A DNA stretch of 64,000 bases, taken from Halobacterium rubrum. Lineage in GTDB: Archaea; Halobacteriota; Halobacteria; Halobacteriales; Halobacteriaceae. The position numbers and the translations under genes were made by a program. The notes beneath the pieces were generated by a model. It did no database searches. It saw nothing but the letters and a program-made list of their open reading frames with translations, and was not told where the DNA came from. Location: the NCBI RefSeq assembly GCF_021729015.1, contig NZ_JAJQQZ010000001.1, positions 434,001 to 498,000 on the forward strand, read 5' to 3'. Positions 1 through 64,000 of the stretch are shown one piece after another (positions within the stretch are counted from its first letter, which is position 1; every line of letters begins with the position of its first letter).

Positions 1-2
1 CG

Positions 3-1598
3 GGCGAGTACGTCGCGAAGCTCCGCGACGAACGGAACACCGTCGAGACGAAACTCGAGCGCGTCGACGCCGAGCTCGCGGAGTTCCGCCAGGAGCACGC
101 CGGCTTCCTGCTCGCCGCCGAGGAGAAGCTCGCCATCGACGTCCAGAAGGCCGAGGTGCCGCTGCAGTTCGCGAGCACCGACCGCGCGTTCGTCGCCGAG
201 GGCTGGATTCCGACCGACGAGTACGACGCGTTCGACGAGTCGGTGCGGGCAGCCGTCGGCGAGCACGCGGCAGTCGAGGAGCTGGAGCGAGCGGACTACG
301 AGCCGTCGGGTCACGGCCACCAGGCGCCGGCCGAGGACCACGACGATACGCACGCCGACGCCGCGGCCGCCACCGACGGCGGCACGAACGCCGAGTTCGA
401 CGAGAGCGACAGTCCGCCCGTCGTCCAGGACAACCCGGGGCCGGTGAGCCCCTTCGAGTCGCTCACCGAAGTCATCAACCGACCGAAGTACACGGAACTC
501 GACCCGACGGTCGTGCTGTTCCTGACGTTCCCGGCGTTCTACGGGTTCATGATCGGGGACCTCGGGTACGGCATCCTGTACACCGCTCTCGGGTTCTGGC
601 TGTACAGCAGCTTCGACAGCGAGATGATCTCGAAGCTCGGCGGCGTCGCGATGTGGGCCGGCGGCTTCACCGCGCTGTTCGGCGTGCTGTACGGGGAGAT
701 ATTCGGACTCCACCTCATCACTAACTACGTGTGGGAACCCGTCGTCGGGCTCGCCGACGCACCCCTGAAGAAGGGCCTGCACGTCGGTGCGTTCGCCGAA
801 CTCTGGCTCGCGGCGAGTCTGGTGTACGGCATCGCGCACCTCACCATCGGCTACGTGTTCGGGTTCGTCAACGAGTCCCGTTCGCACGGCGTGCAGACGG
901 CCGTCACCGAGAGCGGCGGCCAGATGCTGCTGATGCTCGGTGTCGGCCTGTGGCTGTTCAGCACGCACGGGCAGTCCGGCGGCGGTCCGCGCCCCGAACT
1001 GCTGTACAGCGTGGTCGAACTGCCGGCTATCGTCGGAATCGTGGGACTGGTCGCTGCGCTCGCCGGGCTGGTGCTGGTCACCATCGGCGAGGGCGCGGCC
1101 GGGTTCCTCGAGAGCCCGACGTACGCGCTGGTCAACACCGTCTCCTACACGCGTATCGCCGCCGTGCTGCTCGCGAAGGCGGGGATGGCGTACGTCGTGA
1201 ACCTCCTCGTGTTCGGGGCGTACGACGTCGACCTGACGAGCGAGGCGGCTCAGGCCCACGGGTACGAGCCGTACACCGCCAACTACCTGTTCGGGTTGTT
1301 CCCGACAGAGATCCACCACGAGACCCACTTCATGCTGTTCAGTGGGCCGGGCAAGTATCAGGCCGAGTACTACTCGGTCCTGTTCGACGGCCTCATCCAC
1401 ATGGGGTGGGGCGGTGTGATCGCCGGCGTGCTCGTGCTGGTCGTTGGGCACGCTCTCGTGCTCGGGCTCGGCGTAACATCCGCCGGCTTACAGGCTCTAC
1501 GCCTCGAATACGTCGAGTTCTTTAACAAGTTTTATGAAGGCGGTGGCGAGAAGTACAACCCGTTCGGTTACACACGCAACTACACCACTGAGGACTAA
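3..1598 (+). CDS. atpI: A-type ATP synthase subunit I, 5' end cut off
   Basis: Membrane stator subunit of the archaeal A1Ao ATP synthase, which with the AtpK ring forms the ion path. The frame is open at the window edge, so 531 C-terminal residues are visible. The first ~140 are charged and soluble (coiled-coil stalk, then an Asp/His-rich acidic stretch typical of halophiles). About seven hydrophobic segments follow. The segment with YTRIAAV near visible residue 384 carries the single membrane Arg expected to pair with the ring glutamate. First visible gene of the operon, 12 bp before atpK. Assignment is by family pattern and gene order. Confidence 0.95.
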   Translation, partial: GEYVAKLRDERNTVETKLERVDAELAEFRQEHAGFLLAAEEKLAIDVQKAEVPLQFASTDRAFVAEGWIPTDEYDAFDESVRAAVGEHAAVEELERADYEPSGHGHQAPAEDHDDTHADAAAATDGGTNAEFDESDSPPVVQDNPGPVSPFESLTEVINRPKYTELDPTVVLFLTFPAFYGFMIGDLGYGILYTALGFWLYSSFDSEMISKLGGVAMWAGGFTALFGVLYGEIFGLHLITNYVWEPVVGLADAPLKKGLHVGAFAELWLAASLVYGIAHLTIGYVFGFVNESRSHGVQTAVTESGGQMLLMLGVGLWLFSTHGQSGGGPRPELLYSVVELPAIVGIVGLVAALAGLVLVTIGEGAAGFLESPTYALVNTVSYTRIAAVLLAKAGMAYVVNLLVFGAYDVDLTSEAAQAHGYEPYTANYLFGLFPTEIHHETHFMLFSGPGKYQAEYYSVLFDGLIHMGWGGVIAGVLVLVVGHALVLGLGVTSAGLQALRLEYVEFFNKFYEGGGEKYNPFGYTRNYTTED

Positions 1599-1610
1599 GT
1601 AAAATTAAAA

Positions 1611-1880
1611 ATGTTCGAAAATTTCGCCCAGCTGACGACGACCCTGACGCAGACCGGAGGTAGCATGCCCGCAATCACCCCGAAGTCCGCCGCCGCTCTC
1701 GCGGTCGGTCTCGCGGCCCTCGCAGCAGGGTACGCGGAGCGCGGTATCGGTAGCGCGGCCGTCGGCGCCATCGCCGAGGACCAGGACCTCTTCGGTACGG
1801 GCCTCATCCTGACGGTCCTCCCGGAGACGCTCGTCATCCTCGCGCTGGTCGTCGTCTTCGTCGTCCCGACCCCGTTCTAA
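1611..1880 (+). CDS. atpK: A-type ATP synthase subunit K (proteolipid ring)
   Basis: Small proteolipid that forms the rotating membrane ring. The 89 residues hold two hydrophobic helices joined by an acidic loop, and the second helix has the ion-carrying glutamate E72 in LPETLVIL. An A/T-rich stretch (AAAATTAAAA) lies just before this ATG. A second in-frame ATG at 1665 sits 3 nt after GGAGGT and would give a 71-residue protein, so the start is not settled. It lies between atpI and atpE as in other haloarchaeal operons. Confidence 0.93.
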   Translation: MFENFAQLTTTLTQTGGSMPAITPKSAAALAVGLAALAAGYAERGIGSAAVGAIAEDQDLFGTGLILTVLPETLVILALVVVFVVPTPF

Positions 1881-1901
1881 CTACCCCCGCAGTCTCCACT
1901 T

Positions 1902-2489
1902 ATGAGTCTGGAAACAGTAGTTGAGGATATTCGAGACGAGGCCCGCGAGCGCGCGAAGGAGATTCGTGCAGACGCCGAAGAGCGCGCCGACGCCATCGTC
2001 GCGGAGGCGGAAGCCGACGCCGACGAGATCGTCGCCGAAGCCGAGGCTGACGTCGAGTCAGAAATCGCCCAGGAGCGCGAGCAGAAGCTCTCCAGCGCGA
2101 AACTCGAGGCCAAGCAGATGCGCCTCGAGGCGCGTCGGGACGCGCTCCAGTCGGTGCGTTCGTCCGTCGAAGACCGCATCACCGACCTCGACGGCGACGA
2201 GCGCGAGGAGCTCACCCGCGAGCTGCTCGACGCCGCCAGCACGGAGTTCGACGACGACGCCGAGGTCCGCGTGTTCGGTCGCGCGGACGACGAGGCCCTC
2301 ATCTCGGACATCCTCGACGACTACGACGGATACGAGTACGCCGGCGAGTACGACTGTCTCGGCGGCGTGGTCGTGGAGAGCGACACGTCCCGGGTCCGAG
2401 TCAACAACACGTTCGACTCGGTGCTCGAGGACGTCTGGGAGAACAACCTGAAAGCAATCAGCGCCCGCCTGTTCGACGAGGAGCAATGA
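1902..2489 (+). CDS. atpE: A-type ATP synthase subunit E
   Basis: Peripheral stalk subunit linking the A1 head to the membrane part. The 195-residue protein begins with a long charged helix of Ala/Glu/Asp/Arg heptads (about residues 5-85), the expected coiled coil, and ends in a compact alpha/beta domain. The ATG follows atpK by 21 bp. The stop overlaps the atpC start by 4 nt (ATGA), which suggests translational coupling. Family assignment rests on composition, length and operon position. Confidence 0.93.
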   Translation: MSLETVVEDIRDEARERAKEIRADAEERADAIVAEAEADADEIVAEAEADVESEIAQEREQKLSSAKLEAKQMRLEARRDALQSVRSSVEDRITDLDGDEREELTRELLDAASTEFDDDAEVRVFGRADDEALISDILDDYDGYEYAGEYDCLGGVVVESDTSRVRVNNTFDSVLEDVWENNLKAISARLFDEEQ

Positions 2490-3538
2490 GCGCGTCCGGA
2501 CCGGCCAACTACGAGTACGTGGTCGCCCGGGTCCGCCACCGTCGAGCCAGCCTGTTCGGCGACGACGAGTACCGCAAGCTCCTCCGGATGGGCACCGGCG
2601 GCATCGCGCGCTTCATGGAGGACACCGCCTACGAGGCGTCAATCAACCGTCTCGGGTCGCGGTACAGCGGCGTGGACCTCGTCGAGTACGCGCTCAACGA
2701 CACGCTCGCCAGCGAGTTCGACTCGCTGCTCCGCTGGAGCGAGGGCCGCCTCTACGATCAGGTCGCCAAGTACCTCCGGAAGTTCGACGCGTGGAACGTG
2801 AAGACGGTGTTCCGGGGGCTGTACTCGGACGCGACCGTCGACGAGATCCGCGCCGACTTCGTCGACGCCGGCGAGTTCAGCGAGGAGTTCCTCGAGCGGC
2901 TGGTCGCCGCCGACTCCATCGAGACGGTCGTCGAGACCCTCGACGGGACGCTGTTTGGCCCGTACGTCGAGCCGGCGTTCGAGGACTACGAGGAGTCCGG
3001 GACGCTGGTCCCGCTGGAGAACGCCGTCGACCGCGCGTACTACGAGAACCTCGTGCCCCGGCGCGTCACGAATCAGGACAGCCCGCAGGCGCTGTACGCG
3101 GAGTTCCTGACCGCCGAGATCGACTTCCGGAACGCCCGGAACGCGCTGCGGCTCGCGCGGTCGGGGGCGTCGGTCGACCCCGAAGAGTACTTCATCGAGG
3201 GTGGGACGCTGTTCGAGGCGTCGGAGCTGGCGTCGCTGGTCGAGCGCAAGTCCGACCTCGTCGACCGCATCCGGGAGAGCCGGTACGGCGACGAGCTGTC
3301 GGCCGCGCTGAACGACCTCGAGGAGGCCGACAGCCTCATCGGGTTCGAGCACGCGCTCGACCGCGCGCTCCTGGAGTACTCCGACCACCTCTCGTACGTC
3401 TACCCGCTGTCCGTCTGTCCGGTACTGGCGTACATACTCGCGAAGGAACGGGAAGTGGACAACATTCGCGCCATCGCTCGCGGCCGGGAGGCCGGCCTGA
3501 GCGAGGACGAGATACAGGAGGAGCTGGTCATCCTATGA
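2486..3538 (+). CDS. atpC: A-type ATP synthase subunit C
   Basis: Subunit C (V-type d-like) is the socket connecting the central rotor to the proteolipid ring. The 350-residue, mainly helical acidic protein has the usual family length and begins with a YEYVVARVRHRRASLF-like segment. It overlaps atpE by 4 nt at its start and atpF by 4 nt at its end, so three subunits are translationally linked. No anomalies were seen. Confidence 0.93.
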   Translation: MSASGPANYEYVVARVRHRRASLFGDDEYRKLLRMGTGGIARFMEDTAYEASINRLGSRYSGVDLVEYALNDTLASEFDSLLRWSEGRLYDQVAKYLRKFDAWNVKTVFRGLYSDATVDEIRADFVDAGEFSEEFLERLVAADSIETVVETLDGTLFGPYVEPAFEDYEESGTLVPLENAVDRAYYENLVPRRVTNQDSPQALYAEFLTAEIDFRNARNALRLARSGASVDPEEYFIEGGTLFEASELASLVERKSDLVDRIRESRYGDELSAALNDLEEADSLIGFEHALDRALLEYSDHLSYVYPLSVCPVLAYILAKEREVDNIRAIARGREAGLSEDEIQEELVIL

Positions 3539-3873
3539 GCCAGGAGATTGCCGTCGTCGGCAGCCCGGAGTTCACCACCGGGTTCCGGCTCGCAGGCGTT
3601 CGGAAGTTCGAGAACGTCCCGCAGGACGAGAAGGGCGACGAGCTGGACGGCGCCGTGGAGGCAGTCCTCGAGGACGACGACGTCGGCATCGCCGTGATGC
3701 ACGATGACGACCTCGAGTTCCTCTCGCGGGGCGTCCGGCAGTCCGTCGAGACCAGCGTGGAACCGACGTTCGTCACCATCGGCGGGGGCGCCGCCGGCGG
3801 GAGCGGACTTCGAGACCAGATCAAGCGCGCCATCGGGATCGACCTGATGGGCGACGAGGAGGAAGGTGACTAA
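3535..3873 (+). CDS. atpF: A-type ATP synthase subunit F
   Basis: Central stalk subunit F, 112 residues. It starts with the family pattern [18 protein letters not shown], continues with an IAVMHDDD strand, and ends in an acidic tail. The ATG at 3535 overlaps the atpC stop (ATGA). The same frame is open far upstream, but that part is antisense-like shadow inside atpC, and the overlap fixes the start. It is followed by atpA after 5 bp. Confidence 0.93.
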
Positions 3874-3878
3874 ATCGA

Positions 3879-5636
3879 ATGAGTCAAGCTGAAGCTATCA
3901 CCGACACTGGCGAAATCGAGAGCGTGAGCGGTCCGGTCGTGACCGCCACGGACCTCGACGCCCAGATGAACGACGTCGTCTACGTGGGCGACGAGGGTCT
4001 GATGGGCGAGGTCATCGAAATCGAGGGCGACATCACCACCATCCAGGTGTACGAGGAGACGTCCGGCATCGGGCCGGGCGAGCCCGTCGAGAACACGGGC
4101 GAACCCCTCACTGTGGACCTGGGTCCGGGAATGCTGGACTCCATCTACGACGGCGTCCAGCGCCCGCTGGACGTCCTCGAAGACGAGATGGGGGCGTTCC
4201 TCGACCGCGGCGTCGACGCGCCCGGCATCGACCTCGAGAAGGAGTGGGAGTTCGAGCCCGCCGTCGAGGAGGGCGACGAGGTCGAGGCCGGCGACGTCGT
4301 CGGCAGCGTCGACGAGACCGTCAGCATCGAGCACAAGGTCCTCGTCCCGCCCAACAGCGAAGGCGGCGAAGTGGTCTCCGTGGAGTCCGGCTCGTTCACC
4401 GTCGAGGAGACGGTCGTCGAGCTGGACACCGGCGAGGAGATCCAGATGCACCAGGAGTGGCCGGTGCGCCGCCAGCGGCCGACCGTCGAGAAGCAGACGC
4501 CGACGGAGCCGCTGGTCTCCGGCCAGCGCATCCTCGACGGCCTGTTCCCGCTCGCGAAGGGCGGGACGGCCGCGATTCCGGGGCCGTTCGGGTCCGGGAA
4601 GACGGTCACCCAGCAGTCTCTGGCGAAGTTCGCCGACGCGGACATCGTCGTCTACATCGGCTGCGGTGAGCGCGGCAACGAGATGACCGAGGTCATCGAG
4701 GACTTCCCGGAGCTGCCCGACCCGCAGACCGGGAACCCCCTGATGGCCCGGACGTGCCTCATCGCGAACACGTCGAACATGCCGGTCGCGGCCCGCGAGT
4801 CCTGCATCTACACGGGCATCACCATCGGCGAGTACTACCGCGACATGGGGTACGACGTGGCGCTGATGGCCGACTCCACCTCGCGGTGGGCGGAGGCCAT
4901 GCGCGAGATTTCCTCCCGCCTCGAGGAGATGCCCGGCGAGGAGGGCTACCCGGCGTACCTGGCCGCGCGCCTCTCGCAGTTCTACGAGCGCGCCGGCTAC
5001 TTCGAGAACCAGAACGGCAGCGAGGGCTCCATCTCGGTCATCGGCGCGGTGTCGCCGCCGGGTGGTGACTTCTCCGAGCCGGTCACCCAGAACACGCTGC
5101 GCATCGTGAAGACGTTCTGGGCGCTGGACAGCGACCTCGCCGAGCGCCGGCACTTCCCGGCGATCAACTGGGACGAGTCCTACAGCCTGTACAAGGACCA
5201 GCTCGACCCGTACTTCGAGGAGAACGTCGTCGACGACTGGTCCGAGCAGCGCCAGTGGGCGGTCGACATCCTCGACGAGGAGGCCGAACTCGAGGAGATC
5301 GTACAGCTCGTCGGGAAGGACGCGCTGCCCGAGGACCAGCAGCTCACCCTCGAGGTCGCGCGCTACATCCGCGAGGCGTGGCTCCAGCAGAACGCGCTCC
5401 ACGACGTGGACCGCTACTGCCCGCCGGAGAAGACGTACGCCATCCTCTCGGGTATCAAGTCGTTCCACGACGAGGCCTTCGAGGCGCTGGACGCCGGCGT
5501 GCCGGTCGACGAGATCACGGCCATCGACGCCGCGCCGCGTCTGAACCGTCTCGGCACGACGCCCGACGACGAGTACGAGGAAGAGGTCGAGGAGATCGAA
5601 CAGCAGATTAGCGAACAGCTCCGGGAGCTCTACTGA
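3879..5636 (+). CDS. atpA: A-type ATP synthase catalytic subunit A
   Basis: Catalytic subunit of the A1 head, 585 residues, binding and hydrolysing or making ATP. The P-loop GPFGSGKT lies at residues 235-242. The extra 'non-homologous' insert of A/V-type catalytic subunits (about 110-200) precedes it, and [10 protein letters not shown] and SRWAEAMRE are the expected nucleotide-site motifs. No intein is present. It lies 5 bp after atpF and 5 bp before atpB. Length and motifs are standard. Confidence 0.97.
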
Positions 5637-5641
5637 CCACA

Positions 5642-7060
5642 ATGAAAGAGTACCAGACGATCACCGAAGTCAGCGGCCCGCTGGTGTACGTCGAGACCGA
5701 CGAGCCAATCGGGTACGACGAGATCGTCGAGATCGAGACGCCGGACGGCGAAGTGAAGCGCGGGCAGGTGCTGGAGTCCAGCCAGGGCTTCGTCGCCATC
5801 CAGGTGTTCGAGGGGACCGAGGGCATCGGGCAGGACGCCTCGGTTCGGTTCCTCGGCGAGACCCTGAAGATGCCCGTGACCGAGGACCTCCTCGGTCGCG
5901 TGCTGGACGGGTCCGGCAACCCCATCGACGGCGGTCCCGACATCGTCCCCGACGAGCGACTCGACATCGTCGGCGAAGCAATCAACCCCCACGCGCGGGA
6001 GTACCCCGAAGAGTTCATCCAGACCGGCGTGTCCGCCATCGACGGCATGAACACGCTGGTTCGGGGGCAGAAGCTCCCGATCTTCTCCGGGTCCGGGCTG
6101 CCCCACAGCGACCTGGCACTCCAGATCGCGCGGCAGGCCTCGGTCCCCGAGGAGGAGGAGGCCGAGGGCGAGGACAGCGAGTTCGCCGTCGTCTTCGGCG
6201 CGATGGGTATCACGGCCGAGGAGGCCAACGAGTTCATGGAGGACTTCGAGCGAACCGGCGCACTGGAGCGCTCCGTGGTCTTCATGAACCTCGCCGACGA
6301 CCCGGCCGTCGAGCGGACGGTCACGCCGCGGATGGCGCTGACCACGGCCGAGTACCTCGCCTTCGAGAAGGACTACCACGTCCTCGTCATCCTGACGGAC
6401 ATGACGAACTACTGCGAGGCGCTGCGCGAGATCGGTGCGGCACGCGAAGAGGTGCCGGGTCGCCGTGGCTACCCGGGTTACATGTACACGGACCTGGCGC
6501 AGCTCTACGAGCGCGCCGGCCGCATCGAGGGCCGGGAGGGCTCTGTCACGCAGATTCCCATCCTCACGATGCCGGGTGACGACGACACGCACCCGATTCC
6601 GGACCTCACCGGGTACATCACCGAGGGCCAGATCATGATGAACCGCGACCTGAACAGCCAGGGCGTGACGCCGCCCGTGAACGTCCTGCCGAGCCTCTCC
6701 CGCCTGATGGACGACGGTATCGGCGAGGGGCTCACCCGCGACGACCACGGCGACGTCTCCGACCAGCTGTACGCGGCGTACGCGGAGGGCGAGGAGCTCC
6801 GCGACCTCGTGAACATCGTCGGCCGCGAGGCCCTGAGCGAGCGGGACAACCGCTATCTGGACTTCGCGGACCGCTTCGAGGAGGAGTTCGTCGACCAGGG
6901 CTTCCGGACGAGCCGCTCGATCGACGAGACGCTGGACCTCGGCTGGGAGCTGCTGTCGATGTTCCCGAAGGCCGAGCTGAACCGCGTCGACGAGGACCTC
7001 ATCGAGGAGTACTACGTCGAGGACGCGGCGTCCGAGGAAGAGGCCGCGGCGGCCGACTGA
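5642..7060 (+). CDS. atpB: A-type ATP synthase regulatory subunit B
   Basis: Non-catalytic B subunit alternating with A in the head, 472 residues. The P-loop position reads [12 protein letters not shown], lacking the lysine of a working Walker A motif, as is normal for B subunits. [16 protein letters not shown] and [15 protein letters not shown] are family blocks. The C-terminal tail is Glu/Ala-rich. A T/C-rich stretch follows the stop near 7080-7097 and may end transcription, separating it from crtY and atpD downstream. Confidence 0.97.
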
Positions 7061-7219
7061 CGCCCGAACCCGACACCACCCATTCTCCGTTCTTTCCCGT
7101 CGCCCAGCCGCGGCGCCAGCCGGGTGCGTCCACGCTCGGACACCCACAGTTTCGGCCCTACAGTAATGAGGGAACGGCGCCACAGATGAGGAGACGGCAG
7201 TGGCGTCGCTCGCCGGACT

Positions 7220-7238
7220 CGCCACGTTTTTCGTGGCG
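7220..7238. promoter_or_regulatory. Perfect 7-bp dyad around a T5 core upstream of crtY
   Basis: CGCCACG-TTTTT-CGTGGCG, perfect arms of 7 bp. The T-run lies 22-26 bp upstream of an in-frame GTG at 7253, the distance expected between a haloarchaeal TATA-like box and a leaderless start. It is about 90 bp upstream of the preferred crtY GTG at 7319. It could be the core promoter with a flanking operator, or a hairpin. Role inferred only. Confidence 0.5.
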
Positions 7239-7318
7239 GGCACGGAACCAGCGTGCAGTCGTCGGACGGCCGCCACCCGGCACAGCGGTGGCGGTCCGCT
7301 CGCAGACGGAGTGAGACG

Positions 7319-8032
7319 GTGACAACGAGCTACCTGACGTTCCTGGCCGTGGCCGTGGGCCCGCCGCTGGCGGCGCTGACAGCGCTGCGTGTGGCTCGCT
7401 GGGACGGCGACCGCTACCGGCTCGCGGGCGTCGGCGTCCTGCTCGTGCTGGCGATGACGTACACGACGCCGTGGGACAACTATCTGGTCGCGCGCGGCGT
7501 CTGGTGGTACGGCGAGGGGACGGTGGTCGCCCGCATCTGGCACGCGCCCCTCGAGGAGTACCTCTTCATCGCGACGCAGACGCTGCTCACCGGGCTCTGG
7601 GTACAGACGCTGCCGGTGCGGCCCGACGGCGAGTTCCTGTCGACCCGGCGGGACGCGGCAGTCGGGGCGCTGGCGGGCGTCGCGGTCGGCGCCGTCGGCG
7701 TGGCGTTCCTGTTCCGGGACGCGACGTTCTACGTGGGCGCCATTCTGGCGTGGGCAGCGCCCGTACTCGGCCTCCAGTGGGCGGTCGGCTGGCGGTACCT
7801 CTGGGAGCGCCGGCGTGTGTTCGCGGTGGCCGTGCTGGTACCGACGCTGTTCCTCGCGGCCGCCGACCGGTACGCCATCGCGGACGGCATCTGGGTGCTG
7901 GCCGACCAGTACACCACCGGCCTCACGGTGCTCGGGCTCCCAGTCGAGGAGGGCGCGTTCTTCTTCGTGACGAACGTCTTCGTGAGCCAGGGGCTCATCC
8001 TCTACGCGTGGGTGCTAGCCCGGTGGCGCTGA
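7319..8032 (+). CDS. crtY: Lycopene beta-cyclase, fused CrtYc/CrtYd type
   Basis: Membrane enzyme that closes both ends of lycopene to give beta-carotene. The 237-residue protein has about seven hydrophobic helices and two internal half-repeats, each with a Pro-x-Glu motif: PLEEYLF in the first half and PVEEGAFFF in the second. This matches the fused archaeal/bacterial CrtYc-CrtYd family. GTG at 7319 ([11 protein letters not shown]) is preferred because the 22 codons above it are Arg/Ser-rich and unlike the family, although a GTG at 7253 is open and better placed relative to the dyad at 7220. It overlaps blh by 10 nt. Confidence 0.88.
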
Positions 8033-9054
8033 CCGACCTCGGCGACCGGGAGCGACGCACGCTCGCCCGCCCGGCGCTGGCCGCCGGCTGGGTCGCCGTC
8101 GCGGTCGCCGCGCTCCCCGCGCTCTCCGGCGTCGAGCTGTCGCCGACCGCGCGGTACGCGCCGCTGGTCGCGAGCGCCGTCCTGTTCGGGATGCCCCACG
8201 GCGCCATCGACTACGTCGCCCTCCCGCGAGCGGTCGCCGGCGCGGTCACCGCCCGCTGGCTCGCGGCCGTCGGCGTCGTCTACCTCCTCCTCGGCGGCGG
8301 GTACGCGGCCGCGTGGTTCGCCTACCCGGTCGCCGCGGCGCTCGCGTTCGTCGCCGTGACGTGGCTGCACTGGGGGCAGGGCGACCTCTACCCCCTGCTC
8401 GATTTCCTCGATGTGGACTACCTCGACACGCGCACGCGACGCGTGAGCGCCGTGCTCGTGCGCGGCGGCCTCCCGATGCTCGTCCCGCTGCTGGGCTACC
8501 CGGGCCGCTACCGCGAGGTCGTCGCGGCGTTCGCCGCGCCGTTCGGCACCGGCGCCGACGACGTCGCCGGCCTCCCGCTGTTCGACCCGCAGATCCGGCT
8601 GGCGCTCGGCGTCGCGTTCGCCGCGCTCACCGTCGGCGTGCTCGCCGCTGGCTGTCGACGAACCCGGAACCCGTGGGCGTGGCGCGTGGACGCCGCCGAG
8701 ACGCTGGGACTGTGGGCGTTCTTCTACGTGGTCCCGCCGGTGTTCGCCGTCGGGGTCTACTTCTGCCTGTGGCACTCCGTCCGGCACGTCGCGCGCGCAA
8801 TCGCCGTCGACGACTCCATTCGCCCCTCGCTCCGAGCCGGCGACGTGCTCGGGCCGCTCGCGCGGTTCGTGCGGGAGGCGGCGCCGCTGACCGCCGCCGC
8901 GCTCGCGCTCGGGGGCGTGCTCTGGTGGGCGGTGCCGGACCCGCCGACCACCCTCGAGGGCGGCGCTGCCCTCTACCTCGTGTTGATCGCGGTGCTCACG
9001 CTCCCGCACGTCGCGGTGGTGACGTGGATGGACCGCGCGCAGGGCGTGCTCTGA
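8023..9054 (+). CDS. blh: Brp/Blh-type beta-carotene 15,15'-dioxygenase
   Basis: Membrane dioxygenase that cleaves beta-carotene into two retinals, the chromophore of haloarchaeal rhodopsins. The 343-residue protein has many membrane helices and the histidine motifs of the Brp/Blh family: [19 protein letters not shown] and WHSVRHVAR, which are likely iron ligands. The GTG start at 8023 lies inside the end of crtY, so both genes are probably co-translated: cyclase makes the substrate and dioxygenase cuts it. Whether it is the Brp or Blh paralogue cannot be told from this locus, since no opsin gene is in the window. Confidence 0.88.
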
Positions 9055-9110
9055 GCCCGACTGAAAACGTTTACCTCCCCGCAGAGAGAACGCCCTCGCA
9101 AGAGACCAGT

Positions 9111-9812
9111 ATGGCCCAGGACATCAAGCCCACCCGGAAGAACCTCATGGAGATCGAGGACCGCATCGACCTCTCCGAGCGAGGCCACGACACGCTCGAA
9201 CAGAAGCGCGACGGCCTCATCATGGAGTTCATGGACATCCTCGATCAGGCCCAGGACGTCCGGGAGGACCTCGAGGGCGACTACCAGACCGCCCAGAAGA
9301 AGATCAACATGGCGCGCGCGATGGAGGGCGACATCGCCGTCCGCGGTGCCGCCGCCGCCCTCGAAGAGCACCCCGAGATCACCGTCGAGTCACGGAACAT
9401 CATGGGCGTCGTCGTCCCCCAGATCGAGTCCTCGAAAGTCCGGAAGAGCCTCGACGAGCGCGGCTACGGCATCCTCGGGACGAGCGCCCGCATCGACGAG
9501 GCCGCCGAGGCCTACGAGGAGCTGCTGGAGTCCATCGTGCTCGCCGCCGAGGTCGAGACCGCAATGAAGAAGATGCTCACCGAGATCGAGACGACCAAGC
9601 GCCGCGTCAACGCCCTGGAGTTCAAGCTCCTGCCCGAGCTCTACGAGGGCAAGGAGTACATCGACCAGAAGCTCGAGGAGCAGGAGCGCGAGGAGATCTT
9701 CCGCATGAAGAAGGTCAAAGCGAAGAAAGAAGAGCAGGAAGAAGAGGAGGAGGAGGAGGACGCGGCCGACGCGTACTACCTCGACGAGGAAGAGGCGCCG
9801 GCCGACGACTAG
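9111..9812 (+). CDS. atpD: A-type ATP synthase subunit D
   Basis: Central rotor shaft subunit, 233 residues. It begins with the family block [14 protein letters not shown] and has two long helices at either end (a coiled coil) and a Lys/Glu-rich acidic tail. Start ATG 9111 is preceded by AAAACGTTTACC about 45 bp upstream, so it may have its own promoter. It is separated from atpB by crtY and blh; the frame extends upstream through blh but only as a shadow. Confidence 0.95.
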
Positions 9813-9887
9813 CGGAGCCCGCTGCCCACCGGCCAGCACGCCCGTCCGCCCGAGTCACTTAGGGGGCGGCCGGCCGTCGGTCGACGC

Positions 9888-10280
9888 ATGACGTGTCCGA
9901 ACTGCGGCAGTCCCACGCTCTCTTTCCCCGTCCCGGAGTCGGTCCGTGGACACTTGCCCGACGACCGCGCAAGCGCCACCATCTGTACGCACTGTCTCCA
10001 GGTCGCGCCGAGCGACGACGCCGTCTCGGAGTACCCCGATTTCTCCCGCGCGAGCACCGCGTTCCCCGACGACGGCGAGACGGCGGCCGTGCTCGCCAGC
10101 CTCCTCGCGCTGCTGGACCGGCTCGTGTTGCACCGCGAGGACGCCGACGCCGTCGCCGAAGTCGCCGAACGTCGGGGCGTCGACGTGCTCCTGTTCCTGG
10201 ACCGGGTCGCCGCCGACGACAGCGCCGACCCGGAGCTCGACGTGACCCGGCGGCGCACCCAGCTCGAACAGCTCATCTGA
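9888..10280 (+). CDS. Small zinc-ribbon haloarchaeal protein (DUF6276-like)
   Basis: Protein of 130 residues with an N-terminal CPNC and, about 28 residues later, CTHC, which together look like one zinc ribbon. An acidic helical region follows. It resembles a haloarchaeal family of unknown function (DUF6276). Start ATG 9888 follows atpD by 75 bp, and the next gene starts 47 bp after its stop. No function can be assigned from the sequence. Confidence 0.8.
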   Translation: MTCPNCGSPTLSFPVPESVRGHLPDDRASATICTHCLQVAPSDDAVSEYPDFSRASTAFPDDGETAAVLASLLALLDRLVLHREDADAVAEVAERRGVDVLLFLDRVAADDSADPELDVTRRRTQLEQLI

Positions 10281-10327
10281 CTGCCGGCACGCCAGCAGTT
10301 AGGGGGCTGGCCGCCGACAGTCGCGAC

Positions 10328-11884
10328 ATGAACACCGAGTGGGCCGACGCCGGCCGGCTGGCTGGCTTGCGCGAGGACCTCGTAGTCACGGGCGAGCGCG
10401 CCCGGATTCCCGTGGAGGCACCGTTCACGGGCGAGGAGATCGCCGAACTCCCCGCCGGCACGGAGGCGGACGTCGAGGCCGCGGTCGCACAGGTCCAGGA
10501 CGCCCAAGAGTCGTGGGCCGAACGCTCCGTCGCGGAGCGGACGGCGGTCCTCGACCGGTACGCCGACCGCGTGCTGGACGCGCAACGCGACGTGCTGGAC
10601 CTCGCACAGCTGGAGTCCGGGAAATCCCGGCGGGACGCCTTCGAGGAGGTGCTGGACGTGGCGGCGACGGCGGACCACTACGCGAACGTCGCCGAGGACC
10701 TGCTGGCGAGCGAGCGCCGCTCCGGCGTGATTCCGGGGCTCGTCAGGCCGACGGTCCACCGCCACCCGAAGGGGGTCGTCGGCATCATCTCGCCGTGGAA
10801 CTACCCGGTGACGCTGGCCATCTCGGACGCGCTGCCGGCGCTGGCGGCGGGCAACGGCGTCGTGCTGAAGCCCGCCGAGCAGACCACGCACGTCGCCTTG
10901 CTGGCGCGCCGGCTGCTCGTGGAGGCCGGGCTGCCCCCGGAGCTGTTCGCCGTCGTGTCCGGGGAGGGCGAGCGGGTCGGCGCCGCGCTCGTCGACCACG
11001 TCGACTACGTGGCGTTCACGGGGTCGACGCGCGCCGGCCGCGAGGTCGCCGCCGCAGCCGGCCGGAACCTCGTGGACTGTTCGCTGGAGCTCGGCGGGAA
11101 GAACCCGCTGCTCGTACTGGACGACGCCGACCCCCAGAAGGCCGCTGCGGGCGCCGTCAGAGCGTGCTACGCGAACGCCGGCCAGCTCTGCATCAGCACC
11201 GAGCGGCTGTACGTCCACGACGACGTCTACGACGACTTCCGGGACGCGTTCGTCGCGGCCGCCCGCGACCTCCGGCTCGGCACCGGGTTCTCGTACGGCC
11301 CCGAGATGGGGAGCCTCCAGAACGAACCCCAGTTGCGGAAGACCGTCGAACACGTCGAGGACGCCGTCGAGAAGGGGGCGGACGTGCTGGCGGGCGGCCG
11401 CGAACGCCCGGACCTCGGCCCGTACTGCTACGAGCCGACGGTGCTGGAGGGCGTCACCGAGGGGATGACTGCCTACGACGAGGAGACGTTCGGCCCGGTC
11501 GCGTCGCTGTACCGGGTCGACAGCGTCGACGAGGCCGTCGCGCGCGCCAACGACTCCGAGTACGGCCTGAACGCCTCCATCTGGACGGGCAACCCGGAGC
11601 GCGGGGCCAGCGTGGGTCGTCGCATCGACTGTGGCACCGTCAACGTCAACGAGGGGTACGCCGCCGCGTGGGCGTCCATCGACGCGCCGATGGGCGGCAT
11701 GGGCGACTCCGGGGTCGGCCGCCGGCACGGCGACGAGGGCCTGCTGCGGTTCACGGAGGCCCAGACCGTCGCCGTGCAGCGCGGCCCCCGCGTCGACCCC
11801 GGGCCGCTCCCGCAGGCGCTGTGGGCGAAGGCGATGACCGCCGGGACGCGCCTGCTCGGACGGCTCCCGGGGTGGCTGCGGTGA
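10328..11884 (+). CDS. Aldehyde dehydrogenase, NAD(P)-dependent
   Basis: Oxidises an aldehyde to the acid. The 518-residue protein has the full superfamily set: PWNYP in the cofactor region, FTGSTRAG, ELGGKNP with the general-base Glu, and GQLCIS with the nucleophilic Cys. It resembles succinate-semialdehyde-type dehydrogenases, but substrate cannot be read. The extra C-terminal tail (LWAKAMTAGTRLLGRLPGWL) is amphipathic and may touch the membrane. Its stop overlaps the next gene by 4 nt (GTGA), so the two are almost certainly one transcript. Confidence 0.9.
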   Translation: MNTEWADAGRLAGLREDLVVTGERARIPVEAPFTGEEIAELPAGTEADVEAAVAQVQDAQESWAERSVAERTAVLDRYADRVLDAQRDVLDLAQLESGKSRRDAFEEVLDVAATADHYANVAEDLLASERRSGVIPGLVRPTVHRHPKGVVGIISPWNYPVTLAISDALPALAAGNGVVLKPAEQTTHVALLARRLLVEAGLPPELFAVVSGEGERVGAALVDHVDYVAFTGSTRAGREVAAAAGRNLVDCSLELGGKNPLLVLDDADPQKAAAGAVRACYANAGQLCISTERLYVHDDVYDDFRDAFVAAARDLRLGTGFSYGPEMGSLQNEPQLRKTVEHVEDAVEKGADVLAGGRERPDLGPYCYEPTVLEGVTEGMTAYDEETFGPVASLYRVDSVDEAVARANDSEYGLNASIWTGNPERGASVGRRIDCGTVNVNEGYAAAWASIDAPMGGMGDSGVGRRHGDEGLLRFTEAQTVAVQRGPRVDPGPLPQALWAKAMTAGTRLLGRLPGWLR

Positions 11885-12957
11885 GCGCCGTCTTCCTCAC
11901 CGGATTCCCGGGCTTTCTGGGGTCGGCGCTCGTCGACCGGCTGCTCGACCGCCGGGAGACGGTCCACTGTCTCGTCCAGCCGAAGTACCGCGAGGCCGCC
12001 GAGGCCCGGGCCGCCGACCTCGCGGGCGAGGACCGGCAGGACGCAATCGTGCTCCACGCCGGCGACGTCACGGAGCAGGGGCTCGCCCTCGACGACGACG
12101 CCCGCGAGACGATTCGGGCCGAGACCCGGGAGCTGTTCCACCTCGCCGCCGTCTACGACCTCGCCGTCGACCGCGCGGTCGGCGAGGCCGTCAACGTGGA
12201 CGGTACCCGCCACGTCCTCGACCTCGCCGAGGTCTGTACGGACCTCGAGTGCTTCCACTACGTGAGCACCTGTTACGTGAGCGGGCGCCACGACGGCGTC
12301 TTCGGGCCCGACGACCTCGACGTCGGGCAGTCGTTCAACAACCACTACGAGGCGACGAAGTTCGAGGCCGAACTGCTCGTCCAGGAGCGAATGGCCGAGG
12401 GGCTGCCGGCGACCGTCTACCGGCCCGCCATCACGGTCGGGGACAGCGAGACCGGCCGGACCCAGAAGTACGACGGTCCCTACTTCGTGATGCGGTGGCT
12501 GCAGCGCTGCCCCGGTGTCGCACCGCTGCCGGTGTTCTCGGGCGCCGCCAGCACCGAGCTGAACGTCGTCCCCCGGAACTTCGTCGTGGACGCCATCGAC
12601 CACCTCAGCGAGCACGGCGAGCCCGGCACCGTCTACCAGCTCTGCGACGCCAACCCCCCGACGATTCCCGAGCTCACGCGACTGCTCGCCGACGTCACCG
12701 ACACGCGCGTGCTCCCGGTGCCGTCGACGCCCGGGCTGGCGAAACGCCTGCTCGGCACGGGCCTCGGCCGGTCGGTCGCCGGCATCCCGCCGGAGACCCT
12801 GGACTACTTCACGCACCCGACGACGTACGTCGCCCCACACACCCGCCGCGACCTCGCGGGCTCGGGCATCGCCTGTCCGGCCTTCGAGAGCTACGTCGAC
12901 GTGCTCGCCGCCTACGCCCGCGACAACCCCGAGGTCGGCAGCGACGCGATGACGTAG
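11881..12957 (+). CDS. Extended SDR / thioester-reductase-like NAD(P) oxidoreductase
   Basis: Rossmann-fold reductase of 358 residues. The N-terminal nucleotide motif TGFPGFLGSALV resembles the fatty-acyl and thioester reductase branch of extended short-chain dehydrogenases. The catalytic pair YEATK is present in the expected Y-x-x-x-K form. The GTG start overlaps the aldehyde dehydrogenase stop by 4 nt. Together the pair could interconvert an acyl or alcohol group and an acid through an aldehyde, but this is inference and the substrate is unknown. Confidence 0.82.
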   Translation: MSAVFLTGFPGFLGSALVDRLLDRRETVHCLVQPKYREAAEARAADLAGEDRQDAIVLHAGDVTEQGLALDDDARETIRAETRELFHLAAVYDLAVDRAVGEAVNVDGTRHVLDLAEVCTDLECFHYVSTCYVSGRHDGVFGPDDLDVGQSFNNHYEATKFEAELLVQERMAEGLPATVYRPAITVGDSETGRTQKYDGPYFVMRWLQRCPGVAPLPVFSGAASTELNVVPRNFVVDAIDHLSEHGEPGTVYQLCDANPPTIPELTRLLADVTDTRVLPVPSTPGLAKRLLGTGLGRSVAGIPPETLDYFTHPTTYVAPHTRRDLAGSGIACPAFESYVDVLAAYARDNPEVGSDAMT

Positions 12958-13027
12958 CCGGCGAGCCGACTCCGGCGACGGCGGCCCCAGCGGTGAGGCT
13001 TATCCGGCTCTGCGCCTAACTCGACGT

Positions 13028-13693
13028 GTGGTAAAGTCCCCGTTCGAGATTCTGGGCGTCGACCCCGGCGCGGACGACGACGAGGTCGAGCGCGCGTACC
13101 GCCGGCGCGTCGTCGAGACCCACCCCGACCAGGGCGGCTCCCGGGAGCAGTTCCAGCTCGTCCGCGCGGCCTACGACGCCATCGACTCCGGCGACGTCGA
13201 GAGCTTCGACGAGGACGAAGTGGACACGGACCCCGAGGAGTCGGGGTTCGAGCGGCGGCCGGCGTCGGCGGCGACGCGCGTCGAGTACCTGAACTACGAC
13301 GCGGTCGCGGACGCCGGCTGGACGCTCGGCGACGACGACCTCTTCGAGAAGGCCGCCGACGCCGACCTCGACCCCCTCGACCACGGCGAGTTCACGGTCG
13401 AACCGGGCGAGTCGCTGCTGGAAGCCGCCGAGCGCCGCGGCTGGGCGTGGCCGTACGCGTGCCGGGGTGGCGCGTGCGCGAACTGCGCGGTCGCGGTCAC
13501 GGCCGGCGAACTCTCGATGCCGACCGACCACATCCTCACCGACGACCTCACCGACCAGGGGTTCCGGCTGTCCTGCAACGGCGTCCCGCTGTCCGCCGAG
13601 CTCCGGGTCGTCTACAACGTCAAACACCTCCCCGGCCTCGACGAACTCCGACTCCCGCCGTACCCCTTCGAGCAGGCGCACGCCGACGACTGA
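13028..13693 (+). CDS. J-domain / [2Fe-2S] ferredoxin fusion
   Basis: Electron carrier of 221 residues. Residues 1-60 form a short J-like domain with the HPD tripeptide (THPDQGG). A linker follows, then a plant-type [2Fe-2S] ferredoxin with cysteines spaced CRGGACANC plus a fourth in LSCNG, giving C-x4-C-x2-C-x(n)-C. The GTG start comes 70 bp after the SDR gene. The J-like part may recruit an Hsp70 system or serve as a partner surface. Haloarchaeal ferredoxins with such N-terminal parts are known in outline; the fusion's role is not. Confidence 0.88.
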   Translation: MVKSPFEILGVDPGADDDEVERAYRRRVVETHPDQGGSREQFQLVRAAYDAIDSGDVESFDEDEVDTDPEESGFERRPASAATRVEYLNYDAVADAGWTLGDDDLFEKAADADLDPLDHGEFTVEPGESLLEAAERRGWAWPYACRGGACANCAVAVTAGELSMPTDHILTDDLTDQGFRLSCNGVPLSAELRVVYNVKHLPGLDELRLPPYPFEQAHADD

Positions 13694-13726
13694 CTGCGCC
13701 GCACTTCCGCCGGAGAACCAGTCCGC

Positions 13727-14977
13727 CTAGACGCCCGTGGAGTACCGCAGAATGCCCGCGTAGCCACCGAACGCCGTGAGGAGCTGTTCGCCCTTCTCGA
13801 AGTCGGTGGAGATGAAGTGCGTGTCCGTGCCGCGCTGGTCGGCGATCTCCATCAGGTGGTCGATGGCGTCCTCGCGTTCGACCTCCTCGGCGTCCTCGCC
13901 GCACTCCGAGCACGTGTGGTCGGGGCTGGAGTTGCGGCGGTCGACCGTCTCGTACTCCTCGTGGCCGTTCGGGCACTCGTAGACGACGACGTCCTCGCGG
14001 AGGTCCTCGGAGACGAGCAGCCGGTCGACGCTCCCCATGATGAGGTTCTGGCGGGTCTGCTCGAAGCCGTACGTGGCGAGCTCCCCGCCGTTGAGCTCCT
14101 CGAAGAACTCCTCCATGTCGGACTTGTCGTCCATCAGGTCGGCTTCCGCGAGCGCCGCCTGCCCCGCGTCGACGAGGTCCGAGAGCCCGGACTCGTCGGT
14201 GTAGGAGACGTCGAACTTCCCCAGGACCTTGTCCCGGAGCTCGTGGTGGAGGTAGTCGCCGTCGAGGAACTCGTCTTTGGTCGGCGACGGGCCGCCGACG
14301 AGGATGCCGTCGAGCTCGTGGCGCTTCGCCACGAAGAGGTCGTCGGCCATCCCCGCGACCTCCTGGTAGAAGTTGTCGATGGCTTCCAGCCGCAGCCGGG
14401 CGAACCGCTGTGCGGACTGGCCACCCTTCCGCTGTTTGCCGGGAACCAGCGACTCGGCGGACTTCACGGGCTCGACGCGCTTGCCCTTCAGCCAGCCGAC
14501 GTTCGCCTCGCGGCGGTCGAGGACGATGAGCCCGTACAGGCCCTTGTCGCCGAGCATCTCCTCGAGGGGTTCGGTGAGGAACGCCGAGTCGCAGTGGTAG
14601 CGGAACGACTCGATGGGCTGGGGCGGCGACTCCAGCACTTCCGTGACCATGTCCGTGCGGCCGCCGCCGGAGTCGACGGCGCCCGAGAAGATGACCATGC
14701 CGTTGTCCGGCGGGAAGGTGTCGTAGTACCGCAGCCGGTCCTTGATAGAGGTGAGGGCGTCCTGGACCGCAGTCCGCGTCTGCTTGGACTTGATGTTGGA
14801 CGCCTCCGAGTGCTCCTGGGTGACGTGTGCGACGACGTCGGAGATCTGCCGTTCCGGAGGGATGTAGATGGTGACCAGTTGGGTGCCGCTGCCCTCGTAG
14901 TCTTTGAGCTCCTCGATGACTTTGCGGAACTCGTACTTGCGTCGGTCCTCGGACGGTACCTCGTCCTGCTCGCTCAT
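13727..14977 (-). CDS. prf1: Peptide chain release factor aRF1
   Basis: Reads all three stop codons and triggers peptide release in archaea. The 416-residue protein carries NIKS at 61-64 for stop-codon recognition and GGQ at 185-187 for hydrolysis at the peptidyl centre. A C-terminal domain has a zinc-finger-like CPNGH...CSEC. Start ATG 14977 is supported by a TATA-like GTAAGTAAGC on the plus strand at 15002-15011 (read on the minus strand), about 25-34 bp upstream. The longer open frame above it is shadow of the divergent MinD gene. Confidence 0.97.
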   Translation of the reverse strand: MSEQDEVPSEDRRKYEFRKVIEELKDYEGSGTQLVTIYIPPERQISDVVAHVTQEHSEASNIKSKQTRTAVQDALTSIKDRLRYYDTFPPDNGMVIFSGAVDSGGGRTDMVTEVLESPPQPIESFRYHCDSAFLTEPLEEMLGDKGLYGLIVLDRREANVGWLKGKRVEPVKSAESLVPGKQRKGGQSAQRFARLRLEAIDNFYQEVAGMADDLFVAKRHELDGILVGGPSPTKDEFLDGDYLHHELRDKVLGKFDVSYTDESGLSDLVDAGQAALAEADLMDDKSDMEEFFEELNGGELATYGFEQTRQNLIMGSVDRLLVSEDLREDVVVYECPNGHEEYETVDRRNSSPDHTCSECGEDAEEVEREDAIDHLMEIADQRGTDTHFISTDFEKGEQLLTAFGGYAGILRYSTGV

Positions 14978-15154
14978 TGCACTGGAGTAGCCGACCGGCC
15001 GGTAAGTAAGCTTTGACCTGCTAGGAAGGCTCTCACACGGAATCTGGCGCCGATTCACAGCGCCGGGGCTTTCGGGGAGTCGTCGCAGTGCGGTCACTCC
15101 AGTTGCACACCTCGCCGCCAAACGCTTTATGTGACGGTGTGCGAAGATGTACCC

Positions 15155-16033
15155 ATGAGTAGTGGCCGAGTGTTCGCCGTCGCCTCGGGGAAGGGCGGCG
15201 TCGGAAAGACGACGACCGCCGTGAACGTGGCGTCGGTGGTGGCGGAGGCGGACCGGTCGGTGGTGCTCGTCGACTACGACCTGGGGATGGCGAACGTCGG
15301 TCAGGTGCTCGACGTCGAGGACCCCGCCGGGGCGACCCTGCACGACGTACTGGCGGGGGACGCCAAGCCGCTGGACGCCGTCTCGGCGGCCCCCGGCGAC
15401 TTCGACGTGGTGGTCGGCGGCACCGACATCGAGGACTTCGGGCGCGCAGACCCCTCGAAGCTCCGGGGGATGGCAGACGCGCTCCGGTCGGAGTACGACG
15501 TGACCATCGTCGACACCGGCGGCGGCCTGAGCCACGACACGACCGTGCCGCTGGGGCTGGCCGACGAGACGGTGCTCGTCTCGACGCGGCAGGCGGCGGC
15601 CCTGGAGAACACGGCGAAGACCCGGGACCTCGTGGAGCGCGTCGGCGGCACCGTCCGGGGGCTGGTGGTGACGCGGGTCTCCGGCAGCGACGTGGCGGAC
15701 GACGACGAGGTGGCAGCGCTGGACGTCGACGTCCTCGGGTCGATTCCGGAGGACGGCCGGGTGGCGGACAGCGAGCGCGCGGGCGAGCCGCTGGTGTCGT
15801 TCGCGCCGGAGAGCCCCGCAGCCGTGGCGTACCGCGAACTCGGCTACGAACTGCTCGGCGAGTCGCCGCCGCTGTCGTTCAAAGACGGCGACGGTGAGGG
15901 CGCCGGGGACGCCCAGCCGGGTGCGGCGATGGCCGAGATGATGGGCGAGGGCGGCGACGCCGAGGAGTCGTCGGAGCCGTCGCTGCTGTCGCGGGTGACA
16001 GGCGGGCTGCTCGGGTCGAACGGGAAGGATTAA
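15155..16033 (+). CDS. MinD/ParA-family ATPase
   Basis: P-loop ATPase of 292 residues in the MinD/ParA group that positions proteins or complexes in the cell. The deviant Walker A GKGGVGKTT has K13 and K18, and the DYDLGMAN and VDTGGG blocks follow. The C-terminal ~45 residues are acidic and end in SLLSRVTGGLLG, which could be an amphipathic membrane-targeting helix as in MinD. ATG 15155 has CTTTATG 24-30 bp upstream, fitting a leaderless start. Divergent from aRF1. The specific cargo is unknown. Confidence 0.9.
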   Translation: MSSGRVFAVASGKGGVGKTTTAVNVASVVAEADRSVVLVDYDLGMANVGQVLDVEDPAGATLHDVLAGDAKPLDAVSAAPGDFDVVVGGTDIEDFGRADPSKLRGMADALRSEYDVTIVDTGGGLSHDTTVPLGLADETVLVSTRQAAALENTAKTRDLVERVGGTVRGLVVTRVSGSDVADDDEVAALDVDVLGSIPEDGRVADSERAGEPLVSFAPESPAAVAYRELGYELLGESPPLSFKDGDGEGAGDAQPGAAMAEMMGEGGDAEESSEPSLLSRVTGGLLGSNGKD

Positions 16034-16059
16034 GCGACCGCGCACTCGGACACTCGGGT

Positions 16060-16167
16060 ATGGCAACGGAACGCGACTCCATGTCGACTGGATGGCTGCT
16101 GTTCTACGTGCTGCTGGCACTCGCGGTCACGTACGGCGCGCTGTCGTACGTCGGCGCACCGCTGTAG
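16060..16167 (+). CDS. Tiny single-helix membrane protein
   Basis: A 35-residue reading frame starting 26 bp after the MinD gene. It has a short charged N-terminus, then one hydrophobic helix (WLLFYVLLALAVTYGALSYV) and stops. Codon use is GC-rich like its neighbours. Position suggests co-expression with the MinD-like ATPase, for which a small membrane anchor would make sense. It is too short to recognise by family, and translation is not proven. Confidence 0.5.
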   Translation: MATERDSMSTGWLLFYVLLALAVTYGALSYVGAPL

Positions 16168-16267
16168 TCGGCGCGCGCCGCAGCGGCCAGCAACGTTTTC
16201 GGTGCTCCGGGCACCGTCCCGTCAGTTCTGCTCCAGAGCACTGCCGCCGCCGCAGCCGCTGCGGCGC

Positions 16268-18025
16268 CTACATCGACTCGGGGGCGTCGATGCCGAGGGC
16301 GTCGAGCGCGTTCGCGAGCGTCTGGCGGGCGGCGTCGACGAGCGCGAGCCGGGCGGCCTGCACGTCCTCGTCGACGTCGTCGGCGAGCACCGGGCACTCC
16401 CGGTAGAAGGCGTTGAAGTCGTCGGCGAACTCCCGGGTGTAGGTCGCGACCTGGTGAGGCTCGAGGTCTTCTGCGGCTGCCTCCACCACGAGCGGGAACC
16501 GGGCGATGGACGCCAGCAGCGCGCGCTCGGCGTCGTCGGTGAGCACGTCGGCGTCGAGGCGGGGTTCGACGTCGCCCGCGGCCTCGCCGAGAATCCCGCA
16601 GGCTCGGGCGTGGGCGTACTGGACGAACGGCGCGCTCTGCCCCTCGAAGTCGAGGGCGTCGTCCCAGTCGAACGTGATGGCCTTCGTCGGCTGCTTGGCG
16701 ACGACGTCGTAGCGCACCGCGCCGATGCCGACCTGTTCGGCGATGCGTTCGACGTCCTCGTCGGTGAGGTCGTCGTCCCGCACGCGGTCGCCGAGCCGCG
16801 AGCGGACGGCGTCCTCGGCCCGCGAGACGGCCTCGTCGAGCAGGTCGTCCATGTCGACGCCAGTCCCCTCGCGGGTGCTCATGGACTCGCCGCCGGGGAG
16901 GTTCACCCACGCGTAGAACAGCTCCTCGAGGCGGTCGGTGTCGTTGCCGAGGATGTCGAGGGCGGCGTTGAGCTTGTTCGCGTGCAGCTCCTGGTCCTCG
17001 CCGAGCACGGTGACGGCGCGGTCGAACTCGTCGAACTTCCACTCGTGGTGGGCGAGGTCCCGGGTCGTGTAGAGGGTGGTGTCGTCCGACCGCAGGAAGA
17101 CGAAGGACTGCTCGATGTCCCAGTCGTCGAGGTCGAGCTGCCAGGCGCCCTCCTCCTCGTAGGCGTGCTCGGACTCTTTGAGCCGGTCGACGACCTCGTG
17201 GGTAGAGTCGTCGCGGAGGAACCGCGTCTCCTTGACGAACTCGTCGAACTCGGCGGGCAGCCGGCCGAGGGTGTCCTGCATGCCGCCGAGGACGGTGTCG
17301 ACGACTTCTTCGACGCGTTCGTAGGTGGCTTCGTCGCCCTCGTCCAGTCCCTCGATGATTGCCGCGATCTCCGCTTCGGCGGCCTCGACCTCCTCGTCGG
17401 GGCCCTCCTCGAGGAACTCGTTGCCCTTCCGGTAGTACCGCACGAGGTCGTAGTCCGGCTTCTCGCGCTCGGGCTCGGGCAGGTCGGCCTCGTCGAACGT
17501 CTCGTAGGCCCACGTGAACACCGCCATCTGGCGGCCGGCGTCGTTGACGTAGTACTCGCGAGTGACGTCGTTGCCGGCGTACTCGAGGACGCGAGCGAGC
17601 GCGTCACCCAGAATCGGGTTCCGGGCGCGGCCGACGTGGACCGGCCCCGTCGGGTTCGCGCTCGTGTGCTCGACGACGACGGACTCGCCGGTGTCCGCGA
17701 GGTGGCCCCAGTCGTCGGCCTGCGCTTCGACGAGCGTGTCCGCGAAGTACGCGTCGCTCGGCCGGAAGTTCACGTACGGCCCCTGCGAGCGCGCTTCGGC
17801 GACGTACTTCGCGTCGGTGACGTCGACGGCGTCGGCGAGCTCGCCGGCGACCTGCGGCGGCGGCGCGCCCGCCTCACCGGCGAGCCGGTACGCCACGCTG
17901 GACGCGAGCACGGCGAGTACGTCCGCGGGCGGTTCCTCGATGCCGAGGTCCCCGGTCGGGTAGCCGAGGTCGTCGAGCGCCGCCTCGACGGCGGCCTCGA
18001 CTTCCCGGCGGAAGGCGATGAACAT
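16268..18025 (-). CDS. argS: Arginyl-tRNA synthetase
   Basis: Charges tRNA-Arg. The 585-residue class I enzyme has an N-terminal recognition domain, the HIGH-type motif HVGR at 130-133 after TSANPTGP, a KMSKS-like loop ESMSTREG, and a C-terminal DALR anticodon-binding domain. ATG 18025 ([10 protein letters not shown]) is preferred over a GTG two codons earlier. The gene lies convergent with the MinD cluster and divergent from the histidine kinase. Confidence 0.97.
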
Positions 18026-18176
18026 GCCCACTGGTTGCTCGCGCCGGCTAAAGGGGTTTCCGAAGGAGCGCCGGAGGGCCGACGGGCCACACCGAACGCT
18101 GCCCTGCAGTCGCTGTGCGAACTAGTGCCAGTGATTCCGGGAGTGTAATGTAGGCGGCGCGCCGTCGTGGACGCAC

Positions 18177-19280
18177 GTGAGTCGGTGGCTGACGACCATC
18201 TCCGTGACCGGTGCCGTCCTCATCGCGTTCGCGCTCGGACGGGCGGCGTTCGGCGTCGTCAGCGGCGGGGCCGCCCCCGGCACCGTCATCGACTTCGTGC
18301 TGGTGAGCGCCCCCGGCGTGGTGCTGTGGTACGTCGCGTACTGGCTGCCGAACACCGAGTTCGACCCGTCGCTGTACCCGCGCGTGCTGGCGTGGAGTGT
18401 CGGCGGCGTCGGCGTGATGCTCGCGTTCTCGCTGCTCCGGGTGGGCCACCCCGGCGTGAGCGTCGACGGCTCGCTCGGCACGCAGGCCATCGCGGTCGCC
18501 ATCGGGTCGTTCGGCGGGCTCGCCATCGGCATCCGGGAGGCAGAATCCATCACTCGTGCCCAGGAGCTCGGCGACCGGAACGAGGAGCTGGCGCGCCGCG
18601 AGCGCGAGCTGGAACACCAGAACGAGCGCCTCGACGAGTTCACGAGCATCGTCAGCCACGACCTCCGGAACCCCCTGAACGTCGCGCAGGGCCGACTCGA
18701 CCTCGCCCGGTCGAACGTCGACGACGACGAACACCTGTCGGCCGTGGCGGACGCCCACGAGCGGATGGAGGCGCTCGTGGACGGCCTGCTGTCGCTGGCC
18801 CGACAGGGCGAGACGGCCGACGACGACCTCGACCCCGTCGATGTCGCCGCGCTCGCCCGCGACTGCTGGGAGGCGGTCGCGGAGCCCGGTGCCACCCTCG
18901 ACGTCCCCGAGGCGGGCGACGAGTTCGTCGTGCACGCCGACGAGCAGCGCCTCCGGCAGGTGCTCTCGAACCTCTTCCGGAACGCCGTGGAGCACGGCGA
19001 CGACGACGGCGTCAGAGTCACCGTCGGCGCGCTCGACGACGGAGCGGGGTTCTACGTGGCGGACGACGGCCCCAGAATCCCGGCCGAGGACCGCGAGCAG
19101 GTCTTCGACCGCGGGTACTCCTCGTCGACCGACGGCACCGGCTTCGGGCTCGCCATCGTCGCCCGCATCGCCGACGCACACGGGTGGACCGTCTTGCTCG
19201 CAGACGGCGAGGACGGCGGCGGCGCGTGCTTCGAGTTCCGGGACGTCGAGCTCGCGGAGTCGGCCGCGCCTGCGGCGTAG
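18177..19280 (+). CDS. Membrane-anchored sensor histidine kinase
   Basis: Kinase of 367 residues. The first ~120 hold about four membrane helices with no visible sensor domain. A short coiled linker follows, then the dimerisation/phosphoacceptor block with H161 in SHDLRNPL, an N-box (NLFRNAVEHG), and the ATP lid blocks DDGPRIP and GTGFGLAIV. All catalytic motifs are present. No response regulator is adjacent, so it is an orphan kinase. GTG start. The ligand cannot be told. Confidence 0.9.
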   Translation: MSRWLTTISVTGAVLIAFALGRAAFGVVSGGAAPGTVIDFVLVSAPGVVLWYVAYWLPNTEFDPSLYPRVLAWSVGGVGVMLAFSLLRVGHPGVSVDGSLGTQAIAVAIGSFGGLAIGIREAESITRAQELGDRNEELARRERELEHQNERLDEFTSIVSHDLRNPLNVAQGRLDLARSNVDDDEHLSAVADAHERMEALVDGLLSLARQGETADDDLDPVDVAALARDCWEAVAEPGATLDVPEAGDEFVVHADEQRLRQVLSNLFRNAVEHGDDDGVRVTVGALDDGAGFYVADDGPRIPAEDREQVFDRGYSSSTDGTGFGLAIVARIADAHGWTVLLADGEDGGGACFEFRDVELAESAAPAA

Positions 19281-19283
19281 CGC

Positions 19284-19294
19284 CACGTTTTTCC
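19284..19294 (+). promoter_or_regulatory. TATA-like T-run upstream of taw1
   Basis: CACGTTTTTCC, with the T-run centred about 28 bp before ATG 19318, which fits a leaderless transcript. It shares the CCACG-TTTTT pattern with the dyads before crtY and carS, but here the right side reads CCACG directly and not as an inverted arm. Confidence 0.5.
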
Positions 19295-19317
19295 ACGGCA
19301 ACGGCGAATCCGGGTCC

Positions 19318-20280
19318 ATGCCGAAGCAGGTGGACGACCCGGACTACCACCACGAGAACCACACGGCCGCCCAGACGTGTGGCTGGACCGCGAACGCGAT
19401 GCGCGGCGAGGGCACCTGCTACAAGCACGCCTTCTACGGGATTCGGTCGCATCGGTGTATCCAGATGACGCCGGTGGTGCGGTGCAACGAGCGCTGTGTG
19501 TTCTGCTGGCGCGACCACTCCGGGCACACGTACGAACTCGACGGCGTCGAGTGGGACGACCCCGAGGCAATCGTCGACGCTTCGATTCGCCTCCAGAGGA
19601 AACTGCTGTCGGGGTTCGGCGGGAACGACGACGTGCCCCGGGAGCGCTTCGAGGAGGCGATGGAGCCCCGGCACGTCGCCATTTCGCTGGACGGCGAACC
19701 CACCCTCTACCCGCACCTCCCCGAGCTCATCGAGGCGTTCCACGACCGGGGGCTGACGACGTTCCTCGTCTCGAACGGCACGCGCCCCGAGGTGCTGCGG
19801 GAGTGCGACCCGACCCAGCTGTACGTCTCCGTGGACGCGCCGGAGCGCGCGACGTTCGACGACGTGGTGGGGGCCACCGAGGACGACGCGTGGGAGAAGC
19901 TCGTGGACACGATGGACGTGCTCCACGAGAAAGACGAGACGCGGACTGTGCTGCGGACGACGCTCGTGGGCGGCGAGAACATGGCGAACCCCGACTGGTA
20001 CGCGGGATTCTTCGAGCGCGCGGACCCGGACTTCGTGGAGCTGAAGGCGTACATGCACGTCGGCGACAGCCGGGACCGCCTCGACCGTGGGGCGATGCCC
20101 GACCACGAGGCAGTCCTCGAGTTCGCCCGCGAGGTCAAGGCACACCTGCCACACTCGGTGCTGCGGGACCAGCCGGAGTCCCGGGTGGCGCTGCTCGCCC
20201 GCGACGAGGACACGTGGGTCGAGGACTTGCAGGCCGACTCCGCGTTCTGGAGCGAGGGCGCCCGCCCGAGCGCCGACTGA
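19318..20280 (+). CDS. taw1: tRNA 4-demethylwyosine synthase (radical SAM)
   Basis: Builds the tricyclic core of wyosine at position 37 of tRNA-Phe from N1-methylguanosine and pyruvate. The 320-residue radical SAM enzyme has the cluster motif C56-x3-C60-x2-C63 (VRCNERCVFCW) and upstream cysteines C21, C34 and C47 that may hold the second cluster known in this family. SLDGEPTLYP is the expected SAM-binding region. Start ATG 19318 fits the T-run 28 bp upstream. Confidence 0.95.
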   Translation: MPKQVDDPDYHHENHTAAQTCGWTANAMRGEGTCYKHAFYGIRSHRCIQMTPVVRCNERCVFCWRDHSGHTYELDGVEWDDPEAIVDASIRLQRKLLSGFGGNDDVPRERFEEAMEPRHVAISLDGEPTLYPHLPELIEAFHDRGLTTFLVSNGTRPEVLRECDPTQLYVSVDAPERATFDDVVGATEDDAWEKLVDTMDVLHEKDETRTVLRTTLVGGENMANPDWYAGFFERADPDFVELKAYMHVGDSRDRLDRGAMPDHEAVLEFAREVKAHLPHSVLRDQPESRVALLARDEDTWVEDLQADSAFWSEGARPSAD

Positions 20281-20343
20281 CACAATTTCGAGACGCGTTC
20301 CACATCCGGTATCCTTATGCGGGGCGCGAGCCAAGCCCGAGAC

Positions 20344-21048
20344 ATGTCAGGAGCCACGGGCACCGGCGACGTCGGCTACGACGAACTCGCCGTGCTCAAA
20401 CTGCTCGCGCTCGACGGCGCCCACCGCGGCGAGGTGAAGGTGTCGTGTGGCGACCTCGCCGGTCGCCTCGACGCCTCCAGCCAGACCGCCTCCCGGCGCC
20501 TCCAGGCGCTGGAGGACGCCGGCTACGCCACCCGCGACCTCGTCAGCGACGGCCAGTGGGTCGCCGTCACCGAGGACGGGCAGGCCGCCCTCGAACGCGA
20601 GTACGAGGACTACCGCCGCATCTTCGACGACCCCGGCGAGCTCGCGCTCGACGGCACCGTCACCAGCGGCATGGGCGAGGGCCGCCACTACATCAGCCTC
20701 CCCGGCTACAACCGCCAGTTCGTCGAGAAGCTCGGCTACGACCCCTACCCGGGCACGCTGAACGTCGACCTCACCAAGGAGAGCCAGCGCGCCCGCTCGG
20801 CGATGCAGTCGCTGACCGGCGTCGACATCGAGGGCTGGGAGGACGAGGAGCGCACGTACGGCCCCGCGACCTGCTATCGCTGCACGGTGCTCGCCGACGA
20901 CGCCGACTTCGCGGGCGCCCACGTCATCGTCCCCGACCGCACGCACCACGACGAGAGCCAGCTGGAGGTCATCGCCCCGGAGAAGCTCCGCGACGAACTC
21001 GGCCTCCTCGACGACGACGAGGTGACTATCCGTGTCGAAGAGCAGTAG
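20344..21048 (+). CDS. ribK: CTP-dependent riboflavin kinase with N-terminal HTH
   Basis: Phosphorylates riboflavin to FMN with CTP (archaeal DUF120 family). The 234-residue protein has an N-terminal winged-helix domain of about 90 residues ([20 protein letters not shown] is the recognition region) and a C-terminal kinase domain with [14 protein letters not shown] and YPGTLNV. It may therefore both make FMN and control transcription, an architecture seen in other archaea. ATG 20344 is used rather than an ATG at 20317. Overlaps ribB by 17 nt. Confidence 0.93.
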
Positions 21049-21700
21049 CGCCGCCACGACCGCGGGCGTCGACCGCGCGGTCGCCGCGTTCCGCGACGGC
21101 GACCCCGTGCTCGTCCACGACGCCGCCGACCGCGAGGGCGAAGTCGACCTCGTCTACCCGGCCGAACCCGTCGAGCCGGCGGCCGTCGCCCGGATGCGCA
21201 ACGACGCCGGCGGCCTCGTCTGCGTCGCGCTCGCCGACGACGTCGCCGACGCCTTCGAGTTGCCGTTCGTCAGCGACGTGCTCGACCACCCGGCGGCCGA
21301 CCACGGCCACCTCGGCTACGACGACCGGTCGTCGTTCTCCCTGACGGTGAACCACCGCGACACCTACACGGGCATCACCGACGACGACCGCGCGCTCACC
21401 ATCTCGGAGCTCGGCCGCGCCGCCGCCGACCCCGACGCCGTCGACTTCGCCGACGAGTTCCGCGCGCCCGGCCACGTCCACGTGCTCCGGGCCGCCCCGT
21501 CGCTGTCGGACCGACAGGGCCACACCGAACTTGGCGTCGCGCTCGCCCGCGAGGCCGACATCGCGCCTGCCGTCGTCGTCTGCGAGATGCTCGACGACGA
21601 GACCGGCGGCGCGCTCTCGGTCGCCGACGCGAAGGCCTACGGCGAACGCGAGGGCATCGCGTACGTCGAGGGCAGCGACCTGCTGGACGCCCTCCAGTAA
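21032..21700 (+). CDS. ribB: 3,4-dihydroxy-2-butanone 4-phosphate synthase
   Basis: Makes the four-carbon unit of riboflavin from ribulose 5-phosphate. The 222-residue protein has the acidic metal site DREGEVDL near residue 38, MRNDAGG, and [12 protein letters not shown]. It is a monofunctional form without a fused GTP cyclohydrolase. The GTG start lies inside ribK, so synthesis of riboflavin and its conversion to FMN are genetically coupled. Confidence 0.95.
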
Positions 21701-21874
21701 GCCGACGTCACCGTGGGTGCGTATCTCCTGCTAGTGTTCGTGTTCGCGACCCTCGACAGGTAACGCGCACGGCGACGGGCGGTCGCAGTCCGAACGCAGT
21801 CATCCGTTCGGTCGCCAGTGAGAGAGCGGTCGTTTGCTGCGGGCCGCTCCTGCCGACTGCAGTCTCTCCTCCGT

Positions 21875-23326
21875 TCAGTCGTCGGCGACGACGGCCTGGT
21901 CAGCTTCGCTGCGGTCCTGCGTGTAGCCGTACCCGAAGAAGGCCATCGCGAACAGCACCAGCGGCGAGAGGATGCCGAAGAAGTAGTACGGCGCCCACCA
22001 CCACGAGATGGCGCCCTCGGCGGAGTACAGCACGCCCGTCATGAAGACGGCGCCGGCGTGCCACGGGAAGAACGGCCCGGTCGGGGTGCCGGCGGCCTCG
22101 ACGGCCCGGGAGAGGTCCCGCTCGTTCAGGCCGTACTCGTCGTAGAGATTCCGGAGGCTGACGCCGGGGACGACGATGCTCATGTACTGCTGGGCGGAGA
22201 ACGCGTTCGTCGTGATGGCGGCGACGCCGGTGCCGGCGACCAGCGACCCCGGCGACCAGATGGCCTGCGTCAGGTGGTGCGTGAGCGTCGGCAGGATGCC
22301 GGTGCGCTCGAGGAGGCCGCCGAGCGCGAGCGCGGCGACGACGACGGCGATGGTCCACGCGGACCCGGCGATGCCGCCGGTCGACAGCAGCCCGTTGACG
22401 AGCTCGCTGCCGGTCTCGGGGCTGGTGCCGTTGAGGAAGACGTCCCAGGCGGCCGTGAACGCGACGCCCTGGGCGGCGACGGTGGTGAGCGCGCCGGCGA
22501 AGACGCCGGCGACCAGCGACGGGAGCGCGGGGTAGCCGCGAATCGCGAGCCCGAACGTCACGACCAGCGGCAGGAAGACCAGCGGACCGAGCGCGTACGT
22601 GTCGGCCAGCGGGCCGCTGATGGCGGCGACGTCGGGGGCGCCGCCCTCGACGGCGTACACGCCGAGTGCGGCGTACGCGAGCACGGACAGCCCGAACGCG
22701 ATGGCGGTGCCGACGCGCATCCCGTTGATGTGGTCGTAGAGGTCGGTGTTCGTGACGGCGGCGGCGAGGTTCGTGGTGTCCGACAGCGGGCTCTGCTTGT
22801 CGCCGGCGTAGGCGCCGGAGACGATTGCGCCCGCGGTCATCGCCAGCGGGACGCCGAGACCGTTCCCGATGCCGACGAACGCCACGCCGAGCGTGCCGAC
22901 CGTGGTCCACGACGACCCGATGGCGAACGCGACGACGGCGGCGAGCACGGCTGTGACAGGGAGGAAGACGACCGGCGTGAGCGCGCCGAGCCCGTAGTAC
23001 ATCAGGCCGGGGATGGTGCCGGCGCTGGTCCACGTGGCGATGAGCCCGTAGATGACGAACAGGATGAGGATGGCCTGCAGCCCCATCCGGAGGCCGGCGG
23101 CGGCGGCGTCGTACACCGAGTCCCAGTCGTAGCCGAGCCGGTAGCGCGCGAACAGCCCGGTGAACGCGATACTCCACAGCAGCGGTGCGTGCGGCGCCAG
23201 CCCCAGATAGCCGGAGCCGACGCCGAGGGAGACGACGACGGCCAGCACCGGGAGCAGCGCCTCGCGCAGGCTGGGCCGGTGGGCCTCGTCGATGTCCTCG
23301 TAGGCTAGCGGCGTGAATTCGCTCAT
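21875..23326 (-). CDS. nhaC: NhaC-family Na+/H+ antiporter
   Basis: Membrane antiporter of 483 residues exchanging sodium for protons, important in salt-grown cells. About eleven hydrophobic helices are visible, with family blocks AIGSSWTTVGTLG, YAGDKQSPLSDTTNLA and AFSAQQYMS. ATG 23326 (MSEFTP) is chosen over an ATG six codons earlier. An A/T-rich stretch at 23340-23385 upstream holds its promoter. Divergent from ilvE. Some family members exchange malate/lactate and sodium, so substrate is not certain. Confidence 0.9.
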   Translation of the reverse strand: MSEFTPLAYEDIDEAHRPSLREALLPVLAVVVSLGVGSGYLGLAPHAPLLWSIAFTGLFARYRLGYDWDSVYDAAAAGLRMGLQAILILFVIYGLIATWTSAGTIPGLMYYGLGALTPVVFLPVTAVLAAVVAFAIGSSWTTVGTLGVAFVGIGNGLGVPLAMTAGAIVSGAYAGDKQSPLSDTTNLAAAVTNTDLYDHINGMRVGTAIAFGLSVLAYAALGVYAVEGGAPDVAAISGPLADTYALGPLVFLPLVVTFGLAIRGYPALPSLVAGVFAGALTTVAAQGVAFTAAWDVFLNGTSPETGSELVNGLLSTGGIAGSAWTIAVVVAALALGGLLERTGILPTLTHHLTQAIWSPGSLVAGTGVAAITTNAFSAQQYMSIVVPGVSLRNLYDEYGLNERDLSRAVEAAGTPTGPFFPWHAGAVFMTGVLYSAEGAISWWWAPYYFFGILSPLVLFAMAFFGYGYTQDRSEADQAVVADD

Positions 23327-23468
23327 CACGCCCCGATAATTCACTCGGGTAATTAAGCTCCACGATTAGATTATTTAGAGACATTCCTGCCGGCTGTCAC
23401 GGCAACCGGCGAGCGTTGCGGGAAGCGTCACTCGTGGTTTTATCACCGACTAGTGCGTCCCGGCGCAT

Positions 23469-24395
23469 ATGGCCAGTTTCAGCGAGATGGACGTCGACAC
23501 CATCTGGATGGACGGCGAGTTCGTCGACTGGGAGGACGCACAGGTACACGTTCTCACCCACGCCCTCCACTACGGCTCGGGCATCTTCGAGGGCGTCCGC
23601 GTCTACGACACCGACAACGGCCCCGCCATCTTCCGGTGGGACGAACACCTCGACCGGTTCTACCAGTCAGCGAAGCCCTACGACCTCGACATCGAGTTCA
23701 CGCCCGAGGAGCTCACCGAGGCCACGGTCGAGCTCGTCGACCGCCAGGACCTCCGGTCCTGTTACATTCGGCCGCTCGCCTACTACGGCTACGACTCGCT
23801 GGGCGTCTCCCCGGGCGACTGCCCGACGGACGTCGCCATCGCCGCCTGGCCGTGGGGCACCTACCTCGGCGAGGACGCCCTCGAGAACGGCGTCGACGTG
23901 ATGGTGTCGTCGTGGCGCAAGCACGCCTCCAGCCAGATTCCGACGAACGCCAAGACCACCGGCCTCTACGTCAACAGCATGCTCGCCGGAGAGGAGGCCC
24001 GCCGCAACGGCTTCGTCGAGGCCATCGTCCTCAACAAGGAGGGTAACGTCGCCGAGGGCCCCGGCGAGAACCTCTTCCTCGTCCGCGACGGCGAACTCTA
24101 CACGCCCGGGCTCTCCGAGAGCATCCTCGACGGCATCACCCGCGACACCGTCATCACCCTCGCCGAGGAGCGCGGCTACACCGTCCACGACAACGTCTCC
24201 ATCTCCCGCGGCGAACTCAACACCGCCGACGAGCTGTTCTTCACCGGCTCCGCCGCGGAAGTCACCCCCATCAAGCAGGTCGACAACGTCGAAATCGGGA
24301 ACGGCAGCCGCGGCCCCATCACCGAGGAACTCCAGACCGCGTTCTTCGACCTCGTGGAGTCCGGCGACCGCGAAGAGTGGTTCCACTACGTCTGA
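23469..24395 (+). CDS. ilvE: Branched-chain amino-acid aminotransferase
   Basis: PLP enzyme for the last step of leucine, isoleucine and valine synthesis. The 308-residue fold-type IV protein has HYGSGIFEGVR near the N-terminus, the PLP lysine K162 in TNAKTTGLY, and GENLFLV. An A/T-rich TTTTATC box lies about 30 bp before ATG 23469. Its 3' end is convergent with the DUF502 gene. Confidence 0.95.
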   Translation: MASFSEMDVDTIWMDGEFVDWEDAQVHVLTHALHYGSGIFEGVRVYDTDNGPAIFRWDEHLDRFYQSAKPYDLDIEFTPEELTEATVELVDRQDLRSCYIRPLAYYGYDSLGVSPGDCPTDVAIAAWPWGTYLGEDALENGVDVMVSSWRKHASSQIPTNAKTTGLYVNSMLAGEEARRNGFVEAIVLNKEGNVAEGPGENLFLVRDGELYTPGLSESILDGITRDTVITLAEERGYTVHDNVSISRGELNTADELFFTGSAAEVTPIKQVDNVEIGNGSRGPITEELQTAFFDLVESGDREEWFHYV

Positions 24396-24456
24396 ACCAC
24401 CTCCCTGCCGTCACCAGTTCTCCAGAACAGTGCGCCGACCGCTGCCGTGACGACCC

Positions 24457-25095
24457 CTAGTCGTCGGTTCGCACGACGTCGTCCTCACTGCTGCTCGCGT
24501 CGCCCTCGTTCGCGACCAGTCGGTCGATGGCGACCTCGTCCTCGTTCTCCCCGAAGCCGGCGCTCAGCACGCGCGTCAGCGCATCTTCGACGCTCTCGTC
24601 GGACTCCTCGAGGTCCTCGGGGTCGACCTCCATCACGAACCCGGTGGTGATGTTCGGCGCCGTCGGCATGAACACGACCTCGCGGTCGTCGTCGGTCGTC
24701 TTCCCGGTCTTGAAGGCCGTCAACCGCATCCCCGGCCACGGCTCCAACTTCACGGGCTGCTGGAACTCGCCGGCGCCGTCGGACAGCACCGTCTCGACGG
24801 CCATCTTCGACGCGTTGTAGACGATGCGCAACACCGGCAGCCGGTTCATCAGGTCGTCGATGACGGCCTCGACGATGCCGCCGACGGCCGTCCGCATCAG
24901 GTAGCCGACCGAGAACACCACCAGGACGAACACCACGAGGGTCAGACCGACGGCCAGGACCGGGTCCTCCACCTGTGTCGCGACCAGCGAGAGCCTGGAG
25001 AGCAGCCCGAACAGCCAGTAGATGACGTACAGCGTGACGAGAATCGGGACGAGCACGACGAGCCCGCTCGCGAAGTCCCGCTTCCAGGAACTCAT
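24457..25095 (-). CDS. DUF502 membrane protein
   Basis: Protein of 212 residues with two strong membrane helices (about 10-35 and 48-75), followed by a soluble region with LPVLRIVYNASK and VVFMPTAPNITTGF typical of the DUF502 family, and a disordered acidic tail. The function of the family is unknown. ATG 25095 is preferred over a GTG four codons earlier. It is followed on the same strand, upstream, by the proline dehydrogenase gene 60 bp away. Confidence 0.85.
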   Translation of the reverse strand: MSSWKRDFASGLVVLVPILVTLYVIYWLFGLLSRLSLVATQVEDPVLAVGLTLVVFVLVVFSVGYLMRTAVGGIVEAVIDDLMNRLPVLRIVYNASKMAVETVLSDGAGEFQQPVKLEPWPGMRLTAFKTGKTTDDDREVVFMPTAPNITTGFVMEVDPEDLEESDESVEDALTRVLSAGFGENEDEVAIDRLVANEGDASSSEDDVVRTDD

Positions 25096-25155
25096 ACCGA
25101 ACACCACAGACGGGCCACGTATAGTGATTTCGAGGTTTCTCGGCGCGCTCCGCCG

Positions 25156-25995
25156 CTACCGGCCGAGCACCGCGCGCACCGCGAACAGGAGGTTCTCCTT
25201 GCGCTCCATCGCGCGCCGGTAGAAGTACGAGAACCACTTGTCGCCGTACGGTACGTACTGGTAGGTCTCGACGCCGTCGGCCGCCAGCTCCGTCTGGGCG
25301 TCCTCCCGGATGCCCATCAGCATCTGGACCTCGTAGTCGGTGCCGTGCTCGTCGTGGAGGCCGGCGGCGTGCTCGATCATCGCCGGGTCGTGGCTGCCCA
25401 CCGCCACGCCGTCGTCGAACTCCCGGAACATGTACTCGAGGTAGTCCCGGTACGCCTCGTTCACGCGCTCCTTCTGCTTGTACGCGATTTCGGACGGCTC
25501 GTCGTACGCGCCCTTCACCAGCCGCACCTTCCCCGGGACGTCCGCCAGCCGTTCGAGGTCGCCCTCGGTGCGCTTCAAGTTCGCCTGGATACAGACGCCG
25601 ACGTCACCGTCGTACTTCCGGGCGAAGTCCTCGAACGCGTCCAGGGTCGCGTCGGTCGTCTCGTGGTCCTCCATGTCCACCCACGTGAACACGCCGTGGT
25701 CGTCAGCCGTCTCCACGATGCTCTCGAGGTTCTCCCGGAAGACGTCCTCGCCGACGTCCAGCCCGATCTGGGAGGGCTTCACCGAGATGCAGGCGTCGAC
25801 GTCGCTGTCGGCGATGTCGGTCACGAGGTCGCGGTACGCCGCCGCGTCCTCGTCGGCCGGCGGCCGCTCGTGGTAGTGCTCCCCGAGGAGGTTCAGGATG
25901 GCCGCCACGTCCCGGTCGTTCAACCCGTCGACGTACTCGATGGCCTCCGCCGGCGTCTCCCCCGCGACGAACCGGCTCGCGATGGGCGGAATCAT
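25156..25995 (-). CDS. Proline dehydrogenase
   Basis: FAD enzyme oxidising proline to pyrroline-5-carboxylate. The 279-residue protein shows the (beta/alpha)8 family motifs: SVKPSQIGLD, the WVDMEDHE acid cluster, VRLVKGAYDEP, and the C-terminal VPYGDKWFSYFYRRAMER that binds substrate and FAD. ATG 25995 has TTAAATA 26-32 bp upstream on the plus strand. The usual second enzyme (P5C dehydrogenase) is not adjacent. Confidence 0.93.
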   Translation of the reverse strand: MIPPIASRFVAGETPAEAIEYVDGLNDRDVAAILNLLGEHYHERPPADEDAAAYRDLVTDIADSDVDACISVKPSQIGLDVGEDVFRENLESIVETADDHGVFTWVDMEDHETTDATLDAFEDFARKYDGDVGVCIQANLKRTEGDLERLADVPGKVRLVKGAYDEPSEIAYKQKERVNEAYRDYLEYMFREFDDGVAVGSHDPAMIEHAAGLHDEHGTDYEVQMLMGIREDAQTELAADGVETYQYVPYGDKWFSYFYRRAMERKENLLFAVRAVLGR

Positions 25996-26020
25996 ACGAA
26001 TCTCTCGGTGGCGCCGTCCC

Positions 26021-26027
26021 TTAAATA
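26021..26027 (-). promoter_or_regulatory. TATA box of proline dehydrogenase gene
   Basis: TTAAATA on the plus strand (TATTTAA read on the minus strand), 26-32 bp before the ATG at 25995. The spacing fits a leaderless transcript. Confidence 0.65.
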
Positions 26028-26042
26028 CCCCGCTCGCGGGAA

Positions 26043-26062
26043 CCCACGCATTTTTGCGTGGG
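26043..26062. promoter_or_regulatory. Perfect 8-bp dyad with T4 loop in the divergent carS/PRODH region
   Basis: CCCACGCA-TTTT-TGCGTGGG, a perfect 8-bp inverted repeat with the T-run 26-30 bp before the carS ATG at 26081. It therefore sits at the TATA position of carS and also upstream of the divergent proline dehydrogenase promoter. It resembles the dyad before crtY (7220-7238). Promoter with built-in operator is the favoured reading; an RNA hairpin is possible. Confidence 0.55.
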
Positions 26063-26080
26063 GCGCGACCACCGACGCGC

Positions 26081-26632
26081 ATGGTGGACCTGGTCGGTAC
26101 TGTCGCCGTCGCCGTGTGGGCGATGCTCCCCGCGTACGTCCCGAACAACGCCGCCGTGCTCGCTGGCGGTGGCCGCCCCATCGACGGCGGCCGCATCTGG
26201 GGCGACAGCCGCCTCCTCGGCGACGGCAAGACCTGGCGCGGGACTGCCGTCGGCACCCTCGTCGGCGTCGCGCTCGCCGTCGCCCTCAACGCCCTCCGCC
26301 CCACCGCCGTCGACGCGCTCGGCGTCCCCGCACTCCCCGAGTTCCCGCCGCTGGCGATGGGCACGCTCGCGTTCGGCGCCATGCTCGGCGACATCACCGC
26401 CTCCTTCCTGAAGCGACGCACCGGTCGCCAGCGCGGCGCCGCCTTCCCGGTGGTCGACCAGCTGGACTTCGTCGTCGTCGCCCTCGCTCTCACGGCGCTT
26501 GCAGCCCCCGCGTGGTTCGGCGACACCTTCACGCTGTCCGTGCTCGCCACCGTCGCCGTCCTCACCCCCGCGCTCCACCTCCTCACCAACGGCATCGCGT
26601 ACGCCCTCGGAGTCAAAGACGAACCCTGGTAG
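26081..26632 (+). CDS. carS: CDP-archaeol synthase
   Basis: Transfers CMP from CTP to unsaturated archaetidic acid, giving CDP-archaeol, the branch point for polar archaeal lipids. The 183-residue protein has about five membrane helices and the family block RLLGDGKTWRGT, plus GDITASFLKRR. It is oriented divergently from proline dehydrogenase with a shared regulatory region. Length and motifs are standard for the archaeal enzyme. Confidence 0.92.
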   Translation: MVDLVGTVAVAVWAMLPAYVPNNAAVLAGGGRPIDGGRIWGDSRLLGDGKTWRGTAVGTLVGVALAVALNALRPTAVDALGVPALPEFPPLAMGTLAFGAMLGDITASFLKRRTGRQRGAAFPVVDQLDFVVVALALTALAAPAWFGDTFTLSVLATVAVLTPALHLLTNGIAYALGVKDEPW

Positions 26633-26713
26633 CACCCGCGTTCTCCCCGCCGAGCACTCGTTCGCGGTGTACGGGCCGTTCACAGCCTGTGTTCGGTGCT
26701 GGCCGGCAGACGG

Positions 26714-27229
26714 TCAGTCGTCGTCGCCGAGCACTTTCACGTACTCGCAGTTCTCGACGTGGAGGCGTTCGTCGTAGTCGTCGGCGACGTGCTCGAAGCC
26801 CCGCGCCTCGTAGAAGCCCCGGGCGTTCTCGTTGGCCGCCATGACGACCAGCCGGATGGCATCGTAGCCGCCGTCACGAGCCAGGGCTTCGATGCCGTCG
26901 AGCAGCTGGCTGCCGACCCCCTCGCCCTGCCGGTCGGGATGGACGTAGATGGAGCCGAGCGTCAGCGCGCCGGCGTCGTCGTCGCCCGGGACGCCGCTGG
27001 CGTACCCGACGACGTCTGTCGCTTCGCCGGTGTCGTCCTCGCAGGCGACGAGGGTCGTGTTGTCCCCGTCCCGGTAGCGCTCGCGCAGCGTCTCGACGGC
27101 GTAGTACTCCGCGAGGAACTCCTGGACTGCGGCGGCGCCCACGATGGGTTCGTGGGCGTCGCGCCAGGCGGCGTCGGCGACCCGACGAACGCCCGCTGCG
27201 TCCGCCGGCGTCGCCTCGCGGACGTGCAT
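26714..27229 (-). CDS. GNAT-family N-acetyltransferase
   Basis: Acetyltransferase of 171 residues. The acetyl-CoA site reads [15 protein letters not shown], with [14 protein letters not shown] near the C-terminus, both hallmarks of the family. The substrate cannot be inferred. It is convergent with carS and divergent from pyrE. Start ATG 27229 ([11 protein letters not shown]) is the usual GNAT beginning. Confidence 0.85.
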
Positions 27230-27310
27230 AGCCGCCCCTTGGGAGGCGGCCGGCATAGCGTTTGGGCGGGACCGGCGGGCTTTTGTCCGGCCGGCACCCC
27301 GTTTCCGGCG

Positions 27311-27844
27311 ATGACTGCCACCGACGACCTCGTGGCCGCGCTCCGGGCCGCAGATGCCGTACAGTTCGGCGAGTTCGAGCTCTCTCACGGCGGCACCTCC
27401 GAGTACTACGTCGACAAGTACCTCTTCGAGACCGACCCCGACTGCCTGTCGGCCATCGCTGGGGCGTTCGCCGACCGCATCGACGACGTCGCCGATGCGA
27501 AGCTGGCGGGCGTCGCGCTGGGCGGCGTTCCGCTTGCCGCCGCGACAGCCACCGAGGCGGGCGTGCCGTACGTCATCGCTCGCAAGGAGGCCAAAGACTA
27601 CGGCACCGCCAACCGCATCGAGGGCCGGCTCGACGACGGTGAGGAGGTCGTGGTCGTGGAAGACATCGCGACGACCGGCCAGTCCGCCGTCGACGCCGTC
27701 GAGGCGCTCCGGGACGCGGGCGCCGTGGTGGAGCGCGCGCTCATCGTCGTGGACCGCGAGGAGGGCGGTCGGGAGCTGCTGGCCGAGCACGGCGTGGAGA
27801 TGGAGGCGCTGGTCACCGCCAGCGATCTCCTCGACGCCGAGTAG
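27311..27844 (+). CDS. pyrE: Orotate phosphoribosyltransferase
   Basis: Joins orotate to PRPP in pyrimidine synthesis. The 177-residue protein has the PRPP loop [13 protein letters not shown] at 113-125 and [12 protein letters not shown] for orotate and pyrophosphate contacts. The upstream GGCTTTTGTCC stretch lies about 30 bp before ATG 27311. It sits just upstream of gfcR, a regulator built from the same fold. Confidence 0.95.
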
Positions 27845-27953
27845 ACTGACCGCGTCGTTGGCCCTCGACGGCCCCGAAAGTGGACGCGTTTGTGACTGAT
27901 TCTCGTCCGGCTCGGTCCGAGGTATTCAAGTTTGTGGAAACGTGTGTATCGAT

Positions 27954-28673
27954 ATGAACCGAGCCGAGAAGGCCGCACTGCAGTTGCAGGCGGTCGACGT
28001 CCTCCGCACGCTGAAAGAGACCCGGACCTACGACGAGCTCTCCGCGGACACCGGGCTGCCCGCCGGCGACCTGAACCGCTACGTGAACGGCCACGTCCTC
28101 CCGAGCGCGGACCGCGCCCGCGACGTCGTCCGCGAGGCCGGCGCCGACCTCCTCCGCGACGAGCTCGCGGCCCGCGTCCACGTCGACGACGACGGCTACG
28201 TCGACAACTCCGGCGTCGTCTTCGACCAGTCGTTCCTCGACCTGGTGGCGCCCGTCGCCGCCGAGACGTTCGACTTCGAGGTGCCCGACGTCGTGCTGAC
28301 GGCGGCCACCGACGGCATCACGCTGGCCGCCGCGCTGGCTTCCTACTACGGCGCGGACTGCGCGTACGCCAAGCAGTCCAAGGAGACCGCCGTCGAGGAG
28401 TTCGTGGAGGCCCGCCAGCGCCTCGAGTCCGGCATCGAGTTCACGTACTACCTGCCCGCGTCGGCGCTGAACGACGGCGACACCGTGCTCGTCGTCGACG
28501 ACCTCATCCGGTCCGGCGAGACCCAGGAGCTCCTGCTGGACATCGCGGACGCCGCCGAGGCCGACGTCACGGGCGTGTTCGCGCTCATCGCCGCGGGCGA
28601 CGAGGGCATCGACCGGGCGCGCGAGCGCACGGACGCCCCGGTCGGTGCGCTCACCGAGCTCGACGAGCTGTAA
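27954..28673 (+). CDS. gfcR: PRTase-type transcriptional regulator
   Basis: Regulator of 239 residues with an N-terminal helix-turn-helix (about residues 20-60, YDELSADTGLPAGDLNRYV) and a C-terminal phosphoribosyltransferase domain with the PRPP-type loop VLVVDDLIRSGETQ. This is the GfcR family, reported to control sugar catabolism genes in Haloferax; here it could sense PRPP or a nucleotide. ATG 27954 fits GTATTCAAG about 25-32 bp upstream. It lies between pyrE and a purine permease, which suggests a link with nucleobase metabolism (inference). Confidence 0.87.
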   Translation: MNRAEKAALQLQAVDVLRTLKETRTYDELSADTGLPAGDLNRYVNGHVLPSADRARDVVREAGADLLRDELAARVHVDDDGYVDNSGVVFDQSFLDLVAPVAAETFDFEVPDVVLTAATDGITLAAALASYYGADCAYAKQSKETAVEEFVEARQRLESGIEFTYYLPASALNDGDTVLVVDDLIRSGETQELLLDIADAAEADVTGVFALIAAGDEGIDRARERTDAPVGALTELDEL

Positions 28674-28737
28674 CGGCCGATTCTGCCCACGTTCTTGTAT
28701 CGTTCCGGCGTCGCGGACCTGTTAGTCGACACGAACG

Positions 28738-28792
28738 TCGAACGTGCATAACAAGCCTCAAGTGTCGCGCCGAGATGTGCTCGAACGTGCAT
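28738..28792. repeat. Two 12-bp direct repeats upstream of the purine permease gene
   Basis: TCGAACGTGCAT occurs at 28738-28749 and again at 28781-28792, ending 1 bp before the permease ATG at 28794. The spacing is 43 bp start to start, about four helical turns. A partial copy (CGAACG) precedes the first repeat. They look like operator half-sites that flank the core promoter. Confidence 0.55.
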
Positions 28793-28793
28793 C

Positions 28794-30230
28794 ATGGGGC
28801 TCGCTGACTACTTCGGCTTCGACGAACACGACACCGACCTGCGCACGGAAGTCGTGGCGGGCGTGACGACGTTCCTCGCGATGTCCTACATCGTCGTCGT
28901 CAACCCCGCCGTCATGACGCAGATCACGCAGGACGGCGAAGTCGTCAAACCCGGCATCGCGCTCGCGAACTACAGCTACGCCGAGACCGTCCAGATGCTG
29001 GCGGTCGTCACGCTGCTCGCGTCGGCGGTCGCCATGCTCGTCATGGCGTTCTACGCCAACCGGCCGTTCGGGCTCGCGCCCGGCCTCGGCCTCAACGCCT
29101 TCTTCGCGTTCACGGTCGTCGGCGCGCTCGGCGTTCCCTGGCAGACCGCCCTCGCCGCCGTCTTCGTCGAGGGCGTCCTGTTCATCGTCCTCACCGCGGT
29201 CGGCGCCCGCGAGTACGTCATCGGCCTCTTCCCGGAGCCGGTGAAGTTCGCCGTCGGCACCGGCATCGGGCTGTTCCTCGCCATCATCGGCCTCGAGGCG
29301 ATGGGCATCGTCGTCGGCGACGCCGGCACCATCCTCGCGCTCGGCGACCTCGCGCAGAGTCCGGTCGCCATCCTCGCCGTCGTCGGGCTGTTCTTCACGG
29401 TCGCGCTGCACGCTCGCGGCGTCACCGGCAGCATCATCATCGGCATCGTCTCCACGACCGTCGCCGGCGCCGCGCTCACGTACGCCGGCGTCGTCGAACC
29501 CGGCGTGCTCGCCGGCGACTTCGTCCGCAACGGCAGCTTCGCCGCCAGCGAACTCCCGAAGGCCCAGTACGACGTGACGCCGCTGGCCGGCGCGTTCGTC
29601 GAGGGCTTCCAGGACGTCGAAGCCTTCAGCTTCGCGCTCATCGTGTTCACGTTCTTCTTCGTGGACTTCTTCGACACCGCCGGCACGCTCGTCGGCGTCG
29701 GGCAGGCCGGCGGCTTCCTGAACGACGACGGCGACCTCCCGGACGCCGACCGCCCGCTGATGGCGGACGCGGTCGGCACCACGTTCGGCGCGATGCTCGG
29801 GACCTCGACGGTCACGACGTACGTCGAGTCCGCGACGGGCGTCGAAGAGGGCGGCCGCACCGGCATGGTCGCGCTCGTCGTCGCCGTCCTGTTCCTGCTG
29901 TCGCTGGCGGTCGTCCCGCTGGCCGCCGCAATCCCCCAGTACGCCAGCCACATCGCCCTCGTGGTCGTCGCGCTGCTGATGCTCGCGAACGTCACCGCCG
30001 TCGACTGGGACGACCTCACGCACTCGATTCCCGCTGGCCTCACCATCCTCGTGATGCCGTTCACGTACTCCATCGCGTACGGCATCGCCGCCGGCATCGT
30101 CTCCTACCCCGTCGTGAAGGTCGCGTCCGGCGAGGCCGACGACGTCGCGTTCGGTCAGTGGCTGCTCGCCGCCGCCTTCATCGTGTACTTCTACGTGCGC
30201 ACCAGCGGCGTGCTCGCTGCCGCGGTGTAG
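28794..30230 (+). CDS. AzgA-type purine nucleobase permease (NCS2 family)
   Basis: Proton-coupled importer of hypoxanthine, guanine or adenine, 478 residues. Multiple membrane helices are visible with family blocks FLAMSYIVVVNP, APGLGLNAFFAF and DFFDTAGTLVGV, and TSTVTTYVESATGV for the substrate helix. Start ATG 28794. It lies after gfcR and has its own upstream direct repeats. Purine type is known for the family; exact substrate is not visible. Confidence 0.92.
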   Translation: MGLADYFGFDEHDTDLRTEVVAGVTTFLAMSYIVVVNPAVMTQITQDGEVVKPGIALANYSYAETVQMLAVVTLLASAVAMLVMAFYANRPFGLAPGLGLNAFFAFTVVGALGVPWQTALAAVFVEGVLFIVLTAVGAREYVIGLFPEPVKFAVGTGIGLFLAIIGLEAMGIVVGDAGTILALGDLAQSPVAILAVVGLFFTVALHARGVTGSIIIGIVSTTVAGAALTYAGVVEPGVLAGDFVRNGSFAASELPKAQYDVTPLAGAFVEGFQDVEAFSFALIVFTFFFVDFFDTAGTLVGVGQAGGFLNDDGDLPDADRPLMADAVGTTFGAMLGTSTVTTYVESATGVEEGGRTGMVALVVAVLFLLSLAVVPLAAAIPQYASHIALVVVALLMLANVTAVDWDDLTHSIPAGLTILVMPFTYSIAYGIAAGIVSYPVVKVASGEADDVAFGQWLLAAAFIVYFYVRTSGVLAAAV

Positions 30231-30310
30231 CGCTCGCCGCCGCTGCGGTGAAGCGGCCGTTCCCGCTCGGTCCCCCGGGTTCTTTTGGCGTGCTCGTCTA
30301 TCGGCGAGAC

Positions 30311-30556
30311 ATGACGCTGGAACTGTACAAGCTGCCGGGCTGCCCGTACTGCGCGAAAGTCGAGACGAAACTGGACGAGCTCGGCCTCGAGTACGTCGAA
30401 CACGAGGTTCCGAGCTCGCACAGCCAGCGCGGCGAGGTCGAGGAAGTCAGCGGCCAGACCGGGGTTCCCGTACTCGTCGACCCCGACAACGGCGTCGAGG
30501 GGATGCCCGAGAGCGACGACATCGTCGAGTACCTCGACGAGCACTACGGCGCGTAA
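30311..30556 (+). CDS. Glutaredoxin
   Basis: Small thiol-disulfide carrier of 81 residues with the redox motif C11-P-Y-C14 after LYKLPG, a TGVPVLVD cis-proline block and a GMPESDDIVEYL C-terminal helix. This is the standard glutaredoxin-like fold. A TTCTTTT stretch lies about 28 bp before ATG 30311. Haloarchaea use gamma-glutamylcysteine rather than glutathione, so the natural thiol partner is inferred to differ. Confidence 0.9.
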   Translation: MTLELYKLPGCPYCAKVETKLDELGLEYVEHEVPSSHSQRGEVEEVSGQTGVPVLVDPDNGVEGMPESDDIVEYLDEHYGA

Positions 30557-30626
30557 CGACGCCGTACCCGCGCCGTCGCCGGAATCCACGCTTTTTTGCG
30601 GACGCGTTTCATGGTGACCGCTATCC

Positions 30627-31802
30627 GTGAACGTCGTCAAGCAGGTGCAGGCGACGCTGGAACAGCTCGCCACGACGCAGGCCCGCGTCGGCGCGACAGT
30701 CACGCTCGCGGTCGTCGCCGCAGTGCTCGCGTGGCTGTTCGCGCCCCGCGTCGTCCGGACCGTCCACCGCGAGGTGACGGGTCGCCTCCTCGCCAACGAG
30801 CGCGTGCCCGTGGACCTCGACTCGTTCGACATCGGGTTCCCGGTGACGTTCGTCGTGCGCACCATCCAGCTGGCGCTGTTCGTGCTGGCGTCGCTGATGG
30901 TGCTGGTCGTCTGGGGGTACGTCGACGTCGCCGTGGCGGCCGTCGAGGCCATCGTCGGCACGATTCCGCTGTTCGTGCGCGTGCTCGTCACCATCTCGCT
31001 GGTGGCGGCGACGCTCGTCGGCATCGACGTCCTCGAGGACCGCGTGGACGCGTACGCCGAGGAGTCCGACGCCCTGAATCAGCACCAGCAGGGCGTCGTG
31101 TTCCGCGTGCTGCAGGTGAGCGTGCTGGTCGCGGCGACCATCGCGTCGCTGTCCGTCTGGGGCGTGAACCTCGGCGGGCTGCTGGTCGGCGCGGGGTTCC
31201 TCGGCATCGTCATCGGTACGGCCGCCCGGACGACCATCGGCTCGCTCATCGCGGGGTTCGTGTTGATGTTCGCGCGGCCGTTCGAGATCGGTGACTGGGT
31301 CGCCATCGGCGAGGACGAGGGCACCGTCACCGACATCACCATCATCAACACGCGCATCCGGAATCCGAGCGGCGAGGAGGTCGTCATCCCGAACGAGAAC
31401 GTCCTGAACGCGACGGTGACCAACCGCACGAGTATGCAGCGGCTGCGGCTGTCGGTGGACGTCGGCGTGGACTACGACGCCGACGTCGAGGCGGCCGAAG
31501 CGGTCATGCAAGACGCGCTGGAGGACCTGAACCGCGTGCTCTCGAATCCCACCCCGCAGGTGGTGCCGAAGTCGCTGGGTGACTCGGCGGTCGTCCTGGA
31601 GTGCCGGTTCTGGATCGACCACCCGAGCCCGGCGAAGCGCGCGATGGTGACCGCCGACGTGGTGCGGGGCGTGAAGGCGGCGCTCGACGACGCCGGCATC
31701 AAGATCCCGTACCCGCAGCGCGAACTGCTCGGGCGGGAGGAGGACGGCGGCCTCGGCATCGACCACCGGGAAGGGCGTGCGGAACTGACGCGGGACCGCT
31801 GA
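30627..31802 (+). CDS. mscS: MscS-family mechanosensitive channel
   Basis: Pressure-release channel of 391 residues. Four hydrophobic segments lie at about 22-40, 70-95, 110-130 and 157-200; the last, glycine/alanine-rich (GGLLVGAGFLGIVIGTAA), is the pore helix. A beta domain (FEIGDWVAIGEDEGTVTDI, VVIPNENVLNA) and an alpha/beta C-terminal domain follow. The GTG start has a CGCTTTTTTGCG run about 30 bp upstream. Protects the cell on dilution. Confidence 0.92.
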   Translation: MNVVKQVQATLEQLATTQARVGATVTLAVVAAVLAWLFAPRVVRTVHREVTGRLLANERVPVDLDSFDIGFPVTFVVRTIQLALFVLASLMVLVVWGYVDVAVAAVEAIVGTIPLFVRVLVTISLVAATLVGIDVLEDRVDAYAEESDALNQHQQGVVFRVLQVSVLVAATIASLSVWGVNLGGLLVGAGFLGIVIGTAARTTIGSLIAGFVLMFARPFEIGDWVAIGEDEGTVTDITIINTRIRNPSGEEVVIPNENVLNATVTNRTSMQRLRLSVDVGVDYDADVEAAEAVMQDALEDLNRVLSNPTPQVVPKSLGDSAVVLECRFWIDHPSPAKRAMVTADVVRGVKAALDDAGIKIPYPQRELLGREEDGGLGIDHREGRAELTRDR

Positions 31803-31919
31803 CGTCTCGGCGTTCTCGCTTTTGCAGTGGCTTCTGCACCGGCCACACACCGGATTCGACGCGACGCAGACGGCGCTGTCGCTACGGGCCGGTCGAATGA
31901 AACTGAATCGCCGCGTCGG

Positions 31920-32234
31920 TCACTCGTCGATGTCGTAGAGCGTGATGCGCCCGGTCTGCCGGACGACGACGAAGAAGTCGTGGTACGAGAACGACACCCG
32001 GAGGCTGCCCGGGGTGTCGGGCTGGTCTGGTTCGATAACCCGGTTCAGCGCGTCGGTGTCGACGGCGTCGTGAAGTGGGTCGAGGTCGATCGGGTCGAGG
32101 TCGATGGCGTCTGCGACGGTCTCGACGACTGCGGTCGCCGGGGTGACGTCCGCCCAGGCGTAGTTTCGACTGAGCGGGGTCGTTTCGGCGAGCGTGGCGT
32201 CTCCGTCGGAAGTGCTCCGATTCGTGCTCAACAT
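31920..32234 (-). CDS. HalOD1 output-domain protein
   Basis: Protein of 104 residues matching the pattern of the haloarchaeal HalOD1 domain: AVVETVADAIDLDP, LDPLHDAVDTDALN and LRVSFSYHDFFVVV. The domain is common in haloarchaea as an output or stand-alone module; its biochemical role is unknown. ATG 32234 is supported by GTTATATTTGTG (minus strand) 27-38 bp upstream. A longer open frame reaches further upstream but runs through this promoter. Confidence 0.75.
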   Translation of the reverse strand: MLSTNRSTSDGDATLAETTPLSRNYAWADVTPATAVVETVADAIDLDPIDLDPLHDAVDTDALNRVIEPDQPDTPGSLRVSFSYHDFFVVVRQTGRITLYDIDE

Positions 32235-32260
32235 GCTCCGTACCGGACGTGTGTTACCCT

Positions 32261-32272
32261 CACAAATATAAC
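32261..32272 (-). promoter_or_regulatory. TATA box of the HalOD1 gene
   Basis: CACAAATATAAC on the plus strand (GTTATATTTGTG on the minus strand), 27-38 bp before ATG 32234. The 241-bp spacer from here to 32475 is clearly poorer in GC than its surroundings and holds no convincing gene. Confidence 0.6.
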
Positions 32273-32475
32273 TTCCGTGACTATTGTGGGGGATTCTGGT
32301 AACTACCCGGAAACCACCCTCCGAGTGCGCCGGCCTCAACACTCGAGAATACAACTTGGAAATCTAACTACAGACCGTGTACAACTCTGCACGGGTCGCC
32401 GGACAGGTGATGCTTGTACGTCATGAACAATACTGAACTCGCCGGCCGTTTACGCGCGCCGTCCCCGGGTTCCAC

Positions 32476-33438
32476 TCAGGCTTCCTGGGGGTCGCCGCGG
32501 TCCGCCAGCAGGTCCCGGAGGTCGTCGGAGTCGTCGACCTCCTCCAGTTCCTCGCGCTCCACGATGGCGGTGTCGTCGACGGACTCCCGGCTCGCCTCGT
32601 CGACGACGTAGACGGCCCGCGTGTGCGTCACCTCGCCGACGGAGCTCATGATTCGGGCGCGCTTCACCGCAGCCTCGGTGAACGACGAGTGGCCAGTGAG
32701 CAGCCGGTCCGGGCCGGCGGACTCCTCGCTGACGGCCTTGAACGGCGCCCGAACCGTCGGGTGGACCTCGAAGCCGACTCGGGCCAGCACCGAGAGCACG
32801 GGCACGTCCTCGGGGGCCGCCTCCGGGTCCTCGGGCGTCGGGTCGGCGTCCCGGACGTCCTCGGCGCCCTCCATCACGGCCACGGGCGACGTGAGCTCGC
32901 CGCCGAACAGCTCCTCGAGGCGCATCGCCACGTCGATGCTGGCGTTCATCCCGTCCTCGTACTTCGAGACCGTCCGCCGGGAGACGCCGAGCTCGGACGC
33001 GAGCTGTCCGAGGCTCAGGTCCTCGTCCTCGCGGCGGTCCGCCAGCACCTCGCCGTCGATGTTCACGTAGAGACCGCCCGGTGCTGCGTACACCAGCGGC
33101 GGCATCCCCTCGACGAACAGCTCCATGGCCGTGTCCGGGCTGAACACGGGGACGCCGTGCCGGAAGTACACCACGCCCGGGTCGAGCTCCTCGTCGCGCG
33201 TCCGCAGCCCCACTACGAGCGGGGTCGCCTGCAGGTACGTCCCGAGCCGCCGCATCTCGGCACCCGTCTCCGCGTCGAACGCGTCGATGTTGCCGAGAAT
33301 CTTCACCAGCACCACGTCGTCGCCGCGGCGCGCGGCGACGTCGAAGCTCTTCGGGCGCGTCGCACACCGGTCGCTCACCGAAAAGCCCGCGTCTGCGAGC
33401 ATCGCGGTGACGTTCTCGATGAGAGCCGACCGTGACAT
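32476..33438 (-). CDS. Archaeal HTH-type transcriptional regulator
   Basis: Protein of 320 residues matching a conserved archaeal family of putative regulators. The first ~120 residues resemble a nuclease-like or endonuclease-like fold ([21 protein letters not shown]). An XRE-type helix-turn-helix follows ([20 protein letters not shown], about residues 137-156), then an acidic C-terminal domain. CATATATG lies 24-31 bp before ATG 33438, indicating a leaderless transcript. The target genes are unknown. Confidence 0.85.
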
Positions 33439-33461
33439 ACTCGGTGGTAAGTCTTTCGGGC

Positions 33462-33469
33462 CATATATG
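33462..33469 (-). promoter_or_regulatory. TATA box of the HTH regulator gene
   Basis: CATATATG, symmetric, 24-31 bp before the ATG at 33438 on the minus strand. It fits a leaderless haloarchaeal promoter. Confidence 0.6.
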
Positions 33470-33590
33470 CGTTGTGACGGCGACAGCGCCGCTTGCCCCG
33501 ATTTTCCCGAGACGACACGTCGACGGCGCCCTCCTACGACCCCGCGGTTCGACCGCAACCGGAAAACCGCTGCCCACCGTACACCGCGCC

Positions 33591-34856
33591 ATGACCGTCG
33601 TGGCGCTCGACGACACCGACTCCCGGACGGCGGGGATGTGTACGACGTACGCCGCCCACCTCGTCGCCGAGGAACTCCGGGATGTCGGCGTCGACGTCGA
33701 CCGTGTCCTGCTCGTGCGCCTGAACCCCGCCGTCGCCTACAAGACCCGGGGGAACGCCGCGCTCGCCGTCCACGCCGACGTCGACCTGCTGGTCGCCCGC
33801 GACGTCGCGTCCAGAGTCGTCGAGGAGCACGCCGAGGTCGGCGACGACCGCACTAACCCCGGCGTCGTCGTCGCCCACGAGGCCGACGCGCCCCCCGCAG
33901 TCGCCGCGTTCGCCGAGCGCGCGCTCCGCGAGGACATCGACCCCGCCGAAGCGGAGGCGCTCGCGGCGGCCCACGGCTACGAGACCGCGGGCTGGGGGAA
34001 CGGCCGGGGCGTCGTCGGTGCGCTCGCCGCCGTCGGCGCGTGGACAGCGTTCGACGACTGGACCTACGAGTGCATCCACTACCGGCCACGGGACCGCTGG
34101 GGGACCGACCGAATCGTCGACGCCGAGAGCGTCTTCGACGCCGCCGACGCCGCCTACCCGGACGCCTGGGACACCGTCGACCGCGGCGAGGGCGAACTCG
34201 TCTGCGTCCCCCACACGCCCGGCCCAATCCTCTACGGCGTCCGGGGCGACGACCCCGAGACCGTCCGGTGGGTCGCCGACGAGTTCGACAGCGAGCCCGT
34301 CCACGCCAGCGAGCTGTTCGTCGCCAATCAGGGCACCGACGCCCACCTCGCCGACGCCGCGCTCGCCGACGTCGAAGACGGTCGCGCGTACCGCGTGGAC
34401 GCCACGGTAGCCGGCGGCCCCGAGACCCGCGAGGGCGGCCACGTCTTCGTCCCCGTCGAGGACGACGACGACGCGACACTGCAGTGCGTGGCGTTCGAGC
34501 CGACCAAGCGCTTCCGGGCCCACGTCCGGCGGCTGCGGCCCGGCGACCGCCTCACCGTCTGCGGCGAGGTCGCCGACGGCACCCTCAAGCTGGAGAAGTT
34601 CGCCGTCCGCGACCTCGTCACGACCGAACGCGTCACGCCCACCTGTCCCGGCTGCGGGACGAACATGGAGAGCGCGGGCGCCGACCAGGGCTACCGCTGC
34701 CGGGACTGCTCGACGACCGCGGGTGGCAAAGAGCGGCAGGCGCTCGACCGTGACCTCGACGCCGGCTGGTACGAGGTTCCGCCGTGTGCGCGCCGCCACG
34801 TCGCGAAGCCGCTGGTCCGCGAGGACTGGGATGCACCCGTCCATCCCGAGCGATAG
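33591..34856 (+). CDS. tiaS: tRNA(Ile2) 2-agmatinylcytidine synthetase
   Basis: Attaches agmatine to C34 of the tRNA-Ile with a CAU anticodon so that it reads AUA. The 421-residue protein begins with [16 protein letters not shown], a kinase-type acidic site, continues with the family's central domain ([14 protein letters not shown]), an OB-fold domain, and ends in a zinc ribbon (CPGCG...CRDC). This is the full-length archaeal architecture. Confidence 0.95.
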
Positions 34857-34933
34857 GGAAGAGTTTTGCGGCGATTATCGCTCGTTCGCAGGGTGCCCCA
34901 ACGCTTTACCGTACTGTCCGAGAAGCTGTAAAT

Positions 34934-35158
34934 ATGCCACCGGGCAGCCGTACCCACCGCGACGACGACGCTGTCGCAGAGCCCGACGAACAGCCCGAGA
35001 GCGCTGCGTCCGGGCGGGTGCTCGCCCGGGTCGAGTCGGCCGACGACGGCCACGAGGAGTGCACGCTGTTCCCGGCCGACGCCGACGCCGACGAGCTCGT
35101 CACGACGTGGCTGACCGCGGCCGACGACGCGTTCGTCGACCTCGACGACTGCCGCTAG
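34934..35158 (+). CDS. Small haloarchaeal protein (DUF7511-like)
   Basis: Acidic 74-residue protein with a disordered N-terminus and a compact conserved-looking block (ECTLFPADADADELVTTWL). It resembles a haloarchaeal family of unknown role. ATG 34934 lies just after GTAAATA. Its stop overlaps the thrC stop by 4 nt on the opposite strand (the CTAG at 35155-35158), so the two genes converge with no spacer. Confidence 0.7.
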   Translation: MPPGSRTHRDDDAVAEPDEQPESAASGRVLARVESADDGHEECTLFPADADADELVTTWLTAADDAFVDLDDCR

Positions 35159-36234
35159 TCCGCCTTCAGCCCGCTCCCCGTCAGCGCGACGACCACGTCC
35201 TCGCTCCCGTCGAGTGTCCCGTTCTCGCGGTACGTTTCGAGTCCAGCGACCGCCACGGCGCTGGTCGGCTCGACGTAGAACCCGCGCTCGTGGAGCGCAG
35301 CCAGCGCCCGCTCGGTCGCCGCCTCGCCGCACGCGATTGCGTCACCGCCGGAGTTCTCGATAGCGCCGAGAAGCTGGTCGAAGCGCGCCGGCTCGCGAAT
35401 CTGGATGCCGTCGGCGACGTCGTTGCGCGCCGCCGCAGCCGGGCCGTGTAGCTCCTCGACGACCGGCGCGACGCCCTCGGCCTGCACGCCGAGCAGTCGC
35501 GGCACCTCGTCCGTCCAGCCCGCGTCCCGGAGCTTCTCGAACCCGCGGTAGGCGCCGAGGAACAGCGTCCCGTGGCCCAGCGGGAGCACGACCGCGTTCG
35601 GCACGTCCCAGTCGCGCTGCGCCGCGAGCTCGTACGCGAACGTCTCCGTGCCAGCGTAGAACGCCGGGTTCCACGCGTGGCTCGCGTACCACGCCTCGCC
35701 GCCCACGGCTTCCCGGACGCAGGCGTCCGTGACGTCCTGCCGGCTCCCCTCGACTCGCACGGGTGTCGCGCCCGCCGCCTCGATGGCGTCGAGCTTCGAC
35801 TGTTTGGCGTCCGCCGGCACGTAGATGTCGGCGTCGACGCCCGCCCGCGCGGCGTACTGCGCGATGGCCGCGCCGGCGTTCCCCGAGGAGTCCTCGACGA
35901 CGCGCTCCACCCCGAGCTCCGCCGCCCGGGAGAGCGTGAGCGCCGCGCCCCGGTCCTTGTAGCTCCCCGACGGGAACACGTAGTCGAGCTTGAACTGGGC
36001 GTCCCACGCCGCCGACTCGGCGACCGGCGTCCACCCCTCGCCGAGGGTCACCTCGCGGCCGACGGGCAGGAACGCGTCGAACGCCCACAGCCCCGCCAGC
36101 GGGTCGACGTCCGGCTTCTCGCCGTCGGGCAGCGGGCGCTCGGCGAAGTCCAGCGCGTGCCCGCACTCGGGACAGCGCCACGGCTCGTCGGCCCCCGACT
36201 CGCAGGTCGCGCCACACGACCGACACTCGAGCAT
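35155..36234 (-). CDS. thrC: Threonine synthase
   Basis: Converts O-phosphohomoserine to threonine. The 359-residue PLP enzyme has an N-terminal zinc ribbon (C4, C7, C21, C24), the PLP lysine K93 in GSYKDRGA, SSGNAGAAIAQYAA, and an LGHGTLFLG phosphate-binding loop where many homologues have a GSGG-like run. A fold-type II relative of unknown specificity is possible, but the zinc ribbon and length favour ThrC. Confidence 0.88.
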   Translation of the reverse strand: MLECRSCGATCESGADEPWRCPECGHALDFAERPLPDGEKPDVDPLAGLWAFDAFLPVGREVTLGEGWTPVAESAAWDAQFKLDYVFPSGSYKDRGAALTLSRAAELGVERVVEDSSGNAGAAIAQYAARAGVDADIYVPADAKQSKLDAIEAAGATPVRVEGSRQDVTDACVREAVGGEAWYASHAWNPAFYAGTETFAYELAAQRDWDVPNAVVLPLGHGTLFLGAYRGFEKLRDAGWTDEVPRLLGVQAEGVAPVVEELHGPAAAARNDVADGIQIREPARFDQLLGAIENSGGDAIACGEAATERALAALHERGFYVEPTSAVAVAGLETYRENGTLDGSEDVVVALTGSGLKAD

Positions 36235-36310
36235 GCCTCACCGGACGCCGCCCGCTCACCTGAGCGTGGCGGTTCCCGGAAGTGGAGCGCCGACCAGCGA
36301 CGCGCCGGTG

Positions 36311-37267
36311 TCAGTACGTGTCCACGCTCGTCCCCACCGAGCAGACGTACTCGCCGGTGGCGACCTGGGGCTTGCGGCGGGTGCGCCAGAAGATGCCGTC
36401 GGTGTCGGCGGTGACCGTCGCCTTCAGCGTGCCGAAGGGGTCGGTGACCTCGAACAGCGTGTCGCCGGCGTCGACGCGGTCGCCGAGGGCCACCTCGTAG
36501 TCGACGAGCCCGCCGACGGGGGAGCCGTAGCGGTCGAACTCCTTGGCGCGCGTCTGCGGCCCGGTCTCCAGGTCCCCGTCGAGGAAGCCGTAGTAGCGGA
36601 GGACGTTGAAGACGCCGTCGACGCCGTACCGGATCGACTCCTGGTCCCAGCCGACGCAGCCGCCGAGCTCCGGGTCGACGGTGGGGATGCCGTTGTCTGG
36701 GCCGGCGCGCGCGAGCTGACCGTCCGGCCCCTTCTGGTCGAGGACGTGCCCGCACCCGAACACCTTCGCGAGCTTGAGACACTGCGAGTGCAGCCGGTGG
36801 TGGCGGCCACACCGCACCCGGACCTCGTTGATCATCCGCGACGTCGAGGCCTGGTGGAGGTCGAGGATGAGGTCGGCGTCCTCGGCGGCCGAGAACGTCG
36901 CGTTCGCGATGCGCTCGCTCGAGGAACCGTCGGCGTTCCCGGGGTACGCCCGGTTGAGCTTCGTGTCGTCGATGGGGTTGCGGTGTTCGGCGACGTTGAA
37001 CGCAGGGAGGTTCGTGACGCCGACGACGCGCACTTCGCCGGCCAGCTCGGCGGGGTCGAGCTGGGGGACGACGCGCCGCACGACACCGACGCCGTTGAGT
37101 TCGTCGCCGTCGCTCGCTGCCTGCACGTACAGCGTCTTGCCGTCGCGTTCGCCGTTCACGACCGCGACCGGCAGCCCGAGGCTGGTGCCGTCGCGGGTCT
37201 CACCGACCGTGAGGCGGCCGGTGTCGAGTTCGCCGGGGCCGGCAGACGCGGTGCCGAGGGTCGTCAT
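36311..37267 (-). CDS. Succinylglutamate desuccinylase/aspartoacylase-like protein
   Basis: M14-type amidohydrolase family member of 318 residues. The block RNPIDDTKLNRAYPG and the later LDLHQAST match the family. The first metal site, usually Gly-x-His-Gly-x-Glu, reads QAASDGDELNG, so the expected His is Ser. The C-terminal domain has a biotinyl/lipoyl-like strand pattern (VALGDRVDAGDTLFEV). Reaction unknown; it could be a metal-site variant or a non-catalytic relative. Confidence 0.8.
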   Translation of the reverse strand: MTTLGTASAGPGELDTGRLTVGETRDGTSLGLPVAVVNGERDGKTLYVQAASDGDELNGVGVVRRVVPQLDPAELAGEVRVVGVTNLPAFNVAEHRNPIDDTKLNRAYPGNADGSSSERIANATFSAAEDADLILDLHQASTSRMINEVRVRCGRHHRLHSQCLKLAKVFGCGHVLDQKGPDGQLARAGPDNGIPTVDPELGGCVGWDQESIRYGVDGVFNVLRYYGFLDGDLETGPQTRAKEFDRYGSPVGGLVDYEVALGDRVDAGDTLFEVTDPFGTLKATVTADTDGIFWRTRRKPQVATGEYVCSVGTSVDTY

Positions 37268-37352
37268 TACGTCCTGATTCCGGCGGCCGTACCTTCAGCG
37301 ATTCGGTCGGGGAACCGACGGGGCTAAGCCCGGCCCGCCACAACCGGCGGAT

Positions 37353-37607
37353 ATGCCCGAGCGGCCCGGCGTGCAGAACCTGATGCAGACGCTGGACGTG
37401 GCGACACAGGCCAAACGCGGCCTCCTGGTGGGGGTGCTGGCCGCGGCCGCGACCTACTGGTTCTTCGTGGTGGCGTCGGGCGGGGCGGTGTACCCGACGC
37501 CGTACCTGGCGGGGCTGGCGCTCGTGCTGGCGTTCACGGTGACGCTGCTGGCGACGGCGCTGTTCACCGTCGGCGCCGCCTACCGGGTGACGAAATCTCT
37601 CGAGTAG
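37353..37607 (+). CDS. Small two-helix membrane protein
   Basis: Protein of 84 residues with a short N-terminal amphipathic stretch and two membrane helices (about 24-44 and 50-75), then a positive end. It has no recognised family. The upstream gene is divergent, and the next same-strand gene begins 77 bp after its stop. Confidence 0.65.
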   Translation: MPERPGVQNLMQTLDVATQAKRGLLVGVLAAAATYWFFVVASGGAVYPTPYLAGLALVLAFTVTLLATALFTVGAAYRVTKSLE

Positions 37608-37684
37608 CGGAGCTGACACGACCGGTGCGGGCAGCATCGCGACTGCCACAGTACTGAAATAGGTGCAGGTAGTCGCCGGGGGTG

Positions 37685-38284
37685 ATGGGTGACGACGACT
37701 TCCCGACTCGGCTCGCGGCCGCGACCGGCGACGACGGGGACGGCGGGGACGGCCTCCCCCCGGCGTCCTCCGTCGTGGCGGGCCTGCTGCGGCCGCTCCG
37801 GGGAGCCGACCGGTCGAAAGGCGGCCACCGGTACGAGACGGCCGCGACGGACCGGTCCGCGAAGCGATGGGTGTACACGACCGACGTCTCGTTGCGCGGC
37901 GTCGAGTGCACGTCGAAGCTCGTCGTCTTCCGCAGACACGGCTACGTGTACGCCTACCACGGGCTGGAGCCCGAGTCCGACGGCGGGCTGCTCGTGCGGT
38001 TCCGCGGCTCGGACTCGGAGTACGACGCCTTCGACGTCGACGAGTCGGCCGTGGACGCGCTGGAGGAGCGCCGCCGGCAGCTCGCCGCCGCGGGCGTGGT
38101 CGGGCAAGTGACCGCCGTCCAGCCGGCGGACGGCCCGGCGGGGTTCAAACTCCGGTTCGAGACCGGGGAGACGTCGATGATGGACGCGCAGTCGTTCACC
38201 GACGGCCGCGACTACGTGCAGACGCCGCTGCCCGACCTCGCGCTGACCGTGATAGAACGGGAACGCGGCTGGCTGGCGGACTGA
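37685..38284 (+). CDS. Haloarchaeal protein of unknown function
   Basis: Soluble acidic protein of 199 residues. The first ~45 residues look disordered; a beta-rich region (WVYTTDVSLRGVECTSKLVV) and a helical region follow. It is not recognised by family. ATG 37685 is used; a GTG one codon earlier is possible. Convergent with the PhoU/TrkA-C gene. Confidence 0.65.
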   Translation: MGDDDFPTRLAAATGDDGDGGDGLPPASSVVAGLLRPLRGADRSKGGHRYETAATDRSAKRWVYTTDVSLRGVECTSKLVVFRRHGYVYAYHGLEPESDGGLLVRFRGSDSEYDAFDVDESAVDALEERRRQLAAAGVVGQVTAVQPADGPAGFKLRFETGETSMMDAQSFTDGRDYVQTPLPDLALTVIERERGWLAD

Positions 38285-38314
38285 GCGCCCGCCTGTCGGC
38301 GACGAGCCGTGCTG

Positions 38315-39541
38315 TCACGCGGCCAGCGCCCGGAGCTTCTCGGCGCCGCTGCGAGTGCCCTTCGCGAGCAGCACGTCGCCCGGGCGGACGGCCGTCTCCG
38401 GGCCGGGTTCGACGACCCACGCCTCGGCCTCGTCCGGACTGTCGCCGCGCCGCACTGCGACGACCCGCATCCCGGTCTGGGTCTTCACGCGCTCGTCGCC
38501 GAGCGTCGTGCCCGCGAGCACGCTGTCGGCCTCGACCGGAACCCGGACGACCACTTCGTCGGAGGCTTCGACGGCCTCCTGCACGACGATGTGCGTGTCG
38601 AGCCCGCGGAGCACGCCCTCGCTGATCTCGACGGCGGCGTCGCTGATGACCTCGGTGGCGGTCGCGATGTGGACCAGCCCCCGAAGCGACACCGGGTCGG
38701 GGACGTCGGCGGCCGCCCGCAGCGTCCACGCCTCGAAGCGTGACTTCAGGGCGTCGACCTCCGCCTCCAGTTCGACGACCTCGGCGGCGAGCCCGTCGTC
38801 GTCGAACAGCACTGCGCCGTACGCGAGGTCGACGGCGAGCTCGCTCATGTTCTTCATCAGGACGACGGAGTCGACGGCGCGTCCGAGGTCCTCGACGTCC
38901 GGCTCGGCGGCCGCCGGCCGGTCGTACGCCACGCCCGTCGCCGTCTCGAAGACGGCCGCCACGCCCGTCTCCGGCCCCCGCAACAGGAGCACGTCGCCGG
39001 CCCGCAGCGTCGTCTCCCGGTCGGGGTTCGGCAGCCAGTCGGAGCTGGTGCCCGCTCCGCCTTCGCCATGGCCCTCGCGCCTGATGGCGATGACGCGCAC
39101 GCCAGTCGCGGTCTCGAGGTCGACGTCGCCGAGGGTCCGGTCGGCGTACTTCGAGTCGGCGGCCAGCTCCGCCCGCACCAGCGACTCGGCGGCCTCCGGG
39201 AGCGCTGCCCGCATCGCGTCCGGCAGCCCGACGTCCTCCCGGACGACCTTCGCGATGTCGCCGGCGGCGTCGCTCATCTTCTCCGTCGCCGCCACGACCC
39301 CGAGCACTGGCGCCAGCGACTCGGCGTCCTCGGGGCTGCGCGCGGCCATCAGCAGCGTCATCCGCGCCCGCAACTGGAGGACGTCCATGCGCTCCTCCAG
39401 CCGCAGGACTTCCTCGGCCACGTCGTCGCTGCCGTGCAGCACCGCCGAGAACGAGAGGTCCACGAGGAGCTCCGCCGTGTCCTTCAGCTCCACGAGGAGC
39501 TCTTTCGCGCTCGCCGGCTCGTACTCGACGCGGCCACCCAT
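38315..39541 (-). CDS. Duplicated PhoU/TrkA-C domain protein
   Basis: Protein of 408 residues made of two similar halves. Each has a PhoU-like helical bundle (KELLVELKDTAELLVDLSF in the first, LMKNMSELAVDLAYGAVLF in the second) followed by a TrkA-C/RCK-C domain ending in RAGDVLLLRGP or RPGDVLLAKGT. This is the regulatory layout of haloarchaeal potassium-channel and transport proteins, but no channel pore is present and no transporter is adjacent. Ligand unknown. Divergent from citrate synthase. Confidence 0.85.
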   Translation of the reverse strand: MGGRVEYEPASAKELLVELKDTAELLVDLSFSAVLHGSDDVAEEVLRLEERMDVLQLRARMTLLMAARSPEDAESLAPVLGVVAATEKMSDAAGDIAKVVREDVGLPDAMRAALPEAAESLVRAELAADSKYADRTLGDVDLETATGVRVIAIRREGHGEGGAGTSSDWLPNPDRETTLRAGDVLLLRGPETGVAAVFETATGVAYDRPAAAEPDVEDLGRAVDSVVLMKNMSELAVDLAYGAVLFDDDGLAAEVVELEAEVDALKSRFEAWTLRAAADVPDPVSLRGLVHIATATEVISDAAVEISEGVLRGLDTHIVVQEAVEASDEVVVRVPVEADSVLAGTTLGDERVKTQTGMRVVAVRRGDSPDEAEAWVVEPGPETAVRPGDVLLAKGTRSGAEKLRALAA

Positions 39542-39659
39542 GTCTCGTCGTTCGCTCCGGCTCGCGTTAAACGTTGGCGTGCCCGGAACCGGAATCGATT
39601 TCCGGGATTCCACACGAAAAACCGATACCCATTAGGACCGGCACGGGCGAGCCTAGGCC

Positions 39660-40796
39660 ATGTCCGACGAACTCAAGAAGGGCCTCGAAGGTGTGCTCGT
39701 GGCCGAGTCCGAGTTGAGCTTCATCGACGGCGACGAGGGGAAACTCGTCTACCGCGGCTACACCATCGAAGACCTCGCGCGCGACGCCAGCTACGAGGAA
39801 GTCCTGTACCTCCTCTGGCACGGCGAACTCCCGACACGCGAGGAACTGGACGCCTTCCGCGCGGACATGGCGAGCCACCGCGAGGTCGACGACGACGTCC
39901 TCGACCTCGTCGCGGACCTCGCCGACGCCGACGCGGAGCCGATGGCAGCGCTGCGAACGGCCGTCTCGGAGCTGTCGGCGTTCGACGGCGACAGCGACGC
40001 CGAGCCGACCGACCGCGAGGCGAACCTCCGGAAGGGCAAGCGCATCACCGCGAAGATTCCGACCATCGTCTCGGCGTTCGCGCGACTGCGTGACGGCGAC
40101 GACGTCGTCGACCCCCGCGAGGACCTCGACCACGCCGCGAACTTCCTCTACATGCTGAACGACGAGGAGCCCGACGACGTCCTCGCCGACGTCTTCGACC
40201 AGGCGCTCGTCCTGCACGCCGACCACGGCCTGAACGCCTCGACGTTCTCCGCGATGGTCACCTCTAGCACGCTCGCGGATGTCCACTCCGCGGTCACCTC
40301 GGCCATCGGCACGCTCTCCGGCAGCCTCCACGGCGGCGCGAACGCCAACGTCATGCGCATGCTCCAGGAGGTCGACGACAGCGACAAGGACGCCCTCCAG
40401 TGGGTGCAAGACGCTCTCGACAGCGGCGAGCGCGTGATGGGCTTCGGCCACCGCGTCTACAACGTCAAGGACCCGCGCGCGAAGATTCTCGGCGAGCGCA
40501 GCGAGGAGCTCGGTGAGGCCGCCGGCGACACGAAGTGGTACGAGATGAGCGTCACCATCGAGGACTTCATGGCCGAGGAGAAGGGCCTCGCGCCGAACGT
40601 CGACTTCTACTCGGCGTCCACCTACTACCAGATGGGCATCCCCGTCGACATCTACACGCCCATCTTCGCCATGAGCCGCGTCGGCGGCTGGGTCGGCCAC
40701 GTCCTCGAACAGTACGAGGACAACCGCCTCATCCGGCCGCGCGCCCGCTACACCGGCGAGGCGGACCGCGACTTCCCGAGCGTCGACGAGCGGTAA
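39660..40796 (+). CDS. citZ: Citrate synthase
   Basis: Condenses acetyl-CoA and oxaloacetate at the entry of the citric-acid cycle. The 378-residue protein carries LYLLWHGELPT, LHADHGLNAS with a substrate His, GSLHGGANANVMRML with a second, and MGFGHRVYN. Length is that of the archaeal/Gram-positive type. It may also work with the glyoxylate-shunt genes at 57100-59455. Confidence 0.95.
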   Translation: MSDELKKGLEGVLVAESELSFIDGDEGKLVYRGYTIEDLARDASYEEVLYLLWHGELPTREELDAFRADMASHREVDDDVLDLVADLADADAEPMAALRTAVSELSAFDGDSDAEPTDREANLRKGKRITAKIPTIVSAFARLRDGDDVVDPREDLDHAANFLYMLNDEEPDDVLADVFDQALVLHADHGLNASTFSAMVTSSTLADVHSAVTSAIGTLSGSLHGGANANVMRMLQEVDDSDKDALQWVQDALDSGERVMGFGHRVYNVKDPRAKILGERSEELGEAAGDTKWYEMSVTIEDFMAEEKGLAPNVDFYSASTYYQMGIPVDIYTPIFAMSRVGGWVGHVLEQYEDNRLIRPRARYTGEADRDFPSVDER

Positions 40797-40824
40797 GCGC
40801 GTAACAGCGGCCCGCAGGCGCTCG

Positions 40825-41244
40825 CTATTCCTCGCGTTCGATCTCGTCGAACAGTGCGACGACCAGCCCTTCGACCTCGTCTCTGATTTCGCGGACGCGC
40901 TCGGGGGCTTCGCCGCCGGGGTCGTCGAGCGCCCAGTCGCGGACGTCGACTCCGTCGACGTCCCCGAGGTCCAGCGTCGAACAGCCCATCGTGGCGACGT
41001 AGTCGCAGTCTCGCAGCTCCGCCTCGCCGATCTCGCGGGGCTGGCGGTCCGAGAGGTCGAAGCCGGCGTCGGCCATCGCGTCGAGGACGCCGTCGTGGAC
41101 GCTGTCAGCCGGGTGGGTGCCGCCGGTGAGCACCTCGACCTCGTCACCGAGGTCGCGGCGGTCGACCTCCCGCTCGGCGAAGGCGGCCGACATCTGGGAG
41201 CGGCCCGCGTTCTGCACGCAGACGAACGCGAGGGTGGTGGTCAC
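40825..41244 (-). CDS. arsC: Low-molecular-weight phosphatase-type arsenate reductase
   Basis: Protein of 139 residues with the P-loop C9-VQNAG-R15-S (C-x5-R) of the LMW tyrosine phosphatase fold used by thioredoxin-linked ArsC enzymes, plus GTHPAD and a C-terminal acidic helix. It reduces arsenate to arsenite, which Acr3 then exports. The GTG start overlaps the stop of the preceding 41-codon frame (GTGA). Last gene of the ars operon, convergent with citrate synthase. Confidence 0.88.
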   Translation of the reverse strand: MTTTLAFVCVQNAGRSQMSAAFAEREVDRRDLGDEVEVLTGGTHPADSVHDGVLDAMADAGFDLSDRQPREIGEAELRDCDYVATMGCSTLDLGDVDGVDVRDWALDDPGGEAPERVREIRDEVEGLVVALFDEIEREE

Positions 41245-41366
41245 GCGACCACCTCCCGAGCCGCGTGCAGCGCACGTCGCGCCGCAGGCGAGACGGCGTT
41301 TTGCACGCAGACGGACGCGAGTCGGAGCGATTCAGTGTCCTCGGTGGGTGTGGAGTCGGTGGACAT
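41241..41366 (-). CDS. 41-residue frame with an arsC-like segment
   Basis: Short frame between acr3 and arsC. Its middle (LRLASVCVQNA) matches the start of ArsC (LAFVCVQNAG). At DNA level 41295-41318 matches 41206-41229 at 21 of 24 positions. It lacks the Arg of the P-loop, so it cannot be a catalytic ArsC. Its TGA overlaps the arsC GTG by 4 nt. It may be a remnant of a tandem duplication, or a coupling peptide. Confidence 0.5.
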   Translation of the reverse strand: MSTDSTPTEDTESLRLASVCVQNAVSPAARRALHAAREVVA

Positions 41367-41381
41367 GCGTTGTGGTGGTGG

Positions 41382-42533
41382 TCAGTCGTCGGTCGGGGCG
41401 GTCGAGTCGGCGGAGCCGTCACCGCGCCCGGCCCAGTCGAAGCGGTCCTGGAAGTACAGCGCGACGTTCACCAGCGCGAGCAACACCGGCACCTCGATGA
41501 GCGGGCCGACGACGGTGGCGAACGCGACGCCGGAGCCGACGCCGAAGACGGCGACGGCGACGGCGATGGCGAGCTCGAAGTTGTTCGAGGCGGCGGTGAA
41601 GCCGATGGCGGTCGTGGTGGAGTAGTCGGCGCCGATGCCCCGCCCCATCGCGAAGCTCACGAGGAACATCACGACGAAGTAGACGGTCAGCGGCACGGCG
41701 AGCAAGAGCACGTCGCCGGGCGAGGCGACGATGGTCTCGCCCTGCGTGGCGAACATCACGACGACGGTGAACAGCAGCGCGACGAGCGTCAGCGGGTCGA
41801 TTCTGGGGACGAACTCGTCGTCGTACCACTGCTCGCTTTTGACCCTAGTGCTGACGTACCGGGTGAGGAAGCCGGCGGCGAACGGGATGCCGAGGAAGAC
41901 GACGATGGCCTCGAACACCTGTCCGGGCGAGATGGAGAACGTCTCGATGCCGGCGACCAGCGACTCCATACCGAGCAGCGGCGGGAGCACGAGCGCGAAC
42001 AGCCAGACGTAGACGCCGTAGGTGAGAATCTGGAAGAGGCTGTTGAACGCGACGAGGCCGGTGACGTACTCCGTGGAGCCCTCCGCGAGCTCGTTCCAGA
42101 CCAGCACCATCGCGATGCAGCGCGCCATCCCGATGAACACGAGGCCGAGGAAGTACTCGGGGCGGGCGGGCAGCCCGGGCACGACGCCGCCGAAGAAGAC
42201 GACGGCGAGCGTGAACATCAGCGTCGGCCCGATGAGCCAGTTCTGGACGAGGCTCAAGCTCAGCACGCGGTAGTTCGAGAACACGGTTCGGAGCCGCGAG
42301 TAGTCGGCTTTCGCCAGCGGCGGGTACATCATCAGTATCAGGCCGACCTCGACGAGGTGGAGGTCCTGAATCGGCGCCGTGACCGAGGGCGCGGCGAACC
42401 CGAGCGCGACGCCGACGGCCATCGCGCCGAGAATCCAGACGGTGAGGTACTTGTCGAGGAAGTCCATCGACCGCGGGTCGCCGCAGGCGTCGCAGCCGCA
42501 GTCCGGGCCGTGGTCGTGGGCGACCTCACTCAT
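41382..42533 (-). CDS. acr3: Acr3-type arsenite efflux permease
   Basis: Exports arsenite. The 383-residue protein has ten hydrophobic helices and the conserved GMARCIAMV block, whose Cys is essential in the family. Residues 6-20 form an unusual His/Cys-rich N-terminal extension (HDHGPDCGCDACGDP) that could bind arsenite or another metal. The ATG overlaps the end of arsR by 8 nt. Confidence 0.95.
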   Translation of the reverse strand: MSEVAHDHGPDCGCDACGDPRSMDFLDKYLTVWILGAMAVGVALGFAAPSVTAPIQDLHLVEVGLILMMYPPLAKADYSRLRTVFSNYRVLSLSLVQNWLIGPTLMFTLAVVFFGGVVPGLPARPEYFLGLVFIGMARCIAMVLVWNELAEGSTEYVTGLVAFNSLFQILTYGVYVWLFALVLPPLLGMESLVAGIETFSISPGQVFEAIVVFLGIPFAAGFLTRYVSTRVKSEQWYDDEFVPRIDPLTLVALLFTVVVMFATQGETIVASPGDVLLLAVPLTVYFVVMFLVSFAMGRGIGADYSTTTAIGFTAASNNFELAIAVAVAVFGVGSGVAFATVVGPLIEVPVLLALVNVALYFQDRFDWAGRGDGSADSTAPTDD

Positions 42534-42927
42534 CGACGCTCACGCTCCCGTCGAGGACGGTGACGAGTGCGACCGCGCGGTTCGTCGCGCGGTACTTCTT
42601 CCAGCGGCCGTCCTTCCGGGCGTCGACGAGCCCGGCGTCGGCCAGCCGGGAGAGCGCGTGGCTGAGCCCGCTCTCGGAGACGTCGACGAGGGCGTCCAGT
42701 TCGCAGACGCAGAGTTCGCCGTCGGCGGCCACCAGCACCCGGACGAGCGTGTACCGGGTCTCGCTGGCGACCGCGGAGAGGACGTCGAGTTCGGCGTCGA
42801 CGCGCTCCGGACCGATCGCGGTTTCGAGCGCGCTCAGTTCGTCGAGGCGCCGGTCGACGTCCTCGTCCCGGCACTCCCCGAGCTCGTCGTCGAGGTACCG
42901 CCGCAGCCGCTCGGTGGCTTCTGCCAT
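42526..42927 (-). CDS. arsR: ArsR-family metalloregulator
   Basis: Arsenite-responsive repressor of 133 residues with a winged helix and the metal-sensing segment ELCVCELDAL, as in ArsR, where both cysteines bind As(III). The recognition helix is in SESGLSHALSRLADAG. It heads the minus-strand ars operon and likely controls it through the dyad at 42938-42953. Confidence 0.93.
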   Translation of the reverse strand: MAEATERLRRYLDDELGECRDEDVDRRLDELSALETAIGPERVDAELDVLSAVASETRYTLVRVLVAADGELCVCELDALVDVSESGLSHALSRLADAGLVDARKDGRWKKYRATNRAVALVTVLDGSVSVDE

Positions 42928-42937
42928 CGTTAGCCAG

Positions 42938-42960
42938 TTGAACGAACGCTCAATTATACG
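42938..42960 (-). promoter_or_regulatory. ars operon promoter with candidate ArsR operator
   Basis: Plus strand TTGAACG-AA-CGCTCAA (42938-42953), an inverted repeat with one mismatch, directly next to CAATTATACG (42951-42960; CGTATAATTG on the minus strand), a TATA-like box 24-33 bp before the arsR ATG at 42927. A repressor bound to this dyad would block the transcription start. Function inferred. Confidence 0.6.
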
Positions 42961-43044
42961 TTCCGGTACGCGTGGCTGAAACTGGTGAAAGAGCTCTGCT
43001 CGGGAACGTAGCGCTCTATAGATTTAGGCGTGATTAGTAGTAGT

Positions 43045-44403
43045 TCAACTATCGCTGCGCTCGGCCATCATGCCGGCAGCGCGGTCGGCCCAGCCGCTGT
43101 AGTGGAAGCCGACGGCGACCACCAGCGCCATCCAGGCGTTCGAGAGGCCGACGCTCCAGTACGCCGCAGTGACGCCCCAGCCGAGCGCGACGCCGGCGAC
43201 GTACGCGAACCCGACGAGGAACCCGAACATGCCGGTGGCGCGCGCGAGCAGCGGGATGCGGGTCTCGCTCGCGCCCTGGAGTGCGCCCGACAGCGCCGTG
43301 AACGAGACGAGGAAGGGGGCACTCACGCCGTACACCTGCGCGAACGGAACGGCGTACCGGAGCGTCGCCGGCGTGTCGTCGAGCAGCGAGACGAGCGGGC
43401 GGGCGTAGACGGCGAGCAGGACGCCGACGGCGCCGACCGTGACGACGCCGAGGGCGGCGACCGCCCAGCCGTTGTACCGCGCGCCACCGGGGTCGCCTTC
43501 GCCGAGCGCCTGCCCGACGACGACGTTCGCGGCGACGCTGTAGCCACGGGAGAGCGGGCCGGTAACCTGCTGGTAGGCCCGCCGGCCGACCTGGAAGGCG
43601 GCGTTGACGTTCGTGCCGAAGGTCAGCAACACGGCGTTGAACGGGAACTCCGCGAGCGTCGAGCTCAGCCCCTCGGCGATTTTGGGGACGCTGACGACGA
43701 ACAGCTGCCTCGTGACGACGGCGGACTCGGGGCGCGCGAACCCGGCTTCGGTCGCGCCCGAGGCGATGGCGACCGTGAGCGCGAGCGCCGTGAAGACGTT
43801 GCCGGCGGCGGTCGCGAGACCGACGCCGAGCACGCCGAGCTCCGGCAGGCCGAAGAACCCGAGGCCGAGGCCGACGCTGCCGAGGACGTTCCCGACGTTC
43901 GCGACGGCGTTGACGTACATCGGCGTCCGGGTGTCGCCCGTGCCCTGCAGCGAGCGCGCCGCGACGAGCGCGACGTGGCGTGCGGGCGCCGTGGCGAGCA
44001 CGACGGCGAGGTAGGTGCCGCCCAGCCGGACCACGTCCGGCGCGGCGCCGAGCAGTCGAATCGCGTCGGCGCCGAACAGCACACCGAACGCGGCGAACGG
44101 CACGCCGACGAGCGCGCCGACAAGAATCGCCTGCGTGACGGCCTCGTCCCGGGTGGCGGTGGCGCCCCGGCCGGTGTCCTGACTGGAGAGGCTGATGGCG
44201 CCGCCGCCGAGGCCCAGCCCGACCCGCAGCGGGAACCGCGCGTAGAGATCCGCGAGCCCGACCGCGACGACTGCGGCGGGCGAGATGGCCGCCGTGACGG
44301 CGACGTCGACAGTCCGCATCAGTGTGCGCAGCGTCTGCTCGGCCATCACGGGCCACGCCAGCGCGAACACGCGCCGCCACACCGACCGCAGCCGCGAGTA
44401 CAC
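43045..44403 (-). CDS. MATE-family efflux protein
   Basis: Exporter of 452 residues with about twelve membrane helices in two halves. Family blocks are LAWPVMAEQTL near the start and the repeat-type GTGDTRTPMYVN and GASETRIPLLAR in the two halves. Drives cationic drug or metabolite efflux with Na+ or H+. The GTG start at 44403 is somewhat uncertain, as the next in-frame ATG is about 20 codons in. Stands upstream of arsR on the same strand, 117 bp away; no link to arsenic is implied. Confidence 0.88.
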   Translation of the reverse strand: MYSRLRSVWRRVFALAWPVMAEQTLRTLMRTVDVAVTAAISPAAVVAVGLADLYARFPLRVGLGLGGGAISLSSQDTGRGATATRDEAVTQAILVGALVGVPFAAFGVLFGADAIRLLGAAPDVVRLGGTYLAVVLATAPARHVALVAARSLQGTGDTRTPMYVNAVANVGNVLGSVGLGLGFFGLPELGVLGVGLATAAGNVFTALALTVAIASGATEAGFARPESAVVTRQLFVVSVPKIAEGLSSTLAEFPFNAVLLTFGTNVNAAFQVGRRAYQQVTGPLSRGYSVAANVVVGQALGEGDPGGARYNGWAVAALGVVTVGAVGVLLAVYARPLVSLLDDTPATLRYAVPFAQVYGVSAPFLVSFTALSGALQGASETRIPLLARATGMFGFLVGFAYVAGVALGWGVTAAYWSVGLSNAWMALVVAVGFHYSGWADRAAGMMAERSDS

Positions 44404-44578
44404 ACCGACAGGTCGGCGGCCCGCCGGATGGAGCTACCGGTCCCGGAAAGTCGGGACGCGTCGCCGTGCAGTCTGCCACTTTCACTTTCACTCCGGTTCG
44501 GTCGGTTTTATGTTGGTGGCGGGTCTCATCCCAAATGTCACACGCTCCATTTTCGCGTTCTTCGCCGCTCACCACCAA

Positions 44579-44589
44579 CGGTTAAATCC
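44579..44589 (+). promoter_or_regulatory. TATA box of ilvA
   Basis: CGGTTAAATCC, with TTAAAT 24-29 bp before ATG 44611. The spacing fits a leaderless transcript. Confidence 0.6.
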
Positions 44590-44610
44590 GGACCAGCCAT
44601 ACCGGCGGGT

Positions 44611-45843
44611 ATGCTCGAACTCGACGACGTGCTCGCCGCCCGCGACCGCGTCTCCGAGACGGCCCGCCACACACCACTGGACTACTCGCACACCTTCTCT
44701 CGGATGACGGGCGCCGACGTCCACCCGAAACTGGAGTGCTTCCAGCGCACCGGCTCGTTCAAGATCCGGGGCGCCACCAACCGCGTCCGCACGCTCTCCG
44801 ACGACCAGCAGGCCCGCGGCGTCGTCACCGCGTCCGCGGGCAACCACGCGCAGGGCGTCGCGCTCGCGGCGAGCCGGTCCGGCGTCGACTCGAAGGTCGT
44901 GATGCCGGAGACCGCGCCCATCTCGAAGGTCAAGGCGACGAAGAGCTACGGCGCCGAGGTCGTCCTCCACGGCGCCGACTACGACGAAGCGCAGGCGCAC
45001 GCCCACGAACTCGAGGACGCCGAGAACCGCACGTACGTCCACGCGTTCGACGACGAGTACGTCATGGCCGGCCAGGGCACGCTGGGCCTCGAAATCGCCG
45101 AGGACTGTCCGAACGTCGACACCGTCGTCGTCCCCATCGGTGGGGGCGGACTCATCTCCGGCGTCGCCACCGCCCTCAAGGGCGAGCTCGACGACGTGCG
45201 CGTCGTCGGCGTGCAGGCCGAGGGCGCCTCGACGGTCGCGCAGTCCCTCGACAAGGGCCAGCCCCAGGGCGTCGACCACGTCGACACCATCGCCGACGGC
45301 ATCGCCGTCCGGCAGGTCGGCCAGAAGACGTTCCCCGTCATCCAGGAGCGCGTCGACGAGGTCGTCACCGTCTCCGACGACGAGATCGCGACCGCGCTCG
45401 TCCTGTTGCTCGAACGCGGGAAGACGCTCGTCGAGGGCGCCGGCGCCACCCCGCTGGCGGCCGTCCTCGAGGAGAAGTTCGACTACGACGACGGGGAGAC
45501 CATCGTCCCCGCGCTCTGCGGCGGCAACATCGACCTCAACCTCCTCACGACGGTCATCGTCCGGGGGCTCGTCGACCAGGGCCGCTACGTGAAGGTCCGC
45601 ACCGTGCTCAAGGACCGGCCGGGCAGCCTCAACACCCTGCTGGACGCCGTCGCCGACGAGCGCGCGAACATCTACGCCATCCAGCACGACCGCACCAACC
45701 GCGACATCGCGATGAACGCCACCGAGGTCGAACTGGACCTCGAGACCCGCGGCCCCGAGCACGTCGACCGCCTGCTCGACCGCATCCAGGACGAGGGTTT
45801 CGACGTCACCGTCCTCAACGGCCCCCGCATCGAGAGCGACTGA
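44611..45843 (+). CDS. ilvA: Threonine ammonia-lyase
   Basis: PLP enzyme deaminating threonine to 2-oxobutyrate, first step of isoleucine synthesis. The 410-residue protein has K51 in GSFKIRGA, ASAGNHAQGVALAA, VPIGGGGLISG, and an ACT domain at about 325-405 (VRTVLKDRPGSLNTLL) that may sense an amino acid. The upstream open frame runs through the divergent MATE gene and is shadow. The ridA gene follows after 84 bp. Confidence 0.95.
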   Translation: MLELDDVLAARDRVSETARHTPLDYSHTFSRMTGADVHPKLECFQRTGSFKIRGATNRVRTLSDDQQARGVVTASAGNHAQGVALAASRSGVDSKVVMPETAPISKVKATKSYGAEVVLHGADYDEAQAHAHELEDAENRTYVHAFDDEYVMAGQGTLGLEIAEDCPNVDTVVVPIGGGGLISGVATALKGELDDVRVVGVQAEGASTVAQSLDKGQPQGVDHVDTIADGIAVRQVGQKTFPVIQERVDEVVTVSDDEIATALVLLLERGKTLVEGAGATPLAAVLEEKFDYDDGETIVPALCGGNIDLNLLTTVIVRGLVDQGRYVKVRTVLKDRPGSLNTLLDAVADERANIYAIQHDRTNRDIAMNATEVELDLETRGPEHVDRLLDRIQDEGFDVTVLNGPRIESD

Positions 45844-45927
45844 CTCCCGGACTCCGGCGGCCGGATGGACGACCGGCTCTGGCCCGTTTCTCCTACGTTT
45901 AAGACGAGGGGGAGCGACGATTCGGAC

Positions 45928-46311
45928 ATGAAGCGCATCATCGAGACTCCCGACGCGCCCGCCGCCGTCGGCGCGTACAGTCAGGCGACGACCAACGGCG
46001 ACGTCGTGTTCACCGCCGGCCAGATTCCGATGACGCCGGACGGCGACCTGCTCGACGACGAACCCATCGACGTCCAGACACGCCAGAGCCTCGAGAACGT
46101 CAAGGCCATCCTCGAGGAGGAGGGCCTGAACATGCAGGACGTCCTCAAGGTCTCCGTGTTCATGGACGACATCGAGGACTTCGACGACATGAACGAGACC
46201 TACAAGGAGTACTTCCAGGACAATCCGCCCGCGCGCTCCGCGGTCGAGGTCGCGAACCTCCCGAAGGGCGTCGGCGTCGAGATCGAAGCCATCGCCGCGC
46301 AGCGCGACTAG
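45928..46311 (+). CDS. ridA: RidA-family enamine/imine deaminase
   Basis: Protein of 127 residues that hydrolyses the reactive enamines made by PLP dehydratases such as IlvA. It has the expected N-terminal GAYSQATTNGDVVFTAGQ, and PPARSAVEVANLP with the catalytic Arg. A C-terminal glutamate in VEIEAIA is present. It lies directly downstream of ilvA, the enzyme whose by-product it clears, and is probably co-transcribed. Confidence 0.95.
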   Translation: MKRIIETPDAPAAVGAYSQATTNGDVVFTAGQIPMTPDGDLLDDEPIDVQTRQSLENVKAILEEEGLNMQDVLKVSVFMDDIEDFDDMNETYKEYFQDNPPARSAVEVANLPKGVGVEIEAIAAQRD

Positions 46312-46323
46312 CGAGAGAGCAGC

Positions 46324-46518
46324 ATGGTCGACGCGCGCACGAAGTCGACGGCGCTCTGGGGGGTCGTCGGCGCGCTGGCGTTCCTCGTGCTCGCACAGGG
46401 CTACCTCCTGATAGCGGGCCAGCGCGTCGCCTACAGCGCCCTGTTCGGCGTCGCAGCCGTCGTCTTCGCCGCCGCCGCAGCCACCTCCCACGTCGCCGCC
46501 GGCCGCCTCGGCGGCTGA
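46324..46518 (+). CDS. Small two-helix membrane protein
   Basis: Protein of 64 residues with two hydrophobic helices (about 12-30 and 36-54) and a short positive tail, 12 bp after ridA and probably co-transcribed. It has no recognised family. It ends 46 bp before tRNA-Ser. Confidence 0.65.
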   Translation: MVDARTKSTALWGVVGALAFLVLAQGYLLIAGQRVAYSALFGVAAVVFAAAAATSHVAAGRLGG

Positions 46519-46564
46519 ACGGAAAAGAAGGGTTTAAACGCGCGACCCCGGTACGAACGACTGG

Positions 46565-46646
46565 GCCGGGATGGCCGAATGGCAAAGCGCACGCCTGGAA
46601 AGCGTGTCCCCTTACGGGGTTCAGGGTTCAAATCCCTGTCCCGGCG
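46565..46646 (+). tRNA. tRNA-Ser (GGA anticodon)
   Basis: Class II tRNA, 82 nt. Acceptor stem GCCGGGA/TCCCGGC, discriminator G at 46646. Anticodon arm CACGC-CTGGAAA-GCGTG with anticodon GGA at 46597-46599. The long variable arm (TCCCC TTAC GGGG) is as for serine tRNAs, and the T-loop is TTCAAAT. No encoded CCA and no intron. Confidence 0.95.
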
Positions 46647-46664
46647 TTCTCCCCGTACTCGCGC

Positions 46665-46692
46665 CGCACAGCGACGGTGCTGTCGCTGTGCG
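46665..46692 (+). terminator. 11-bp hairpin just downstream of tRNA-Ser
   Basis: Arms 46665-46675 (CGCACAGCGAC) and 46682-46692 (GTCGCTGTGCG) pair perfectly around the loop GGTGCT, 19 nt after the tRNA. No T-run follows directly, so it is not a classic archaeal terminator; it may act in 3' processing or be part of the rearranged region. Confidence 0.45.
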
Positions 46693-46710
46693 CGCGATGC
46701 TTGCGTAAAC

Positions 46711-46730
46711 GACGACGGGATTTGAACCAC
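46711..46730 (-). repeat. Inverted tRNA T-arm-like fragment
   Basis: Read on the minus strand this is GTGGTTCAAATCCCGTCGTC: a T-loop with GTTCAAATC and the start of an acceptor-like stem. It is in the opposite orientation to tRNA-Ser and lacks the rest of a tRNA. Confidence 0.5.
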
Positions 46731-46760
46731 GGCAGACCGAACGCAGTGAGGGCTGGCATC

Positions 46761-46784
46761 GGGTTCAAATCCCTGTCCCGGCGT
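46761..46784 (+). repeat. Displaced copy of the tRNA-Ser 3' end
   Basis: The 24 nt from the T-arm through the acceptor 3' strand, GGGTTCAAATCCCTGTCCCG plus GCGT, match 46624-46647 exactly, 137 bp downstream of the real tRNA end. This looks like an attachment-site duplication (att) from integration at a tRNA gene, with only ~113 bp between copies and no integrase. Confidence 0.65.
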
Positions 46785-46907
46785 AGCTTTTTCCTGCGCT
46801 CACTCGACGGCTTCGGCGCCTCGTTCGCTGGCAAAAAGCTACGCCAAAAAGCCGTCCTCACCCCCGTCCGGGGGTTCGTCGGCCAGCGCGCTTCGCGCGC
46901 TGTGAAT
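46780..46907. repeat. Structured intergenic element, copy A
   Basis: Perfect 13-bp inverted repeat GGCGTAGCTTTTT (46780-46792) and AAAAAGCTACGCC (46833-46845) around a 40-nt loop. Then ACCCCC-GTCC-GGGGGT (46860-46875) and AGCGCGC-TTC-GCGCGCT (46885-46901), followed by GTGAAT. The core 46826-46883 matches copy B (60278-60333) at about 50 of 58 positions by hand alignment. No protein-coding potential is apparent. It begins in the displaced tRNA end. Confidence 0.6.
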
Positions 46908-46981
46908 GCTCCGAGTTCGTTCTCACGTTCGAGCGGCTCGTCTCGTCGCGCTGGTGTTCGCGAACTCGGCGAGCCGCCGGC
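46908..46981. other. Gene-free remainder of the 46647-46981 spacer
   Basis: GC-rich and hairpin-prone (CGAGTTCG / CGAACTCG arms at about 46912-46919 and 46959-46966), with no reading frame or promoter that stands out. It ends at the stop of the convergent lipoprotein gene. Confidence 0.4.
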
Positions 46982-47833
46982 CTACCACTCGACGTAGGTG
47001 ATGTACGCGGTGTCCTCGTACTCGACCAGCCACGTGCCGTAGGCGTCCGTGGTGTCGATTCCCTCGTGGTCGCGGATGCGGTCGACGACCGACCGGAAGG
47101 CGTCGCTCTCCTCGAAGTAGCCGCCGTCGATGGCCGCCTCGACGACGTCGCGTTCGGCCTCGGAGAGCTCCGACAGTTCGAACTGGTAGCGGTCCCGCAC
47201 GCTGTCGGCGAACGTCTCCACGTCGGAGGAGACTTCGGTCAGTTCGTACCGGTACTCGGTCTCGGTCGTGGTCCGGGACTCGACCGTGACCCGGTACTGG
47301 CTGTCCTGGTGGGTCACGACGTCGTACTGGGGTTCGGTGACGAACACCGACTCGTTGCCGACTTCTTCGGCGGTGCCGTACCGGACGCCGAGCTCCTCGC
47401 GGCTCGAGTCGGCGTTCTCGTCGGTGACGACCGGTTCGAGGTGCTCGCGGTCCACCTCGGGCAGGTCGGCGTACGCGACCTCGCCGACCGACGGCGTCGA
47501 GTCCTCCGGGTTCGTCTCGACCACCACGTCGTAGACGGTCACCTCGTCGCTCTCGAGTTCCGTCGAGGCGACCTCGTAGAACGCGCCGTCGAAACGCACG
47601 GTCCCGGACCGGTCGAACAACTCGGTCCGGCTGCGTCGCGTGGCGGTGCCGTTCTCCAGTGCCGCCTCGACGACCGCAGACTCCGTCGAACCGCCGTCGA
47701 CAGGCGTCGACACCTCGTCGGCGACGTCGTCGGCCGTCGCCTCGTCCATGTCGAGGACGACGGTCGGGTGGGCGCAACCGGCGAGGAAGGGGAGGAGGGC
47801 AACTCCGCTCGCGAGGAACTGGCGGCGTCGCAT
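46982..47833 (-). CDS. Tat-exported lipoprotein of unknown function
   Basis: Protein of 283 residues with a twin-arginine, lipobox-type signal (MRRRQFLASG, then LAGC), so it is exported folded and lipid-anchored outside the membrane. The mature part is acidic, with beta-strand-rich regions, and shows no recognised catalytic motif. Paralogous-like shadow starts six codons above are ignored. Convergent with tRNA-Ser. Confidence 0.75.
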   Translation of the reverse strand: MRRRQFLASGVALLPFLAGCAHPTVVLDMDEATADDVADEVSTPVDGGSTESAVVEAALENGTATRRSRTELFDRSGTVRFDGAFYEVASTELESDEVTVYDVVVETNPEDSTPSVGEVAYADLPEVDREHLEPVVTDENADSSREELGVRYGTAEEVGNESVFVTEPQYDVVTHQDSQYRVTVESRTTTETEYRYELTEVSSDVETFADSVRDRYQFELSELSEAERDVVEAAIDGGYFEESDAFRSVVDRIRDHEGIDTTDAYGTWLVEYEDTAYITYVEW

Positions 47834-47902
47834 GCGTCTACGGACGCCCAAACGCGGTGAAAGCTTTCTGGTGGGTCGCCCGGGGAGCGACGACGTCGCC
47901 GG

Positions 47903-49117
47903 TCAGTTCTCGCTGTCGCTCACTCGCATCCGGGGGAGCGACCGGTAGGTGAGCGCGCGCCACAGCCACTCCAGTGGGCCGTAGCGGAAGTACCGCAGCC
48001 AGAGCACGGACAGCGGGACCTGGACGGCCCAGATGGCGACGACGAACCCGAGGGCTTCGACCCGGGAGACGCGGCCGAACAGTCCGAGGCCGTGGCCGTA
48101 GAAGATCGAGGTGGCGACGACCGTCTGGAGGATGTAGTTGCTGAAGGCGGTGCGGCCGACGGCGGCCAGCCAGCGGGTCACGACGCCGGCGGGCCGCCAC
48201 TTCGCGTACAGCATGACGAGCCCGAGGTAGGCGCCGGCCAGCGGGATGCTCCCCCAGTAGTTGAACTGCGTCCAGTACAGCGCCACCGACGCCGCCCAGT
48301 CGTTGGCCTCGATGAACCAGACGCCGGCGAGAATCGTGGCGAGGCCGACGGTGCCGCCGACGGCGACGAGCCGGTGGTAGAAGCCCGCCGACCGCTCGTT
48401 GGTCATGACGCCGGTGCGGAACAGCGCCATGCCGTACAGCATCAGGCCGGCGGTCCGCCAGCCCGTCGAGGCGAGGTAGCCGGCCGTCTGTCGGTACACC
48501 GACGAGGAGACGCGGTGGTCCATCTGCGCGAGCCAGCCGCTCCGGTAGGTCTCGACCTCGGACTGGATGGTGGACTGGGCGGGCTGCCAGGATGCGGCGA
48601 GCTGCTCGGGGCTGGCGGCGAGCGCGGACAGCACCTCCAGCGCGGAGGGGATCACGAGCAGGGCGGTGCCGACCAGCGCGAGCTCGCGGGCGTCCCAGTC
48701 GCGCGCGGCGACGACGAACAGCGCGGTGACGCCGTACGCGACGAGGATGTCGCCGTACCAGAGGAGGTAGGCGTGTGCTAACCCGAACGCGACGAGCCAC
48801 AGCGACCGTCTGAGGTGCAAGCGGACAGCGGGGTCGTCGTCGCGTTCGCGGTTACGGACGAACAGCGCGACGCCGGCGCCGAAGAGTAGCGTGAACAGCG
48901 TGATGAACTTCTGTTTCACGAGGACGTGGCCGGCGAGCCACGCCCAGTAGTTCGCGCCCGTGAAGTCGCCGTACGCGGTGGGGTTGAACAGCACGATCTC
49001 GGGCATCGAGAACACGCGGATGTTGATGACGAGGATGCCGAGCAGCGCGAACCCCCGGAGGGCGTCGAGGCCGACGACGCGGTCGCTGGGCGCCGTGGGG
49101 CTTCGTTCGGAGGTCAT
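47903..49117 (-). CDS. DUF418-family membrane protein
   Basis: Protein of 404 residues with about ten membrane helices. The N-terminal DALRGFALLGILVINI and the later GRTAFSNYILQT block match the DUF418/YeiB-type family, thought to be membrane acyl- or acetyl-transferases of unknown substrate. No neighbouring gene hints at its pathway. Confidence 0.85.
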   Translation of the reverse strand: MTSERSPTAPSDRVVGLDALRGFALLGILVINIRVFSMPEIVLFNPTAYGDFTGANYWAWLAGHVLVKQKFITLFTLLFGAGVALFVRNRERDDDPAVRLHLRRSLWLVAFGLAHAYLLWYGDILVAYGVTALFVVAARDWDARELALVGTALLVIPSALEVLSALAASPEQLAASWQPAQSTIQSEVETYRSGWLAQMDHRVSSSVYRQTAGYLASTGWRTAGLMLYGMALFRTGVMTNERSAGFYHRLVAVGGTVGLATILAGVWFIEANDWAASVALYWTQFNYWGSIPLAGAYLGLVMLYAKWRPAGVVTRWLAAVGRTAFSNYILQTVVATSIFYGHGLGLFGRVSRVEALGFVVAIWAVQVPLSVLWLRYFRYGPLEWLWRALTYRSLPRMRVSDSEN

Positions 49118-49353
49118 CGGCTCGCCTCCGCGGTAGCGTCGGTCTGTACGGCGCTGTGTCGTCCTCGCCGGGCCATCACTCGTCTACGTGGTCGGTTCGG
49201 TGTCACAAAAGGTGTGGTTTCCCGGCCGGGCCTGCGCGAACTGTCCGGGGTCGTCGAGAGGGGTCGACGACGGTTCGGTTCCCGGACGTTATCCAGTTGC
49301 TACCGCGGGATAGTCGACGCATAGCGAAGTCCCCGTGGTCGGAGTGTTCGCGC

Positions 49354-49671
49354 ATGGCGACCTGTGAGGAGAGCCCGGCCGAGACGCTTGCCGACCTCGG
49401 GATGCTGGAGCGGCTGCGTTTCGAGGTCGCAGACGAACAGTTCGAGGGATACTCCCACCGGAAGCAGGTCGGTGACGACCGGCTGTGGGTGGTGGTGCAG
49501 ACCGAGGGGGACCGCGTGTTCCGCCTCGAGACGCAGTGGGCGAACGGCTGGCTGGAGCCGCTGGTCGACGAGTACGACGGCACCGAGGACTCGGTGGAGC
49601 CGGTGGGGAACCTCTCGTCGGTGGAGGCGCTGGGGTACGCGCGCAGCGAGAACCCGGATGCGGACACCTGA
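49354..49671 (+). CDS. Small hypothetical protein
   Basis: Acidic 105-residue soluble protein with predicted alpha/beta blocks (YSHRKQVGDDRLWVVV and VFRLETQWANGWLEPL). It has no recognised family. ATG 49354; an upstream frame is open but lacks a good start. It is separated by 184 bp from the thermosome gene. Confidence 0.6.
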   Translation: MATCEESPAETLADLGMLERLRFEVADEQFEGYSHRKQVGDDRLWVVVQTEGDRVFRLETQWANGWLEPLVDEYDGTEDSVEPVGNLSSVEALGYARSENPDADT

Positions 49672-49823
49672 CCACCGCCGCCGAATACACTTAAACACCG
49701 TCTCGGACGCCACGGCTCGTGTGAACAACTGACACGCTACTCACGGGTTTTAGTCTCCTGTACCGGTGTTAGGAGGCGAATCGGCAGGGTCGACCAGTAC
49801 CCACTCTCGTACTAAATAGGTGC

Positions 49824-49832
49824 TTTTATATA
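49824..49832 (+). promoter_or_regulatory. TATA box of the thermosome gene
   Basis: TTTTATATA, 24-32 bp before ATG 49856, a strong haloarchaeal core promoter. It argues for the start at 49856 (MAQQQQ) rather than the in-frame ATG at 49835, which lies inside the promoter region. Confidence 0.75.
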
Positions 49833-49855
49833 GAATGGCAATCAATGTATCGCAC

Positions 49856-51526
49856 ATGGCTCAACAGCAACAGCGTATGCAGGGGCAGCCGATGATCATC
49901 ATGGGCGACGACGCGCAGCGCGTGAAAGACCGCGACGCCCAGGAACACAACATCTCGGCCGCCCGTGCGGTCGCCGACGCAGTACGCTCCACACTCGGCC
50001 CGAAGGGTATGGACAAGATGCTCGTCTCCTCGATGGGCGACGTCACCGTCACGAACGACGGCGTCACCATCCTCCAGGAGATGGACATCGACAACCCGAC
50101 CGCGGAGATGATCGTGGAAGTCGCCGAGACTCAGGAGGACGAGGCCGGCGACGGCACCACGACCGCGGTCGCCATCGCGGGCGAGCTCCTGAAGAACGCC
50201 GAGAACCTCCTCGAGCGAGACATCCACCCGACGGCCATCATCAAGGGCTACAACCTCGCCGCCGAGCAGGCCCGCGAGGAAGTCGACAACGTCGCCGTCG
50301 ACGTCGAACCCGACGACGAGGAGATCATCCGTAGCGTCGCCGAGACGTCGATGACCGGCAAGGGCGCCGAGCTCGACAAGGAGCTGCTCTCCGGCATCAT
50401 CTACGACGCCATCAATCAGGTCTCCGTCGACACCGACGAGGGCGGCATCGTCGTCGACGCGGCGAACATCAACATCGAGACCCAGACCGGTCGCGGCGTC
50501 GGCGAGAGCCAGCTGCTCCGCGGCGCGGCCATCAGCAAGGACCCCGTCCACGACCAGATGTCCAGCGAGGTCGAGGACGCCAGTATCCTCCTCCTGAACG
50601 AGGCCATCGAGGTCGAGGAGGCAGAGGCCGACACCTCCGTCAACATCGAGAGCCCCGACCAGCTGCAGTCCTTCCTCGACCAGGAGGAGAAGCAGCTCAA
50701 GCAGAAGGTCCAGCAGGTCGTCGACACCGGCGCCGACGTCGTCTTCTGCCAGAAGGGCATCGACGACATGGCCCAGCACTACCTCGCGAAGGAGGGCATC
50801 CTCGCCGTCCGCCGCACGAAGAAGTCCGACATCGAGTTCCTCACGAACGTCCTCGACACGTCGGTCGTCACCGACCTCGACGCCGCCAGCGAGGCCGACG
50901 TCGCGACGGGCTCGGTTACCCGCGACGACGAGGACGAGCTGTTCTACGTCGAGGGCAGCAGCGACCACGCCCACGGCGTCACCATCCTCCTGCGCGGCTC
51001 CACCGACCACGTCGTCGACGAGCTCGAGCGCGGCGTCTCCGACGCGCTCGACGTCTCCGCGCAGACGCTCTCGGACGGCCGCGTCCTGCCCGGCGGTGGC
51101 GCGACCGAAGTCGAGGTCGCGCGGCGCCTCCGTAACTTCGCGGACTCCGTCGAGGGCCGCGAGCAGCTCGCCGTCGAAGCCTTCGCCGACTCTCTGGAGC
51201 TCGTTCCCCGCGTCCTCGCCGAGAACGCGGGCCTCGACTCCATCGACACGCTCGTCGACCTGCGCTCCGCGCACGAGTCCGGCGACGAGCGCATCGGCCT
51301 GAACGTCCTCTCCGGCGACCTCGAAGACACCTTCGAGGCCGGCGTCGCCGAACCGGCGCACGCCAAGGAGCAGGCCGTCACGTCCGCTTCCGAGGCCGCG
51401 AACCTCGTCCTCAAAATCGACGACATCATCTCGGCCGGCGACCTCTCCACCGACAAGGGTGACGACGAGGGCGGCGCCGGCGGCATGGGCGGCGGCATGG
51501 GTGGCGGCATGGGCGGCATGATGTAA
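49856..51526 (+). CDS. Thermosome subunit (group II chaperonin)
   Basis: ATP-driven folding chamber subunit of 556 residues. Family blocks are [34 protein letters not shown], and [13 protein letters not shown]. The C-terminal tail is a Gly/Met repeat ([15 protein letters not shown]), as in most thermosome subunits. Other paralogues usually exist elsewhere in a haloarchaeal genome. Heat induction is likely by analogy, but no specific operator can be read. Confidence 0.96.
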
Positions 51527-51667
51527 GCTCGGCCACGTCGTAGCTTCCACCACCCACCACGGCCGTTTCAGCCGTTCGCCGCTGCTGCACCGCTCGTCGA
51601 CCGACTCCGCGATTTTCTTTCGACGTCGTCGCGACCACCGTCGGGTCCGTGCTCCCAGTGGCGCGGT

Positions 51668-51865
51668 TCAGTCGGTTACCGCCGACCCGACCCGCTGGAC
51701 GAGTGCGGCGGTCGCGTTGAAGACGACGTACGTGAACAGCAGGGCGGCGAGGACGATGGTGACGCGGTCGACGCCCGAGGCGTCCGCCTGGAGCCAGGCG
51801 AGCCCGGCGACGACGCCGCTCGTCAGGATGCTGCCGGTCCGCGGGCGGAGGAGTGCGTGGAGCAC
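51668..51865 (-). CDS. Small two-helix membrane protein
   Basis: Protein of 65 residues with two hydrophobic stretches (about 14-30 and 34-56) and a GTG start. It lies 42 bp downstream of lrp on the same strand and may be co-transcribed. It has no recognised family. Confidence 0.55.
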   Translation of the reverse strand: MLHALLRPRTGSILTSGVVAGLAWLQADASGVDRVTIVLAALLFTYVVFNATAALVQRVGSAVTD

Positions 51866-51907
51866 GGGCGACTGTTCGACGCGCGCGCCAAAAATCTGGA
51901 CGGTCGG

Positions 51908-52384
51908 TTACTCGTTGTCGTCGTCGTCCTCGTCGACGTCGAGCTGGAACTGTTCGTTCTCGGCGGCGGCGTTGAGGACGACGCTGGTGTTGGACTCGTT
52001 GATGTCGGCGTCCGACAGCAGTTCCTTGATGAGGGCGTTCATGTCGTCGGTTTCGGTGAACTTCCCGACGGCGACGACGTCGTAGTCGCCGGTGACCTCG
52101 TAGACGGAGATCATCTGTTTGTGGCCGCGGAGCGTGTCGGTGATGTCGGGGAGTGCGTTGCCGTCGACTTTCAGCTGGAGGATGGCGGTGACGTCGTAGC
52201 CGAGGCGCTCGTAGTCCACGACGGGCGTGTAGCCGTTGACGACGCCCTCGTCCTCGAGGGTCTGGAGGTGGTTCGAGACCGTGGTGACCGAGACGTCGAG
52301 GTCGTCGGCGAGGCTCCGCAGGCTCGCGCGACCGTCGCCGAGTAGTTCGTTGACCAGTTTCACGTCGAGGTTCTCGTAGGTCAT
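51908..52384 (-). CDS. lrp: Lrp/AsnC-family regulator
   Basis: DNA-binding regulator of 158 residues. The helix-turn-helix is at about 20-45 ([20 protein letters not shown]), followed by a RAM/AsnC effector domain ([18 protein letters not shown]) that binds amino acids, and an acidic tail. It is divergent from glnA across a 126-bp intergenic region, an arrangement typical of haloarchaea, so it probably controls glnA and itself. Confidence 0.93.
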
Positions 52385-52510
52385 ACACCACGATACCGAC
52401 CCCACCGTTTAGAAGTTTACGAATGTCCAGTTTTAATTCGGAGCGGCTCTACTTACACCGAGCGATACTCCTTTATTGATGGACGTAGACCACACTTACC
52501 GTAGATAGAA
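52385..52510. promoter_or_regulatory. Divergent lrp/glnA promoter region
   Basis: A/T-rich spacer. CTTTATTGAT at 52471-52480 is the TATA candidate for glnA, about 31-40 bp before ATG 52511. CGTTTAGAAG near 52408-52417 lies 24-33 bp before the lrp ATG on the minus strand. A second A/T-rich patch (CAGTTTTAATTC, 52428-52439) lies between. Lrp sites would be expected here but no clear dyad was found. Confidence 0.6.
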
Positions 52511-53875
52511 ATGACGAACGGAGATTCCAAATCCGACGGACTCACGGACCGGGAGCAGGCCGTACTGGACGAGATCGAGACGAAGGGCATCGACTTCCTG
52601 CGCCTCCAGTTCACGGACATCCTCGGCACCGTGAAGAACGTCTCAATCCCCGCCCACCAGGCGGAGAAGGCGTTCACGGAGGGCATCTACTTCGACGGCT
52701 CCTCCATCGAGGGGTTCGTCCGCATCCAGGAGTCGGACATGCGCCTCGACCCCGACCCCGACACGTTCGCCGTGCTCCCGTGGCGGTCGAACGGCGAGGG
52801 CGGGAGCGCGCGTCTCATCTGTGACGTCGTCGACCGCGAGGGGAACGCGTTTGCCGGCGGCCCCCGGCAGGTGTTGAAGAACGTCCTCGCGCGCGCCGAG
52901 GAGATGGGGTACACGGTGAGCATCGGCCCCGAACCCGAGTTCTTCCTCTTCGAGAAAGACGAGGCGGGGAATGCGACGACGGACGCCCACGACAACGGCG
53001 GCTACTTCGACCTCGCGCCGAAGGACCTCGCGTCGGACATCCGCCGCGAGATCATCTTCACGCTCGAGGAGATGGGCTTCGAGATCGAGGCCAGCCACCA
53101 CGAGGTCGCGCGCGGCCAGCACGAGATCAACTTCAAGTACGACGACGCGCTCACCACCGCCGACAACATCGCGACGTTCCGCGCGGTCGTGCGCGCCGTC
53201 GCCGAGCAGAACGACGTGCACGCGACGTTCATGCCCAAGCCCATCGGCGAAATCAACGGGTCGGGCATGCACAGCCACATCTCGCTGTTCGACGAGGACG
53301 GCGAGAACGCGTTCGCCGACGGTGACGACGAGTTCAACCTCTCCGAGACCGCCTACCAGTTCATGGGCGGCGTGCTCGAACACGCACCCGCGTTCACCGC
53401 CGTGACGAACCCGACGGTGAACTCCTACAAGCGCCTCGTCCCCGGCTACGAGGCGCCGGTGTACATCGCGTGGAGCGACGTGAACCGGTCGGCGCTCATC
53501 CGGGTGCCGGACGCCGCCGGCGTCTCCGCGCGGTTCGAGATCCGCTCGCCGGACCCGTCGTGCAACCCCTACCTCGCGCTCGCCGCCGTCATCGCGTCCG
53601 GCCTCGAGGGCATCGAGGAGGGTGCCGACCCCGGCGACGCCGTCCGCGAGGACATCTACGAGTTCGACGACGAGAAGCGCGCGGAGTACGGCATCGAGAC
53701 GCTACCCGGCAACCTCGGCGAGGCCATCACGGCCCTCGAGGAGGACCCGGTCGTCCAGGAGGCGCTCGGCCCGCACGTCTCCGAGAAGTTCGCGGAGGCC
53801 AAGCGCCAGGAGTTCTCCGAGTACAAGGCGTCGGTCTCCGAGTGGGAGACCGACCGCTACCTCGAGAAGTTCTGA
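52511..53875 (+). CDS. glnA: Glutamine synthetase, type I
   Basis: Makes glutamine from glutamate, ammonia and ATP, the main route of nitrogen assimilation. The 454-residue protein carries [10 protein letters not shown], the ATP/metal block [19 protein letters not shown], and [17 protein letters not shown]. No adenylylation-site tyrosine motif stands out, so control is probably by Lrp, feedback and possibly PII. The 3' end overlaps the convergent PAP2 gene by 19 nt. Confidence 0.97.
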
Positions 53876-54684
53876 ACGGCGGGCAGCCCCACGAACACCG
53901 TTCCGGCCGCGGCGTGCGCCGCGAACACGGCCGGCGCCCCGGCCTCGAGGCCGAGGGTCGCCGCCGCCGCGCCGCCGAACGCGAGCACTGCGAGTGTGCC
54001 CGCGACCGGCCGCACCGCCCGGTCGACCGCGCTCCGTTCGTCGACGACGAGCCAGCCGACCAGCGCGCCGACCGTCCCGCCGAGCGCTGCCACGGCGTCC
54101 GTCGTCGGCCCGAGCACGCCGACCGCTGCCGCCGCGAGCGCGACAGCGAGCAGGAAGCCGTAGACGACGCGCCGCCGCGTCAGCGCGAGCACGACGCCGA
54201 CGAACGCCACGCCGACGACCATCCCCGCGAGCACGTCCACGAGGTAGTGGACGCCCAGCGCGACCCGCGTGAACGACACGAGCAGAATCATCGCCGCACC
54301 GGCGGCGTACCGCCGTGCCCGGGAGCCGACGCCGAGCAGCGCCGCGAGCCCGCCGTAGAACGCCGCCGACCCCGTGGCGTGGCCGCTCGGGAAGCCGTTG
54401 CCGTCCTCGGCGATGCGCATCACCGACTCGGGCGGCCGCGGCTCCGCGAACGCGCCCTTCAGCAGGACGACCAGCGCCAGCCCGCCGATGGTGACGGCGA
54501 GCAGGCGCGCGCCGTTCCGCCGTCCGACCACGCCGAACCGGTCGCCGAACAGGTAGACGAACGGCCCGGCGGTGGTCACGACGTACGTGCTCCCCAGCGT
54601 CGTCAGTGCCACCAGCACCACCACCAGCACGTCCGGGACGCTCCCGGCGACCGCCTCGGTGACGCCGACGCCGCGCGCAGTCAC
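53857..54684 (-). CDS. PAP2-family membrane phosphatase
   Basis: Lipid- or pyrophosphate-phosphatase of 275 residues. All three PAP2 motifs are visible: K-x6-RP (KGAFAEPRP), PSGHA, and [14 protein letters not shown] with the catalytic His. Six or more membrane helices. The GTG start overlaps the stop of the YihY-like gene by 4 nt (GTGA), so the two are an operon. Likely acts on isoprenoid phosphates (inference). Confidence 0.88.
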
Positions 54685-55874
54685 GGCTCGCTCCCCCCGC
54701 GGAAGGACCGGACCCGGTCGGCGAGCCGGCCCGGCAGCCCGAGCGCGCTCGCGCTCACGCCGAACAGCACCATCAGCGTGTAGAGGCCGAGCGTCGACAG
54801 CCAGACGACGACCATCGCCAGAATCGCCCAGCCGCCGGAGAGGTACGCGAACGCCCCGATGGTCATCGCCGTCCCGTACAACAACACGAGGTACGGCCCC
54901 CAGCCGCGGGCCTTCCCGCGGCGCTGGCGGGCGCGCACGTACTGCTTCAGTTCGGCCTCGAGGTCGCCGCGGCTGACCGTCTTGTCGTCGAGCTCCTCAC
55001 GGAGCGCCCTGACCTCGGCGCCGAGTTCGGCGACGTTCGGCGCCTCGTCCAGCGGTTCGCGCCCCTGGTCGGCGTCGTCCTCGTCGTCTCCGTCGTCAGT
55101 TCGTCCCGACAGCACGGCGTTGAGTACCGCCCCGACCGTGATAACGATGCCGCCGAAGTACAGCATCGTGACGAACAACAGGGCACCACCGAGCACGCCG
55201 TACAGTTCGAGGCTCGCGGTCTCCGCGTACAGCCGGAATCCCTCGGCGAGCGCGGCCCAGCCGACCGCCGCGAACGCGGCGCCCGGCGCCGCCTCCCGCA
55301 GCGTCATCGCCACGTCCGGGAACACGTAGTACGCCGGCAGGAACACCACCGTCAGCGCCGCCACGAGGGTCGCGACGCTCGTCACGTCGGCGAACGGTAC
55401 GAGGTCCAGCGCGGGCGCGAGCACGCCGACGACGGCGGCGGCCACGACGGCGACCGGAATCGTCACGAGCACCACGCCGGCGTCCAGCAGCTGGCTCGGC
55501 AGCGACTCCACCTCGTCGACGCCGTACACCTGCGAGAACGCCACGTCCAGCCCGCGGAACAGCTTCAGGCCGGACCACGTCAGCAACACCACGCTGGCCG
55601 CCGTGGTCCCCGCCCGCCCCCGGACACCCGTGAGCGCGTCTCTGACGGACTGCTGGCCGGTGCCAGTGAGGAACTCGTCGGTGAGCCGCAGGCCCTCGTC
55701 GACGAGCGCCTCGCCGCCCAGCGCCGTCCCGACGGTCACCGCCAGCAACACCAGCGGCACCAGCGACACGAACGCGTAGTACGCGACGGCCGCCGACAGG
55801 AACGTCACCTGCTCGCTGCGGGCTGCCGTCACGGTCTGCCGGGCGACGGCCGTGGCGCATCGGAGTCGAGTCAC
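54681..55874 (-). CDS. YihY/BrkB-family membrane protein
   Basis: Protein of 397 residues. Six membrane helices make up the YihY domain (AAVAYYAFVSLVPLVLL, WSGLKLFRGLDVAFSQVY, ALLFVTMLYFGGIVITVGA). An extra C-terminal part follows: a charged coiled coil (about 280-315, ELGAEVRALREELDDK) and two further helices. The family was once called RNase BN but has no nuclease. Role unknown, possibly lipid or solute transport. GTG start at 55874. Confidence 0.82.
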   Translation of the reverse strand: MTRLRCATAVARQTVTAARSEQVTFLSAAVAYYAFVSLVPLVLLAVTVGTALGGEALVDEGLRLTDEFLTGTGQQSVRDALTGVRGRAGTTAASVVLLTWSGLKLFRGLDVAFSQVYGVDEVESLPSQLLDAGVVLVTIPVAVVAAAVVGVLAPALDLVPFADVTSVATLVAALTVVFLPAYYVFPDVAMTLREAAPGAAFAAVGWAALAEGFRLYAETASLELYGVLGGALLFVTMLYFGGIVITVGAVLNAVLSGRTDDGDDEDDADQGREPLDEAPNVAELGAEVRALREELDDKTVSRGDLEAELKQYVRARQRRGKARGWGPYLVLLYGTAMTIGAFAYLSGGWAILAMVVVWLSTLGLYTLMVLFGVSASALGLPGRLADRVRSFRGGSEP

Positions 55875-55914
55875 ACACGGCGCTTCGCCCCCGGCCGGGA
55901 TAAATCGCCGCGGC

Positions 55915-57033
55915 TCAGTCGAGAACGGCCGCCTCGACGTCCCCGAGGCTGCCGTCGGTCTTGAACGTCGTGCCGCCGAAGTGCGTCCGGGAGGCCGCCA
56001 GCCCGGCGTCCCGGAGCTGGTCGAGGAACTCGTCCATACCGACCGCCGGCTCGCCCCACTGGCTGTACAGCCGGTGCTGGTCGTAGTGCGTCGGCTCGTG
56101 GAGCTCGCCCTCGATGGTCTGCAGCAGGTGGAACGCCTGCGAGGCCTCGCCCATCTCCCCGGTCAGGTGCTCGCGCACGCTCGCCGCGAACGCCTCCTCG
56201 TGTGCCGGTCCGAGCCACAGCGGCCCGGCGGTCAGCACCTGACTCCCGCCACACCGCGGGCACTCGTCGCGGGGGTCGGCCAGCAGGCCGTGCTCGTGCT
56301 CGCGGTAGAGACACTGCTGGCAGTGGTAGACGTGCCCGAGTTCGTCGATGGCCGCGTTCGCGTCCGTCGCCCGGTGGTGGAGTTCGAGGTACGTCCGCAC
56401 GTAGTGGTCGCTGACGTGGCTCAGAATCGGCGTGACACCGACGTCGTAGCGCGCCGCCGTCCGCGCCATCGCCCCCAGCAGGACGCGAAGCCCCATCTCG
56501 GCGTGGTACTCGGTGTTCCGCGGCGTCGCCGAGTACTTCCGCACCCCGGACTCGAAGTGCGCGCCACACAGCGGCGCGGTGTCCGTCGCCGTCACGCAGA
56601 CGAGGTTCCGCGCGTTCGCGAACGCCGCGTCCGCGAACGGCACCGGCGACCCGAACGGGTCGACGTCCACCACGTCGACGACGCGGTCGTGGTCGTGCAG
56701 CAGGCTGTTGGCGTCCCGCTGGACGACCTCGCCGTCGAGGCCGTTGCGCGCGAGGTTCGACTCCGCGAGCTCGACGGCGTCGGCGTCGATGTCCGCCATC
56801 GTCACGTCCCAGCCGGCGTCCGCTGCCCGCACCCCGCGGATGCCGCTTGCCGTCATCGCGTCGAGGTACGTCTCGGCGCGCGGCTCGCGCTCCCGGAACG
56901 CCGACAGCGTCGCCACGGTCAGGTCCCGGTTGAGTTCCTGCGTCTCGTTGAAGAACACGTCGTCGGCGGCGCCCTCGCCGCCGCCCGACGCCTCCGGAAC
57001 CTCCACCGCGACGCCACCTTCCTCGACGAGCAT
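55915..57033 (-). CDS. trm1: tRNA (guanine26-N2)-dimethyltransferase
   Basis: Methylates G26 of tRNAs. The 372-residue SAM enzyme has [14 protein letters not shown] near the N-terminus, the SAM site [25 protein letters not shown] as the catalytic DPFG motif, and a zinc-type CQQC...CPRC. Length is standard for archaeal Trm1. Start ATG 57033 is used in preference to a frame open 4 codons earlier. Confidence 0.95.
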
Positions 57034-57099
57034 ACCGCTACTCAACGGTGTCGGTGAAAAAAGGACGACGGTTGGCGGGCGCTGGCTGCTGGCGTTTGG

Positions 57100-58413
57100 C
57101 TACGTGCCGAGTTCGGTCGCGCGCTCGACGACCTCGGTGCCGTACCGGTCGGCCAGCGCGTCGTGCTGGTCGGGCCGGTGCTCGTAGACGTCCTGGAACA
57201 GGTCGATGGGGGTCTTCGCCGCCTGGTAGGTCGCCTCGTCCCACATCCGGTCGGACTCGACGTCCACCGCGACGCCGTCGATTTCGATGGTCGCGGCGCG
57301 CGTCATCGCGATGGCGCCCTTCCCCGCCTCCTTCGCGGCCTCGAACTCGGCCATCGAGTCCACGATGTCGGCCATGCTCGGGACGTAGGCCGCCCGGTCG
57401 AGCAGCTCTGTCTGGAGCTCGTCGCCGTCGAGTTCCTGCTCGCGGCCGTCAGCCCGGAGGACGTAGCCGTCACCGGCCGCCTCGAGCCCGAGGCCGTCCC
57501 CGTCGTAGACCCAGCGTCCGTCGTCCTCGCGGAGTTCGGTCTCGCCCTCGCCGTCGTCGAGCAGCCAGTAGCCCGCCTCGGGCGGGAGGGGTGCGGTGTT
57601 GGCCTCCACGACCTGGCCCGGCGTCAGCGACCAGATGCCGGTCATCCCCTTCGCGCGGTTCTCGGTCATCCGGTCGCGGTACCCCTCGACGTCGCGGATG
57701 TCGTCGAAGGGGCCGTCGACCGCGATCAGGCCAGCGGCGCTCGCGCCCCGCGACGTGTTGTGGCGCAACTCCGGCCACTCGGGGAGCTCGCCGGTCGGCG
57801 TCATCGCACGCATGTCCTTCGTGTAGTCGACCTCGCCGTCCACCAGCAGGAACAGCCGTTCGAGGTTGTTCGACGGCTTCCCCATCTCCTCACGGAGGTC
57901 GCCCATCGCGAGCTCCGCCTCGCCGCTCTCGACGATGACGGACATCGAGAGACTGCCCTCCTCGAGACCGTGCTCGGTCTCGACGATGGTCAGGAACTCG
58001 TCGGCCTTCTTCCAGTCGTCGACGCCGCCCACCTCGGGAATCACGAAGCCGTCGATGTGTTCGACGGCGCCACCCTCGGGGTCGGCGATGGTCCGCATCT
58101 GCTGGAAGCCCCGGTAGCGCGTCGCGGGGCTGTCGCGGTGCCAGACGACCCGCGGGTGGATTTCGGCGGGGACGTCGGCGCCGTGCTCGGCGACCACCTC
58201 GACGACGTTCTCGGCGCCCTCCTCGCGCATCGACGGCGCGGTGGCGTCCTCGTTGTCGGGCACCCAGACGTCCGGGGCTTCCATCCCGCGGAGGCCGGCG
58301 GCGCTCCGGAGCATCTTGGCCGAGTCGTCCGCCCCCTCGACCGCCGTCGGCGTCGTGAAGAACGTGCGCACGAACTCGCGGTCGTAGTGGCGGGCGGTCG
58401 GGTCAGTCGTCAT
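57100..58413 (-). CDS. aceB: Malate synthase (haloarchaeal type)
   Basis: Condenses glyoxylate and acetyl-CoA to malate, the second glyoxylate-shunt step. The 437-residue protein follows the haloarchaeal form, which is only distantly related to bacterial MSA/MSG and aligns more with the citrate-lyase/malyl-CoA-lyase fold. [10 protein letters not shown], an N-terminal block, and [14 protein letters not shown], an acid-binding strand, are visible. The ATG overlaps the aceA end by 11 nt. Confidence 0.9.
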
Positions 58414-59455
58414 CGCTGGTCTCCGGCGCGGCCGGGTCCTCGGACGTGATGGGGTCGGACTCGTCCTCGCTGTACCCCTCGGACTGCTCGATGCGCCGCT
58501 TGGCTTCGGGGTCGAACTGCGTCTCGATGTCCTGGTAGCGGGAGACGAGCGAGAGGTCGTGGTGGCTCTCGGTCTCGTGGCCGAGGTAGCGGTCTTCGAG
58601 GTCGAACTGCGCCTGCTCGGCGTTCTCCTCGATGTTCACCATGTCCTCGTAGACAGCGTGCGCGCCCGAGTGCAGGCCGAAGAGGGTGATGAAGACGTAC
58701 TTGTACCCCAGGTCGCCGAGTTCCTCGAACGTCAGCGGGTCGTCCTGCTCGCTCCACGCGAACGACGACGAGTAGTTGAACGCCAGATCGAGGTCCGGGT
58801 GGGTCTCGTGGATGGTCTCGGCGTACTCGACGGCGTCCTCCCGCGAGGGGTCGGGCATCTCCGGCCACACGAGGTCGACGCCCGCGTCGGCGTAGATGCG
58901 GCCGCGTTCGAGGTGTTCCTCCCAGTCGCCGTTCGCGGAGCCGTAGGCGTCGGTGCGCGCGATGATGACCGTGTCCTCGCTCTGCTTGGCGTCGACGGCG
59001 GCCTCGAAGCGCGCCCGGGCCTTCTCGCGGGAGGCAATCTCCTTGCCGGCGATGTGCCCGCAGCGCTTCGGCGTGGTCTGGTCCTCGATGTGGATGGCTG
59101 CGACGCCGGCCTTCTCGTACTCGCGGACCGCGCGTCGGACGTTGTGCACGCCGCCGTAGCCGGTGTCGCAGTCGGCGACGACGGGGAGGCTGGTGGCGTC
59201 GACGATGCGCTTGGCGTTCTCGACCATCTCCGTCATCGAGACCATCTCGAGGTCCGGGAAGCCGAACTGGCCGAGCACGGTGGAGTAGCCGCTCATGTAG
59301 ACGGCGTCGTGGCCGGCGCGCTCGGCGAGTCGCGCGTCGAGGGCGTGGTAGAGCCCGGGCGCGAACACGTACTGGTCGTCGAGCAGCTCGCGGAACTCGC
59401 GGGCTGCGGGGTTGTCGATGTCTCGTCGCGTGTAGTCGGGGTACTCGTCAGTCAT
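58403..59455 (-). CDS. aceA: Isocitrate lyase (KRCGH variant)
   Basis: Splits isocitrate to glyoxylate and succinate. The 350-residue PEP-mutase/ICL-fold protein has [11 protein letters not shown] and the active-site motif KRCGH at 130-134. Typical isocitrate lyases have KKCGH, while KRCGH is the form I recall for 2-methylisocitrate lyases. The adjacent malate synthase favours isocitrate lyase; specificity may be dual. An acidic C-terminal tail is present. Confidence 0.85.
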
Positions 59456-59609
59456 CAGTTGGGTCCGTCGAGTCGGCAGGGTCGTCGGTCGGTTCGTCGA
59501 GTCGGTGGCTGCGAACGGTCTCGTCGAGCCACGTCTCGCGGTCGTAGTCGTCGCGCAGGTCGGGGACGACGGGAGCGCCCGTGTTCTCTATGTCAGTGTA
59601 GGTTGGCAT
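59448..59609 (-). CDS. Small acidic protein upstream of aceA
   Basis: Frame of 53 residues ending 8 nt inside aceA, acidic, Asp/Thr-rich at its end ([16 protein letters not shown]). ATG 59609 is used; a GTG at 59693 would add 28 residues and fits the A/T-rich promoter at 59715-59790 better. The overlap suggests it is translated with the glyoxylate-shunt genes. No family is recognised. Confidence 0.5.
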
Positions 59610-59714
59610 TGTCGTTGTCTGGGGGGTTGCGGTCGGGGAGTGGTTCGCGTGGGTGTCGGCGTCGATGTCGGACCGGGATGGCCTGCTACGCACATTGCGA
59701 CTCGAGAGGCACGG

Positions 59715-59790
59715 GCGACGCGAATAAAGTTAATGATTATTCATGTACAATGGTGTGAATATAATGAATATTAATTATAGAATCAGATTG
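59715..59790. promoter_or_regulatory. A/T-rich regulatory island upstream of the glyoxylate-shunt operon
   Basis: About 75 bp far poorer in GC than the rest of the window. It holds TTAATGATTATTCATG, with AATGATTATT near 59732-59741, and ATATAATGAATATTAATTAT further on. Both strands have TATA candidates: one set for the minus-strand shunt genes and one that could serve the plus strand. Likely a control region with A/T-seeking regulators. Confidence 0.6.
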
Positions 59791-59867
59791 ACGGATGTCA
59801 ACACGCCACACGGACCGGCCGACTCGGGCAACCGAACTGCTAAACCTCGCCCCTCCCAAGTCGAGGT

Positions 59868-60242
59868 GTGCCCGAAGACGGAGCCGGCGCCGGAAACGGC
59901 GACACCGAGGACAGCGACGACTGGCGGACCGCCCTCGCCGACGAGGGCAGCCTCACGCCCGCCATCACGGAACGCATCCTCGACGCCCACGGCGACCGCG
60001 GCCAGCGCGCCATCGAAGCCGCCAGCGAAGGCCGCGTCAAACAGTACAACGACTTCACCGTCGTCGTCGGCCACGGCGACGAGTACATCGTCGAAGCCGG
60101 CTCCTGCAACTGCGAGGACGCCCAGTACAACCTCGGCCCCGACGAGTCCTGCTGGCACGCCCTCGCCGCCGCCATCGCCGACCGCGTCGGCGCCGTCGAC
60201 CACCACGACATGTTCTACAGCGAAGTCCGAGACTTCCTGTAG
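59868..60242 (+). CDS. SWIM zinc-finger protein
   Basis: Protein of 124 residues. The C-terminal SWIM pattern is C-x-C-x(n)-C-x-H (SCNCEDAQYN...ESCWHALAA), which binds zinc and often nucleic acids or proteins. The N-terminal half is acidic and helical (ITERILDAHGDRGQRAIEA). The GTG start fits GCTAAACC about 24-30 bp upstream. Target unknown. It is followed by copy B of the structured element. Confidence 0.85.
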   Translation: MPEDGAGAGNGDTEDSDDWRTALADEGSLTPAITERILDAHGDRGQRAIEAASEGRVKQYNDFTVVVGHGDEYIVEAGSCNCEDAQYNLGPDESCWHALAAAIADRVGAVDHHDMFYSEVRDFL

Positions 60243-60245
60243 TAC

Positions 60246-60365
60246 GTTTTGCTCCGCTCGCGGCGCGGAGCGCCGCTCGCTGGCAAAAGCTACGCTAAAA
60301 GCCGTCGTCACCCCCTGACGGGGGTTCCTCGGCGCGAGCGCTCACTGCGCTCGCGCTCAGTGAAT
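60246..60365. repeat. Structured intergenic element, copy B
   Basis: Starts 4 nt after the SWIM gene. The core 60278-60333 matches copy A. ACCCCC-TGAC-GGGGGT keeps the same 6-bp stem but has a different tetraloop from copy A. A 10-bp perfect hairpin follows (GCGCGAGCGC 60332-60341 / GCGCTCGCGC 60347-60356), then CAGTGAAT. The equivalent of the outer stem is weaker (TTTTGC 60247-60252 with GCAAAA 60283-60288). Confidence 0.6.
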
Positions 60366-60481
60366 CGCGGCGCTCGGGACCACCGCGAGAGCACGCTCTC
60401 GCGAGTCCTCGTTCGCTCCGCTCACGAGGACTTCGGACCACTCGCGCCGCGAATGCTCGCTGTCCATTGTCGAATCCGCAG
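60366..60481. other. GC-rich spacer after element copy B
   Basis: Contains further inverted arms (GCGAGAGCACGCTCTCGC at about 60385-60402, a dyad of GCGAGAGC and GCTCTCGC around AC) but no gene. It ends at the convergent acetyltransferase stop. Both element copies lie between converging genes. Confidence 0.4.
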
Positions 60482-60937
60482 TCACTCTTCTGCGTTCTCG
60501 CCGGCGTCGTTCCGGCGGTGGACCATCCAGCGCAACTGCTCGGGGTCGCCGTCCGGGTGGTCGATGGCCTCGTCCATCACGTCGAAGCCGCAGGCCTCGT
60601 AGAAGGGGACGAGACCCTCGCAGGCGAGCAGGGACGGCGCGACGTCCTGCAGCCGGGGGTGGGCGACGACGGCGGCCACGAGGTCGGCGCCGAGGCCGTT
60701 GCCGCGCCGCCGTTCAGCCACGACAACGTCGTACACCATCGCGTAGTAGACGTAGTCTGTCAGCACGCGTGCGGCTGCGATCGGGTCGCGGGACTCCTCG
60801 TCCCGGAGCACGACCACCTCGTCGGTGTGGCGGAGGGCGCGGCGGACGTCTTCTGGGTCGCGGTCGGCCCACCAGTCGTACTCGCGGTAGAGGTCGAGCA
60901 GGTCGTCGGCAGTCGCGCCGTAGGAGACGGAGACCAT
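60482..60937 (-). CDS. GNAT-family N-acetyltransferase
   Basis: Acetyltransferase of 151 residues. VVVAERRRGNGLGADLV is the acetyl-CoA pyrophosphate loop and LVPFYEACGFDVM the final block. Substrate unknown. ATG 60937; upstream of it on the same strand lies hisH, whose stop is 61 bp away. Confidence 0.85.
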   Translation of the reverse strand: MVSVSYGATADDLLDLYREYDWWADRDPEDVRRALRHTDEVVVLRDEESRDPIAAARVLTDYVYYAMVYDVVVAERRRGNGLGADLVAAVVAHPRLQDVAPSLLACEGLVPFYEACGFDVMDEAIDHPDGDPEQLRWMVHRRNDAGENAEE

Positions 60938-60998
60938 ACGCCCGGTGGCTCGCGGAGCGAGAAAAGCGTTCGCGGGCTGCGGGAGGCCGCCCAGGGGG

Positions 60999-61658
60999 TT
61001 ACTGGTGGTCGGCGCAGTAGTCGACGAAGTTCCGGAGGATGCGCAGCCCGGTCTCGCCGGACTTCTCGGGGTGGAACTGGGTGCCGAAGACGTTGCCGGC
61101 GTCGTTGGCGACGACGGCGGGGAACGTCGTCCCGTAGTCCGTCTCGGCGACGACGTGCCCGGGGTCGTCGGGCGCGGCGTAGTAGGAGTGCACGAAGTAC
61201 GCGTACTCGTCGTTCACCCCGTCGACGAGCGGGTGGTCCCGGGTCACGGAGAGCTCGTTCCAGCCCATGTGGGGGACTTTCACGTCCCCGGTGAACCGGA
61301 CGTTCCGGCCCGGAATGAGGTCGAGGCCCTGGACGTCGCCCTGCCCCTCGCGGTCGGCCTCCTCGCTGGAGGTCAGCAGCATCTGCATCCCGAGACAGAT
61401 GCCGAACAGCGGCCGCCCCTCGTCGGCGGCGTCGGTGAGTGCGTCGCGGAACGGGCCGGCGTTCTCCATGCCGTCGCCGAACGCGCCGACGCCCGGCAGC
61501 ACGATGCCGTCGGCGTCGTCGAGCGCACCGGGGTCGTCGGAGACCGTGACGGCGGCGTCGGCGCGCTCCAGGCCGCGCGTGACACTCCGGAGGTTCCCGA
61601 GCCCGTAGTCCACGACGACGACCTCGGCGGCGGTCTGGCCGGCGGTGGATTTACTCAT
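60999..61658 (-). CDS. hisH: Imidazole glycerol phosphate synthase subunit HisH
   Basis: Glutaminase half of the HisH-HisF enzyme of histidine and purine-by-product metabolism; it supplies ammonia to HisF. The 219-residue class I amidotransferase has VDYGLGNLRSV, the oxyanion/nucleophile block GICLGMQ, and FHPEKSG with the catalytic His-Pro-Glu. HisF is not in the window. ATG 61658 is used; upstream frame is shadow. Divergent from phnD. Confidence 0.94.
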   Translation of the reverse strand: MSKSTAGQTAAEVVVVDYGLGNLRSVTRGLERADAAVTVSDDPGALDDADGIVLPGVGAFGDGMENAGPFRDALTDAADEGRPLFGICLGMQMLLTSSEEADREGQGDVQGLDLIPGRNVRFTGDVKVPHMGWNELSVTRDHPLVDGVNDEYAYFVHSYYAAPDDPGHVVAETDYGTTFPAVVANDAGNVFGTQFHPEKSGETGLRILRNFVDYCADHQ

Positions 61659-61787
61659 ACTCGTGTATTTCCCCTCCGCCACCAAGTGCGTTCGCATCCG
61701 TATCGATACATAGAGATGTGTATCCAGGGGGAAGCGAGAACGGCAAACCTTATGCCTCACCCTTCACACTCCAAAGACGAATTCCCA

Positions 61788-62822
61788 ATGGCGGGACGAC
61801 GCAAATTCCTCAAAGTCGCAGGCGCGACAGGTATCGCAGGACTGACCGGCCTCAGCGGCTGTACGGGCGGTGGCGACGGAGACGGCGGCGACGGAGACGG
61901 CGGCGGCGACTCCACGACGGCGGAGTCGACGGCCACGACGTCCTCCGGGCCGGCCGAGATCACGTTCACGCTGACGCCGGCCGAGTCCGAGGTCGACGTC
62001 CGCAAGCAGTACCAGCCGCTGTTCGACTACCTCGAGTCCGAGGCAGACGTCAGCATCGAGTCCAGCGTCGCCGCGGACTACGCGGCGGTGTACTCCTCGC
62101 TGGAGTCCGGACAGACCGACGTGGCCGACGCCGCGCCGGCCATCGCCATCCAGAGCGCCGACAACGACGTCGCGGAGGTCGCCGGTATCCGCATCGCGTA
62201 CGGCGCCGCGAAGTACTTCTCCCTGATCACGACGCTCCCGGACAGCGACATCGAGAGCCTCTCTGACCTCGAGAGCGAGACGGTCGCGTTCGCCGACCGG
62301 CTCTCCACCAGCGGCTCCATCTTCCCGTTGTACATGCTCAACGACGCCGGCCTCGACACCGGCGGCGCGCCCAACGGCACCCCCGAGGACTTCGAGGGCC
62401 AGTGGTCCGACCACTCGCAGGCCCGGAAGACGCTCATCAACCGCGACCCCGTCGTCGCAGCGGGCACCGGCGCGTTCTCCACGGCGGGCCACGTTCCGAA
62501 AGACCAGTTCTCGGACCAGTTCCTCGAGATGTCCGCCGAGAACGACGGCGACCTCGGCACCGCAGACCCCGAGCTCCAGCTGCTCGCGGAGTCCAACCCG
62601 ATTCCGCGCGCACCCATCCTGATGCGGACGGGGCTCGACTCGACGGTCAAGTCCGACGTGACCGAGGCGCTGCTGGCCGCCGGCGAGGAGGACCTTATCA
62701 ACGAGGACCTCGGCGACGACCAGCAGCTCTGGTTCACGGGGCTCAGCGAGGGTACCGTCGAAGCGTACCAGCCGGTTCGTGACGCTTTCGAAGCCCTCGG
62801 CGTCGACCTCGGCAACGCGTAA
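61788..62822 (+). CDS. phnD: Phosphonate/phosphate-type ABC transporter binding protein
   Basis: Substrate-binding lipoprotein of 344 residues. A Tat signal (GRRKFLKVAG) and lipobox (LSGC) precede a Gly/Asp/Ser/Thr-rich linker. The mature part resembles PhnD-type proteins, with AAIEV-like strands and TLPDSDIESLSDLESETV. ATG 61788 is chosen over 61752 because the Tat motif starts here. Ligand may be phosphonate, phosphite or phosphate. Confidence 0.9.
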   Translation: MAGRRKFLKVAGATGIAGLTGLSGCTGGGDGDGGDGDGGGDSTTAESTATTSSGPAEITFTLTPAESEVDVRKQYQPLFDYLESEADVSIESSVAADYAAVYSSLESGQTDVADAAPAIAIQSADNDVAEVAGIRIAYGAAKYFSLITTLPDSDIESLSDLESETVAFADRLSTSGSIFPLYMLNDAGLDTGGAPNGTPEDFEGQWSDHSQARKTLINRDPVVAAGTGAFSTAGHVPKDQFSDQFLEMSAENDGDLGTADPELQLLAESNPIPRAPILMRTGLDSTVKSDVTEALLAAGEEDLINEDLGDDQQLWFTGLSEGTVEAYQPVRDAFEALGVDLGNA

Positions 62823-62904
62823 CTCGTTCGTACGCAATCGAACAATCTATTTGTCGGCGGCAACGACAGCCAGTCAGCCAGCGCGTCAGGCGGCCTACCG
62901 AGAA

Positions 62905-63648
62905 ATGATAGAAGTCTCAAACCTGAGTAAATCGTACGGCGACATTCAAGCCGTCGACGACGTCTCCTTCACAATCCCCGACGGTGAATTCGTCGTGGTC
63001 CTCGGCGAATCCGGCGCGGGGAAATCGACACTCCTCCGATGCCTGAACGGGCTCACCAAACCTACTGAGGGCTCGGTCTCGATCAACGGCGAGTCCGTCA
63101 TGGGGCCTCGGGACGACGTCGCGATGGTGTTCCAGCAGCACTACCTCATCGAGGAGATGAGCGCGTACAACAACGCCCTCACGGGCGCTCTCGGCCGGAC
63201 TAACCTCTTCGACAGCCTCACCGGCCGATACGAGAAAGACGACAAGTACGAGGCGCTGCGTTCGCTGCGGACCGTCGGCCTGCTCGACGAAGCCGGGCAG
63301 GCCGTCGGCCAGATGAGCGGCGGCCAGCAACAGCGCGTCGGCATCGCTCGCGCCCTCGTCCAGCAGCCGAACCTCCTGCTGGCCGACGAGCCGGTCGCGA
63401 GCCTCGACCCGGCGTCGGCCGAGCGCGTCATGGGCTACATCCGGCGAGCCGCCGACGAACGCGGCCTGTCGACGCTCGCCAGCCTCCATCAGGTGAACAT
63501 CGCCCGCGAGTTCGGCGAGCGGTTCCTCGGCATGAAGGACGGCGAGGTCATCTTCGACGGCTACCGTGACGACCTCACCGTCGACGTGATCGACGAGATC
63601 TACGGTAGCATCGAGACGGACGCCATCCGCTCGGAGGCCGAAGCATGA
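62905..63648 (+). CDS. phnC: Phosphonate-type ABC transporter ATPase
   Basis: ATPase of 247 residues energising import. Walker A GESGAGKST, the Q-loop FQQHYLI, signature MSGGQQQRVGIARAL, and Walker B LLLADEPVASLD are all present. It lies 82 bp after phnD and overlaps phnE by 4 nt (ATGA). Confidence 0.94.
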   Translation: MIEVSNLSKSYGDIQAVDDVSFTIPDGEFVVVLGESGAGKSTLLRCLNGLTKPTEGSVSINGESVMGPRDDVAMVFQQHYLIEEMSAYNNALTGALGRTNLFDSLTGRYEKDDKYEALRSLRTVGLLDEAGQAVGQMSGGQQQRVGIARALVQQPNLLLADEPVASLDPASAERVMGYIRRAADERGLSTLASLHQVNIAREFGERFLGMKDGEVIFDGYRDDLTVDVIDEIYGSIETDAIRSEAEA

Positions 63649-64000
63649 GCACCGAAACCGAATCCGAAACGAGCGAGGTCCAGACCGCCGACGACGTCGA
63701 CGACGCGTTCACGCTCATCCGCATCAACAAGCGCGCTCGACAGGTGTTCGGGCTCTTCGCGCTCGTCGTCTTCGGGTGGCTGTTCACGCTCGCCCTCGAC
63801 CAGGTCGGGTTCGCCGTCTCCGAGATCGTCAAGTACTGGCCGGACTTCGAGGACGCCCTCGGGCAGTTCTTCCCGCCGGGCGAGGTGTTCGGCATCCCGT
63901 TCGTCGACGTCGGCGCGTACTGGTCGTTCATCCAGGAGCGCAACCTCATCATGCAGGTCGAGACCAACGGCGCCGGGTTCATGTTCTGGGACTGGACGGT
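63645..64000 (+). CDS. phnE: Phosphonate-type ABC transporter permease, 3' end cut off
   Basis: The first 118 residues are visible: an acidic soluble start, one membrane helix (VFGLFALVVFGWLFTLAL), and a soluble stretch before the window ends. The rest of the permease, with its remaining helices, lies beyond. Assigned by operon position and by the first-helix layout of PhnE proteins. Confidence 0.85.
   Translation, partial: MSTETESETSEVQTADDVDDAFTLIRINKRARQVFGLFALVVFGWLFTLALDQVGFAVSEIVKYWPDFEDALGQFFPPGEVFGIPFVDVGAYWSFIQERNLIMQVETNGAGFMFWDWT

What the first reader, a model, noticed from the sequence alone, without database searches (positions are those of the whole stretch)
46565..46784. tRNA-Ser(GGA) with a displaced copy of its 3' end and an inverted T-arm fragment
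Seen: 24 nt of the tRNA 3' half (46624-46647) recur exactly at 46761-46784. Between them lie an 11-bp hairpin and a T-arm-like fragment in the opposite orientation (46711-46730). Known: integrases of the tyrosine family often target tRNA 3' ends and leave such direct repeats. The ~113-bp interval has no integrase, so this looks like a scar or a very small element. The structured repeat (copy A) starts inside the displaced end.
Basis: partly seen in the sequence, partly recalled or inferred. Interest (0 to 1): 0.55.

Follow-up and report, generated by a model that had tools for sequence, protein, structure and literature searches.

The report
tRNA-end hairpin cassettes of haloarchaea
Behind about half of the tRNA genes of this salt-loving archaeon, and in nearly all of the relatives examined, sit tiny non-coding DNA units that copy the end of the tRNA gene they follow and fold into a hairpin matched to it; they look like mobile cassettes that slot into tRNA genes, by a mechanism still to be proven.

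Summary
A 137-bp unit (46627-46763) follows tRNA-Ser(GGA): a GC hairpin (H1), an inverted T-arm, a variable core, then a second copy of the tRNA 3' end. Inverted and direct arms make a second hairpin (H2).

In this genome 22 of 42 tRNA genes carry the arrangement (1 of 420 shuffled controls). Both arms match the tRNA they follow better than other tRNAs (0 of 20,000 permutations). The inner stem covaries, also without selection by fold. A covariance model finds H2 in 192 of 194 Halobacteria genomes and, in a phylum sample, in 25 of 26 close genomes and none of the other 131. Tail copies form arrays. Two close relatives differ by one unit at tRNA-Met and tRNA-Leu(CAA).

Best reading: non-coding micro-cassettes that enter tRNA genes by site-specific recombination at the 5' edge of the T loop, with H2 as the recombination site, like an integron attC site with the tRNA as attI. 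No recombinase was identified; folding as DNA is inferred. An RNA-level role is the main rival.

The parts
46565..46646 (+). tRNA-Ser(GGA) gene, the target of the unit
   Evidence: ARAGORN; Rfam RF00005 56 bits
46627..46647 (+). tail copy T0: from TTC of the T loop to one base past the tRNA 3' end; inferred start of the unit
   Evidence: exact repeat of 46764-46784; over 212 copies identity with the own tRNA falls from 0.99 at -1 to 0.30 at -3 relative to TTC
46627..46763 (+). inferred unit (137 bp): tail, trailer, H1, inverted arm, core, ending in G just before the next TTC
   Evidence: repeat spacing 137; boundaries as
46662..46694 (+). GC hairpin H1, 11-bp stem, just after the tRNA; possibly trailer or terminator (inferred)
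   Evidence: fold, z -4.0; GC hairpins at the same place in other units, seen by eye
46717..46728 (+). inverted T-arm (R'' arm) of hairpin H2
   Evidence: 12-nt exact inverted repeat
46717..46773 (+). hairpin H2: R'' arm, core, R' arm; candidate recombination site
   Evidence: R1 match 50.6 bits, E 1.8e-10 (this copy was itself one of the 47 sequences of the model); fold; covariation of the family
46729..46761 (+). variable core with inner (L) stem and CGAACGCAGTGAG-like loop; two of the five modelled inner pairs are not standard in this copy
   Evidence: a near-identical core follows tRNA-Glu of G008
46764..46784 (+). tail copy T1: displaced copy of the tRNA 3' end
   Evidence: Ser-gga row

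Best explanation
The feature is one non-coding micro-cassette of a family spread through Halobacteria. A unit runs from the TTC of the T loop, through the tRNA 3' end, a short trailer and hairpin H1, to hairpin H2, and ends in G before the next TTC. Inserting it leaves the tRNA whole, because the unit carries the same 3' end, and pushes the former 3' end downstream. Shown: anatomy, tRNA-matched arms, covarying hairpin, position behind tRNA genes, arrays, presence/absence at orthologous loci. Inferred: units move as discrete pieces by site-specific recombination at the 5' edge of the T loop, catalysed in trans by a tyrosine recombinase that reads H2 as a folded strand, as integron integrases read attC. 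The T-arm pair would be the R box, the inner stem the L box, the asymmetric internal loop the spacer and the variable tip the terminal structure. The recombinase is unknown. H1 probably supplies a new trailer or terminator.
For: 22 of 42 own tRNA genes have the module against 1 of 420 shuffles. In 21 modules the inverted arm matches the own tRNA (212 identities; permutation mean 183, maximum 200, 0 of 20,000), and so does the tail (428; mean 286, maximum 337, 0 of 20,000). Over 234 copies identity with the own tRNA is 0.97-1.00 along the T arm and falls at the tRNA 3' end; on the left it falls from 0.99 at -1 to 0.30 at -3 over 212 copies. The inverted arm is complementary for only about 10 nt and then drops to chance (218 arms; the first 9 positions are partly selected); a recombinase half-site has about that size (recalled). 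Inner stem: covariation score 0.367 against shuffled 0.159 (0 of 500) and at most 0.106 when slid (47 sequences chosen after a fold filter); without a fold filter, 81 non-redundant cores of 189 modules pair best in the 2x3 geometry, 249 of 405 cells, null maximum over geometries 163, 0 of 300. The internal loop is n x n+1 (2x3, 1x2, 0x1, 3x4) in 123 of 189 modules. 169 tRNAs have 244 tail copies, up to 5 each. Clean extra units in G005 relative to G011: 199 bp at tRNA-Met and 90 bp at tRNA-Leu(CAA); leaving the Met unit out gives 128/136 identity over tRNA + 60 nt, and 164/226 against 122/226 over tRNA + 150 nt, ungapped. Three tandem units with such a hairpin follow a protein gene ending GTTCGACGAGGCGTAA, each ending in a (partly diverged) copy of the gene end with a stop codon (L317), which a tRNA-processing role would not predict.
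Against: No recombinase was found. The SNJ2-like family Y has no match at E<=1e-15 in R1-rich genomes G035, G109, G088 and G129; family X is present in G024 and G133, which have no R1 match; IntI reached its cut-off in 0 of 194 genomes. Loss of a unit could be ordinary deletion between direct repeats; a related unit at Leu(CAA) of the window genome suggests loss in G011, so of the two clean cases only Met may be a gain. Cores are shared between different tRNAs, yet crossover at the T loop alone would give a tRNA a wrong acceptor strand, so arm matching in a new tRNA needs a further step such as palindrome correction or tail conversion. Strand tests are weak: the sense strand is the more stable in 120 of 189 modules with RNA parameters (67 the other way) and 107 (81) with DNA parameters, while G:T pairs are more frequent in the bottom strand. 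Whether the inverted arm fits the preceding or the following tail: 21 to 7 with 13 ties among 41 informative cases, confounded by decay of older copies.
Confidence: 0.58

Rival explanations
1. RNA-level element: the pre-tRNA transcript runs on through H1 and H2, and the H2 hairpin (with the T-arm copy as a decoy that occupies the anti-T-arm) guides trailer processing, termination or tRNA quality control.
For: The hairpin covaries and lies downstream of a tRNA on its strand in 81 of 85 hits of four genomes (76, five more once tRNAs missed by Rfam were seen); sense-strand folding is slightly more stable; arm mismatches in loci L001-L038 and L192-L234 are G:T 20, C:A 11, other 28 of 408.
Against: 20 of 42 tRNA genes of this genome lack it, and of 38 orthologous tRNA pairs of G005 and G011 none has a full tail copy in both, although the hairpin with a truncated tail stands at tRNA-Ser(GGA) of both. 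It occurs behind a protein gene. The acceptor strand is copied as well, which a hairpin does not need. Inverted arms fit the preceding tail at least as well as the following one in 34 of 41 informative cases.
Confidence: 0.2
2. Plain remnant: attL/attR-like ends of larger tRNA-integrated viruses or plasmids after loss of their genes.
For: Archaeal viruses and plasmids do integrate at tRNA 3' ends, SNJ2 among them (passages of PMC8371274). At L313 a larger insert with an integrase-like ORF (judged by eye) sits between tRNA-Gln and such a unit.
Against: Units have a common anatomy with a covarying core, and 150 of 189 modules start within 150 nt of the tRNA (search limited to 500 nt). Searched at 80% identity up to 15 kb downstream, tail copies of 39 of the 42 own tRNAs lie only within 400 nt (three tRNAs not placed, two near contig ends). 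The L313 insert ends in a copy of the acceptor end rather than of the T loop (by eye). Among 18 IMG/VR contigs with the palindrome, 17 seen by eye, none looked haloarchaeal; their taxonomy was not given.
Confidence: 0.12
3. Replication-born palindromes: tandem duplication of tRNA ends plus fold-back or template-switch synthesis makes and corrects the inverted arm, without any recombinase.
For: Arms track the target; tandem duplicates of whole units at tRNA-Arg(GCG) of G000 and tRNA-Glu(TTC) of G008; template switching would explain matched arms in a new tRNA. Analogous layouts with unrelated cores stand behind tRNAs of three non-haloarchaeal contigs (L116, L131, L133).
Against: Shared core sequences and a T.T mismatch in 28 of 29 modules of the commonest fold across tRNAs and genera suggest common descent or spread. 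The inverted arm stops after about 10 nt. The inner stem covaries.
Confidence: 0.1

Closest known systems
Integron gene cassettes and attC sites
   Same: Discrete units in arrays; ends ..AAC / GTT..; imperfect hairpin with outer stem, unpaired spacer, inner stem, asymmetric bases and variable tip (attC features from passages of PMC2727003); crossover inferred next to GTT
   Different: No integron integrase above cut-off; many tRNA genes instead of one attI; no gene seen in the units examined; outer stem copied from the tRNA; the extra base is on the L'-R' side, while attC has it on the R''-L'' arm
tRNA-integrated elements of archaea with tyrosine recombinases (SNJ2, HF2-like, provirus scars)
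   Same: Direct repeat of the tRNA 3' end; tRNA restored
   Different: 137 bp here, 90 and 199 bp in the two clean cases, and no integrase; unit starts at the T loop, while SNJ2 att is 13 bp at the amino-acid attachment end (passages of PMC8371274); hairpin part of the unit
Transposase-free repeats of Haloquadratum (MITEs, SMRs, PATEs)
   Same: Short, non-coding, palindromic, numerous
   Different: SMR-As target PATEs and IS605-type elements and cause no target duplication (passages of PMC3119063); here the target is the tRNA end and the arms are target-specific
CTX phage attP (recalled, from no call)
   Same: A folded single strand makes the recombination site
   Different: Phage genome with Xer recombination at dif, not tRNA genes

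Membership tests
Integron cassette | integron integrase IntI in the genome | tested here: not met
   TIGR02249: 0 of 194 Halobacteria above the curated cut-off (118 have weaker matches, as other tyrosine recombinases give); the 14 control genomes also gave none above it, so the call holds no positive control
Integron cassette | attC-like folded site with AAC/GTT ends, spacer and inner stem | tested here: met
   structure and covariation; attC features from passages of PMC2727003; resemblance in anatomy only, folding as DNA not tested in the cell
Integron cassette | tandem arrays of units | tested here: met
   54 of 169 tRNAs with a tail copy have two or more, up to 5 (some copies have no recognised inverted arm)
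Integron cassette | single attI beside intI | tested here: not met
   targets are many tRNA genes
Integron cassette | cassettes carry genes | tested here: inconclusive
   none seen, but modules were sought within 500 nt of tRNAs and longer distances only for own tRNAs and eight far hits
Autonomous tRNA-integrated element | own integrase | tested here: not met
   137-bp unit without a plausible gene
Autonomous tRNA-integrated element | direct repeat of the tRNA 3' end flanking the insert | tested here: met
MITE | constant terminal inverted repeats related to a transposase's | tested here: not met
   inverted arms vary with the target tRNA; relation to a transposase not searched
Known RNA family (Rfam 15) | match at the gathering score apart from the tRNA | tested here: not met
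   only RF00005 at gathering in the window; at E<=1 in 46500-47000 only the tRNA stretch itself is hit
Site-specific recombination cassette of any kind | excised circle or recombinase-dependent movement | not testable with these tools
   needs experiment

The most novel reading that the evidence does not exclude
Haloarchaea run an integron-like system without an integron integrase: an unidentified recombinase moves folded cassettes of roughly 50-200 nt in and out of many tRNA genes, each class of cassette addressed by an arm that copies the T arm of its tRNA, so that tRNA 3' flanks are continually rewritten without damage to the tRNA.
Probability: 0.35. Interest if true: 0.9.

Novelty: new variant of a known kind. 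Interest (0 to 1): 0.72.

Why it matters
If right, a structured mobile unit sits behind a few to about half of the tRNA genes of a haloarchaeal genome (R1 hits behind 19 of 43, 16 of 40, 2 of 43 and 20 of 52 tRNA genes in the four genomes), and it was not found described in the searches made (open-licence papers only). It would be a natural case of hairpin-directed recombination outside integrons with many addressable targets per genome, and would help to explain why tRNA 3' flanks are so variable (identity 0.66 or less in 21 of 38 orthologous flanks of two close relatives). It makes an open matter directly testable: whether folded-strand recombination works at tRNA genes in archaea.

Tried and rejected
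Integrase search: family Y (SNJ2-like by its features as recalled; own copy G000:C2:436536) occurs in 181 of 194 genomes but not, at E<=1e-15, in several R1-rich ones, so it was dropped as the required recombinase. Family X (53-91% identical in six of the seven genomes compared; only 4 of the 10 own-genome hits were among the sequences compared, so its presence in G000 was not shown) occurs also in the two R1-negative genomes and does not discriminate. Strand preference by folding energy and wobble counts: inconclusive. IMG/VR scan for the palindrome: 18 contigs; several resemble Bifidobacterium tRNA palindromes. Literature: the searches named above gave no description; listings only, except passages of PMC8371274, PMC3119063, PMC2727003 and PMC9668308.

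Faulty or partial steps: one search gave nothing through a script bug and was repeated; one search read one strand only and was replaced; one search was an empty script; the output was cut, and its count was redone; one search stopped with an error after the tRNA-Met case, so the Leu(CAA) length comes from the alignment. Before the permutation one of the 22 modules (Val-TAC, degraded direct arm) was dropped and the inverted arm of His-GTG was placed by hand. In one search coordinates were pasted by hand, 43 of the 44 tRNA rows of G006. The 47 sequences of A1 came from 108 of 189 modules that passed a length and fold filter, so one search is partly selected for inner pairing; one search repeats the test without it. 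Many loci were fetched because they hold the element, so the fractions are not prevalences. L040 (next to tRNA-Asn) was not resolved.

Full report
Observation. The tRNA-Ser(GGA) gene ends at 46646. Its last 23 bases and the next base form a 24-nt exact repeat at 46761-46784. A 12-nt exact inverted copy of the T arm lies at 46717-46728. A GC hairpin, here called H1, lies at about 46662-46694. Inverted and direct arms form a second hairpin, H2, at 46717-46773.

It is not unique. The pattern GGATTTGAAC..GTTCAAATCC with a spacer of up to about 75 nt occurs at 20 places in 10 of 13 genomes of the genus, its reversed control at none. The 16 loci examined all have a tRNA gene upstream on the same strand, 33-490 nt away. 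In 12 the copied T arm is that of this tRNA (in L039 and L042 the acceptor part is not); the other four stand near tRNA-Asn, and in L045, L046 and L052 the unit belongs to a tRNA-Met call between; L040 was not resolved. The genus is most likely Halobacterium, since named contigs of Halobacterium sp. CBA1126 (L087, L114) carry the same elements as G009. Of the 18 others, three (L116 Woesearchaeota, L131 Clostridiales, L133 Pacearchaeota) show an analogous layout with a copy of the tRNA's own end and an unrelated core. The layout is thus not confined to Halobacteria, although the modelled core is, as far as tested.

Own genome. Of 42 distinct tRNA genes, 22 have an inverted plus direct arm within 330 nt downstream at a score of at least 19 of 24, against 1 of 420 shuffled sequences. 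In 21 of these (one dropped, one arm placed by hand) the inverted arm fits its own tRNA better than permuted tRNAs (212 against mean 183, maximum 200) and the tail does so too (428 against mean 286, maximum 337); 0 of 20,000 permutations reach either value. tRNAs with unusual T arms carry correspondingly unusual units, for example Gly(CCC), Val(CAC) and Met.

Edges of the unit. Over 234 copies, identity with the own tRNA is 0.97-1.00 along the T arm, 0.87-0.95 along the acceptor strand, and falls at the tRNA 3' end. On the left side it is 0.99 at -1, 0.81 at -2 and 0.30 at -3 relative to TTC over 212 copies; in the one case where the tRNA does not have G at -1 (Thr-GGT) the copy has G. The exchange point therefore most likely lies at or just right of G|TTC, the 5' edge of the T loop. 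The inverted arm is complementary for about 10 nt and not beyond.

Structure. In 189 modules the usual fold is an outer stem of about 12 bp, an internal loop with one more base on the right (2x3 in 67, 1x2 in 29, 0x1 in 17, 3x4 in 10; other sizes or no such loop in the remaining 66) and an inner stem; in 29 modules of the commonest type a T.T mismatch follows in 28. On 47 distinct sequences 89.4% of cells pair, the covariation score is 0.367 against 0.159 for shuffles (0 of 500) and at most 0.106 when slid, and all five inner pairs show two-sided changes. These 47 had passed a fold filter. Without it, 81 non-redundant cores pair at 249 of 405 inner cells in the 2x3 geometry, against a null maximum over 30 geometries of 139 on average and 163 at most (0 of 300), and the five best geometries are all n x n+1. 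In the window copy two of the five modelled inner pairs are not standard.

Distribution. In a phylum sample of 157, 25 of the 26 genomes shown as of the same order or closer match; of the other 131, none does (19 are listed as same phylum, 112 are not listed). In four genomes (G000, G008, G006, Haloferax marinum G199), 77 of 85 non-redundant hits at E<=1e-3 lie within 700 nt downstream of a tRNA, 76 on the same strand. Of the eight others, five lie behind tRNA genes that the Rfam search had missed (Pro, Gln, two Trp, Met), one lies 2.1 kb from tRNA-Gln behind a larger insert, one is degenerate at 1.1 kb from tRNA-Thr, and one (L317) follows a protein gene.

Turnover. The orthologous tRNA-Ser locus of the 13 genomes was compared by eye: same core in L009-L011, L015 and L017, another core in L012, L013, L018 and L021, a degenerate copy in L014, none recognised in L016, L019 and L020. 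In the close pair G005/G011, 12 of 38 orthologous tRNA pairs differ in the number of tail copies and none has a full copy in both (with a lower threshold G005 gains three more; at tRNA-Ser(GGA) both have the hairpin with a truncated tail). Upstream flanks are 0.90 or more similar in 32 of 38 pairs, yet downstream identity is 0.66 or less in 21. Two downstream flanks can be aligned across a unit: at tRNA-Met and tRNA-Leu(CAA) G005 holds exactly one additional unit. For Met (199 bp) identity with G011 is 128/136 over tRNA + 60 nt once the unit is left out, and 164/226 against 122/226 over tRNA + 150 nt, without gaps. Up to five tail copies follow one tRNA.

Mechanism. Shown: unit anatomy, target-specific arms, covarying hairpin, tRNA position, arrays, presence/absence. 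Inferred: site-specific exchange at G|TTC with H2 as the recombinase's site. This gives one account of why the tRNA stays intact, why the old 3' end is displaced, why units stack, and why an arm pair of about one recombinase half-site is kept complementary. The L317 array speaks for it: there the tails have diverged, and the inverted arms of units 2 and 3 agree with the preceding tail better than with the following one, as expected if the unit's own pair forms in an excised circle (sequence, compared by eye). The general test, 21 to 7 with 13 ties, points the same way but is confounded. Difficulties: no recombinase is tied to the units; deletion between direct repeats explains losses without any enzyme; cores shared between tRNAs require a step that adapts the arms.

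Comparison. The anatomy resembles integron attC sites (passages of PMC2727003), but the integrase, the single attI and gene cargo are missing or unseen, so it is not filed as an integron. Integrons reported in archaea concern 75 metagenome-assembled genomes of nine phyla; no word beginning with Halobacteri or haloarchaea occurs in the main text of that paper (passages of PMC9668308). SNJ2 integration uses a 13-bp site at the amino-acid attachment end (passages of PMC8371274). Transposase-free repeats of Haloquadratum behave differently (passages of PMC3119063).

Verdict. A real, recurrent, structured and probably mobile unit, whose mechanism is not proven. Interest 0.72; new variant of a known kind.

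Noticed in passing
   Followed up: no
L317 around 1521-1750 (G008:C1:460820-461050): Three tandem units behind a protein-coding gene (enolase-superfamily-like, judged by eye), each ending in a copy of the gene end with a stop codon.
   Followed up: partly
L116, L131, L133: Woesearchaeota, Clostridiales and Pacearchaeota contigs have an inverted T-arm and a copy of the tRNA's own end 30-48 nt behind a tRNA, with cores unlike the haloarchaeal one.
   Followed up: partly
L321, L318, L319 (G008): Displaced copies at Val, Trp and Met have an extra C in the T loop (TTCACAAT or TTCACAAAT) although the tRNAs and most inverted arms do not.
   Followed up: no
L015; tRNA-Ala(GGC), Gly(TCC) and Arg(CCT) of G000 (L199, L200, L212): Another palindromic insert (partly ..GACCCTCGCGAACGC..GCGTTCGCTCA-like) interrupts some displaced tails or follows the tRNA.
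   Followed up: no
L059, L061, L063, L065, L066, L070, L072, L097, L099: Two Bifidobacterium genome contigs and several IMG/VR contigs that resemble them carry a longer palindrome of a tRNA 3' half around a short loop, apparently in both orientations: a different case that may reflect prophage attachment sites.
   Followed up: no
G024, G133: The only two of 194 Halobacteria without a match to R1 at E<=0.001; both still have tyrosine recombinase family X.
   Followed up: partly
G005 and G011, 38 tRNA pairs: Downstream flanks have identity 0.66 or less in 21 of 38 pairs, although upstream flanks are 0.90 or more similar in 32 of 38.
   Followed up: partly
L313 (Haloferax marinum): A 2.1-kb stretch with an integrase-like ORF lies between tRNA-Gln(TTG) and its unit, ending in an acceptor-end copy.
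   Followed up: partly

Follow-up and report, generated by a model that had tools for sequence, protein, structure and literature searches.

A four-hairpin repeat family at gene and tRNA ends of haloarchaea, a putative two-way transcription terminator

Archaeal termination is usually described in terms of short T-tracts with little conserved context. In Haloferax volcanii, termination in vivo reached 95% of transcripts with the tract T5C and 59% with a hairpin (PMC7237163), and T-tract (U-tract) terminators have been studied with aCPSF1 (PMC7515710, PMC8716108). Palindromic repeats of the REP/BIME type and others with GTAG/CGTC feet are extragenic, occur in many copies, single or in inverted pairs, downstream of genes, and consist of one hairpin (PMC3733652). 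The PATEs and SMRs of Haloquadratum are non-coding haloarchaeal elements with near-terminal palindromes and nested small insertions (PMC3119063). Bacterial Rho-independent terminators consist, in the sense direction of the gene, of a GC-rich hairpin and a T-run directly behind it.

The repeated, multi-hairpin element family reported here, present in most salt-loving archaea, is previously unlisted, no description of it being found in the open-licence papers searched. It shares with archaeal T-tract terminators a T4 or T5 run shortly past the gene end, the avoidance of divergent promoters (5 of 128 places) and its replacement by plain T-tracts in element-less orthologues. Those terminators, however, are short and without conserved surroundings, whereas here the tract lies inside a four-hairpin module of 150–230 bp with tracts on both strands. 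The likeness to REP/BIME extends to all the traits listed above except the foot and the single hairpin: the element has four, together with a strict stop-codon register and A/T tracts, and no fixed GTAG/CGTC foot was found over 119 copies, in which the outer arm bases vary and covary. As in PATEs, there are hairpins near both ends (H1 and H4), and the ends differ, with no terminal inverted repeats. Unlike PATEs, the element is retained at the ends of orthologous genes, with most of its variation in the hairpin sequences, and gives no evidence of recent mobility; no common flank was seen, and sites were shared in a species-level comparison. It resembles PATEs in build, but apparently not in behaviour. 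Finally, its minus strand has hairpins and then T-tracts, as in Rho-independent terminators, but on the plus strand the T-run precedes H1, and the stem base is built from T- and A-tracts.

The two copies in the window

The window is the whole stretch of 64,000 nucleotides of Halobacterium rubrum DNA that was analyzed. A sequence-only reading of it had proposed two copies of a multi-hairpin intergenic element sharing a core of 56–58 nt. Both were confirmed where it had placed them, with bounds now set at 46783–46910 (copy 1) and 60242–60457 (copy 2). The shared core is real: the top off-diagonal match in a self-BLAST of the whole window was 46803–46889 versus 60257–60341 (81% identity over 89 bp, E 6.6e-11), a conserved 24-mer of the core gave 0 matches across 100 shuffles, and the homology reached beyond the core at both sides. 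The ACCCCC/GGGGGT stem was unbroken in both copies (46860–46875, loop GTCC; 60310–60325, loop TGAC), and the next hairpin differed as described, having 7–8 bp in copy 1 (46884–46902) and 10 bp in copy 2 (60332–60356), with TGAAT after each. The outer 5′ hairpin, H1, which that reading had caught in part, also belongs to the element, and in intact relatives TGAA and ATGCT are separated by a fourth hairpin, H4. This hairpin is lost from copy 1, whose right end was placed at GTGAATGCT by comparing complete relatives. In copy 2, H4 is present with a nested insert, reaching 60457.

Features of the two copies:
46783..46910, plus strand: copy 1 as a whole, an H4-less form starting directly at the duplicated tRNA-Ser 3′ end (genome C1:480783 onwards)
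46783..46845, plus strand: copy 1 H1 (sequence, fold, arm covariation in the family); left arm, GTAGCTTTTTCC from 46783, reading GTAGC-TTTTT with T5 at 46788–46792; right arm AAAAA-GCTACGCC with the first A-tract (A1) at 46833–46837
46846..46850, plus strand: copy 1 second A-tract (A2), T5 on the minus strand
46851..46883, plus strand: copy 1 H2, GCCGTCCTC ACCCCC GTCC GGGGGT TCGTCGGC (sequence and fold)
46884..46902, plus strand: copy 1 H3, CAGCGCGC TTC GCGCGCTG (sequence and fold)
46903..46910, plus strand: copy 1 TGAA fused straight to TGCT, with no H4 (comparison with complete copies)
60242..60457, plus strand: copy 2 as a whole (genome C1:494242-494457)
60242..60294, plus strand: copy 2 H1, left arm GTACGTTTTGC from 60242, running from GTACG-TTTT-GC (T4 at 60247–60250) to GC-AAAA-GCTAC (A1 at 60285–60288)
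60297..60300, plus strand: copy 2 A2, T4 on the minus strand
60301..60333, plus strand: copy 2 H2, GCCGTCGTC ACCCCC TGAC GGGGGT TCCTCGGC (sequence and fold)
60332..60356, plus strand: copy 2 H3 of 10 bp, its foot overlapping the final bases of H2 (sequence and fold)
60361..60457, plus strand: copy 2 TGAA, H4 (60365–60452) and ATGCT (sequence, complete relatives)
about 60382–60434, plus strand: two-hairpin insert nested at the tip of copy 2 H4

The converging neighbours reported for both copies were also confirmed. Copy 1 is flanked by a 3′ end derived from tRNA-Ser and by a CDS on the minus strand, copy 2 by genes for what we take, from their sequences, to be a zinc-finger protein of the SWIM type and a GNAT-like protein. 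Base 1 of copy 2 is the final base of the TAG stop codon (60240–60242) of the SWIM-type gene (59868–60242), a 1-base overlap.

Immediately before copy 1, the tRNA-Ser 3′ end occurs a second time, as a 24-nt duplicate. The last 24 nt of the tRNA-Ser(GGA) 3′-end region (46624–46647) are repeated exactly at 46761–46784, 137 bp downstream, and a long palindrome, GGGATTTGAACC...GGTTCAAATCCC (46717–46773), lies between the two repeats. Comparable tRNA-Ser end duplicates occur in several other Halobacterium species, with or without the element.

Family, fold and covariation

With copy 1 as the query, BLAST gave more copies in the same genome, where the 20-base core (up to 3 mismatches) occurred at 15 places versus 0 for the reversed control. 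A covariance model, R1, was built from 13 simple copies and found 26–27 copies in this genome, those inside the window being the two reported. It matched 25 of 26 Halobacteriaceae genomes, mostly with 10–58 copies each, and 190 of the 243 genomes of the order (~78%), with E-values, rough because the calibration was shortened, down to 1e-28 outside Halobacteriaceae. In the order-wide search 12 candidates were scored per genome, so that copy counts saturate and mean "at least". All 21 positive genomes in an even, phylum-wide sample of 197 fell within the order. Named carriers are Halobacterium sp. KA-4 and CBA1126, Halobacterium litoreum, with 30 copies, and Haloprofundus salinisoli. The copies within the H. 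rubrum genome were diverged, not near-identical. The sequence-only reading had suggested a haloarchaeal repeat family or a small-RNA/terminator class, and this is supported by the confinement of these further copies to haloarchaea, by strong covariation in the larger alignment and by terminator-like sites at gene ends. Ties to gene and tRNA ends, the lack of strand preference in wobble pairs and persistence at orthologous sites make the small-RNA and recently-mobile readings less likely.

Rfam 15 gave only the tRNA in the window, and the best match of a strong copy scored 14.8 bits versus a cut-off of 42. No match was obtained in the phage records searched, and the exact core was absent from viral contigs. 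One 20-mer matched exactly in a Candidatus Atribacteria MAG, but this was dismissed as chance, the rest of the element being absent there. Among the 26 Halobacteriaceae genomes, one Halobacterium genome of 2.4 Mb (G012) had 0 R1 matches. Most sampled genomes of one genus (g11, in family f5 of the order) also had none, and relatives have many; these absences reflect either lineage loss or a form missed by R1.

The element follows the plan xyACC-TTTT-GC, H1, GC-AAAA-GCTy′x′-NNN-AAAA-GC, H2, H3, TGAA, H4, ATGCT, and sequence conservation ends after ATGCT. Over 119 distinct copies, the arm pattern (left xyACC-TTTT-GC, right GC-AAAA-GCTy′x′) was typical, while the outer bases x,y took at least 7 forms (CG 31, GT 27, GC, GG, CA, GA, CT) and were complementary to their partners in 89 copies, some of the remaining 30 being off by one in the register of the script. 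Most copies keep a C·C mismatch within the arm. A2 is unpaired and lies 7–8 nt beyond A1, the A-tracts being 12–13 nt apart. The lengths of the T, A1 and A2 tracts were (4,4,4) in 78 and (5,5,5) in 23 of the 119 copies. The unpaired A2 tracks the paired tracts in length, all three being equal in 101 of the 119. Pairing of the T-tract with A2 instead of A1 was rejected, as the flanking bases showed no covariation, though the tract lengths match. TTTT is scarce in the window (69% GC; 0.04 per 100 nt per strand), and each element has three such tracts.

Covariation was strong in the arms and H4. In the model-guided alignment, which is biased towards its own model, 93.8% of cells pair, two-sided changes occurred in 28 of 28 pairs, and the covariation score was 0.404 versus 0.144 for shuffles and at most 0.08 with partners slid. 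The unguided alignment gave 12 pairs with two-sided changes. H2 and H3 were judged by eye, column-by-column alignment not being possible. Small two-hairpin units resembling tiny mobile palindromes were seen nested between the two A-tracts or in the tip of a hairpin, at about 60382–60434 in the window and at nine other loci; an insert between A1 and A2 is, for example, CGGGAGAGC..GCTCTCCCGAGCCCTGC..GCAGGACGC.

Selection on one RNA strand would be expected to leave G·T in excess of A·C. In the aligned stems both were equally rare (G·T 47 vs A·C 46, of 2603 cells), the tRNAs of the same loci having, for comparison, 27 G·T in 506 pairs, and an alignment-free count of nearly perfect stems gave 5 G·T and 4 A·C. 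The pairing is thus constrained on both strands, as expected from a two-way terminator, from a DNA structure or from a palindrome-correcting mutation process. Since the last of these is possible, covariation alone does not prove that the element acts as RNA; for the arm, blind palindrome correction is made less likely by the conserved C·C mismatch. G·U bias as a guide to the transcribed strand was dropped, no bias being seen, and became evidence for the two-strand constraint.

Gene ends, orthologous sites and inverted pairs

A codon-usage script and ARAGORN were used to call gene ends, the calls being home-made for most loci, in a sample that favours high-scoring copies. On this basis, a same-strand gene or tRNA lay at the left in 104 of 128 element places. 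In 79 of these 104, representing 58 distinct gene ends, the start of the element fell between -2 and +5 nt relative to the stop codon or the 3′ end of the tRNA; roughly one in four of the same-strand elements lies more than 5 nt away. In most copies, about 4–10 nt separate the T4/T5 tract from the preceding stop codon or tRNA end. The register was alike at tRNA genes (0–2 nt at one tRNA-Val and three tRNA-Leu genes), which means that the function must be common to tRNA and mRNA genes. The neighbours of the 128 places, counted after by-eye correction of three gene calls, were converging at 62, in the same direction at 61 and divergent at 5 (P about 1e-7 versus an assumed 20%). That every copy belongs only to convergent genes was rejected, right-hand genes being found in both orientations. 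At four loci, two converging genes have one element each, and every one of these elements directly adjoins the gene it belongs to. Where the left gene is directed away from the element, the element end is often 32–45 nt from the start codon of that gene, presumably where promoter elements of leaderless genes lie.

The end of the SWIM-type gene bears the element in eight genomes, that of the window included, with very different hairpins and tracts of T4/A4/A4 or T5/A5/A5 (mixed in one genome). The 5′ part alone is left in another genome, the site is interrupted by a contig end in one more, and there is no element at this site in G009 and G012. Three genomes of the sister genus have a plain T-tract 9–20 nt past the SWIM-type stop. 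The same mixture was seen at the end of the PCNA gene, with plain T-tracts in four genomes, among them that of the window. In the element-less orthologues of both genes taken together, plain T4/T5 tracts lie 9–23 nt past the stop. At the tRNA-Ser site, the element also stands behind the tRNA-end duplicate in three other genomes. This comparison indicates that the sites are old, that structure is kept while hairpin sequence turns over, and that a T-tract can replace the element.

Facing elements with 27–29 nt between their ATGCT ends were found at no fewer than eight Halobacterium-family loci. The centre between the paired ends showed no sequence conservation, and the halves of one pair differ as much as unrelated copies. 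Two pairs outside the Halobacterium family had spacings of 33 and 78 nt.

Three plasmid copies in Natrialbaceae, one of them in Natronorubrum bangense, occupy unusual contexts, such as between trpE- and trpG-type genes (one copy) and upstream of a PadR regulator gene. They are possibly recent insertions.

Readings of the element

Judged from sequence comparison, the element is probably a haloarchaea-specific, vertically maintained border of transcription units, whose main job would be termination both ways. Transcripts of the left gene or tRNA would meet the T4/T5 tract starting about 4–10 nt past its end and then a stable H1. Transcripts entering from the right would meet H4, H3 and H2, next a pair of T4/T5 tracts spaced by about 12 nt, reading GC-TTTT-N8-TTTT-GC on the minus strand, and finally H1. 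RNA polymerase would stop at the T-tracts, and the hairpins may assist or protect. In head-to-head pairs, the near T-tract could serve both directions, the distal hairpins with the double T-tract acting as a putative fail-safe. Bidirectional termination appears to be the simplest account, fitting mRNA and tRNA ends, the avoidance of divergent promoters, T-tracts on both strands and the replaceability of the element by a T-tract. Against it count the T4 tract, which is weak by published in-vitro standards, the same-strand elements more than 5 nt from the gene end, and the few Natrialbaceae plasmid copies away from gene ends. It also counts against it that four hairpins, the arm C·C mismatch, the conserved TGAA and ATGCT and the 27–29 nt pair spacing are more than a simple terminator requires, the spacing being unexplained by simple termination. 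A two-way gene-end module would be a defined natural substrate for studying how archaeal RNA polymerase, aCPSF1 and RNA structure cooperate, and haloarchaeal genetics would gain candidate bidirectional terminators from it. The complete turnover of near-perfect hairpins at orthologous sites, with pairing kept on both strands, bears on how covariation is read in GC-rich archaea.

A further-reaching proposal, which we put forward only tentatively, is that of a strand-symmetric four-hairpin border module, free in sequence and kept in structure, insulating unit ends in both directions in most haloarchaea, with the inverted pairs and their fixed 27–29 bp centre forming a composite site for a dedicated putative factor.

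It seems rather unlikely that the element is a mobile or formerly mobile palindrome (PATE-, IS605-derived-repeat- or REP/BIME-like) surviving mainly where harmless, at gene ends. Its multiple copies of 150–230 bp, the near-terminal hairpins without terminal inverted repeats, the BIME-like inverted pairs, the Natrialbaceae plasmid copies in odd contexts and the nested small palindromic inserts, known from Haloquadratum PATEs/SMRs (PMC3119063), would all agree with such an origin. However, at 58 distinct gene ends the start falls within a few nt of a stop codon or of the end of a tRNA, and this would not, nor would the fact that no common flanking target sequence was seen, the divergence of copies within the H. 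rubrum genome, the absence of the exact core from viral contigs, and orthologous sites kept across species and genera while the hairpins change.

The position directly after stop codons and the stable predicted folds could also point to a structured 3′-UTR, acting in mRNA stabilization or processing, or in the 3′-UTR-dependent translational control known in haloarchaea, whose 3′-UTRs bear regulatory information (PMC2636863). This is doubtful: the register is identical after mature tRNA 3′ ends, where no UTR exists, and G·T is not favoured over A·C, so that neither RNA strand is privileged.

We give similarly little credence to a border acting at the DNA level, as a cruciform or a binding site for a topoisomerase or nucleoid protein that would insulate transcription units in the manner of the gyrase sites of BIMEs. 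The near-perfect, strand-symmetric stems, the fixed 27–29 nt of the inverted pairs, the conserved unpaired TGAA and ATGCT, the A-tracts 12–13 nt apart and the proximity to seemingly strongly used genes (which we take, from their termini, to be nusA/rps12, thermosome and PCNA) would suit it, but the register is tied to one gene end instead of lying mid-intergenic, and a T-tract occupies the same spot in element-less orthologues. An integron attC-like site, brought to mind by the stop-codon register, was rejected, the flanks being apparently ordinary chromosomal housekeeping genes at shared sites.
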